A stretch of DNA of 37,814 nucleotides, from positions 1 to 37,814 of the forward strand of contig ONKQ01000047.1 of the NCBI GenBank assembly GCA_900318465.1, read 5' to 3'. The DNA is from an uncultured Bacteroidales bacterium. GTDB lineage: Bacteria; Bacteroidota; Bacteroidia; Bacteroidales; F082. Positions within the stretch are counted from its first letter, which is position 1, and each line of letters opens with the position of its first letter. Below are positions 1-37,814 of this stretch, one piece after another. A program made the position numbers and the translations under genes. The notes beneath the pieces are model-generated. The model did no database searches. It saw only the letters and a list, made by a program, of their open reading frames with translations, and was not told the DNA's origin.

Positions 1-1
1 A

Positions 2-2509
2 ATACAATCAAGTCCGTTGACTCGAAAAACAACCTATAAAAGACTAATTTTCAATTATTTCAAAGAACTCTTGACCCGTTTTTACGGGACAGCAATGAAT
101 GGAAATGGTGATTTTAATGGTTATATTGGAGCAGGTGTATATTATGAAGATGTTCCAGGCTCTAATCAATACTTCTTCCTTGACATAATGGACCAATGGG
201 ATTGGTCTTCCAATCCCTTACAGGGCACCTATTATTGTTATGGTGATATGGAATGTGTAGGAGGTCCACCTTATATCCCCGGTTCTTATGCAGTTGCTAT
301 GCTCTATAGCATGGACGGCGACTTATGGAACCTCATAGACCTTGGAAGTTATGATTATGCTTATTTTGATATTGTATATTCATCTTCGATGGAAACCAAC
401 TCTGATTTTTCTATAGTTACAGGTGATTTTCTTTACAATAACACTGATGCCACAGTTAATGTGGACATTTGGAATACAGGAAGCGAAACATTTTATGGAA
501 AATTCAGAGTCAATTTGGCCAATTCGGATGGTTCTTGGGTTCAAAATATTGGAATTTATGAATGTAATGAAGGACTTCCCGCAAATTACCATTACACCAA
601 TGGACTTGATTTCACAGGAACAATCACTGCACCATCGGGAACTTATCTTATGGAATTAGCTTACCAAGAGGCTGGCTCTTCCAGTTGGTATTATGCAGGT
701 GCTTCAAATTACCAAAACCCAGTTTGGGTATACGTGGCACCAGAACCCGTTTACGCAGACATTTACGAGCCAAACAATTCCCAATCCCTTGCTTATTCAT
801 TCACACTTAGTTTTTCAGGAAATTCGGCAACAGTTAATACCACGGGGTCAAACCTTCACAATAGTTCCGATGTTGATTACTATAAAATCAACCTCAACGC
901 TGGATATGATTACACAATTACTCCGAGGCTACATGATGCCTTTAACAGTGGGAATGGTAACACTTATTCAGAGGATGGTATGTTTGCCTATTCGACAGAT
1001 GGAGTGAATTGGTCGGAATTCTATGATGATGTAATGACAGGCAACTTCTCTGTAATAGACGGAGGAACGGTTTATTTCGATGTCATTTCCTACTATGAGG
1101 GTGACATTGGTACTTATTTGTTAAGTGTCGGCATAACTCGAACCCAACACACTAATAACTACACTATTTCAGTTTCGGCCAATCCTAGCAACGGAGGCAT
1201 CGTTTCAGGCGGAGGCACCTACAATCAAGGTCAGTCTTGCACTGTTAGTGCCACGGCAAATTCGGGCTACACTTTTGTCAATTGGACGGAAAACGGGACA
1301 CAAGTTTCGACCAATGCCAATTACACCTTTACGGTAACTGGAAACAGAAATTTGGTCGCCAATTTCCAAGCCCAACCGCAGCAATACACAATCAGTGTAT
1401 CTGCCAGTCCAAACAACGGCGGCAATGTCACAGGCGGTGGCACATATCAACAAGGCCAAACATGCACAGTAAGTGCCACAGCCAACAGCGGTTACACTTT
1501 CGTCAATTGGACGGAAAACGGGACGCAAGTCTCTACCAATCCCAATTACACCTTTACCGTCACAAATAGCAGAAATCTCGTCGCCCATTTCACAACGCAA
1601 GGCTATGTTATTACCGCCATTGCAGACCCAACTAACGGAGGTTTGGTAACCGGGAGTGGTGGTTATAATTATGGTGAAACATGCACACTAACTGCCACAG
1701 CAAACACTGGATACACATTCCAAAGATGGACCAAAAACGGCACACAGGTTTCCACCAATCCCACCTATAGTTTCACGGTTACTGAATCCGCCACTTATAC
1801 AGCGCACTTTAACGCACAAAACTATACCATTACAGTGGCTGCCAATCCCAACAACGCTGGAAGCGTATCGGGCGGAGGTAGTTATACCTATGGGCAAACT
1901 TGTACCGTAACCGCTTCAGCCAACAATGGTTATGCATTTACGAATTGGACGGAAAACGGTTCACAGGTTTCCACAAACGCCAGTTATAGTTTCACGGTAA
2001 CAGGCAATCGGAACTTGGTGGCCAACTTTGCCCAAAACACACATACCATTCATGCAACCGCAGGCGCCAATGGTATCATTACACCTTCGGGAACTATTAC
2101 CGTGGCACATGGAGCCAACCAATCCTTCTCCATGATACCTGATTCGGATTACGAGGTTCAAGAAGTTTATATCGACGGCAATCCTATCGGCGCAATGACT
2201 TCATACACATTCACCAATGTGACGGCTGACCACTATATCCATGTCACCTTTATGCATATAGATGCCGTTGGAGAAAACAATAGCAATACAATAAATGTAT
2301 ATCCAAACCCCACAAAAGGCAAAGTTATTGTTGAAGGTAAAGGCATGAACCATATTCGTATTGTAAATACCTACGGACAAATTGTATACAGCTCCAATGT
2401 TGTAAACGAACAAATCCACATCGACCTGTCAGACAATGCCAAAGGCATCTATATGATGCACAGCGAAGCCAATTATGGTCAAGTCATGAAGAAGGTTGTG
2501 GTGGAATAA
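2..2509 (+). CDS. T9SS-sorted surface protein, 5'-truncated by window edge, C-terminal part of a C10-protease-like protein
   Basis: The frame is open to the left edge, so the real start is outside the window and the first in-window start-like codon (TTG at 17) should not be trusted. Residues up to about 380 align by eye with the C-terminal half of the C10 protease at 19544-22144: both carry TGSNLH, a DYYKI stretch, RLHD followed by NSGNG, and MFAYST in the same order. This suggests the missing N-terminus may hold a C10 peptidase domain. Next come about five InlB-type repeats of roughly 74 residues. The protein ends in a type A sorting domain (VYPNPTKGKV, then GIYMM near the end), as in proteins exported by the type IX system and anchored at the cell surface. 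A strong terminator follows. The sorting domain and repeats are visible; protease identity is inferred from the paralogue. Confidence 0.85.
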   Translation: MQSSPLTRKTTYKRLIFNYFKELLTRFYGTAMNGNGDFNGYIGAGVYYEDVPGSNQYFFLDIMDQWDWSSNPLQGTYYCYGDMECVGGPPYIPGSYAVAMLYSMDGDLWNLIDLGSYDYAYFDIVYSSSMETNSDFSIVTGDFLYNNTDATVNVDIWNTGSETFYGKFRVNLANSDGSWVQNIGIYECNEGLPANYHYTNGLDFTGTITAPSGTYLMELAYQEAGSSSWYYAGASNYQNPVWVYVAPEPVYADIYEPNNSQSLAYSFTLSFSGNSATVNTTGSNLHNSSDVDYYKINLNAGYDYTITPRLHDAFNSGNGNTYSEDGMFAYSTDGVNWSEFYDDVMTGNFSVIDGGTVYFDVISYYEGDIGTYLLSVGITRTQHTNNYTISVSANPSNGGIVSGGGTYNQGQSCTVSATANSGYTFVNWTENGTQVSTNANYTFTVTGNRNLVANFQAQPQQYTISVSASPNNGGNVTGGGTYQQGQTCTVSATANSGYTFVNWTENGTQVSTNPNYTFTVTNSRNLVAHFTTQGYVITAIADPTNGGLVTGSGGYNYGETCTLTATANTGYTFQRWTKNGTQVSTNPTYSFTVTESATYTAHFNAQNYTITVAANPNNAGSVSGGGSYTYGQTCTVTASANNGYAFTNWTENGSQVSTNASYSFTVTGNRNLVANFAQNTHTIHATAGANGIITPSGTITVAHGANQSFSMIPDSDYEVQEVYIDGNPIGAMTSYTFTNVTADHYIHVTFMHIDAVGENNSNTINVYPNPTKGKVIVEGKGMNHIRIVNTYGQIVYSSNVVNEQIHIDLSDNAKGIYMMHSEANYGQVMKKVVVE
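1153..2258 (+). repeat. InlB-type (Listeria-Bacteroides) protein repeats, about five units
   Basis: Units of about 222 bases start near 1153, 1378, 1600, 1821 and 2040. The first four encode a pattern of ANP or ASP, NGG, a GGG or GSGG turn, YxxGxxCT, SGYTF or a variant, and W(T)xNGxQVSTN followed by YxFTVT. Units 1 and 2 are most alike, including long identical DNA tracts around the NWTENGTQVSTN codons, which points to recent unit duplication. The fifth unit is divergent and lacks the Trp motif. Such repeats form extended stalks in surface proteins. Confidence 0.85.
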
Positions 2510-2530
2510 ACAACCTCAAAATCATGCCAT

Positions 2531-2562
2531 AAAAAATCCCGCCGTTTCCAGCGGGATTTTTT
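2531..2562 (+). terminator. Rho-independent terminator
   Basis: The arms AAAAATCCCGC and GCGGGATTTTT pair perfectly around an 8-base loop, 22 bases after the stop codon of the first gene, and end in a T run. Confidence 0.9.
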
Positions 2563-2573
2563 TGTTGCCATTA

Positions 2574-2604
2574 TTGCTCGCGTTTAGAAATATGCCTATT
2601 TTTG
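2574..2604 (+). promoter_or_regulatory. Bacteroidota-type promoter for the IgGFc/PKD-like T9SS protein
   Basis: A TTG (2574-2576) lies 20 bases before a perfect -7 element TATTTTTG (2597-2604). The same 20-base spacing occurs at 19475-19505. Transcription would begin near 2611, so the ATG at 2621 would have only about a 10-base leader. The ATG at 2657 is a credible alternative. Confidence 0.7.
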
Positions 2605-2620
2605 CGATTGAAATAAACTG

Positions 2621-5407
2621 ATGAAACGATTATCGTTTGATAATCAAGCAATAAAAATGAAAACCACTTTGCGCATAATGGCATACCGATTCTTCGCCTT
2701 GTTGCTTTTGGCGCCTTTCTTTGTGCCAAACGTCTTCGCGCAAAGCACTGTCGGCACCGATTTTTGGTTGGCTTTCATGCCCAATTTGAGGCTGGAACAG
2801 GAACATCCAGAAAGAGCCTTGTATCTCAAAATGTCGGCTGAAAGGGCATGTTCGGGCACGGTGACCAATCCTCGCACGAACTGGTCGTCGGAGTTCAATG
2901 TCGCTGTAAATCAAATAACCACGCTTGAAATTCCTTTTGAGCAGGCCTACGATGAAGAGGCCTCCGACACCATCCTCGACATAGGCTTGCATGTGGTGGC
3001 CACGGATTCCATTTCGTTGTTTGCGTTCAATTTCCGCGAGTACTCATTGGATGCCTCATGCGTTTTCCCCATCACGGCTTTGGGCGACGACTATATAGTG
3101 CAGTGCTATGCCCCAAATTCCATCAATGGTGACACCGCCATGCGTTCGGAGTTCTCGGTATTAGCGTTGGAAGACAACACGATGGTCGAAATACAGTTGA
3201 CCAGCGACACAAAGGGCGGTCATCATGTAGGGAATATCTTTTATGTTGTATTGGATGCAGGCCAGTGCTATCAGGTTCAATCCGTACCTCTTGGAGAAGT
3301 GGATGGTAACCTTTCGGGTACTCGGGTGCGAAGCCTTGAAGGGAAGAAAATTGCTGTATTTGCGGGAGACAGAGGTACTTATATTCCAGATTCGGATCCG
3401 TTTTGCGGAGTTGCGGATATGATTTTTGAGCAAATGCTTCCCATGGACACGTGGGGAAAGCGTTTCATCGTGACCAATACAGAGAGGCGGTTTTACGACA
3501 GGGTGCGCATTACTGCCGCCAACGACAATTGCCAAGTTTTTGTGGACGGTGTTTTGCAAACAACCATTGGTGCCTTTGAAACCTACGAATTTGAAATGCA
3601 ACCTGATGCCCCTGCCATATTGCTTGAAACTTCGGAGCCTGCGGAGGTGTTCATGTACCTTACCGGTGCATTATACCACCAAAGTGACCCGCTAATCGGC
3701 GACCCTTCCATGGTGCGCATCAGTCCGTTGGAGCAAACCATTGATTATGTCACTTTTCCCATATTCATCAATGGGCATTGCACATTTCATTATGTGAACA
3801 TCGTGGTAGCCAGCGCGTTTGTCCAAAACATGGTGTTGGATGGCCAAAATATCGCTTCCCGTTTCAGTGAGGTGGCGAGTTACCCTGAATATTCTTTTGC
3901 CAAGATTCAGTTGGGGTCGGGGGTGCACACTTTGTCGAATCTTTTGGGTGGTTTTGTGGCACATGCCTACGGATTGGGGCAAGGCGAAAGTTATGCGTAT
4001 TCTTTGGGAACACATTCGCATAGCCTTGTAAGTCAAATTATTGTGAATGATGAAACTGCCGTTGCACATCCTTGGGGCTTCGATATTTGCCTGAACGACG
4101 AGCCTGAATTTGATTTGCAGACCAATTTCAACTGCTCCGCCGCTCATTGGGATTTCGGCGATGGGACAACAGCTTCGGGTTTCCCAATATCCCACTCATT
4201 CACCGAGGCAGGTAATTATGCCGTTTTGTGTGATGTTTTCAAGGACGAGCAAGGCCAAACCGTATTGGTTTCCACTTTGACGACAGCCATCCACGTTCAT
4301 CCCAACTACATGAGCGAAGAATATGTCTCGGTTTGTGATGCTTATGAAAACAACGGGATAACCTATACGGAATCAGGTGTTTATGATTTACAAGGCGAAA
4401 CTTATTATGGCTGTGACAGCATTGTGAGTTTGCACCTCACCGTCAACCATAGCGATACGACTAAAATTCACGTCGAAGCCTGCGACGCTTACACTTGGTA
4501 TGGGCAAACCTATTCGCAATCTGGCATTTATGAGCATCTTTTGGAAAGTGTCCAAGGTTGCGATAGCCTGTTGCTGTTGGAACTTGAAATGGGGGGAAAT
4601 TTTAGCACGACAGAAGACGTTGAGGCTTGCAACAGTTACACATGGCACGGCCAAACCTATTATGCTACTGGCACTTATTCCGATACCGTCCAAAATCCCG
4701 ATGGCTGTGACAGTCTGTTTGTTCTTCAACTAACCGTAAATTATGATGTTACAAATGACACTATGGCTACAGCTTGCGACGAGTTTACTTGGAATGGCCA
4801 AACTTACACTGCATCAGGACATTATGAGCAAACGCTGCAAACCATTTCGGGTTGCGACAGCATTGTAAGACTTGACCTCACCGTGAACCATGCCCAGCAA
4901 CTTGCCCTTCAAGGTTTGTCGCAAGTGTATGTCTCAACCAATATCATTGATGGTCTTTATGAATATAGAGTGACTGATTCAATGGGTATTGCGCCAGGTG
5001 CGCTTACATGGTCGTGTACCGTTCCCGATTGGGTGGTCATGCCCTCGGAAAGTGGTTTCAGTTGCCAACTTTGGGTAACCACTTTTGGACATGGCACATT
5101 GTCGGCAAGAACCGACAAGGACTGTGAGGTCAGTTTCAGCCTCGACATTTTCGCGGAATGGTTCGATGTTGACGAAAACAGAAACTTGAAAATCAGCGTA
5201 TTTCCCAATCCCGCCAACGGAAAGTTGCTGATTGAGGGCGTTGATGTTGTTAGCGTGAGGATTTACAATGTCCTTGGCCAATTGGTGAAGGCCATGAGAA
5301 ACACGAATGAAATTCACATTTCAGACTTGCCGCAAGGTGTTTACCTATTGCGGATTACCAATGCTATGGGAGTTTCGCAAACGGAACGCATCACAGTTAC
5401 AAGATAA
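2621..5407 (+). CDS. T9SS-sorted surface protein with IgGFc-binding-like N-terminal region, PKD domain and Cys-bearing repeats
   Basis: A signal peptide ends near NVFAQ, so the protein is exported. The in-frame ATG at 2657 (MKTTLRIM) gives a more typical signal peptide and fits the promoter at 2574-2604 better. The region after it (GTDFWLAFMPN onward, to about residue 465) resembles the IgGFc-binding N-terminal family common in Bacteroidota surface proteins. A PKD-type segment with WDFGDGT lies near residue 510. Four repeats follow with the pattern (A/V)C(D/N), GxTY and GCDS. The C-terminus is a type A sorting domain (VFPNPANGKLLIEG, then GVYLLRI). This supports a secreted or surface-anchored adhesin-like role; the ligand is unknown. 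Confidence 0.85.
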   Translation: MKRLSFDNQAIKMKTTLRIMAYRFFALLLLAPFFVPNVFAQSTVGTDFWLAFMPNLRLEQEHPERALYLKMSAERACSGTVTNPRTNWSSEFNVAVNQITTLEIPFEQAYDEEASDTILDIGLHVVATDSISLFAFNFREYSLDASCVFPITALGDDYIVQCYAPNSINGDTAMRSEFSVLALEDNTMVEIQLTSDTKGGHHVGNIFYVVLDAGQCYQVQSVPLGEVDGNLSGTRVRSLEGKKIAVFAGDRGTYIPDSDPFCGVADMIFEQMLPMDTWGKRFIVTNTERRFYDRVRITAANDNCQVFVDGVLQTTIGAFETYEFEMQPDAPAILLETSEPAEVFMYLTGALYHQSDPLIGDPSMVRISPLEQTIDYVTFPIFINGHCTFHYVNIVVASAFVQNMVLDGQNIASRFSEVASYPEYSFAKIQLGSGVHTLSNLLGGFVAHAYGLGQGESYAYSLGTHSHSLVSQIIVNDETAVAHPWGFDICLNDEPEFDLQTNFNCSAAHWDFGDGTTASGFPISHSFTEAGNYAVLCDVFKDEQGQTVLVSTLTTAIHVHPNYMSEEYVSVCDAYENNGITYTESGVYDLQGETYYGCDSIVSLHLTVNHSDTTKIHVEACDAYTWYGQTYSQSGIYEHLLESVQGCDSLLLLELEMGGNFSTTEDVEACNSYTWHGQTYYATGTYSDTVQNPDGCDSLFVLQLTVNYDVTNDTMATACDEFTWNGQTYTASGHYEQTLQTISGCDSIVRLDLTVNHAQQLALQGLSQVYVSTNIIDGLYEYRVTDSMGIAPGALTWSCTVPDWVVMPSESGFSCQLWVTTFGHGTLSARTDKDCEVSFSLDIFAEWFDVDENRNLKISVFPNPANGKLLIEGVDVVSVRIYNVLGQLVKAMRNTNEIHISDLPQGVYLLRITNAMGVSQTERITVTR
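4331..4890 (+). repeat. Four Cys-containing protein repeats of about 49 residues
   Basis: Units start near 4331, 4478, 4625 and 4772 (period about 147 bases). Each has an opening CD or CN, then NGITY or GQTY, a G-Y pair and a closing GCDS before a beta-like LxLTVN stretch. The paired Cys could form one disulphide per unit. The first unit is the most divergent. Confidence 0.8.
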
Positions 5408-5628
5408 GCCATGAAAAAAACATCTGAATCCATGATTCTCGCGGCTGCAATGGTGGTGATGTTTAAGTGAACTGAATAAACCAACCTTCGCCAAAACCAT
5501 CGGGAACGATTGCTGACCATTGGAAATGCGTCCAAATAATTATTCTTCCGGTTCAGACAATAATACAAACCATTTAAGGTTATTTTGCCAGATAATGACG
5601 AACCTTGATATTTAACAACTGAACCATC

Positions 5629-8049
5629 ATGCGCAAAACAATTCCTTTATTTTTCCTTCTGTTGCTGTCGTTGTCGGCGATGGCGCAGAAGAAGCACTGC
5701 ATCAGCGGCTATGTGATGGATGCCGCCAGCCGCGAGACTTTGATTGGGGCGACGGTGCTCGACCACAACACTGGCCAAGGTTGCGCCACCAACAACTACG
5801 GCTATTATTCCCTAACATTGGACGAAGGTCCCGTCGACCTACAGTTTTCCTTTGTGGGTTATGACGCTGTGAACCAAGCTTTCAACTTGGTCGCCGACAC
5901 CCTCATCACGGTGAAGATGAGCAGCAACATTCAGTTGCAGGAAGTCACGGTGGAGGCCAACCGCGCTACGGTGGGCGCGAACAATCCCCAGATGAGCGTC
6001 ATAGAACTGCCCATCAAGCAAATCAAAAGTATTCCGACGCTGATGGGCGAGGCCGACGTACTGAAAGCCATCCAACTGCTGCCTGGCGTGCAGAATGGCT
6101 CGGAAGGCTCGGCCGGACTCTATGTGCGCGGCGGTGGCCCTGACGAGAACCTGCTCCTCATGGACGGTGTGCCGCTCTACAACGTCAACCACATGTTCGG
6201 CTTCTTCTCCGTCTTCAACCCCGACGCGCTGAAAAACGTCACCTTGTACAAAGGTGGTTTCCCCGCCCGATATGGTGGCCGTATTTCTTCGGTCGTCGAC
6301 GTGCGCATGAAAGACGGCGACATGCAGAAATATCACGGCAACTTCAGCATCGGGCTGATTTCTTCAAAACTCAACCTTGAAGGCCCGATTGTAAAGGACA
6401 AACTCTCGTTCAACCTGTCGGTTCGTCGCACCTATTCCGATGCACTCACTAACCTTTACGGCCTCATCGGAAAGTTGGCCGACCCGAGCATCGACAAGTT
6501 CTCGTTGGGCTATTATTTCTACGACCTCAACGCCAAGCTCAACTGGAAGATTTCGGACAAAGACCGACTCTATTTGAGTTGGTACAGCGGCGACGACAAG
6601 ATCTACGCCAATGTGAAATGGGACTATACCTATGAGGACATATACGCCGACCACGAGAAACTTGGCCTTAACTGGAAATGGGGCAACAAGGTGGGCGCGC
6701 TGCGTTGGAACCACATCATGTCGCCACAGCTTTTCATGGATGCCTCCGTGAGCTACACCCAATACCGCCACGACCTCGGTATGGACCAAAACTACACCTA
6801 CGAGCAATTCAAGCCCACAGCCTACACTTCGACCGATAAGATGGCCATGAACTTCCATTCCGGCATCCATGACCTTACGGCGCGCACCGATTTCCATTAC
6901 GCGCCCAACCCAAGGCACGACATCCGCTTTGGCGGTGGCTACACCTACCATTTCTTCCGTCCCGAGGTGCAGTCAATGAAGATCAACTTCACCGAAGCGG
7001 AAGCCAACACGGACACAGTGGCCAACACGGGCGACGTACATGCCCACGAAGCCATGCTTTACATTGAAGACAACATAGCCTTGAGCGAAGCCATCAAGAT
7101 GAATGTCGGACTGCACTATTCCGCTTTTGCGGTGCAAGGCAACTTCTACCATTCGTTGCAACCCCGTTTCAGCATGAGCGCCATGGTGGCACCTCATTTC
7201 TCGCTGAAAGCTGGTTACGCCTACATGACACAATACATCCACCTGCTCTCCAACAGCAACATCACCATGCCCACCGACCTATGGGTGCCCGTCACGGCTC
7301 GCATCGCACCCGAGAAGGGACACCAGTTCTCATTGGGAGGCTTCTATGAGTTGCCCAACCTGTTCGACATCTCGCTTGAAGGCTATTACAAGCGGATGGA
7401 CAATGTGTTGGAATACAAGGACGGCACCTCGTTCTTTGGCACCAGCCAGGGTTGGGAAGACAAGGTGAACCTCGGCAGAGGCTGGGCCTATGGTATCGAA
7501 CTGCTTGTGCAACGTTCGTTTGGCAAGACCACGGGGTGGGTTGGTTACACCTGGGCGCGTTCCATGCGGAAGTTCGACCGCGAAGGCATGGTGATCAACA
7601 ACGGCAACCCCTTCCCCGCCAAATATGACCGTAGTCACGACTTCAGCATCACCGTGCAGCACAAGTTCAGCGACCGCTTCGATATCAGTGGCACTTGGGT
7701 CATCAGCAGCGGCAATTGCGGCACCTTGCCCACACAAGCCTATCCGGGTATTCCTATTACCTATTATTCACAATATGGCGGAAGCGTTGTCAGCACACCC
7801 ATCATCGGTTATGTCGAGCGCAACAATTTCAGGATGCCTTTGTATCACCGCCTCGACCTCGGCATGAACTTCCGCAAGCAGAAGAAACATGGCGAGCGCG
7901 TATGGAACATCAGCATCTACAATGTCTACAACCGACAGAACCCCTTTATCGTCATTCGTGGCTATGACCAACACACAGGGCTGCCGCAGCTGCAACAGGT
8001 CAGCATCTTCCCGATCATTCCTTCAGTGTCTTACAGTTATAAATTCTAA
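5629..8049 (+). CDS. TonB-dependent receptor with carboxypeptidase-regulatory-like N-terminal domain
   Basis: This is a probable outer-membrane receptor powered by TonB. The signal peptide ends at about residue 19 (LSAMAQ). Residues 22-105 form a carboxypeptidase-D regulatory-like domain (ISGYVMDAASRETLIGATV, then FSFVGY). The plug domain spans roughly 115-225, with LYVRGGGPDENLLLMDGVPL and the GGFPARYGGRISSVVDVRMK segment. The rest is barrel-like and ends in YSYKF, a typical aromatic terminus. The length (806 residues) fits members found beside DUF4249 lipoproteins, and such a gene follows at 8099. The two are probably one operon, with a palindrome lying in the 49-base gap. The substrate cannot be read from the sequence. 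Confidence 0.93.
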   Translation: MRKTIPLFFLLLLSLSAMAQKKHCISGYVMDAASRETLIGATVLDHNTGQGCATNNYGYYSLTLDEGPVDLQFSFVGYDAVNQAFNLVADTLITVKMSSNIQLQEVTVEANRATVGANNPQMSVIELPIKQIKSIPTLMGEADVLKAIQLLPGVQNGSEGSAGLYVRGGGPDENLLLMDGVPLYNVNHMFGFFSVFNPDALKNVTLYKGGFPARYGGRISSVVDVRMKDGDMQKYHGNFSIGLISSKLNLEGPIVKDKLSFNLSVRRTYSDALTNLYGLIGKLADPSIDKFSLGYYFYDLNAKLNWKISDKDRLYLSWYSGDDKIYANVKWDYTYEDIYADHEKLGLNWKWGNKVGALRWNHIMSPQLFMDASVSYTQYRHDLGMDQNYTYEQFKPTAYTSTDKMAMNFHSGIHDLTARTDFHYAPNPRHDIRFGGGYTYHFFRPEVQSMKINFTEAEANTDTVANTGDVHAHEAMLYIEDNIALSEAIKMNVGLHYSAFAVQGNFYHSLQPRFSMSAMVAPHFSLKAGYAYMTQYIHLLSNSNITMPTDLWVPVTARIAPEKGHQFSLGGFYELPNLFDISLEGYYKRMDNVLEYKDGTSFFGTSQGWEDKVNLGRGWAYGIELLVQRSFGKTTGWVGYTWARSMRKFDREGMVINNGNPFPAKYDRSHDFSITVQHKFSDRFDISGTWVISSGNCGTLPTQAYPGIPITYYSQYGGSVVSTPIIGYVERNNFRMPLYHRLDLGMNFRKQKKHGERVWNISIYNVYNRQNPFIVIRGYDQHTGLPQLQQVSIFPIIPSVSYSYKF

Positions 8050-8053
8050 CATT

Positions 8054-8081
8054 GTAGAGACGCGGCGCGCCACGTCTCTAC
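8054..8081. repeat. GTAG-type palindrome, divergent copy, between TonB receptor and DUF4249 genes
   Basis: The arms GTAGAGACG and CGTCTCTAC (9 bases) flank a core containing GGCGCGCC, with one mismatch in the stem. The 28-base size and outer arms match the copies at 28860 and 29308; only the core differs. It lies 4 bases after the receptor stop codon. The hairpin lacks a T run, so it is not an obvious terminator, but it could alter downstream expression or mRNA stability. Confidence 0.85.
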
Positions 8082-8098
8082 CAGCAACAACAATTCAA

Positions 8099-9151
8099 AT
8101 GAAAAAAATAATAATCCCAATAATTTGCATAGTTCTGTTTTCAGCCTGCACCAAACCCCTGAAATTCAAAGGCGAATATGTTGACCCCAAATTGGTCGTC
8201 AACTGCATCGCCGTAGCTGGCGCGCCCATCAAGGCGGTGGTTTACAAAAGCGACTTCGTTTTCGACACCATCACGGACTACACCATGCCAGAAGGCACAC
8301 AAGCCTTCCTTTTCGTGAACGGCGTAAGCAAAGGCGAAATGCAGGTGAACGCCGACACAACCTATTATAACTATCTGAATCCTCCTGTGTTCACTGTCAA
8401 CTATCATTTCACGCACGATTATGTGCCGCAAATTGGCGATGTGGTCAAAATCAGCGTGACAGCACCGGGATTTGATGAGATAGAAGGCAGTTCGGAGCCT
8501 TTGCCCAACGCGCCATTGGGCGGTTTTGTGGATGCCCGCGTCACGAAATGGGACACCACGAGCGCAAGCGGGTATGATGTTCCCGTGCCCGACACGGACT
8601 CCTCCATAACCGTTTGGCTCACTCATTATCGCAAACACCTTACCGTCACGATAGAAATCACCGACCCAAATCCTGGCGTGTTGGATTTTTATTGCCTTGA
8701 AGCCTCTATGCGCACTGAAGGCAACTGGACATTCCCCGATGGTTTGGAACACCATGATCAACCCGCCGAGTTGCACCAAGTCTATTTCAACGACCCCATC
8801 ATAGGCACCTCGACGGTGGAATTGGAAGACCAGTTCGGTATTGACGTCGGCTTGACTAACCGCTCAAGAAGCACCTTCAACGACGCCACCTTTGACGGGG
8901 GCAACTATCGGATGGAAATCCCGATGGTCACCAATACGCTTTTCAAGGCCAACGACAGCATCAATGCCTTCGTTGAAATCAAGTTGCGGCATTTGACTGA
9001 AGGGGCATACAATTACTACAAGACCATCACTTCGGGCAATAGCCTGTCACAATACTACAGCGAGCCTGTTGGCGTGTATTCCAATGTGAAGAACGGCTTC
9101 GGCCTTGTGGCAGGAAGCAATGATGCAGTGATGAGTTTTTCGGTTTGGTGA
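8099..9151 (+). CDS. DUF4249-family lipoprotein
   Basis: The start at 8099 gives MKKIIIPIICIVLFSAC, a lipoprotein signal with lipobox FSAC, so the open frame extending further upstream inside the receptor gene is not used. The 350-residue length and the opening pattern (KGEYVDPKLVVNCIA) fit DUF4249 proteins. These are usually encoded directly after TonB receptors of the type found here and are thought to act as surface partners of the receptor. The substrate is unknown. No terminator is visible after it. Family assignment rests on sequence pattern plus context. Confidence 0.85.
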   Translation: MKKIIIPIICIVLFSACTKPLKFKGEYVDPKLVVNCIAVAGAPIKAVVYKSDFVFDTITDYTMPEGTQAFLFVNGVSKGEMQVNADTTYYNYLNPPVFTVNYHFTHDYVPQIGDVVKISVTAPGFDEIEGSSEPLPNAPLGGFVDARVTKWDTTSASGYDVPVPDTDSSITVWLTHYRKHLTVTIEITDPNPGVLDFYCLEASMRTEGNWTFPDGLEHHDQPAELHQVYFNDPIIGTSTVELEDQFGIDVGLTNRSRSTFNDATFDGGNYRMEIPMVTNTLFKANDSINAFVEIKLRHLTEGAYNYYKTITSGNSLSQYYSEPVGVYSNVKNGFGLVAGSNDAVMSFSVW

Positions 9152-9284
9152 AATATCCTTCTATTCCGTAGGCTGAAAACACAGAATCTTCCTATGAAGC
9201 AGAAAGACGAAGCCAGCAAGTAGTTATTGACAAGTGTCTCAACGTCTATTGAACGACCAACAATTTTCTTTGCGTCTTCAGCAT

Positions 9285-9311
9285 TTGTTTCCGCGAATTA
9301 TTGTACCTTTG
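9285..9311 (+). promoter_or_regulatory. Probable promoter of PorE-like gene
   Basis: A perfect -7 element TACCTTTG lies at 9304-9311, about 46 bases before the ATG at 9357. A TTG at 9285-9287 is only 16 bases upstream, shorter than at 2574 or 19475, so the -33 element is uncertain. Confidence 0.6.
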
Positions 9312-9356
9312 CCCAATAATAAAAACGCCCTTCCCGCGTTTGCAAAAAGAGAATTT

Positions 9357-11822
9357 ATGTCTATGAAAAGATACCTCCTAATCATCCTATCGGCCCTGTT
9401 CATCTTCATGAGCAGTGACCTTTACGCACAAAGAAGAAATCCGGCCAAGAACGCCGACCTCGCTTTCGGGCGCAAGCAATACACCGAGGCCGCCGACCGC
9501 TACAAGAAAGCCTACCGCAAGGTGCGCCGCAACAAAAAGGAAGAACGCAACCGCATCAGCTTCCAAATGGGTGAGTGTTACCGACTTATCGGCCTCACCA
9601 AGCGCGCGGAGCCTTACTACAAGCGCCTTCTGAAGACGGACTATCCCAACACCCATCCCGAGCTGTATCTCTATTTGGCCGAGACCTACAAGATGAATGA
9701 AAAATACAAGGAAGCCATTGAGATGTACAGCATCTACGCGGAAAAAGTGCCCGACGACCCGCGAGGGCCATTGGGGATTGAAACCACAGCGATGATTCAG
9801 GAATGGACGGAAAACCCGTCGAAATATGAACTCACGCCACTGAAGAAAATCAACTCCACAAAAGACTCAGACTATTGCGCCACCTGGCTCAACAGCAACT
9901 ACAACGAAATCATCTTCACTTCCACACGCGACGCGGCCACTGGTAAGGAAAAAGACGGCATCACCGGACAGGAGTTTGCCGACTTCTTCACCTCGAAGCA
10001 AGACCGCAAAGGCGAGTGGAGCACCCCCGTTTTGGCAGACGAAAGCGAGTCGGTGAACACCACAGCAAGCGAAGGTACACCCTATATGAACTCGAAATAC
10101 ACCAAGATGTACTTCACCCGCTGCCTGAGCGATGCACACAAGAAAAACGGCTGCCAAATCATGGTGGCAGGCAAGAGCGGCGGCGCCTTCTCTGACCCCC
10201 ATCCCGTGGAGATTGCCGGTGTCGACACCTTGGATATTGTGGGCCATCCCACCCTCACCAACGACGAATTGGTCATCTATTTCGCTGCCGAGCGCAAAGG
10301 CGGATTCGGTGGAAACGACATTTGGGTGGCCATGCGCGACAACGCCTCCGAGCCGTTCCGTCATCCCTTCAACCTCGGCGAGCGAATCAACACGGCGGGC
10401 AACGAGGTGTTTCCGTTCTTGAGATACGACACCGTGCTTTACTTCGCCTCCGACGGACACGGTGGCATGGGTGGCCTCGACATTTTCGTCAGCTCAATGG
10501 ACACCGCCGGCGAATGGGGGCAGCCGCGCAACCTGAAATACCCCATCAACTCGACGGGCGACGACTTCGGCATCGTTTTCCACCCCACCGAGGAACGCGG
10601 TTTCATCTCATCGAGTCGTGGCAACAGCCGAGGCTTGGACAACATCTATTACTTTGAGGAGCCGCCCATCCTGTTCACCTTCTCGGGCACGGTCAAAGAC
10701 GCCAAGACCAAGCAGTTTGTCAGCAACGCCGCCGTCCGCTTGATTGGCAGCGACGGTTCGAACATGATGACCCGCACCAACGACAAGGGTTATTTCAACT
10801 TCAGCGACAGCCAAATCAACAAGAACACGACTTACGACATCACCGTCGACAAGGAGAATTACTTCACCCTCACCGCACAAGAGACCACCATCGGCGTGGA
10901 GTTCAGCAAGGACTTCGTCAAAGATTACGACATAGAGCCCATCCCGCAGGAGCCTATTATGCTCCCCGACATCCTTTATGATTTGGGCAAATGGGACCTG
11001 AAGCCGCAGTTTGAGGACTCGCTGCAAGGCCTGATTGAGACCCTGCAAGTCAACCCGACCATCACGATTGAATTGGCTTCGCACACCGACTTGCGCGACA
11101 CCGACGAACACAACGACATCCTATCGCAAAAACGCGCCCAAAGTGTTGTGGATTACTTGATTATCAGAGGTATTGACCCGCAGCGACTCACGGCCAAAGG
11201 CTATGGTGAGCGTGTGCCGCGTACCCTCCAAAACGACGTCACAGTGAAGGGTTACACCTTCAAGGCTGGAACGCGCCTGACTGAAGACTTCATCAATTCG
11301 TTGCCCAACACGGAGGTCAAGGAAGCCGCGCACCAAATGAACCGCCGCACCGAGTTCCGCATTTTGAGCAAGGATTATGTGCCGCGCACCAACATCAATG
11401 AAAACCAGACTGTCAACATCGCCATCAACCCGCAAGAAGACCAAACCGTACACTTCACCGTCAACAAGGCCGGTTATTTCACCTTCTTTGCCAACGTGGA
11501 CGGCTACAACGAGCCTCTCACCTACAGCCAAAACGCCGATTTCTGCGTGTCGGAAAGCCGTGCTTTGGAACTGCTGAAAGATGGCCGCATCTCCGCTGAC
11601 GACTTCAAGGGCGACATCGATAAGATTCTCACCACGGGCGGCATCGCCAACAATTCCATCTTCGTCATCAAGGAAGTGAGGATTGCCGGTCGCTCGCTCT
11701 ACAACGTGGAGTGCAAAGTCGTGAGCAAGATGGTCGAACTATGGGTCATCGGACAGAAAGACCTGAAACAGCTCGGCAACTTCGAGTTTGACACTAAGGA
11801 TAAAATGTTAAAGTTCAAATAA
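9357..11822 (+). CDS. PorE-like OmpA-family protein (TPR, beta-propeller, carboxypeptidase-regulatory, OmpA domains)
   Basis: The start at 9357 (or 9363) gives MSMKRYLLIILSALFIF with a signal peptide ending near LYAQ. The GTG at 9234 lies upstream of the promoter and is rejected. Domains in order: TPR-like helices (about 30-150), a PD40/WD40-like propeller with repeated YFASD, GGxDI and GFISSSR motifs (about 190-475), a carboxypeptidase-regulatory fold (about 485-560), then an OmpA C-terminal domain (ILYDLGKWDL, then ASHTDLRDTDEHN and RAQSVVDYL) that binds peptidoglycan. This order is that of the T9SS component PorE. It differs in having no visible lipobox and in about 110 residues after the OmpA domain. 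Given several T9SS cargos here, a role in that machinery is plausible but inferred. A paralogous envelope protein is the alternative. Confidence 0.8.
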   Translation: MSMKRYLLIILSALFIFMSSDLYAQRRNPAKNADLAFGRKQYTEAADRYKKAYRKVRRNKKEERNRISFQMGECYRLIGLTKRAEPYYKRLLKTDYPNTHPELYLYLAETYKMNEKYKEAIEMYSIYAEKVPDDPRGPLGIETTAMIQEWTENPSKYELTPLKKINSTKDSDYCATWLNSNYNEIIFTSTRDAATGKEKDGITGQEFADFFTSKQDRKGEWSTPVLADESESVNTTASEGTPYMNSKYTKMYFTRCLSDAHKKNGCQIMVAGKSGGAFSDPHPVEIAGVDTLDIVGHPTLTNDELVIYFAAERKGGFGGNDIWVAMRDNASEPFRHPFNLGERINTAGNEVFPFLRYDTVLYFASDGHGGMGGLDIFVSSMDTAGEWGQPRNLKYPINSTGDDFGIVFHPTEERGFISSSRGNSRGLDNIYYFEEPPILFTFSGTVKDAKTKQFVSNAAVRLIGSDGSNMMTRTNDKGYFNFSDSQINKNTTYDITVDKENYFTLTAQETTIGVEFSKDFVKDYDIEPIPQEPIMLPDILYDLGKWDLKPQFEDSLQGLIETLQVNPTITIELASHTDLRDTDEHNDILSQKRAQSVVDYLIIRGIDPQRLTAKGYGERVPRTLQNDVTVKGYTFKAGTRLTEDFINSLPNTEVKEAAHQMNRRTEFRILSKDYVPRTNINENQTVNIAINPQEDQTVHFTVNKAGYFTFFANVDGYNEPLTYSQNADFCVSESRALELLKDGRISADDFKGDIDKILTTGGIANNSIFVIKEVRIAGRSLYNVECKVVSKMVELWVIGQKDLKQLGNFEFDTKDKMLKFK

Positions 11823-11826
11823 TATT

Positions 11827-11903
11827 GACTACGGGACTGCGAGACTACGGGACTGCGAGACGAGCCAAAACCCGTGGTCCCGAAGTCCCGAAGTCCCGAA
11901 GTC
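11827..11903. repeat. Imperfect inverted repeat made of short tandem units (GTCCCGAA family)
   Basis: Two exact tandem copies of GACTACGGGACTGCGA (11827-11858) are followed, after about 18 bases, by three tandem copies of GTCCCGAA plus GTC (11877-11903). The two blocks are partly complementary, so the RNA could fold. The element fills almost the whole gap between the PorE-like gene and purM, ending 8 bases before the purM ATG. A related sequence lies at 36870-36893. Confidence 0.85.
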
Positions 11904-11911
11904 AAAAAAAT

Positions 11912-13072
11912 ATGGACAATCGCTACAGTCAACGCGGCGTTTCAGCCGAAAAGGAAGACATCCACAACGCCATCAAGAACCTCGATAAGGGATTGTATCC
12001 CAACGCTTTCTGCAAAATCATCCCCGACATTCTCGGCGGCGACCCGCTCTATTGCAACATCATGCACGCCGACGGCGCGGGAACGAAATCGTCATTAGCC
12101 TACCTCTATTGGAAAGAGACTGGCGACATGAGCGTATGGGAAGGCGTGGCGCAAGACGCCGTGGTGATGAACACCGACGACCTCATCTGCGTGGGCGCAA
12201 CCGACAACATGCTCCTCTCCTCCACCATCGGGCGCAACAAGAGCCTGATTCCGGGCGAGGTGATTTCCGCCTTGATTAACGGTACGGAACATTTCTTGGA
12301 AAAGTTGCGCAAACTCGGCATCGGCATCTACCTCACAGGAGGCGAAACCGCCGACGTGGGTGACTTGGTGCGCACAGTCATCGTCGACAGCACTGTGACC
12401 ACAAGAATCAGACGTGACGAAGTGATTGAGAACAACATACAGCCGAATGATGTCATTGTGGCCTTCGCCTCTTACGGCCAAGCCACCTACGAGGACAGCT
12501 ACAACGGCGGCATGGGCAGCAACGGCCTCACCTCGGCCCGCCACGATATGCTAAACCATTATCTTGCAGAGAAATACGACGAAAGCTACGACCACAGCAT
12601 CCCTGAAGATTTGATCTATTCAGGTCCGCACAAACTGACCGACCCGACCGAAGTTCCAGGCGTGGACGTGGGCAAACTCATCCTCTCGCCCACCCGCACC
12701 TACGCCCCGCTGATGATTCCGATTCTGAAAGACTTCCGCAAGCAGATCCACGGCATCATCCATTGCAGCGGCGGCGCCCAGACCAAGGTGTTGCACTTCG
12801 TTGACAAACTGCACATTGTGAAGGACAATATGCTGGCCTTGCCGCCCTTGTTCAAGATGATCCAAGCCGCCTCAGGCACCGACTGGCATGAGATGTATAA
12901 GGTCTTCAATATGGGCCATCGTTTGGAAATCTACACCAACGAAAAGGCTGCCAATGAGATGATTTCCATTGCCAAAGAGTTCAACATTGACAGTCAAATC
13001 ATTGGGCATGTGGAGGCATCGGATGTGAAGCGGCTGACTATTAAGAGTGAGTATGGGATGTTTGAGTATTGA
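11912..13072 (+). CDS. purM: Phosphoribosylformylglycinamidine cyclo-ligase (AIR synthase)
   Basis: PurM closes the imidazole ring of FGAM with ATP to make AIR in cytosolic purine synthesis. The 386-residue product has the family hallmarks: DGAGTKSSLAY near residue 50, AQDAVVMNTDDLICVGA, the GLTGGETAD-like TGGETADVGD, then NGLTSARHDML and the C-terminal CSGGAQTKVLHF segment. The start at 11912 is chosen because the open frame further upstream would be translated from the tandem repeat at 11827-11903. An A-rich tract precedes the ATG, as is usual for this phylum. No promoter is obvious inside the repeat, so purM may depend on read-through from the PorE-like gene. Confidence 0.93.
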   Translation: MDNRYSQRGVSAEKEDIHNAIKNLDKGLYPNAFCKIIPDILGGDPLYCNIMHADGAGTKSSLAYLYWKETGDMSVWEGVAQDAVVMNTDDLICVGATDNMLLSSTIGRNKSLIPGEVISALINGTEHFLEKLRKLGIGIYLTGGETADVGDLVRTVIVDSTVTTRIRRDEVIENNIQPNDVIVAFASYGQATYEDSYNGGMGSNGLTSARHDMLNHYLAEKYDESYDHSIPEDLIYSGPHKLTDPTEVPGVDVGKLILSPTRTYAPLMIPILKDFRKQIHGIIHCSGGAQTKVLHFVDKLHIVKDNMLALPPLFKMIQAASGTDWHEMYKVFNMGHRLEIYTNEKAANEMISIAKEFNIDSQIIGHVEASDVKRLTIKSEYGMFEY

Positions 13073-13155
13073 TTTAGAATGAGATACAAATTTGCCAGAC
13101 GCTGTCTGTTAAATTGTAATAATTCTAAATTAGACTAATAAATTGAACCATCCCT

Positions 13156-13183
13156 TTGGTTTTCATGAAAAGTTGTATTTTTG
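13156..13183 (+). promoter_or_regulatory. Probable promoter of NYN gene and prfA
   Basis: A perfect -7 element TATTTTTG (13176-13183) is preceded by TTTG at 13155-13158, with a 17-base spacer. Its position rules out the TTG at 13181 as a start and supports the ATG at 13277. The gap between purM and this gene otherwise shows nothing notable. Confidence 0.6.
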
Positions 13184-13276
13184 CAAACACGATTACGCTC
13201 TCGGCGACGTTTGTTCCGGTGGCTTTTGCCAAATCTTGATAATGAACAAGCCTACCCGCGAGCTTATTTTTTAACT

Positions 13277-13972
13277 ATGAAGAAAGACGCATCACACACA
13301 TTACCCCCAACAAAAATCGCTGTACTTATTGATGGCGGTTTTTTCCTGAAAAGATTCAACGCACTATACAACAAAGACAGAAGCTTATCAGCAGAAGAAA
13401 TTGCTGATTGTATGCATTCTATGGCTTTGCACATGGTTGGCCACAATATACTATATCGCGTTTTCTATTACGATTGTATGCCATTGGGCAAGAAATTTCA
13501 CAATCCGATTACGCATAAGTCCGTAGATTTCAGCAAATCAACCGAATACATTTTCAGATGCAAACTATTTGATGCATTGAGAAGAAAGCGTAAAGTTGCA
13601 TTGCGCCTCGGCACATTGAAAGACAACGGAAATTGGATGCTCCACCCAGAAATCACTAAAGAACTGCTATCAGGAAAAAAGAAACTCGAAGACTTGAAAG
13701 AAGATGATGTCTATATGGAGATTCGACAGAAAGGCATCGACATGAAAATAGGTGTTGACATTTCCTCTTTGGCACTGAAAAAGTTAGTGGATACAATTAT
13801 TTTGGTTGCTGGCGATGCCGACTTTGTACCAGCGGCAAAATTAGCCAGAAGAGAAGGCATCGATTTCATATTACATCCGATGTTCGCTCACATTGACCCT
13901 GATTTGTTTGAACATATTGATGGATTAAGCAGTTATAGACCTGCTCTCCCCATAAAAACAGATACAAAATAA
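13277..13972 (+). CDS. NYN-domain (PIN-like) putative ribonuclease
   Basis: The 231-residue protein has a NYN/LabA-type fold signature: AVLIDGGFFLKRF with Asp19 near the N-terminus, a central acidic IGVDISSLA, and VAGDADFVPAAKLARREG with Asp180 and Asp182, followed by IDFILHP. In this family the clustered Asp residues bind metal for RNA cleavage. The target is unknown. It is more AT-rich than purM and prfA, which may mean later acquisition. Only 8 bases separate its stop codon from the prfA ATG, so the two are probably co-transcribed. The start is fixed by the promoter at 13156-13183. Confidence 0.8.
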   Translation: MKKDASHTLPPTKIAVLIDGGFFLKRFNALYNKDRSLSAEEIADCMHSMALHMVGHNILYRVFYYDCMPLGKKFHNPITHKSVDFSKSTEYIFRCKLFDALRRKRKVALRLGTLKDNGNWMLHPEITKELLSGKKKLEDLKEDDVYMEIRQKGIDMKIGVDISSLALKKLVDTIILVAGDADFVPAAKLARREGIDFILHPMFAHIDPDLFEHIDGLSSYRPALPIKTDTK

Positions 13973-13980
13973 TTGGGTTT

Positions 13981-14136
13981 ATGGACATCACCTCAAAACT
14001 CGAAACAATAAAGCACCGCTGGGAGGAAATGGGCGAACAGCTCGCCGACCCTGCCGTGGCTTCCGACATGAAGAAGTTCGTGAAGCTCAACAAGGACTAT
14101 AAGGACGAAGTTCGTGAAGCTCAACAAGGACTATAA
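13981..14136 (+). pseudogene. prfA: 5' fragment of prfA (release factor 1), frameshifted by a 34-base duplication
   Basis: The ATG at 13981 begins MDITSKLETIKHRWEEMG, the normal RF1 N-terminus. The frame is correct through KDYKD, then enters the second copy of a 34-base tandem repeat in the wrong phase and stops at TAA (14134-14136) after 51 codons. Removing one repeat copy gives a continuous frame of 368 codons plus stop, close to the usual RF1 length. The fragment lies 8 bases after the NYN gene. Confidence 0.85.
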
Positions 14137-14140
14137 GGAC
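14073..14140 (+). repeat. Exact 34-base tandem duplication in prfA
   Basis: Bases 14073-14106 and 14107-14140 are identical and adjacent, each starting GAAGTTCGTG and ending CTATAAGGAC. Since 34 is not a multiple of three, the second copy shifts the prfA frame by one base. Exact identity means it arose recently, is copied reversibly by slippage, or is an assembly error. Confidence 0.97.
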
Positions 14141-15121
14141 TTGGAGCCAATCGTCATGGCCTTCAAGGAATACAAAACCCTGAAAGCCAACATGGAAGAA
14201 GCGCGAGAAATCCTCGCCACGGAGAAAGACGAGGAAATGCGCAAGATGGCCCAAGAGGAATTGGACACCGCCCAAACGCGCATCGAACAGTTGGAGCAGG
14301 ACATCCGTGTGATGATGATTCCCAAAGACCCACAAGACAGCAAAAACGCCATTATGGAAATCCGCGCAGGCACGGGCGGCGACGAGGCCTGCCTCTTTGC
14401 CGGCGACCTGTTCCGAATGTACAGCAAGTTCTGCGAAAACCGTGGCTGGAAGGTCGAAGTGACCAGTGTGAGCGAAGGCGCAAGTGGTGGCTATAAGGAA
14501 ATCGACTTCACCGTGACGGGCAATGGCTGCTACGGCATTTTGAAATTCGAGTCGGGCGTACACCGCGTGCAGCGTGTGCCCAAAACCGAGACCCAAGGCC
14601 GCATCCACACCTCTGCCGCATCAGTGGCCGTATTGCCCGAAGCCGAGGAATTTGACGTGGAAATCAACGAGGGCGAAATCAAGTGGGACACCTTCCGCTC
14701 AAGTGGTGCAGGTGGCCAAAACGTGAACAAGGTGGAGTCGGGCGTGCGCCTGCGCTATATGTGGAAGAACCCCAACACGGGCGAAATGCAAGAAATCCTC
14801 ATCGAGTGTACCGAAACCCGCGACCAGCCCAAGAACCGTGAACGCGCCTTGTCGCGACTGCGCACACGCATCTACGACATGGAATACCAGAAATACATCA
14901 GCGACATCTCCGCCAAGCGCAAGACCATGGTCTCAACCGGTGATCGCTCGGCGAAAATCCGCACCTACAACTACCCCCAAGGCCGTGTCACCGACCACCG
15001 CGTGGAGGGTTTGACCGTCTATAACCTCGCCGCTGTCATGGATGGCGACTTGGATGAAATCATCAACCGCCTGCAAATGGCGGAAAACGCTGAAAGACTG
15101 AAAGAAAACATTGAATCATGA
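14114..15121 (+). CDS. prfA: Peptide chain release factor 1, main body (frame broken upstream)
   Basis: RF1 releases peptides at UAA and UAG. From GTG 14114 this frame carries nearly the whole protein, lacking the first 33 native residues. It has the stop-codon recognition segment around VPKTETQGRIHTSA and the catalytic GGQ (SSGAGGQNVNK), which falls at 233-235 in native numbering, as in E. coli RF1. The C-terminal part (STGDRSAKIRTYNYPQGRVTDHR) is intact. The GTG is Val34 of the native protein and lies in the second copy of the duplication, inside the overlap with the 5' fragment. Translation could occur by re-initiation or +1 slippage between 14114 and 14136; both are inference. Otherwise the gene is inactive in this copy. 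Confidence 0.9.
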   Translation: MKLNKDYKDLEPIVMAFKEYKTLKANMEEAREILATEKDEEMRKMAQEELDTAQTRIEQLEQDIRVMMIPKDPQDSKNAIMEIRAGTGGDEACLFAGDLFRMYSKFCENRGWKVEVTSVSEGASGGYKEIDFTVTGNGCYGILKFESGVHRVQRVPKTETQGRIHTSAASVAVLPEAEEFDVEINEGEIKWDTFRSSGAGGQNVNKVESGVRLRYMWKNPNTGEMQEILIECTETRDQPKNRERALSRLRTRIYDMEYQKYISDISAKRKTMVSTGDRSAKIRTYNYPQGRVTDHRVEGLTVYNLAAVMDGDLDEIINRLQMAENAERLKENIES

Positions 15122-15124
15122 TAT

Positions 15125-15260
15125 TCACAAAACCTACAAAACGAACAAAACCTTATTTCATAGTTGGGGAAGCCCGCCAACCGGCGGCTTCCAGCGGCTG
15201 CCCGGTTGGGCAAGCCGCACTACACAATTCAATGTTTTGAAGGTTTTGTAGGTTTTGTGA
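15125..15260. repeat. 136-base inverted-repeat element between prfA and pyrF
   Basis: The outer arms 15125-15142 (TCACAAAACCTACAAAAC) and 15243-15260 are perfect 18-base complements. Just inside, CAAAACCTT (15146-15154) mirrors AAGGTTTTG (15240-15248), partly sharing the right arm. The centre holds two GC-rich hairpins: GGAAGCC...GGCTTCC around 15169-15193 and GCGGCT...AGCCGC around 15194-15218. It begins 3 bases after the prfA stop and ends 15 bases before pyrF. It carries no gene and looks like a MITE or bacterial interspersed repeat rather than a simple terminator. Confidence 0.85.
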
Positions 15261-15275
15261 CAAAAAAACACCAAT

Positions 15276-16103
15276 ATGAATAAACACCAGTTATTCGAGC
15301 AAATCAAGAAAAAGCAGTCGTTCCTTTGTGTTGGCCTCGATACCGACATCAACAAGATTCCACAGGAATTGTTGGCTATGGACGACCCTGTTTTTGAGTT
15401 TAACAAACAGATTATCAACCACACTGCGCCATACGCTGTGGCCTACAAGCCCAATATGGCATTCTACGAGGTGTATGGCGCCAAAGGCTGGCAAAGTCTG
15501 GAACGCACCGTCCAATACATCAAGAACAACCACCCCGACATCTTCATCATCGCCGATGCCAAGCGCGGCGACATCGGGAACACCTCTGCCAACTATGCCA
15601 AGGCCTTCTTCAACACCTTGAACGCCGACGCCCTAACCGTGGCACCCTACATGGGCAAGGACTCCGTGGAGCCTTTCCTCAACTTCGAGGACAAATGGGT
15701 TGTCCTTCTGGCCTTGACCTCCAACAAAGGCTCGCTGGATTTCCAATACTTGAACGTCGGGGAAAGGATGCTGCACCAACAAGTGCTGAAAACCGCCACC
15801 ACTTGGGCCACTTCGGAACAAATGATGTTTGTGGTCGGGGCGACGCATCCTGAAGAATTGGGCGAAATCCGCAAGATGTTGCCCGACTATTTCTTCCTCG
15901 TGCCAGGCGTGGGTGCCCAAGGCGGCGACTTGCAGGCCGTGGCCCACAATGGCTTGAATGATGAATGTGGCCTTTTGGTCAATTCGTCGAGAGGGATTAT
16001 CTATGCTTCGAATGACAGTGACTTCGCCGTGCGCGCAGGCGAAGAAGCGAAGAAGTTGCAAGTGCAGATGGCGGAATTGCTGAAGGAGAGAGGGTTAGTT
16101 TAA
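15276..16103 (+). CDS. pyrF: Orotidine 5'-phosphate decarboxylase
   Basis: PyrF converts OMP to UMP, the last step of de novo pyrimidine synthesis, in the cytosol. The 275-residue length and the motif [11 protein letters not shown] (catalytic Lys96 in DAKRGD) mark the longer, type 2 form. Other supports are FLCVGLDTD near the N-terminus and the phosphate-binding end [11 protein letters not shown], then NSSRGI. The inverted repeat at 15125-15260 occupies most of the upstream gap and no clear -7 element remains, so expression may come from the prfA side. A bidirectional terminator follows. Confidence 0.95.
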
Positions 16104-16130
16104 TCCCCCCTACCCTGCAATGACCCATGA

Positions 16131-16160
16131 AAAAAGCCACCTCAATCGAGATGGCTTTTT
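16131..16160. terminator. Bidirectional terminator between convergent genes
   Basis: AAAAAGCCA (16131-16139) pairs with TGGCTTTTT (16152-16160), with an inner CTC/GAG stem. It lies between the ends of pyrF (+) and the Omp28-like gene (-) and has a T run on each strand. Confidence 0.88.
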
Positions 16161-16181
16161 CAGTTTCAGTTGGTTGACCGA

Positions 16182-18227
16182 TTAACGGGCAACTGAGAAA
16201 GTGCGGTTCAGCACAGAGCCGTCGTTGGCATGGATGCGGACAACATAGAGGCCGTTTTCAAGGCTCTCGGTGTTGACTTGAGCCTTGTTGCCATCGACTT
16301 GCTGCATCATCACACGCTGGCCGATGGTGTTGTAAACTTCGATGTTGGTCATGCCCTCACCTTCAATGTTCAGCACGTTGGAAGTCGGGTTGGGATAGAC
16401 CTTCAGGCTCTGTTCAAGTTCGTTGATGCCTTCCGTCCAAGTCTGGAACGTGGTTTCGTTGCCATAGTAGGTCTCGCCGTTGACGATAGCATAAGCCCTC
16501 ACCACATAGATGCTGGTCATCTCAAGGTCGTCAGTGAAGCCCAAGATGTTGCCGAACTCATTGTAGAAGCCTTGAATAATCATAGGTTCGGAGCTGGTCA
16601 CCTTGCGGCAAGAGAAGCCCACTTCGTCGGGATAGCCTTCATAAACCATAGTAGCCACAAAGTCGGCATGGGTGTAGGTAATATTGCTGACTTGCGTCTC
16701 GCCAACCTCCACCTGCGCCTGCGGGCCTCTGACCGAAATCAGGTGGGAGGCCGATTCGCCAAACTGACCGTCATCCTCGTCGCCAAACAGCACATCGCCC
16801 TGGCTGTTCTTCACAATGTAGTAACCGTGGCCGTACGAGCAGCAAATGCCGTTGCCCATTTGGTCATAGATGGTGAACTTCACGCATTCGTCGGCGGGAA
16901 CTGTAACATATTCAAGGTGCATTTGTGTTCCCGTACCCGCTGCCAGCATGGTGTAAGGACCGCCTGAGCCAAGCACAGTGCCATCAGGAGTGGTGAACTC
17001 CCAAGTGATGTGGTTGCCAAACTTGTCCTGCATGATCTCAACCCTAAGTTCTTCCTCGTCACCTTCAATTTCGACATCAGCCCATTCGATGCAATTGACC
17101 GAACCGGTTGACGTTTTTTGCTGAGGCTCACCGTTAGCTTCGGTGAGGGTGACATTTACGGGATAAGTGCCAAACGGAACCTCAACGGTGGCTCCAATCT
17201 TTTCCACGGCATACTGAGGCAGCTCACCTTCCCAGTTGATGGTTTGGGACTCGCCATTCATTTCAACGACAAGCGTCATGGAAGTCAGAGTCTCTGTACC
17301 GATATTCTGGATGCTGATCTCAATATCCTTGGAATGTGTGCATGTGGCACCGCCAATCTGAGTGATACCCTTAAAAGAGGGATAAATTGGCTCGTCAACG
17401 CCTTGCACCATTTCGAGCTTACAACCCGTCAAAATGGGGCGATAGGCATTGCCCTGCTGACGTTCAGCGACCCAAGCCAAGAAAAAGATGTTGTTGAGGT
17501 CGACATCAACACCGTTGGGGCTACCGATGCTCTCAGGAACAATATACTCGTATGTACGGGTAATCAGCGTACCTTGCGTAGTGGGGCTGATAGGATCGCC
17601 CCAAGCACTCTCACTGATGACATCGCGGAGGATGTGCATGTGGCAATACTGGTTGCCGACCCATTGCGTAGGATTATAGTTGCCATAGTCGGCTTGCGAG
17701 CCGAGGATGCTATCTTGCAGCATGGCCACAGTCAGGAAGTTTTGGTCAACTGTGCTGTTACCAGTGTAATACACCTCAACTGTAATCGTTGCGACACGGG
17801 TCTCAGGATTGAGAACCACCATACCGCCGATGTTGCACTCCGAGGTTTGGCCCATCTGTGTGTTTGCCTGGCCGTTCCATTGGCCTCTGTCGATACCGCT
17901 ACCAGTAGTACGGTTCACAACACCCGTAGGATAACCGCTGATGCTGAAACCACCATGAATGGTGTTACCATCCTGCGTAATCATGTTGGGATAGGAGGTC
18001 TGGGCATAACCGCCAGCATGGATGTTGATAGCCCAAACCCTGCCGGGGTTGTTGGCCATAATTTCATTGGCGATACGGTGACCGTCAGTGCAATAGCCGC
18101 AGCCGCGACCTGTGAATTCTTCAAGGATGACGTTCCTGTTGGCAGGCTCCGTCGAGACGTATTGCTGTGCCTTCAGCGAGAAGGTGAATGTCAGCACCGT
18201 CAGTAAAAAAAGCGTAATTTTTTTCAT
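16182..18227 (-). CDS. Omp28-related T9SS-sorted protein with thioredoxin-like CxxC segment
   Basis: The start at 18227 gives MKKITLFLLTVLTFTFSLKAQQ, a clean signal peptide; the promoter at 18266-18273 excludes the longer frame. Residues 31-300 match the Omp28-type pattern: NVILEEFTGRGCGYC with Cys43 and Cys46, HAGGY, a GYPTGVVNR segment and an LQDSILG region. The fold of this family resembles thioredoxin, although a redox function is not proven. The C-terminus is a type A sorting domain (VYPNPTSNVLNIEG, then GLYVVRI), so the protein is probably surface-anchored by the type IX system. It converges on pyrF across a shared terminator. Confidence 0.87.
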   Translation of the reverse strand: MKKITLFLLTVLTFTFSLKAQQYVSTEPANRNVILEEFTGRGCGYCTDGHRIANEIMANNPGRVWAINIHAGGYAQTSYPNMITQDGNTIHGGFSISGYPTGVVNRTTGSGIDRGQWNGQANTQMGQTSECNIGGMVVLNPETRVATITVEVYYTGNSTVDQNFLTVAMLQDSILGSQADYGNYNPTQWVGNQYCHMHILRDVISESAWGDPISPTTQGTLITRTYEYIVPESIGSPNGVDVDLNNIFFLAWVAERQQGNAYRPILTGCKLEMVQGVDEPIYPSFKGITQIGGATCTHSKDIEISIQNIGTETLTSMTLVVEMNGESQTINWEGELPQYAVEKIGATVEVPFGTYPVNVTLTEANGEPQQKTSTGSVNCIEWADVEIEGDEEELRVEIMQDKFGNHITWEFTTPDGTVLGSGGPYTMLAAGTGTQMHLEYVTVPADECVKFTIYDQMGNGICCSYGHGYYIVKNSQGDVLFGDEDDGQFGESASHLISVRGPQAQVEVGETQVSNITYTHADFVATMVYEGYPDEVGFSCRKVTSSEPMIIQGFYNEFGNILGFTDDLEMTSIYVVRAYAIVNGETYYGNETTFQTWTEGINELEQSLKVYPNPTSNVLNIEGEGMTNIEVYNTIGQRVMMQQVDGNKAQVNTESLENGLYVVRIHANDGSVLNRTFSVAR

Positions 18228-18265
18228 TGTACTATGATTTAAGTTGTTGATTGATTTTTCGGCCA

Positions 18266-18273
18266 CAAAAATA
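18266..18273 (-). promoter_or_regulatory. -7 promoter element of the Omp28-like gene
   Basis: On the minus strand this reads TATTTTTG, a perfect TAnnTTTG, about 38 bases before the ATG at 18227. No clear -33 element is seen. Confidence 0.6.
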
Positions 18274-18282
18274 CACATTAAT

Positions 18283-18316
18283 AAAAAATGCGCCACGGTC
18301 GTGGCGCATTTTTTTC
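18283..18316. terminator. Terminator after the branched-chain aminotransferase gene
   Basis: TGCGCCACG and CGTGGCGCA pair perfectly around a 2-base loop (18289-18308), flanked by A and T runs, 25 bases beyond the ilvE stop. It works on the minus strand and could work on both. Confidence 0.9.
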
Positions 18317-18340
18317 AAACTTTTTGCTTACAAAGGCACA

Positions 18341-19366
18341 TTAGAGGCCTTCGATGACCATAGTCCAACCAAACTCGTCGGGCTCGGTGCCGTATTGGAT
18401 GCCACGGAGCTTGTTGTAAAGCTTCAGGCTCCACGGGCCGGGGTTGCCATCGCCAAACTTGTAGGACTTGCCGTTTTCGGGGTCGTCGATACGCGAGATG
18501 GGGCTGATGACGGCAGCGGTGCCGCAAGCGCCGGCTTCCTCGAAGGTAGCCAATTCCTCTTCCGCAATGGGACGACGCTCCACCTTCATGCCGAGGCTCT
18601 CAGCAATCTGCATCAGGCTCTTGTTGGTAATGGAAGGCAGGATGGAGCTGCTTTGAGGCGTGATGTAGGTGTTGTCCTTGATACCGAAGAAATTGGCAGC
18701 GCCAGCCTCGTCGATGTACTTCTTCTCCTTGGCGTCGAGATAGAACTCGCAGGCATACTCGCCGCCGTGGCAGGCCTCAACGTGCGGACGCAACGAAGCG
18801 GCGTAGTTGCCACCCACCTTGTAAGTACCGGTGCCCAGCGGGGCAGCACGGTCGTACTTGCGCGTGATGACGTAGGGGTTGGCCATGAAGCCGCCCTTGA
18901 AGTAAGGACCGACCGGCGTGGCGAACACGATGAACAGGTACTCGGTGGCAGGCTTCACACCCACTTGGGCACCCATGCCGATGAGCAACGGACGAAGATA
19001 GAGCGAAGCACCAGTCTCGTAAGGCGGGATGAAATCGGCATTAAGAGTGACGACCTTCTTGATGGCGGCCTCAAACTTGTCCATCGGGAACTCTGCCATC
19101 ATAATGCCACGGCTCGAACTTTGCAAACGCTTGCAGTTTTCGTCCATGCGGAAGACGCGCACTTTGCCGTCCTTGCCGCGGAAAGCCTTCAAACCCTCGA
19201 AAGCCTCCTGACCATAGTGCAGGCAGGTGGCGGCCATGTGGATGTTGATGGTGGTTTCGGAAGTGACTTCAAGTTCACCCCATTGGCCGTTGCGATAGTA
19301 GCAGCGGACATTGTAATTCGTTGGATAGTAGCCAAATGATAAGCTGGCCCAATCGATGTTTTGCAT
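18341..19366 (-). CDS. ilvE: Branched-chain amino acid aminotransferase
   Basis: This PLP enzyme interconverts Val, Leu and Ile with their 2-oxo acids. The 341-residue protein belongs to fold-type IV aminotransferases. It has HYGQEAFEGLKAFRG near residue 50, RPLLIGMGAQVGV, and GTYKVGGNYAASL with the probable PLP lysine at Lys183. The later DEAGAANFF and ACGTAAVISPI segments are also typical. It is a single gene, with its own terminator at 18283-18316 and divergent from the C10 protease. A near-match to the -7 element, TATCTTCG on the minus strand (19416-19423), may be its promoter. Confidence 0.95.
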   Translation of the reverse strand: MQNIDWASLSFGYYPTNYNVRCYYRNGQWGELEVTSETTINIHMAATCLHYGQEAFEGLKAFRGKDGKVRVFRMDENCKRLQSSSRGIMMAEFPMDKFEAAIKKVVTLNADFIPPYETGASLYLRPLLIGMGAQVGVKPATEYLFIVFATPVGPYFKGGFMANPYVITRKYDRAAPLGTGTYKVGGNYAASLRPHVEACHGGEYACEFYLDAKEKKYIDEAGAANFFGIKDNTYITPQSSSILPSITNKSLMQIAESLGMKVERRPIAEEELATFEEAGACGTAAVISPISRIDDPENGKSYKFGDGNPGPWSLKLYNKLRGIQYGTEPDEFGWTMVIEGL

Positions 19367-19474
19367 AATTCTTTTATTTTTAAGATGATTGATTCTGTTG
19401 TTTTCAAAAAGTCCACGAAGATACGAAAAATTCAGATACGGAAAGCATTTCGGAAGAAAAATATTTTCCTTGCC

Positions 19475-19505
19475 TTGCTTTTTTTATCAAGGATCCCTAT
19501 ATTTG
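19475..19505 (+). promoter_or_regulatory. Promoter of the C10 protease gene
   Basis: TTG (19475-19477), a 20-base spacer and a perfect TATATTTG (19498-19505) predict a start of transcription near 19512. This sets the coding start at 19544 and excludes the upstream in-frame ATGs. Confidence 0.72.
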
Positions 19506-19543
19506 CACTTTCAACGGAAATGCTACAACAAAATTTGACTCGT

Positions 19544-22144
19544 ATGAAACACAGGTTTTTACTTCTATTGACGATTGTTGCATTCTTGCAAACCAATCTT
19601 TTTGCAGAACATGTCAGTGCCGAAAAGGCTAGCCAAGTGGGCTTGAACTTCATGAAACAAAAACACACCTATATCACGACGAGAGGCGAAGCTCTTAGAA
19701 TGTACAAGTCGGTTGAACTCACTCAAGTCACAAACAGGAGTGTTGCCAACCAACACTTTTACGTTTTCAACTTAAACGACAACCAAGGTTGGGTGATGGT
19801 GGCCGACGACGACCGCTGCATTCCCATCCTAGGTTATTCAAAGTCAGGCGAATTCGCGACCGAGAATCTTCCGGCCAACATGGAAGACTGGCTTGTAGGC
19901 ATCAATTCGGAAATCCAGTATGCCATTGACAATGATATAGTTGCAGACAACAGCACCACATTATTATGGAAAGAGCTTTATTCCGGTGTTTCGACGGAGT
20001 TCATCAACAAAAGCGAAAAAGTTGTCAATCCGCTTGTTCAAACGAGATGGAACCAGGCACCTTATTATAATGCCCTCTGTCCGTACGACAACCACTATAA
20101 CGAGCGTACTGTGACAGGTTGTGTGGCAACCGCCATGGCCCAGGTCCTGAAATACTGGAACTATCCTGAGGTCGGCTCCGGAAGCCATTCATACGCAACA
20201 AGTTCATACGGCACTTTGTATGCCAACTTCGGTGGCACCCAATACGAGTGGAACAACATGCCGAACCGTGTCACAAGCTCCAACAACGCCGTCGCCACTT
20301 TGATGTATCACTGCGGCGTGAGTGTCGAGATGAGCTATGGCGTGGCGGCAACCGGCGGCAGCGGCGCGTATGTAATTTCAAGCTATTCCAACACAGAGCA
20401 TTGTGCCGAATATGCTTTCAAACACTATTTCGGATACAAAACATCCGCACATGGAGAGTTGAAGAACAACACTAGCGACAGCCAATGGAAGAGCATGGTG
20501 CGTGCCGAACTTGACGCATCGAGGCCGTTGGTCTATGCAGGTTTCGGCGACGGAGGCCACTGCTTCATTTGCGACGGCTACGACAACAGTGACAAGTTCC
20601 ACTTCAATTGGGGCTGGGACGGCCAGAACGACGGCTTTTACTCGCTTTCGGCCTTGAATCCTGGCAGCGGCGGCGCTGGCGGCGGTTCATACAGCTTCAC
20701 CAACAACCAGCAAGCCATCTTCGGTTTGGAACCTAACGGCAGTGGTGGCGGTGGAGGCGGCGGTGGAGGCGGCGGAAGCAGCACCAACGCCGACTTACGC
20801 CTCTATTCCGCCTTATCGGTAGAAAGCCAGATATGGTTTGGAAGCGACATCACGGTGACAGGAAGCATAGGCAACTGGGGTGAGGCCACCTTCAACGGCA
20901 GCTTCTGCGCCGCGGCATTCGATGCCGACGGCAACTTCATCGATTTCATCGACACTGAATCGTGCAACCTCCAAGGGGGATATTACATTAACCTCGAGTT
21001 TACTACCACTGGAAACATGGTATTTGTTCCGGGACAATACCAAGTAGCCTTGTTCTACAAGACCAACAACGAAGATTGGTCCATAGTGGACGACGGAAGC
21101 TATAACAACTACGGCACTTTCGAAATCTATTACTATGACGACATCGAGACCTACTCGGATTTCGCCATCCTCAGCAACAACGGCCATCTGGTACAAGGCT
21201 CAACGGCACGTGTCAAGGTGGACGTGGCAAATACCGGAAACAGCAATTTTTACGGCAACCTGAGAGTGAATCTATCCACACTAAACGGCGAATGGGTACA
21301 GAACATCGAAATCAAAAGCATGAGCGAGGGTTTAAGTTCTGGATACTATTACAGCTTGACTTTCGAAGGCGTAATAACTGCAGAACCAGGTACTTATCAC
21401 ATGGAATTGGCCTATTATAACAACGGTTGGTATTACGCCGGTGCTTACTATAGCTCAAATCCAATCACTGTGGTGGTGGAGGCTCCTGAGATCAACGCCG
21501 ACTTATATGAAGCCAATAACACTCAATCGCAAGCTTACAAACTTGTGCCGACGAACTGGACAAGCAACCAAACAACGCTATACACCACAGGCTCCAACTT
21601 GCATGTGGGAAACGACATCGACTATTATAAAATCGAGTTGCCGACAGGCCGCAACTACACCATCAATGCGCGCCTGCACGACTCATACAACAGCGGCAAC
21701 GGACAAAACTATTCTGTTGATGCCATGTTTGCCTATTCGACAAACGGCCAGAGTTATTCAGCAGGAATTGACGATGTGATGGATGGAAACATAACAATGA
21801 ACGGCGGCGGCACTATTTATTTCTACGTAACGCCGTATTTTTCTGGAATGTCAGGCACATATCTACTTGACATCCATATCAATAGAAGCAGTGGCATCGG
21901 CGTTGATGAGGAATATGCGACCGACCTCATCCTGTATCCAAATCCCGTGAAAGACCTTCTTCACGTAGGATGCGACAACATGCGGCAATATGACATCTTC
22001 AGCGCTGACGGCAAACTGATAAAAACGTCACAAACAAGTAACGATGAGGACGTCATTGATTTCAGCGGCCTCGAAAGTGGCATTTACATGGTCAGAATCA
22101 CGAGCGACAAAAAAGTTGTGACAAAGAGAATAATCAAGGAATAG
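19544..22144 (+). CDS. C10 (streptopain-like) cysteine protease with T9SS sorting domain
   Basis: The start at 19544 gives MKHRFLLLLTIVAFLQTNLF, a signal peptide. A Spi-like propeptide follows (about 24-160), then the C10 catalytic domain with Cys193 in TGCVATAMAQVLKYWNYP, His339 in GDGGHCFICDGYD and the FNWGWDG motif. A run of 11 glycines links this to two beta-rich modules and to a type A sorting domain (LYPNPVKDLL, then GIYMVRI). It is therefore probably secreted by the type IX system and kept on the surface, like interpain and related proteases. The downstream modules are shared with the truncated protein at the left edge, which has additional InlB repeats. Substrate unknown; catalytic residues are intact. 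Confidence 0.92.
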   Translation: MKHRFLLLLTIVAFLQTNLFAEHVSAEKASQVGLNFMKQKHTYITTRGEALRMYKSVELTQVTNRSVANQHFYVFNLNDNQGWVMVADDDRCIPILGYSKSGEFATENLPANMEDWLVGINSEIQYAIDNDIVADNSTTLLWKELYSGVSTEFINKSEKVVNPLVQTRWNQAPYYNALCPYDNHYNERTVTGCVATAMAQVLKYWNYPEVGSGSHSYATSSYGTLYANFGGTQYEWNNMPNRVTSSNNAVATLMYHCGVSVEMSYGVAATGGSGAYVISSYSNTEHCAEYAFKHYFGYKTSAHGELKNNTSDSQWKSMVRAELDASRPLVYAGFGDGGHCFICDGYDNSDKFHFNWGWDGQNDGFYSLSALNPGSGGAGGGSYSFTNNQQAIFGLEPNGSGGGGGGGGGGGSSTNADLRLYSALSVESQIWFGSDITVTGSIGNWGEATFNGSFCAAAFDADGNFIDFIDTESCNLQGGYYINLEFTTTGNMVFVPGQYQVALFYKTNNEDWSIVDDGSYNNYGTFEIYYYDDIETYSDFAILSNNGHLVQGSTARVKVDVANTGNSNFYGNLRVNLSTLNGEWVQNIEIKSMSEGLSSGYYYSLTFEGVITAEPGTYHMELAYYNNGWYYAGAYYSSNPITVVVEAPEINADLYEANNTQSQAYKLVPTNWTSNQTTLYTTGSNLHVGNDIDYYKIELPTGRNYTINARLHDSYNSGNGQNYSVDAMFAYSTNGQSYSAGIDDVMDGNITMNGGGTIYFYVTPYFSGMSGTYLLDIHINRSSGIGVDEEYATDLILYPNPVKDLLHVGCDNMRQYDIFSADGKLIKTSQTSNDEDVIDFSGLESGIYMVRITSDKKVVTKRIIKE

Positions 22145-22165
22145 CCGTTACCCTAATCATAAAAC

Positions 22166-23335
22166 TCAATCCTCAAGAGGCAGTATGGTTTCAAGATAAT
22201 GCTGCTTGATACCGTACTGGTGTTTTAGGGTTTCTATCTGATTCAGAATGGTTTCCTTGTCCACTCGCGCTTTCGTTTTCCGCCCCACCAAAAGCACATT
22301 CTTCGGCGTGTGTTCCATCTCGATGAACTCCATCACTTGGGTCTTGTAGCCGAAATATTCCAAAATCAGGGCGCGGATGGTGTCGGTAATCATAACCGCC
22401 TGACGTTCAAGAAAAATGCCGTAGCGCGTGATGGCATCGAAACGGCCTGAACGCTCCATTTCCTGCCGAATTTGTTTGTGGCAGCACGGGGCGCAAACAA
22501 TCAACTCCGCCCCTGCCCTAATGCCTGAAGCGATGGCGTCGTCGGTGGCCGTGTTGCAGGCGTGAAGGGCAATCAGAACATCCAGTTTTTCAGGGTGAAA
22601 ATCCTGTATACTGCTCTCCACAAACTCCAAGCCTCTCAATTGGTTGGAATTGATTATCTCGTTGATTTTCAACACCAAGTCGGAACGGATTTCCACGCCT
22701 TTGATGTCCACGGCCATGTTCAGTTTTTGCGTCAAAAGTTCGTAAAGCGCGAAAGTGAGATACCCCTTCCCTGCCCCCATATCGGCGATGTGGACGGTGC
22801 CGCCGAACTTCATCGGCTTAATGAGGCTTTCCACAATCTCTGCGTACTTGTAAATCTGCTTGAACTTGTGCTGCATGTCGGCGGTAATCTTGCCCTCGCG
22901 CGTGGTCAAGCCAAGCTGATACCACCACGGATTGGCCAGATTGATGAGGCGGGCTTTCTGCTTGTCGTGCTCCAAATTCTGCTCGCGACATTCCTGGACT
23001 TTCTTAGTTTGAATCGTGGCCTTGCCCTTGCCCGAAACCAGCAAAGTGACATCTTCGTTCACGGTGAAGAGCACGGCGTTCAAGAAGCGGTTTGGAACCA
23101 TTTCCCGCAGAATGTCAAGCATTTGCGTGGCATCATAGTTCTTCACCTCGTCGCGACGCTCGTAGTGATAGGTAAAAGCGAAAAGTCGTTTCTCCTTTAT
23201 TAATACGGGCTTCACATAGACGTTTCGCATCTCGTCATGCTTCTGCGCAGGCTTGCTCAGCGTCATCTTCACCAAGGTGCTTTGCTCGGCGGACTCGGCC
23301 AAGCGGTTTAAGAATTTTTCAAGGGTCTCAGACAT
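22166..23335 (-). CDS. Class I SAM-dependent methyltransferase (METTL25/GSTCD-like)
   Basis: The start at 23335 (MSETLEKFLNRL) is chosen because a perfect -7 element sits at 23351-23358, over the upstream in-frame ATG at 23353. The N-terminal about 150 residues are family-specific. The middle has a Rossmann SAM site (IADMGAGKGYLTFALYE), an acidic VEIRSDL, then ALHACNTATDDAI and CAPCCHKQ, which recalls the CCH-containing methyltransferase-like family. The substrate may be RNA or protein and is not known. The gene lies between the C10 protease (convergent end) and hsdR and is probably monocistronic. Confidence 0.8.
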   Translation of the reverse strand: MSETLEKFLNRLAESAEQSTLVKMTLSKPAQKHDEMRNVYVKPVLIKEKRLFAFTYHYERRDEVKNYDATQMLDILREMVPNRFLNAVLFTVNEDVTLLVSGKGKATIQTKKVQECREQNLEHDKQKARLINLANPWWYQLGLTTREGKITADMQHKFKQIYKYAEIVESLIKPMKFGGTVHIADMGAGKGYLTFALYELLTQKLNMAVDIKGVEIRSDLVLKINEIINSNQLRGLEFVESSIQDFHPEKLDVLIALHACNTATDDAIASGIRAGAELIVCAPCCHKQIRQEMERSGRFDAITRYGIFLERQAVMITDTIRALILEYFGYKTQVMEFIEMEHTPKNVLLVGRKTKARVDKETILNQIETLKHQYGIKQHYLETILPLED

Positions 23336-23350
23336 GATTGAAATTTTCGG

Positions 23351-23358
23351 CAAAGGTA
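23351..23358 (-). promoter_or_regulatory. -7 promoter element of the methyltransferase gene
   Basis: It reads TACCTTTG on the minus strand, a perfect match, about 16 bases before the ATG at 23335. The implied leader is very short. Confidence 0.6.
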
Positions 23359-23362
23359 GGGA

Positions 23363-23399
23363 ATATTCTCACGCAGAAAGCGCAGAACTATGAGAATAT
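23363..23399. repeat. Inverted repeat after hsdR with CGCAGAAAG/CGCAGAAC direct repeat in its loop
   Basis: ATATTCTCA (23363-23371) pairs with TGAGAATAT (23391-23399), which abuts the hsdR stop codon. The 19-base loop contains two tandem CGCAGAA units. It could end hsdR transcription, although there is no T run. Confidence 0.6.
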
Positions 23400-26300
23400 C
23401 ATTCCTCATCAACCGCATATTTCCTGAAATTCTCCGCCTGCTCAAAGATTTCCTTGAACACGTCGTCTTGCGGGACTGGCGGATAGCCGTGTTCGGCCAA
23501 AATCAAAATCAAGTCCATCTGCAACTCGGCCTTGATGTCGGAACGATTCGCCCAATCGGTGTATCTCGACTTGTCGTCCACCATGGCTTTCACTGCGGCA
23601 GACAATTTCAACAGTTTGTCCTCTGGATACTCGAACCCGAACTTATGGGCAATCTCTTTCAAAATGTCATAAAACGCCTTCTCTTCATAGGTGATACCCA
23701 ACTCCTTGAACGACTTCTTTTCCTTGTTCACCTCTTTCAGCAACTCGGCCATCTGTGCCGCCACTTCGTTGAGCACTTCCTCGGCAAACACTGCATTGTC
23801 GCTGCGGTCATTGTAGCGCATCACCAACTGGTTTAGTCGCTGGGTGAAATCCACGCCTTTCATCTTGTTCACTTTCTTGAAATCGGTAATGACCGTGCGA
23901 AGCAACCTCTCCATCAACTTCACCTTGGTATTGGGTTGCTTCAACTTCTCCAATCGGGCCATGTAATCCTCGCTCAGCACATCCAAATGCTTGGAATCAG
24001 CGTTCACTTGGGCGATTTCCTCCACGCCATCCGACTGCAAGGCTTCCTCAATCATCTGGCGCACTCTTTGGTTCATCTGTGCTATGTCGGGCGCATTGCC
24101 CTTGGTCAACTTGAAGATGATGGCACGCACACCTGTGAAGAAATGGATGTCCTCGCGGTCGCGCTCGGTGATTTCATCGTTGTTGGAGCATAGGTTATAC
24201 GCCGACCTCAGTTTCTTGGCGTGTCCCATGAAAAGGTTCTCGCCTTTTTCGGTGGACTGAACGAACTCCGCCGCGTTTTTCAGGCACTCCAACTGCTCCA
24301 ACGGTGAACCTGATGAGAACTTTGAATAATCGAACTTGTCGAACATGCGGCGCAAAATATCCAACTCGTCTTTCACCATCGTGACCGACTGCTCAATGGT
24401 CTCCACATTCAGCCCGATGCCTTCCCCGTCCGCATATTGCTTCAAGGCCAAATTCATGTTGTTCTTGATGCCGATGTAATCCACCACCAAGCCCTTGTCT
24501 TTCCCTTCGTACACGCGGTTCACCCTCGAAATGGTCTGCACCAGCGTATGCCTCTGGAGCGGCTTGTCGATATACATGGTGTCGAGGCAAGGCACATCGA
24601 AGCCCGTAATCCACATGTCGACCACAATGGCAACCTTGAAGTTGGAATCCGGGTCCTTGAATTCCAAGGCAGCCTGCTTTCTGTCTTCGTCCGTACCAAG
24701 CAAGTCATAAAGTTCCGGCGCATCATCCTTGTTGCGGGTCATAATGAGCCTGATGCGGTCGCTGCCATACAAAGGTGCAGACTCCGCCGCCATGGAATAA
24801 TCGTGGCACTCTTCCTTTTCTTTCGTGGGTTGGGTCACCCAATGCGGACGCAAGGCGACAATCTGTTTATATAGTTCGTAGGCAATGGTCCTATTGGAGC
24901 ATACAAACATCGCCTTGCCGCAAACCGTGCTGCCTTCTTCCAAGCGTTTTTCGTAATGCTCCACGAAATCCTTTGCCACCGTCTCCAAACGCTCGGGGTC
25001 GCCCAAAATCAGGTCCATTTTGGTGACGGCTTTCTTGCTTTCCTCGATTTGGTATTCATTGGTGCCTTCCTCGGCGCATTGCTTGTAATAGTCCTCAATC
25101 TCCTGCAACTTCCTATGGTCGGCGAACACCTTGGCGGCACGGCCTTCATACACAATGCGCCGCGTGATTTCGTCAGCCACGGATTCTGTCATCGTGTAGG
25201 CATCCACCACCTCACCGAACACCTCAATAGTGGCATCAATAGGTGTGCCTGTGAAACCCACATAAGTCGCTTTTGGCAAGGAATTGTGCAAATAGGTGGC
25301 AAAGCCATAACTGCGTTTCACCCCGCTTTCGGTCACACGAACATTCTGGTTGACATTGGTTTGCGAGCGATGAGCCTCATCAGAGATGCAAATGATGTTG
25401 GCGCGGTCGGAGAGCAGGTCGATGTCCTCGCTGAACTTCTGTATCGTGGTCAGGAACACGCCGCCACTCTTCCGGTCACGGAGCAGTTCGCCCAAGTGTT
25501 TCCGCGTTTCCACCTTTTTCACACACTCATCGCCGATAAACCGCTTGGCGTTCACAAACTGTTCGGCCAATTGCTCGTCCAAATCGCTGCGGTCGGTGAT
25601 TAGCACGATGGTCGGACTGGCCAAATGTCGGCTGCGCATCAGCATCCTTGTCAGGAAAAGCATGGTGAGGCTCTTGCCGCAACCCGTGGCACCGAAATAA
25701 GTACCGCCCTTGCCGTCGCCGTGGATGTTGATGTGCGAGTGCTCCAAAATATGCTCGTAGAGTTTGTGCGTGGCAAAGAATTGCGGATAGCGGCACACGA
25801 TTTTCTTCTCGCTCTTCGAGTTGTCGGGGAAAAACACAAAATCCTTGATGACGCTCAACAGGCGTTCCTTTCGGAACAAGCCTTCCATCATCGTGTGCAA
25901 GGAACTGATGCCATCGGTGGCCTTGTCGGTGCTTTCCACCTTGCGCCACGCATAGAAGAAATCGTAGTCGGAAAACAGGGTGCCATATTTGTTGTTCACG
26001 CCATCGCTGATGACTACAAAAGCGTTGTATCTGAACAAATTGGGAATATCCCTCCGGTAGCGCACCGTCAATTGGGTGAAGGCGTTCATGATAGTGGTGT
26101 CCTCCTTCACGGCACTCTTGAACTCCAACACCACCACAGGAAGACCGTTGACATAGACGATGCCATCGGGGATGCGTTTCTCCGTGCCTTTGATTTCCAA
26201 CTGGTTGACAATCTTGAAGATATTCCTTTCGGTATGTTCAAAGTCGATGGGTTCAACGAACAGGTCGGGCAGCGAGGCATCCTCGCGCTTGATGCTGAAG

Positions 26301-26569
26301 CCCTCCACCATCAGGCGATGCGTCAGGGCGTTCTGCTCATAGAGCGAAGCCCCGTTGTCGGTGGTCAGGCGGGCCATCACACGGTCGATTTCCAAAGGCG
26401 TAATGTCGTCTTGCTGATAGCGTTCTTGCAGGTAAAGCCTCAAGTCGTCGCGCAGCAACACCTCCGACAGTTCCTTGTGGACGGTCTCGCCATTCTGATA
26501 CACATAGCCCTGTTGTTCAAACAGTTCCATGATGGCCATTTCGAGGCTATGTTCGTTGAAGTGGGACAT
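23399..26569 (-). CDS. hsdR: Type I restriction endonuclease subunit R
   Basis: HsdR is the motor and nuclease subunit of a type I restriction-modification complex: it translocates DNA with ATP and cuts it away from the recognition site. The N-terminal nuclease has Asp135 (RIPDGIVYVNG) and Glu149/Lys151 (LEFKS), the PD-ExK pattern. The helicase part has Walker A GATGCGKS (293-300), DEAH (397-400), GFTGTP and a later QTISRVNR. At 1056 residues it is full length, with no break seen. It is the last gene of the defence operon, 2 bases after the rloB-like gene, so its translation is probably coupled to that gene rather than to hsdM/hsdS. Confidence 0.95.
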   Translation of the reverse strand: MSHFNEHSLEMAIMELFEQQGYVYQNGETVHKELSEVLLRDDLRLYLQERYQQDDITPLEIDRVMARLTTDNGASLYEQNALTHRLMVEGFSIKREDASLPDLFVEPIDFEHTERNIFKIVNQLEIKGTEKRIPDGIVYVNGLPVVVLEFKSAVKEDTTIMNAFTQLTVRYRRDIPNLFRYNAFVVISDGVNNKYGTLFSDYDFFYAWRKVESTDKATDGISSLHTMMEGLFRKERLLSVIKDFVFFPDNSKSEKKIVCRYPQFFATHKLYEHILEHSHINIHGDGKGGTYFGATGCGKSLTMLFLTRMLMRSRHLASPTIVLITDRSDLDEQLAEQFVNAKRFIGDECVKKVETRKHLGELLRDRKSGGVFLTTIQKFSEDIDLLSDRANIICISDEAHRSQTNVNQNVRVTESGVKRSYGFATYLHNSLPKATYVGFTGTPIDATIEVFGEVVDAYTMTESVADEITRRIVYEGRAAKVFADHRKLQEIEDYYKQCAEEGTNEYQIEESKKAVTKMDLILGDPERLETVAKDFVEHYEKRLEEGSTVCGKAMFVCSNRTIAYELYKQIVALRPHWVTQPTKEKEECHDYSMAAESAPLYGSDRIRLIMTRNKDDAPELYDLLGTDEDRKQAALEFKDPDSNFKVAIVVDMWITGFDVPCLDTMYIDKPLQRHTLVQTISRVNRVYEGKDKGLVVDYIGIKNNMNLALKQYADGEGIGLNVETIEQSVTMVKDELDILRRMFDKFDYSKFSSGSPLEQLECLKNAAEFVQSTEKGENLFMGHAKKLRSAYNLCSNNDEITERDREDIHFFTGVRAIIFKLTKGNAPDIAQMNQRVRQMIEEALQSDGVEEIAQVNADSKHLDVLSEDYMARLEKLKQPNTKVKLMERLLRTVITDFKKVNKMKGVDFTQRLNQLVMRYNDRSDNAVFAEEVLNEVAAQMAELLKEVNKEKKSFKELGITYEEKAFYDILKEIAHKFGFEYPEDKLLKLSAAVKAMVDDKSRYTDWANRSDIKAELQMDLILILAEHGYPPVPQDDVFKEIFEQAENFRKYAVDEE

Positions 26570-26571
26570 GG

Positions 26572-27183
26572 TTATCTCTTTGTTGTTTCTTGACCGATTT
26601 GTTTTAACTTATCCAACAGCTCAAAAGCCTTATACACATTTGAATATGATTCCCCAACTTCTCCAAAGAATTTGGCACGGGTCTTTGCCAACTCTAATTT
26701 CCTTTCTGAACTTAGATTGGACACCCACTTCAATTCTTGTAGAAACTTTGCCTTTTTCTCGTATTCAGGGATGTGTTTGCGTAGTTCATTCTCCGTAGCA
26801 GCAGAATCCTTAAAGTGTCTGTTCGTGTTTTCGAAGTGCAACAAGAACCAATATTCAATCGAGGTAAGACTGTCGCAAAGCACAACATTTCTCTTATTGG
26901 CATACTTTCGGCGTATGGATTCCAGTTTCTTCTTCTCCGCCTCATTACGGTGGGCAACATCCGCATCGAAAACGGCAATGGCAAAACCACCATCCGTAAT
27001 GGCTTCCGCTATCTTTTTATCCATCTCGACAAGTGAAGTGACAGAAAAATAGTATGGCTTTATTGTATAATGGTAGCCGAACAAGGTACGGATATGGGTG
27101 AAATAGTATTGTTCGGTCAATCCCTCACCTAAAATGGTAACCGAATGATTCTTTTGGTTTCTATTATCAATCCGTCTTGCCAT
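26572..27183 (-). CDS. rloB: RloB-like TOPRIM-domain protein
   Basis: The 203-residue protein has TILGEGLTEQYYF near the N-terminus (GEGLTE, residues 19-24) and FAIAVFDADVAHR with Asp73 and Asp75. These give the E and DxD of a TOPRIM nuclease-like site, as in the RloB family (RloB = restriction-linked ORF). The opening MARRIDNRNQKN is also RloB-like. It lies 2 bases after the AAA ATPase gene and 2 bases before hsdR. Known relatives pair an OLD/AAA ATPase with a TOPRIM effector in phage defence (AbiL, and more distantly PARIS). By analogy the ATPase would sense infection and this protein would act as effector. The family is well supported; the defence role here is inferred. Confidence 0.85.
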   Translation of the reverse strand: MARRIDNRNQKNHSVTILGEGLTEQYYFTHIRTLFGYHYTIKPYYFSVTSLVEMDKKIAEAITDGGFAIAVFDADVAHRNEAEKKKLESIRRKYANKRNVVLCDSLTSIEYWFLLHFENTNRHFKDSAATENELRKHIPEYEKKAKFLQELKWVSNLSSERKLELAKTRAKFFGEVGESYSNVYKAFELLDKLKQIGQETTKR

Positions 27184-27185
27184 GA

Positions 27186-28487
27186 TTATAGATCAATTTG
27201 AGGAACGGCACCAAAATTACCTTGATTGTAGGCCTTTTGAATTGAAGACAGGCGATTCAAGCCCCGGAATTCGGCTAAGGAATAGACATCCGTATGCCCA
27301 GAATCCAGTTTTTCTGTGAACCAAACACTGTCTTTGCGGAAGATGCGTTGATCGTTCTGTTTTGATATATCATTCAACAAGGGATCGTAGTGTGTGGTGA
27401 TAATCAACTGAGAACGAGACTTCTTTCTAAGAAAATCTAAAAGTATAAACCTTAGCAGTTGTGGGTGTAAAGAATTTTCCACCTCATCAATAGCTAAAAA
27501 CGCATTGTTTTGTTGAGCATAATAAATGGCTGTTTCAATACCAAAAGTACGACGCGTACCCAATGATTCCAAATCTTTTGGAAGATAAAACTTCGACATT
27601 TTGTTCTGTATGGTAACGGTGTGTTCAAACAATGTGTCATAGCGAGCAAGCGTCTTCTCTTTTCTCATCCTATCTTTCTCAGAAGCAGGAAGCGTTTCAT
27701 CATTCAAGAACGAATTCAGATATTGTTCTGGTATTGCTTCCGTGACAATATCTGTTTTGACATCTGTAATATTAAAATCAGCTTGCTTAAGAAATCCTAG
27801 GAGATGTGCTTTCAAACGGGCGTCATTAGTCATTTGGCGCTCGGCGTATTCAAACAATGCAGTTTCGGGTACAATAACAGGCATGATCTGGCCTAACAGG
27901 CATTGCTTAGCCGCGTCAATCTCGGGAAGGGAGACATTCACTTTATTGCGAGCGGCAAAAAATGACATGTTTTTAAGACACTCTACAGAGATTTTCTCCT
28001 TTTCTATGGCACTGATTTTTACAGGGGCACCAAAATGGATAATTGACTGTCCGTTTTCTAACACACGGTCAAAAAGCATTGTAGGCTGTACGCTGTTATA
28101 AATAAACAACTTTTCGAGAAGGACAGCGTGTTTGTCTATAACAAGTTGGTACCAATATTTTGTGTTTCCAACATAAAAAACAAGTCCAAACTCAGAAGGT
28201 TTGTTGGGCGTTTCATGATCTAATAGGAAAGGGACCGTTTCAGTCCCCATATCCACAGATTGTGGAAGCTCTCGCCAAAAAGAGCCAAGGAACCTAAAAA
28301 CAGATAAAAGATTGGACTTCCCCGAAGCATTGGCGCCATACACCATGGCAAATCTCAAAAGGCGAACACCTGGAGCGACTTCAAACACCTGATATTCATC
28401 AGCAAAGGTGTCTTTAGTGGCCTCGAAACTAAACGTCACCTCATCCTTGAATGAAAGGAAATTCTTTATTTTCAGTTCCTGTATCAT
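27186..28487 (-). CDS. rloA: RloA-like AAA family ATPase
   Basis: This is an SMC/ABC-like AAA ATPase of 433 residues. It starts IKNFLSFKDEVTFSFEA, typical of this class, with Walker A GANASGKS (51-58) directly after a beta strand, Walker B IDEVENSLHP (from 333) and the switch histidine in TTHYDPLL (about 366). The insertion between the two halves is large, as in OLD-family and Rlo ATPases. The gene precedes the rloB-like gene by 2 bases, so the proteins are probably made as partners. The -7 element at 28513-28520 would let rloA, rloB and hsdR be transcribed independently of hsdM. It is more AT-rich than hsdR or hsdM, consistent with separate acquisition. Confidence 0.87.
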   Translation of the reverse strand: MIQELKIKNFLSFKDEVTFSFEATKDTFADEYQVFEVAPGVRLLRFAMVYGANASGKSNLLSVFRFLGSFWRELPQSVDMGTETVPFLLDHETPNKPSEFGLVFYVGNTKYWYQLVIDKHAVLLEKLFIYNSVQPTMLFDRVLENGQSIIHFGAPVKISAIEKEKISVECLKNMSFFAARNKVNVSLPEIDAAKQCLLGQIMPVIVPETALFEYAERQMTNDARLKAHLLGFLKQADFNITDVKTDIVTEAIPEQYLNSFLNDETLPASEKDRMRKEKTLARYDTLFEHTVTIQNKMSKFYLPKDLESLGTRRTFGIETAIYYAQQNNAFLAIDEVENSLHPQLLRFILLDFLRKKSRSQLIITTHYDPLLNDISKQNDQRIFRKDSVWFTEKLDSGHTDVYSLAEFRGLNRLSSIQKAYNQGNFGAVPQIDL

Positions 28488-28512
28488 TTCGTTTTTTCAT
28501 TCTTATACGCTG

Positions 28513-28520
28513 CAAATATA
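28513..28520 (-). promoter_or_regulatory. -7 promoter element for rloA-rloB-hsdR
   Basis: It reads TATATTTG on the minus strand, a perfect match, about 25 bases upstream of the rloA ATG. It lies in the 121-base AT-rich gap after the RAYT gene. No -33 element is evident. Confidence 0.6.
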
Positions 28521-28608
28521 GAATAAAATCGGATATTAAAGCATTTTATTTTCGATTTTTGATAATTTTATGCAGATTCTTGAAATAAATCATCATCCTC
28601 ATATTGAT

Positions 28609-29247
28609 TTATAAATTTTCCTCCCATTCTATTGGATTACGAATGATATAATCGGAAATGTGTCGATATTCTGTTTCGTTTCGAATGATATGGTCGTGGT
28701 AATTCGATTGCCACAGAGGATTGTTTTTGTTGAATTTCGCCATTGCCACATTGTTCGAATCAATCCAATCGTCAATCCGTTTGATGGTTGACGATTTGAA
28801 ACCGGCCACGAATGACGATATTGATTTGGGTTGGCGTTGGAATTGGGGTTGGGGTTGGGGTAGAGACGCACGGCCGTGCGTCTCTACACGGTCGTGCGTC
28901 CCAACATGGTCGTACATTCCAACATGGCCGGAACATTCGCATTTCAATTTGTCCAATATCACAATGGCATGTAAATGGTCGGGCATCAAAACAAATTCGC
29001 CCAAAAACAATTCCTCGCGCAATTCGAATGATTTGAAAAATTCATCATAAACAATTTGCCCCAAATCGTTCAATATCATTTCGCCGTTTTTGATTTCACC
29101 GAACAACCTATTACGCCCAGCGGTGACAATGGTGATGTAATAATGCCCGCTGCTGGCATAATCCCATCCCCGCAAACGATTTGACGGTATTCTGTATTTA
29201 TTTTGGAATTTCTCTGTCATAAAATTATCATTATTTTTCATTGCCAT
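28609..29247 (-). CDS. REP-associated tyrosine transposase (RAYT, Y1_Tnp HUH family)
   Basis: RAYTs are single-strand HUH endonucleases related to the IS200/IS605 transposase, acting on REP palindromes that begin with GTAG. Visible motifs are YASSGHYYITIVTAGR, the HUH-type MPDHLHAIVI, and the C-terminal LWQSNYHDHIIRNE with the likely catalytic Tyr, then YIIRNPIEW. The start at 29247 has GAGGGA just upstream; 29241 and 29220 are alternatives, and the frame beyond 29247 is repeat-derived. About 40 residues between the HUH region and ISSFVAGFKSS are unusual. They include THDRVETHGRASL and a Pro-Gln run encoded by the palindrome and G-run at 28828-28887. The gene lies between hsdS and rloA and has no IS ends of its own. 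Confidence 0.9.
   Translation of the reverse strand: MAMKNNDNFMTEKFQNKYRIPSNRLRGWDYASSGHYYITIVTAGRNRLFGEIKNGEMILNDLGQIVYDEFFKSFELREELFLGEFVLMPDHLHAIVILDKLKCECSGHVGMYDHVGTHDRVETHGRASLPQPQPQFQRQPKSISSFVAGFKSSTIKRIDDWIDSNNVAMAKFNKNNPLWQSNYHDHIIRNETEYRHISDYIIRNPIEWEENL
28828..28887. repeat. G-rich head plus perfect 28-base GTAG palindrome inside the RAYT coding sequence
   Basis: Three GGGG runs in TTGGGG context (28845-28860, with a GGG at 28828) run straight into a perfect palindrome at 28860-28887. Its left half is GTAGAGACGCACGG and the right half is the exact complement. Degenerate half-copies follow to about 28930 (CGGTCGTGCGTC, then TGGTCGTACATTCC). The minus-strand reading frame of the transposase stays open across the whole element. 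Confidence 0.92.
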
Positions 29248-29290
29248 TCGATTCCCTCGTTTTCCCTGTAGAGAGGCACGACCGATTTTT

Positions 29291-29353
29291 GGGGTGTCGG
29301 GGTTGGGGTAGAGACGCACGGCCGTGTGTCTCTACATGGCCGTGTGTCTCTAC
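29291..29353. repeat. G-rich head plus 28-base GTAG palindrome upstream of the RAYT gene, with an extra half-copy
   Basis: Three GGGG runs (29291-29308) precede the palindrome at 29308-29335, which differs from the 28860 copy by one base (GTGT for GTGC in the right arm). A further right half (ATGGCCGTGTGTCTCTAC) follows at 29336-29353. It lies 61 bases upstream of the RAYT start in the gap after hsdS. Confidence 0.9.
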
Positions 29354-29431
29354 GATGGCACGCATAATACACAAAACCAACACCAAACAATTTTCCAACA
29401 TTTATCCGATAATTCCCCAAATCCATGTTTT

Positions 29432-30250
29432 TTATTTCCCCATCCTCGCCAATAGCAAAGACTGTAATTCAGTTAATTTCTCGTTCTCTTTTATTATCAA
29501 TTGAATATAAGACAGAAGTCTCTCTATATCTTTAGAAAATGACTTGCACTTATCATTATTAAATACCAATTCGAAATCTGAAATATCTCCTCTAACAATA
29601 TATGGAATTGAAGAACCTCTTGAACCACCCATATATTTTGTTTGAAATTCAATTTTAAGAACACAATACAAATATGACATCAAGTCTACATAATCTTTCT
29701 TAGGCAAACAAGCATATGTCCTTTGATACAAATCAAACTCTTTATCATAATAAGTGACTCTTCCTGTATAGGAACCATTTCCTGCAATTAAAGCAGCAGG
29801 ACCTTTTGCAATAAACTCATTAGAATAATATGGGGCTGGAGAGCATGAAAAGAAGCGATATTTACCTTCATTTAATGACTCATTTACATCTTTCTTTCCA
29901 GTTATTATATCACAAAACTCTCCGACTGTTCCCCTTCTCCACCCCTCCGGCAGATTCTCCTTGTCAATCCCATCCACGAACATCTTGCGGTACAAGGCCT
30001 GCGCGGTCTCTTCCAAACGGGCAATCATCTGCTCGTTGAGGCGGATGCGGCGGCTCAGCGTTTCGTATTCTTCCACAATTTCGCGCTGGCGGGAGATGGA
30101 TGGGATGGGCAACACCAAATTGCACAATTCATCCCAATCGAACACCTCACGGGCGCTGCCATGGGAATGGAAACGGGCATAACGGTCAAATTCGGGACGA
30201 CGGAACCACATCATCAAATATTCGGGCAATATTGGGGTTTGTAGACGCAC
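29432..30250 (-). CDS. hsdS: Type I restriction specificity subunit, 3' part of a broken hsdS
   Basis: HsdS reads the DNA target for the type I complex. This part begins at a GTG lying inside the palindrome at 30241-30264, so the start is probably artefactual. It holds the end of target recognition domain 1 (ILPEYLMMWFRRPEFDRYARFHSHGSAREVFDW), the central conserved helix (ISRQREIVEEYETLSRRIRLNEQMIARLEETAQALYRKMF) and recognition domain 2 (from about LPEGWRRGTVGEF). From about 29930 toward the 3' end base composition turns markedly AT-rich, suggesting a recombined second recognition domain. With the 5' part in another frame, HsdS is split into two peptides, each holding one recognition segment. 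Whether they reassemble is unknown. Confidence 0.85.
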   Translation of the reverse strand: MRLQTPILPEYLMMWFRRPEFDRYARFHSHGSAREVFDWDELCNLVLPIPSISRQREIVEEYETLSRRIRLNEQMIARLEETAQALYRKMFVDGIDKENLPEGWRRGTVGEFCDIITGKKDVNESLNEGKYRFFSCSPAPYYSNEFIAKGPAALIAGNGSYTGRVTYYDKEFDLYQRTYACLPKKDYVDLMSYLYCVLKIEFQTKYMGGSRGSSIPYIVRGDISDFELVFNNDKCKSFSKDIERLLSYIQLIIKENEKLTELQSLLLARMGK

Positions 30251-30546
30251 GGCCGTGCGTCTACTACGGATGCGATTTCAAAAACCGTATAGGCCTGTGA
30301 AATGATGGCCTCCTCTTCGTCCAACAATGCAATGGTGATTTTATCCCCGTTACGCGATGTGACAGGAACGTATGCGAATTGATTCCTTTTGATGATTTTG
30401 TACACCGACATATCCGTTCCAATTGTATTGGCAATGGAAGGAATGAATTTCTTCTCGATGCTCAGCCCAAGCAAGTTCGTCACCTTCAACTCGCTGTTGC
30501 GGACGTTCACCTCTCTGATATAGTCGCCTAACCTATTATAATCCAT
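30214..30546 (-). CDS. hsdS: Type I restriction specificity subunit, 5' part of a broken hsdS
   Basis: The ATG at 30546 (MDYNRLGDYIREVNVRN) overlaps the end of hsdM by 11 bases, the usual hsdM/hsdS arrangement, and is preferred to 30561. The protein is a normal HsdS N-terminus through IISQAYTVFEI. It then reads into the palindrome at 30241-30264 as VVDARPCVY and stops at TGA in 30214-30216 after KPQYCPNI. The continuation ILPEYLMMW expected after this point is present in another frame (29432-30250). The break therefore coincides with the palindrome. Confidence 0.85.
   Translation of the reverse strand: MDYNRLGDYIREVNVRNSELKVTNLLGLSIEKKFIPSIANTIGTDMSVYKIIKRNQFAYVPVTSRNGDKITIALLDEEEAIISQAYTVFEIASVVDARPCVYKPQYCPNI
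30241..30264. repeat. 24-base GTAG palindrome at the hsdS break
   Basis: A perfect palindrome with left half GTAGACGCACGG. It lacks the two central arm pairs AG/CT of the 28-base copies and is preceded by TTGGGGTTT (30232-30240). As 24 is a multiple of three, the frameshift in hsdS needs at least one extra base change at the junction. Confidence 0.93.
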
Positions 30547-32098
30547 AACCCAACTTATCAAAGAGTGATTTTAACTCCTGTTTACTTTCCTCTTCTTGCT
30601 TTAAGAGGCTGCTCATCTCCACTTGCAGTTCCCGCATCTTCGTGTCAAAATCAATCTGCTCGTCGCGGTTGCGGAACTCGATGTATTTGCTGGGCACGAG
30701 GCTCCAGCCTTTTTGCTCTATCTCGTCGAGCGTGGCGGAATAGCAATATTCCGGTTCGTTGTGATAAGTCTGCTCATACCCTATCCGCTGCCAGTTGTGG
30801 AAATTCTCGGCGATACGGGCAATCTGCTCTTGCGAAAACTGGATGTATTTCTTCTCAAACGGCTCACCCCATTGGCGCAAGTCGATGAAAAGCACCTCAT
30901 TCTCGCGGTCGCGGTATTTCACCATTTTGCCGTTCTGTTCCACCACACGGGCTTTCTTGTTGTGGTTCAAAATCCAAAGCGTCACGCTGATGTCGGTGGA
31001 ATAGAACATGTTGCGCGGCAAAATGACGATGGCTTCCACCAAATGGTTCTTCAACAGTTGCTTGCGGATTTCCAGTTCAGTGCCGTCACCGCTCAAAGCA
31101 CCATTGGCCAAAAGAAAACCTGCCGTGCCGTTGGCGGAGAGTTTCGAGACGATGTTGAGAATCCAGCCGTAGTTGGCGTTGCTCGTAGGCGGGACCTCAT
31201 AACCCACCCAGCGCGGGTCGTCCACCAACTCGGTCTCGGCCCGCCAAGCCTTTTGGTTGAAAGGCGGATTGGCCATGATGAAATCGGCCTTCAAAGTCTT
31301 GTGTTGGTCGTTGTGGAAGGTGTCGGCGGCCATTTCGCCCAAGTTGCAGGCAATGCCACGGATGGCGAGGTTCATCTTTGCCAGTTTGTAGGTGGTATTG
31401 GTGTATTCCTGACCGTAAACGGAGATGTCGCGCTTGTTGCCGTGGTGCGCCTCGATGAACTTCATACTCTGCACGAACATGCCGCCAGAACCACAGCAAG
31501 GGTCGTAAATCTTTCCGCGATAAGGCTCAATCATCTCGGCAATCAGGTTGACGATGCTCTTGGGCGTGTAATATTCGCCTTTGCCCTTGCCTTCGGCGAT
31601 GGCGAACTTGCCGAGGAAATACTCATACACACGGCCAATGAGGTCGTTTTCTGGGTCTTTCAGCGTGTCAATCTTGTTGATTTCATCAAGCAAGGCGGCG
31701 AGTTTGGTGCGGTCGAGCGACAAACCCGCGTAATAGTTGTTCGGCAGGGCACCTTTCAAGGTTGGATTGCTTTCTTCCACCTTGGCCAAAGCCTTGTCAA
31801 TCTTGATGGCGAGGTCGTTTTGCTTGGCGTTCTCAATCAGGAAATCCCAACGGCTCTCAGGCTCCAAGTAAAAGACATTCTTGGCATTATAGAAAACAGG
31901 ATTGTCGGCAAAAGCCTCCTTGCCTTCCTCTATGAGTTCCTTTCGACGCTCCGCAAAGCGGTCGTTGGCGTATTTCAGGAAGATTAGGCTTAATACAACA
32001 TGCTTATATTCAGACGGTTCCACAGAGCCGCGCAATTTGTTCGCCGACTCCCACAAGGATTCCTCGATGGACTTTTCTTTTGTCAAGGTTTTGGCCAT
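30536..32098 (-). CDS. hsdM: Type I restriction-modification methyltransferase subunit M
   Basis: HsdM transfers the methyl group from SAM to adenine within the site chosen by HsdS. The 520-residue protein has the HsdM N-terminal helical domain (ESLWESANKLRGSVEPSEYKHVVLSLIFLKYANDRF), the SAM motif DPCCGSGG (199-206) and the N6-adenine motif NPPF (277-280). These are intact and the length is normal. It is the first gene of the island, with a -7 element at 32122-32129, and overlaps hsdS by 11 bases. With hsdS broken, host methylation may be lost or changed, an important point given that hsdR looks whole. Confidence 0.96.
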   Translation of the reverse strand: MAKTLTKEKSIEESLWESANKLRGSVEPSEYKHVVLSLIFLKYANDRFAERRKELIEEGKEAFADNPVFYNAKNVFYLEPESRWDFLIENAKQNDLAIKIDKALAKVEESNPTLKGALPNNYYAGLSLDRTKLAALLDEINKIDTLKDPENDLIGRVYEYFLGKFAIAEGKGKGEYYTPKSIVNLIAEMIEPYRGKIYDPCCGSGGMFVQSMKFIEAHHGNKRDISVYGQEYTNTTYKLAKMNLAIRGIACNLGEMAADTFHNDQHKTLKADFIMANPPFNQKAWRAETELVDDPRWVGYEVPPTSNANYGWILNIVSKLSANGTAGFLLANGALSGDGTELEIRKQLLKNHLVEAIVILPRNMFYSTDISVTLWILNHNKKARVVEQNGKMVKYRDRENEVLFIDLRQWGEPFEKKYIQFSQEQIARIAENFHNWQRIGYEQTYHNEPEYCYSATLDEIEQKGWSLVPSKYIEFRNRDEQIDFDTKMRELQVEMSSLLKQEEESKQELKSLFDKLGYGL

Positions 32099-32121
32099 AG
32101 CTTACCATTTATGATAGGTAG

Positions 32122-32129
32122 CAAAAATA
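32122..32129 (-). promoter_or_regulatory. -7 promoter element of hsdM
   Basis: It reads TATTTTTG on the minus strand, a perfect match, about 23 bases before the hsdM ATG, in the 50-base gap after ogt. Confidence 0.6.
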
Positions 32130-32148
32130 CAAAAAAATTAAAAGCGCA

Positions 32149-32637
32149 TCACCTCAATTCTTTATTTTCCATCTCCAACATCCACCGTTTCCGCTCCAAA
32201 CCGCCGCCATAGCCCGTGAGTGAGCCGTCAGCTCCTATCACACGATGACAGGGAATGATGATACCGATGGGATTGCGCCCCACTGCTCCACCGATGGCTT
32301 GCGCCGACATGGTTGGAGAAATTTGTCGGGCAACGTCACCGTATGACATTGTTTTTCCGTAAGGTATGGTGACAAGGATTTCCCAAACCCGCTGCTGGAA
32401 TGGCGTTCCTTTCGGTGCCAATTGTGGAGTGAAATCGGGCTTCTTGCCTGCAAAATACATATCAAGCCAGCGACGGGTTTCATCGAAAACGGGCAACATT
32501 GTCGTTGCGGATGTCACGTCCGCAAAACGAGGTTCCCGCCTCGTCCCATCAAACCAAAGGGCGGTAAGGGCTTGGCCGTCGGAGGCCATCGTCATACCGC
32601 CCAATGGGGAATCGTAATGTGCAGTGAAGCAGGTCAT
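32149..32637 (-). CDS. ogt: Methylated-DNA-protein cysteine methyltransferase
   Basis: This suicide enzyme removes O6-alkyl groups from guanine onto its own cysteine. The active site IIPCHRVIGADGSLTGYGGGLERK has Cys130; the DNA-binding part FQQRVWEILVTIPYGKTMSYGDVARQ is also clear. The 162-residue length is normal. Residues about 32-46 (TRREPRFADVTSATT) replace a family linker and are encoded by two hairpins at 32505-32544. The ATG overlaps the stop of the upstream lipoprotein gene (ATGA), so translation is coupled to it. Assignment of family is firm; ogt rather than ada/MGMT naming is conventional. Confidence 0.94.
   Translation of the reverse strand: MTCFTAHYDSPLGGMTMASDGQALTALWFDGTRREPRFADVTSATTMLPVFDETRRWLDMYFAGKKPDFTPQLAPKGTPFQQRVWEILVTIPYGKTMSYGDVARQISPTMSAQAIGGAVGRNPIGIIIPCHRVIGADGSLTGYGGGLERKRWMLEMENKELR
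32505..32544. repeat. Double-hairpin repeat read in frame inside ogt
   Basis: The first hairpin (32505-32525) has arms TTGCGGATGT and ACGTCCGCAA around one base, with one G-T pair. The second (32527-32544) has arms ACGAGG and CCTCGT around TTCCCG. Both lie within the coding sequence, in a stretch that varies between family members. They resemble a REP-type pair unrelated to the GTAG palindromes. Confidence 0.85.
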
Positions 32638-33263
32638 TGCGGCAGTTCCACTGCTGGCCAGCCAAAGTCTTGGAGCACCTTTGCCGACAGATTGTGCTTC
32701 TTCACATAGTCAGCGGTGATTTGCTTCCTCTTTTCTTCGCGTCTCACTTGGTCGTTGTTAATTTCTTGAAAAGCATCAAACTTTTCGCCGAAAATCTTTT
32801 TGGCCGTAGGCAAATTGTCGGCACCGTCGGCCACGGCATCGAAGCTTGTCACCTCAAAGCCATTTTCGGTCTTTTTCACGTGCATCAGGCCGGGATGGCT
32901 GCCGCCCGAAACGGTCTTCAGCGTGTCACCCGACTGTTCATAATTGAAGACCCAAAAATCGCCCCAAACCAGAATGTCGTCCGGATTGCTTTCGTCCATA
33001 CTGACCACGTAAACGCAAGGAACACACACGTCGCCTTGGCTATAATCCTTGCCGATTTGGCTCACCAAATAGTCGTCAATGGCGGTGAAGCAAGTCGGTT
33101 TTTCGACCACTTTTTCGGCTACTTCGGCCTCAGGTTGAGCTGGCGTTTCGGTTTGCGCTTTGTTCTCGGTTTGCTTGGCGGTCTTGTTTCCGCAGCTTGT
33201 CATGCTCGCGCCGCAAAACACAAGTACGGCGGCTAACATCCACATTTTCATTGATTTGTTCAT
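32634..33263 (-). CDS. Uncharacterised lipoprotein
   Basis: The 209-residue protein has a lipoprotein signal (lipobox SMTSC, near residue 24) and an Ala/Glu/Gln-rich linker (about 26-56). A folded domain follows, starting TCFTAIDDYLVSQIGKDYSQGDVCVPCVYVV. I do not recognise the domain. Aromatic stretches such as DILVWGDFWVFNYE suggest a small beta-rich periplasmic or surface domain. It is the first gene of an operon with ogt (ATGA overlap). Promoter at 33296-33325. A role with DNA repair is not implied by the overlap alone. Confidence 0.75.
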   Translation of the reverse strand: MNKSMKMWMLAAVLVFCGASMTSCGNKTAKQTENKAQTETPAQPEAEVAEKVVEKPTCFTAIDDYLVSQIGKDYSQGDVCVPCVYVVSMDESNPDDILVWGDFWVFNYEQSGDTLKTVSGGSHPGLMHVKKTENGFEVTSFDAVADGADNLPTAKKIFGEKFDAFQEINNDQVRREEKRKQITADYVKKHNLSAKVLQDFGWPAVELPQ

Positions 33264-33295
33264 TTTATTTACGTTTTAGGAATTACATGATGCGG

Positions 33296-33325
33296 CAAAG
33301 GTACGGGATATTCCTCAATCGGCAA
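33296..33325 (-). promoter_or_regulatory. Promoter of lipoprotein-ogt operon
   Basis: Minus-strand -7 element TACCTTTG (33296-33303) with TTG (33323-33325) 19 bases upstream. Confidence 0.65.
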
Positions 33326-33341
33326 AACTAAAATCACGGTT

Positions 33342-34502
33342 TCATTTCTCTAACCACCCCAAACCGAAGTTGTAGAACACCATCGAGTAGCCTAACGTGT
33401 CGCCGTCGGATTCCTCCACATAGAGGCCGATGCTGTGGTCGGGCAGGATGCAGAGCGACGAATAGGCGGCATCGTAGGGCACAATGCACTTGCTCACGGG
33501 CCAAGTCTGGCCTTCGTCGTAACTGACATACACCGTCACCTTCTCGCGGCGGTCTGGACCTGGCAGAGAATGAAGCAGAATATTCTTCTCAGCACCCTCA
33601 TTCACAGACGAATAACGGATAATGTCGCCATTGCATGCCGTGGCTACAAGGTCAGGCCAAGCGGAGGTTTCGGGCTGCCAAGTGAGGCCGCCGTCATTGG
33701 AAATGTTGTACCATCGCTCGCCTTCGTGACGAATGCTCATCAGGATACGGCCATCGGCCAGTTCAACGACTTTGGCTTCATCGCCTCGCTGGGAGGCACG
33801 ACCCGAAATGTGCCAAGTTTCGCCGTTGTCGTCGCTGTAAACCACATAGTTGCAGGCCGCCCATGCTTCGGTGTCGCGCACAGCGAGAACGAACATAATG
33901 CGGCCCGTGGAAGTCATCAGGCCGTTGCCCGAGGCAAAGAAGGCCGACCACCAAGTGCGGCTCACCTCGTTTTGGCACTTCGCGCCATACAATTCATCAG
34001 TGATGTCTTTGGGTTGCGTCCATGTCTGGCCGTTGTCGTAACTCCTTGCAATATAGGTTCGTTGCGGGTTTTCGGGCCGACCTTGCCAAAAGCCGGTTCC
34101 GCCCACGAAAGCCGCCAAGAGGCCGCCTTCATCGTGGGTGTGTACCAAGGCGCAGTCGCCGAAGCCCTTCCCCACCCCTTGGCCTTCAACAAGGGTGTAA
34201 GGCTTGCTCCAAGTGCGACCGCCGTCGGTGCTTCTATTAATCAGAATGTCAATGTCTTCGGGCAGGTCGTCGATGTTGTGTTTCCGCTTGTCGGTGGCCA
34301 CCACGAGCGAGCCGTCCTTAGCGGTGATGATGGCCGGAATGCGGTAATTCCTTGAGCCGTAGTCGCCAGGGCGGTAAAGCACCGTGCGGGTGATTATGGT
34401 ATCGGAAACGGGTTCTGATTGTTGTTCGGATTTGTTCGTGTTGCCGCATGAGGCCAAAATCAGGCTCAATACAAGGACAATGAAAAAGTTAATTTGCTTC
34501 AT
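33342..34502 (-). CDS. Exo-alpha-sialidase-like lipoprotein (BNR repeats, GH33 type)
   Basis: The 386-residue protein has a lipobox LASC (16-19) and so is membrane-anchored. A sialidase fold is shown by YRIPAII (residues 53-59, with the Arg triad member), VVATDKR and five Asp-box sequences: STDGGRTW, SYDNGQTW, SDDNGETW, SNDGGLTW and SYDEGQTW. Further Arg residues lie in SIRHEGERWYN and near the end. Sialidases of this type free terminal sialic acid from host glycans, which fits a host-associated lifestyle. No sialic acid uptake or catabolism gene is in this window. It is a single gene with its own -7 element. Confidence 0.9.
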   Translation of the reverse strand: MKQINFFIVLVLSLILASCGNTNKSEQQSEPVSDTIITRTVLYRPGDYGSRNYRIPAIITAKDGSLVVATDKRKHNIDDLPEDIDILINRSTDGGRTWSKPYTLVEGQGVGKGFGDCALVHTHDEGGLLAAFVGGTGFWQGRPENPQRTYIARSYDNGQTWTQPKDITDELYGAKCQNEVSRTWWSAFFASGNGLMTSTGRIMFVLAVRDTEAWAACNYVVYSDDNGETWHISGRASQRGDEAKVVELADGRILMSIRHEGERWYNISNDGGLTWQPETSAWPDLVATACNGDIIRYSSVNEGAEKNILLHSLPGPDRREKVTVYVSYDEGQTWPVSKCIVPYDAAYSSLCILPDHSIGLYVEESDGDTLGYSMVFYNFGLGWLEK

Positions 34503-34524
34503 ATTCGATTCGTTTTTAGAATTT

Positions 34525-34532
34525 CAAAAGTA
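34525..34532 (-). promoter_or_regulatory. -7 promoter element of the sialidase gene
   Basis: It reads TACTTTTG on the minus strand, a perfect match, about 22 bases before the ATG. The surrounding 146-base gap is AT-rich, with no clear terminator for the histidine kinase operon. Confidence 0.6.
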
Positions 34533-34648
34533 GAAAAAATGTTCCGATAACGGGCTAAAAGAGTCAAAAAAATAGTGGTTTTAGCTTGTTATCCGAATGC
34601 TGTTTTTATCGTTTTTAATTGATTATAAACTATTTACAAAATAAACAA

Positions 34649-35506
34649 TCACCGAAAAACCAAAGCAAAAACTGTCATATTTTCGTCGCTTTGTTCGAGG
34701 AGCAAAGTGCCGTTGTGCCTCACCATGATTTGCTTTGAAAGGCTCAAACCGATGCCCGTGCCGTTGGGTTTGGTGGTGTAGAACGGGATGAAGATTTCTT
34801 CGATTTGCCGCAAAGGGATGGGCTTGCCGTTGTTCGTCACGCGGATGACGGTTTGGTCTTCCGAGTTCAAGTCGGCGGTGATGCGGATAGAGTTGGCATC
34901 AGCTTGTATGGCGTTCTTAATCAGATTGTTGAACACCAGCATCAGTTGGCCTTCGTCGGCGTAGATGAGCAAGTCGGGCGTTTTGGCAGTGTAGGAAAGC
35001 GAGGCTCCTTGCTCGGCGATTTTGGCCTTGTTGAGGAGCAAGACCCTGTCTATCAATTCGTCCACCATCACGGCCTTGCGCACGGGTGGCTGGGCATTGG
35101 CGAGGCTACGATACGACTCCACAAAGCGAATCAAATCTTTCGACGAGGCCGAGATGGTTTCCAAGCCCGCCTTCACGTCCACGCCTTCCTCGTTGATGAG
35201 CGCGTCGCTCAGCGAGGCGATGGGCGCGACGGTGTTCATGATTTCGTGCGTCATCACGCGGAAAAGCTTGCTCTGCGTGGCTTCCTCGTTCATCGCAGCG
35301 CGTCGCTCGAAAATGCCTCGGATGCGGTTGAGCGTGCGGTTCATGGCCGACTTGCCGCTGAAGCGGAAGTTCAGTTCGCCGTCCTCCAAGGCATCCATCA
35401 TGAAGGCCACCTTGCGGACTTCGCGCCGCCTGACGATCCAAGCCGTCAGCACGACGGCCACAACGACCGCCGCCACAACAACCGCTATCCATGCCCAAGT
35501 GCTCAT
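34649..35506 (-). CDS. Sensor histidine kinase, short form
   Basis: The 285-residue protein has one N-terminal membrane helix (residues 5-24), a short linker, then FRVMTHEIMNTVAPI with the phospho-acceptor His87. The ATPase part shows NNLIKNAIQA (N box) and GTGIGLSLSKQI (G2 box). No large sensory domain is present, so input may come from the membrane segment or a partner. Its start overlaps the end of the response regulator gene by 4 bases, so the two are translationally coupled and almost certainly partners. The signal is unknown. Confidence 0.93.
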   Translation of the reverse strand: MSTWAWIAVVVAAVVVAVVLTAWIVRRREVRKVAFMMDALEDGELNFRFSGKSAMNRTLNRIRGIFERRAAMNEEATQSKLFRVMTHEIMNTVAPIASLSDALINEEGVDVKAGLETISASSKDLIRFVESYRSLANAQPPVRKAVMVDELIDRVLLLNKAKIAEQGASLSYTAKTPDLLIYADEGQLMLVFNNLIKNAIQADANSIRITADLNSEDQTVIRVTNNGKPIPLRQIEEIFIPFYTTKPNGTGIGLSLSKQIMVRHNGTLLLEQSDENMTVFALVFR

Positions 35507-36852
35507 ATCCCGTATTTCTTTAGGCGACTGTACAAAGTCGGGCGACTGATATTCAATGCTTTGGCCACCAAAGTCAGGTTGCCGTTGTAGGTTTTCATCG
35601 CATTGCGGATGACTTGTTCCTCGGCACTTTCAAGGGTTTGGTTTTGCGGTTTTGGTTCCTTTTCGTCCATCAGTTCCGAAGCACGGATTTGAAGGTCGGC
35701 GGCGCGCACCAGTTCGGTTTCGGAATAGATGACCGCCTTCTCGATGCAGCCTTGCAGCTCGCGGATGTTGCCGCTCCAACGGCAACGCTTCAGAAGGTTC
35801 AACGCCTCTTCGGAAAGGCCTTGTGCCTTGCGGTGGTATTTTTCGGCGTATTGCTTGATGAAAAGTTCTGACAATGAGACGATTTCGTCGGGACGCTCGC
35901 GCAAAGGCGGCAAATTTAGCACTACCGTGTTGATGCGGTAATACAAATCCTCACGGAAACGCCCCGCCTTGACCATCGCTGGCAAGTCCATGTTGGTGGC
36001 GCAAATCAGGCGGATGTCAATGGGAATGGATTTCGAATCGCCGACGCGGGTGATGCTTCGGTTTTGCAACACGCGCAACAGCTTGGCTTGCTGCGAAAGC
36101 GGAATGTTGCCGATTTCGTCCAAGAAAAGCGTCGTTCCTTGCGCCTGCTCAAACTTCCCGATGTGGTCGGCGTGGGCATCGGTGAAAGCACCTTTCACAT
36201 GGCCGAACATCTCGCTCTCAAACAGCGTCTCGGTGATGGCACCAATATCGACGCTCACCATCGGCTTGGTGGCGCGAAGCGAAAGGCGGTGTATTTCGTT
36301 GGCCAACACATCCTTACCCGTTCCGTTCTCGCCAGTAATTAATAAGGTGGCCTCGGTCGGGGCCACTTTTTCCACCATCTCTCGTAGTTGCTTCATTGCC
36401 TTGCTCTTGCCCCATTGCATGGCAGGCGGGGGATTGGCAGAAGTACTCTTTGCGGCAGCATTACGGTGTTTCTTGCAGGCTTCTTCAAGCGTGGCGAGAA
36501 GTTTGGCGTTATCCCAAGGCTTCACCACGAAATCGAAGGCACCGCGTTTCATGCCTTCCACGGCGAGGGCGATGTCGGCGTAGGCCGTGAAGAGCACCAC
36601 CTCCACATCGGGGAAGTCGCGCTTGAGTTCGGAGAGCCAGAAGAGTCCCTCGTTGCCCGTGTTAATGTCGGCCTCGAAGTTCATGTCAAGCAACACCACG
36701 TCGGGTTTGAAGGTTCGCATGGTTTCCATCAGCACCTTGGGCGAGGCGATGAGTTCCACCTCGGCAAAACGCATGGGCAGCAAGATTTTCAGTGCCGAGC
36801 GGATGCCTGCGTTGTCGTCAACTACTAGGATTTTTGATTTGAGTTTGGACAT
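35503..36852 (-). CDS. Sigma-54-dependent response regulator (NtrC/AtoC type)
   Basis: The 449-residue protein has a receiver domain (acidic DD at 12-13, phospho-acceptor Asp56 in LLDMNF), a AAA+ domain (Walker A GENGTGKD, Walker B LFLDEIG) and a C-terminal Fis-type helix-turn-helix (about 408-449, NLTLVAKALNISRPTLYSRLKKYG). It should activate sigma-54 promoters when phosphorylated by the adjacent kinase. The sigma-54 contact loop, usually GAFTGA, reads GAFTDA (221-226). I saw no clear -24/-12 promoter in the neighbouring genes. The gene starts 44 bases after the PIN toxin gene, with a repeat at 36870-36893 between them. Confidence 0.95.
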   Translation of the reverse strand: MSKLKSKILVVDDNAGIRSALKILLPMRFAEVELIASPKVLMETMRTFKPDVVLLDMNFEADINTGNEGLFWLSELKRDFPDVEVVLFTAYADIALAVEGMKRGAFDFVVKPWDNAKLLATLEEACKKHRNAAAKSTSANPPPAMQWGKSKAMKQLREMVEKVAPTEATLLITGENGTGKDVLANEIHRLSLRATKPMVSVDIGAITETLFESEMFGHVKGAFTDAHADHIGKFEQAQGTTLFLDEIGNIPLSQQAKLLRVLQNRSITRVGDSKSIPIDIRLICATNMDLPAMVKAGRFREDLYYRINTVVLNLPPLRERPDEIVSLSELFIKQYAEKYHRKAQGLSEEALNLLKRCRWSGNIRELQGCIEKAVIYSETELVRAADLQIRASELMDEKEPKPQNQTLESAEEQVIRNAMKTYNGNLTLVAKALNISRPTLYSRLKKYGI

Positions 36853-36869
36853 GATTTCTTGTTTTTTTT

Positions 36870-36893
36870 GACGCGGGACTTCGGGACGCGAGA
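36870..36893. repeat. Short copy of the GTCCCGAA-family repeat upstream of the response regulator
   Basis: GACGCGGGACTTCGGGAC and following bases contain GACTTCGGGAC, the complement of the GTCCCGAAGTC units at 11877-11903. It sits in the 44-base gap between the PIN toxin and response regulator genes. Confidence 0.65.
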
Positions 36894-36896
36894 TCT

Positions 36897-37316
36897 CTAA
36901 ATCCCTAATATTTCCACCATTTCAGCAGGTGTGACCACAAAAGGTTTCTTCGGAAAATGCTTAATGTTTCCCGTGACCAGATAGGCATCATCCTTGCTCA
37001 GTGTGACTTCATAAAACACAACATCTTTAGGGTCGGGGAAAACGCCTTCAAAGGTGGTTGCTCGTCCTAATTTCAGTCCTATCGTTTTCATTAGAATCTC
37101 CACCAAATCAACATCTTCCTTTTGAAAAGGGAATTTACTACGGCCCAATACGTCTTTATATTCATCGAGAATCTCATCATTATACAGAGGAGTTATTCTG
37201 CCATCAAGAATAGCCTCAAAAACACGTGATGTATTTGATTCTTTGTTATTCTTCGACAATAAAGCAGAAACAATGACATTGGTGTCGATGACGGCAAAAA
37301 CCTTATTTCTTCCCAT
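36897..37316 (-). CDS. PIN-domain toxin of a toxin-antitoxin pair
   Basis: The 139-residue protein begins FAVIDTNVIVSALLS, with Asp10 of the PIN ribonuclease site. Further acidic residues lie in NDEILDEYKDVL, PDPKDVVF and SKDDAYLVTGNIKHF, as in the PIN toxin family COG1569. Such toxins usually cut RNA when the antitoxin is lost. It overlaps the antitoxin gene by 14 bases and is downstream of it, the usual order. Target RNA unknown. Confidence 0.88.
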   Translation of the reverse strand: MGRNKVFAVIDTNVIVSALLSKNNKESNTSRVFEAILDGRITPLYNDEILDEYKDVLGRSKFPFQKEDVDLVEILMKTIGLKLGRATTFEGVFPDPKDVVFYEVTLSKDDAYLVTGNIKHFPKKPFVVTPAEMVEILGI

Positions 37317-37599
37317 AGCGAACCTCGTGGATTATGTCATTAATTTCGTCAAGCGAGAGATCCTGTAATCCAGCAGCGGCCGCATCAGCCCTCATTCTTT
37401 CGTATGCAAGCCTTGCTTTTCTTCTCACTTCTTCTTCAGATTCCGTCTTAATTTCAAAAGGAATCCTACATTCGCGCACGACGGTTTTTATAAACAGCAT
37501 CAGCGCAGAGGTATTGCTGAGGCCAAACTCATCGCAAAGGACATCGAATCTTCGTTTCAAGTCGCTATCGACTCTAATGGACATGGTTGTTTGTGACAT
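37303..37599 (-). CDS. RelB/DinJ-family antitoxin
   Basis: The 98-residue protein begins TTMSIRVDSDLKRRFDVLCDE, a ribbon-helix-helix DNA-binding start, followed by GLSNTSALMLFIKTVVRE, which matches RelB/DinJ proteins. The C-terminal half is charged and helical, the usual toxin-binding part. RelB-type antitoxins are normally paired with RelE/YafQ toxins; pairing with a PIN toxin is less common but known. The inverted repeat over the promoter (37623-37654) fits autorepression. An ATG at 37584 (MSIRV) is an alternative start. Confidence 0.88.
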   Translation of the reverse strand: MSQTTMSIRVDSDLKRRFDVLCDEFGLSNTSALMLFIKTVVRECRIPFEIKTESEEEVRRKARLAYERMRADAAAAGLQDLSLDEINDIIHEVRYGKK

Positions 37600-37622
37600 A
37601 TTGCTTTACATTTTATAGGTTT

Positions 37623-37654
37623 TGTAATGCAAAAGTACGATAAATTTCATTACA
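37623..37654 (-). promoter_or_regulatory. Promoter and candidate operator of the toxin-antitoxin operon
   Basis: TGTAATG (37623-37629) and CATTACA (37648-37654) are perfect 7-base inverted repeats with an 18-base gap. The -7 element (TACTTTTG on the minus strand, 37630-37637) lies between them. Such a dyad is a natural site for a ribbon-helix-helix antitoxin; binding is inferred. Confidence 0.6.
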
Positions 37655-37680
37655 TCGCACACATTTTTCAATTTCGCTCA

Positions 37681-37783
37681 AATTACCGAAAAAAAATTAC
37701 CGAAAAAACATAATTTTCGGTGTAATGGACAAAAATTAGGCTGTTTTTGAGACGGTGTTATCAAGTGGACAAGAATTAGGCTG
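37681..37783. repeat. Direct and inverted repeats near the right edge
   Basis: AATTACCGAAAAAA occurs twice in tandem (37681-37694 and 37695-37708), followed by a partial complement TTTTCGGTGTAAT (37714-37726). TGGACAAAAATTAGGCTG (37726-37743) recurs with one change at 37766-37783, a 40-base period. No open frame is recognisable. This could be the end of a mobile element or a repeat array running past the window. Confidence 0.7.
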
Positions 37784-37814
37784 ATAATTCTGTTGGGATT
37801 TTGCTCCTGAGGAG

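What the first reader, a model, noticed from the sequence alone, without database searches (positions are those of the whole stretch)
13981..15121. Exact 34-base duplication frameshifts prfA, usually an essential gene
Two identical adjacent 34-base copies shift the RF1 frame at codon 42; removing one restores a normal 368-residue protein with GGQ at 233-235. Possible explanations: assembly error, a fresh mutation compensated by another release factor gene, slippage that restores the frame in part of the population, or translation from GTG 14114. The premature stop is UAA, which RF1 itself reads, so a self-regulating loop is conceivable but speculative.
Basis: partly seen in the sequence, partly recalled or inferred. 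Interest (0 to 1): 0.8.

Follow-up and report, generated by a model that had tools for sequence, protein, structure and literature searches.

The report
Assembly stutter in release-factor gene
A 34-letter stretch appears twice in a row in a gene that cells normally need to finish proteins, most likely because the computer assembly of mixed gut bacteria stuttered there, so it is probably an error in the record rather than biology.

Summary
14073-14106 and 14107-14140 are identical and adjacent; the ATG 13981 frame ends at TAA 14134 after 51 codons; GTG 14114 opens 335 residues of release factor 1 (RF1) with GGQ.

The junction is in 1 of 99 genomes of the genus, the window's own, which holds no second prfA, only prfB.

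Most likely it is an artefact of a short-read metagenome assembly. Contig ends share an exact 98-base word. The repeat lies in the part of prfA that most often shares runs of 34 or more bases with other species, and four relatives' contigs end just upstream of it. In about 1.2 Mb read from this assembly there is one other exact two-copy duplication, 35 bases in fabG; left of it the contig is 99.5% identical to one relative, right of it 91.0%, as at a false join.

TAG stops are in use (97 of 780 ORFs) and prfA is under strong purifying selection, so the cell very probably has working RF1.

No reads were available, and a species switch at prfA itself is not shown. A real, recent duplication is not excluded. 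An RF1-sensing loop is unlikely, because RF2 also reads UAA.

The parts
14073..14106 (+). first copy of the 34-base unit, inside prfA
14107..14140 (+). second, identical and adjacent copy; 34 is not a multiple of 3, so the frame shifts; probably an assembly artefact
   Evidence: junction in 1 of 99 genus genomes, in 0 of 24 close GTDB loci
13981..14136 (+). frame from ATG 13981: 51 codons and TAA at 14134-14136
14114..15121 (+). 335-residue RF1 frame from GTG 14114 with GGQ, equal to native residue 34 onward
14041..14160 (+). block of prfA that shares exact runs of 34 or more bases with about half of 54 other genomes of this RF1 type
   Evidence: 41-55% per 30-base bin; 21 of 55 relatives hold the exact unit
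1..99 (.). end of the contig; 98 bases of it are identical to the ends of other contigs of the same assembly, as in de Bruijn assemblies with k about 99

Best explanation
The second copy is most likely not in the organism. The window is one contig of a short-read metagenome assembly from a gut Bacteroidales genus that includes Candidatus Limimorpha. At 14041-14160 prfA is nearly invariant between related species, so their assembly paths meet there. The assembler or a later step joined a piece that ends in the shared 34-mer to a piece that begins with it and kept both copies, which shifts the frame on paper only; the cell then has an ordinary RF1. Shown: the repeat, its absence from relatives, the shared block, relatives' contigs that end beside it, shared contig termini in this assembly, and a like duplication in fabG that lies on a change of nearest species. 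Inferred: that the same kind of join made the prfA copy, and which step of the assembly did it.
For: Junction in 1 of 99 genomes and in 0 of 24 close GTDB loci. The repeat lies where cross-species exact runs of 34 or more bases are commonest. Four of seven relatives' contig ends inside prfA lie at about 14046-14061. In 1,195,486 readable own bases there is one other exact two-copy, non-periodic duplication, 35 bases in fabG; left of it the contig is 99.5% identical to G064 over 1,712 bases, right of it 91.0%, while G095 reaches 95.7% on the right. Other bins of the genus carry other lesions in prfA, one of them a deletion over the GGQ codons. TAG ends 97 of 780 own ORFs; dN/dS of prfA 0.006-0.05. 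[quoted passage not shown]
Against: The two copies together (68 bases) are shorter than k about 99, so a plain k=99 contig would need reads that span them; the false join must come from a lower-k step, local assembly or later processing, which I could not see. No genome close enough is held to show a change of species at prfA: G056 is among the nearest on both sides and keeps the gene order. A second, equally long exact-run peak of prfA (14881-14940, 35-49% of genomes) has no lesion in the own gene. One of the four clustered contig ends (G077) is of a more diverged copy that lacks the exact block, and the stretch used for the probability was chosen after seeing the ends. Among 32 readable termini of 20 whole own contigs only this one shared word was found.
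Confidence: 0.86

Rival explanations
1. A real, recent 34-base tandem duplication in the sampled population that breaks prfA in the cells that carry it, either a minority or a dying lineage, and that can be lost again by slippage between the copies.
For: The copies are exact, as a fresh duplication would be. The copies together are shorter than the inferred k of about 99, so reads may well span them. Synteny and nearest relative are the same on both sides.
Against: The same assembly has a like duplication in fabG at a change of nearest species. The junction itself has no microhomology (TRF gives exactly 2.0 copies). A consensus contig should show the majority form, and TAG stops and purifying selection point to working RF1.
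Confidence: 0.09
2. A standing duplication with a working, shortened RF1 started at GTG 14114.
For: The 335-residue frame keeps PxT and GGQ and scores as RF1. [quoted passage not shown]
Against: No relative has it. GTG 14114 is simply the native valine-34 codon in the second copy; nothing shows that it is used as a start.
Confidence: 0.03
3. A self-regulating frameshift in which low RF1 lets ribosomes shift at UAA 14134, as RF2 does at UGA.
For: A stop codon that RF1 reads lies in the shifted frame, and the two open frames overlap at 14084-14133.
Against: UAA is read by RF2 too, so it does not report on RF1 alone. At CTA TAA a +1 step gives no evident re-pairing (own reasoning, not computed). 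Not conserved.
Confidence: 0.01

Closest known systems
Intergenomic misassembly at regions shared between species in short-read metagenome assemblies
   Same: A conserved block shared by related species, contigs that end there in other bins, and in the same assembly a duplication at a change of nearest species. The general cause is described in passages of PMC8021871.
   Different: The form seen here, an exact two-copy repeat of about 34-35 bases left at the join, was not described in what searches returned; for prfA itself the species change is not shown.
Bacterial RF1 (prfA)
   Same: Domain make-up PCRF plus RF-1, PxT and GGQ, curated scores above cut-off.
   Different: The recorded frame is shifted at codon 43; the open 335-residue frame lacks native residues 1-33.
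RF2 (prfB) autoregulatory +1 frameshift (recalled)
   Same: A stop codon early in a release factor gene and the need of a +1 step.
   Different: UAA instead of UGA, made by a duplication, found in one genome only.
RFH and RF1 without domain 1
   Same: Would lack part of the N-terminal domain, which passages of PMC1586002 call non-essential.
   Different: Only 33 residues are missing, and expression from GTG 14114 is not shown.

Membership tests
Peptide chain release factor 1 | curated RF1 model above cut-off | tested here: met
   NF001859 465.8 of 400 and TIGR00019 436.1 of 423.25 bits for the 335-residue frame
Peptide chain release factor 1 | GGQ and PxT motifs (motif names recalled) | tested here: met
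   GGQ at 200, PKT at 156 of 335 residues; intact relatives have PKT too
Peptide chain release factor 1 | complete frame from the native start | tested here: not met
   TAA after 51 codons
Assembly artefact by a false join in a shared block | repeat absent from relatives | tested here: met
   1 of 99 genomes, 0 of 24 other loci
Assembly artefact by a false join in a shared block | unit lies in a stretch shared exactly with other species | tested here: met
Assembly artefact by a false join in a shared block | like duplications elsewhere in the same assembly | tested here: met
   one, in fabG, in 1,195,486 readable bases; none of two copies in about 705 kb of relatives
Assembly artefact by a false join in a shared block | change of nearest species across the prfA repeat | tested here: inconclusive
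   no near-identical genome held; G056 among the nearest on both sides; met at fabG
Assembly artefact by a false join in a shared block | raw reads with a single copy | not testable with these tools
   no reads are held
Programmed frameshift autoregulation as in prfB | stop codon read only by the factor that is regulated | tested here: not met
   the stop is TAA, which RF2 also reads (abstract of PMC1586002); prfB is present
Programmed frameshift autoregulation as in prfB | conservation in relatives | tested here: not met

The most novel reading that the evidence does not exclude
The duplication is real and standing, and this lineage makes RF1 by restarting at GTG 14114 after a 51-codon leader, so that RF1 output depends on termination and restart around UAA 14134.
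Probability: 0.03. Interest if true: 0.7.

Novelty: not a real feature. Interest (0 to 1): 0.1.

Why it matters
If it were real, a bacterium living with a broken RF1 frame would make release-factor essentiality and restart directly testable. As an artefact it carries a practical lesson: an exact two-copy repeat of about 34-35 bases inside a conserved gene of a metagenome bin can mark a false join between species, so a broken essential gene in such a bin should be checked against reads first.

Tried and rejected
Second prfA: none in the own genome. A second copy of the prfA 5' part as cause of a tangle inside this genome: only a 26-base match on C43. Loss of UAG as a stop: rejected, 97 of 780 own ORFs end in TAG, though in the window alone it is 1 of 23. 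Relaxed selection on prfA: rejected, dN/dS 0.006-0.05 against four relatives. Change of species at prfA: not shown. Plasmid copy: no match. In-frame stops reported for some distant relatives: in the two that I read, G040 and G053, the stop is the normal end of the protein. Print: searches returned no paper whose listing describes such a repeat as an assembly error; I read passages of one paper and only listings of the others. Rows left out: the G008 row comes from where I cut the stretch; searches dropped internally periodic units and units under 20 bases; seven own repeats of 2.24-2.78 copies (units 66, 23, 23, 44, 21, 21, 21 bases) were listed but not checked against relatives, and two such in relatives (49 and 22 bases) likewise. 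The relatives' 705 kb comes from two sets that partly hold the same genomes. One 2-kb overlap is counted twice in the own 1,195,486 bases. Six of 99 genomes of the genus show no RF1-type match at all (G002, G003, G007, G028, G090, G094; completeness 58-88%), which I read as incomplete bins but did not follow.

Full report
What was claimed and what is there. The 34-base unit occurs at 14073-14106 and 14107-14140, exact and adjacent. From ATG 13981 there are 42 normal codons, nine shifted ones and TAA at 14134-14136. GTG 14114 opens 335 residues that score as RF1 above two curated cut-offs. Three intact relatives read here make 368 residues with GGQ at 233-235; the 335-residue frame begins at native residue 34.

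The organism. The window is the whole of contig C84 of an unnamed 3.67-Mb, 132-contig assembly, listed as 98.87% complete and 2.73% contaminated. The 24 closest loci of GTDB genomes (92-99% identical in RF1) come from metagenome bins, many from rumen or reticulum; one is titled Candidatus Limimorpha equi. The genome holds one RF1 gene and one RF2 gene, prfB on C54.

Is the duplication shared? The junction is in 1 of 99 genomes of the genus, the own one, and none of the 24 close GTDB loci carries it. In one search, 55 of 99 genomes have this RF1 type, 38 a second type at 66-70% identity, and 6 none. Of the 55, own included, only the own one has the 34-base insertion. Four others have other lesions: G019 a one-base insertion, G029 a deletion of about 88 bases, G084 one of about 136 bases, and G083 one of about 80 bases that takes away the GGQ codons. 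A gene without GGQ should not work as RF1 (general knowledge), so at least that record is probably in error too; the others could in principle be real.

Why the assembly is suspect here. The first 98-99 bases of the window are identical to the ends of six other contigs, C7, C29, C30, C59, C83 and C123 (contig lengths, for C59 by locus length). This is how de Bruijn contigs end, with k about 99. Among 32 readable termini of 20 whole own contigs no other shared word was found. In prfA the four 30-base bins from 14041 to 14160 share exact runs of 34 or more bases with 41-55% of 54 other genomes; elsewhere it is 1-27%, except 14011 (31%) and 14881-14940 (35-49%). 21 of 55 relatives hold the exact unit. 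Seven contig ends of relatives lie inside prfA (G051, two of G010, G077, G083, G014, G057); four of them are at about 14046-14061, just upstream of the repeat. A uniform model gives 6e-5 for four of seven in a 41-base stretch that I chose after seeing them, and 4e-4 for any four of seven within 16 bases. The G077 copy is more diverged and lacks the exact block. One further contig, of the bin P3, begins at about 14032.

A second case in the same assembly. I took 81 own stretches, window included; 75 held readable bases, 1,195,486 in all. Exact two-copy, non-periodic duplications of 20-200 bases: two. One is this. The other is 35 bases, 2.03 copies, near the 3' end of fabG on C8 (L142:1678-1748; TIGR01830 312.2 bits, cut-off 297.75). 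The insert is absent from nine relatives' loci and from the own second fabG-like copy on C16. Left of that repeat C8 is 99.5% identical to G064 over 1,712 bases; right of it the identity falls to 91.0%, while G095 reaches 95.7%. So that repeat lies on a change of nearest species, as a false join would; natural recombination could also give a mosaic, but would not need the exact repeat. In about 705 kb of relatives no two-copy repeat was found. C8 may be one of the stray contigs of the bin.

What this does not show. At prfA no near-identical genome is held, and G056 is among the nearest on both sides with the same gene order, so a change of species there is not shown. The two copies together are shorter than k about 99, which by itself speaks for read support; the false join must then come from a lower-k step, a local assembly or later processing. 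No reads could be checked.

Does the cell lack RF1? Very probably not. TAG ends 97 of 780 own ORFs of at least 150 residues outside the window (12.4%), against 3 of 26, 3 of 25, 4 of 22, 1 of 26 and 10 of 111 in relatives; in the window it is 1 of 23. dN/dS of the part of prfA after the repeat, against four relatives, is 0.006-0.05; this would also hold if the break were very recent. In E. coli RF1 has been removed after changing TAG-ending genes, or with RF2 variants (passages of PMC4434889).

Restart and self-regulation. [quoted passage not shown] Nothing shows that it is made. A loop that senses RF1 through UAA is unlikely, since RF2 reads UAA, and the site is not conserved.

Verdict. Ordinary: an exact repeat that is most likely an assembly artefact (0.86), with a fresh real mutation as the main rival (0.09).

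Noticed in passing
window 14114-15121; L117 and L118 (G040, G053): The genus holds two RF1 types: the own one has the long loop that passages of PMC4530459 call the 12 aa-motif, ascribed to RF2-to-RF1 gene conversion; two of the 38 genomes with the second type, read, have the short loop, which would be a motif reversion inside one genus.
   Followed up: partly
L142:1678-1748 (own contig C8): A 35-base exact tandem duplication near the 3' end of fabG, on a change of nearest species; a second fabG-like stretch lies on C16, 88% identical.
   Followed up: yes
L115, L116, L197, L198: Four bins of the genus carry other lesions in prfA: a one-base insertion and three deletions, one over the GGQ codons.
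   Followed up: partly
window 13181-13972: The NYN-domain gene next to prfA aligns at the limit used only to G056 (94%) and G064 (84%) of 98 other genomes, so the gene upstream of prfA varies.
   Followed up: no
window 23399-32098: Type I restriction-modification genes (HsdR 23399-26569; HsdM 30536-32098) with an AAA-ATPase gene between them and 18-base repeats at 28824-28938 and 29320-29359.
   Followed up: no
window 11827-11903: Two short exact tandem repeats (16 bases x 2.2 and 8 bases x 3.4) just after the stop of the OmpA-like T9SS gene at 11822.
   Followed up: no
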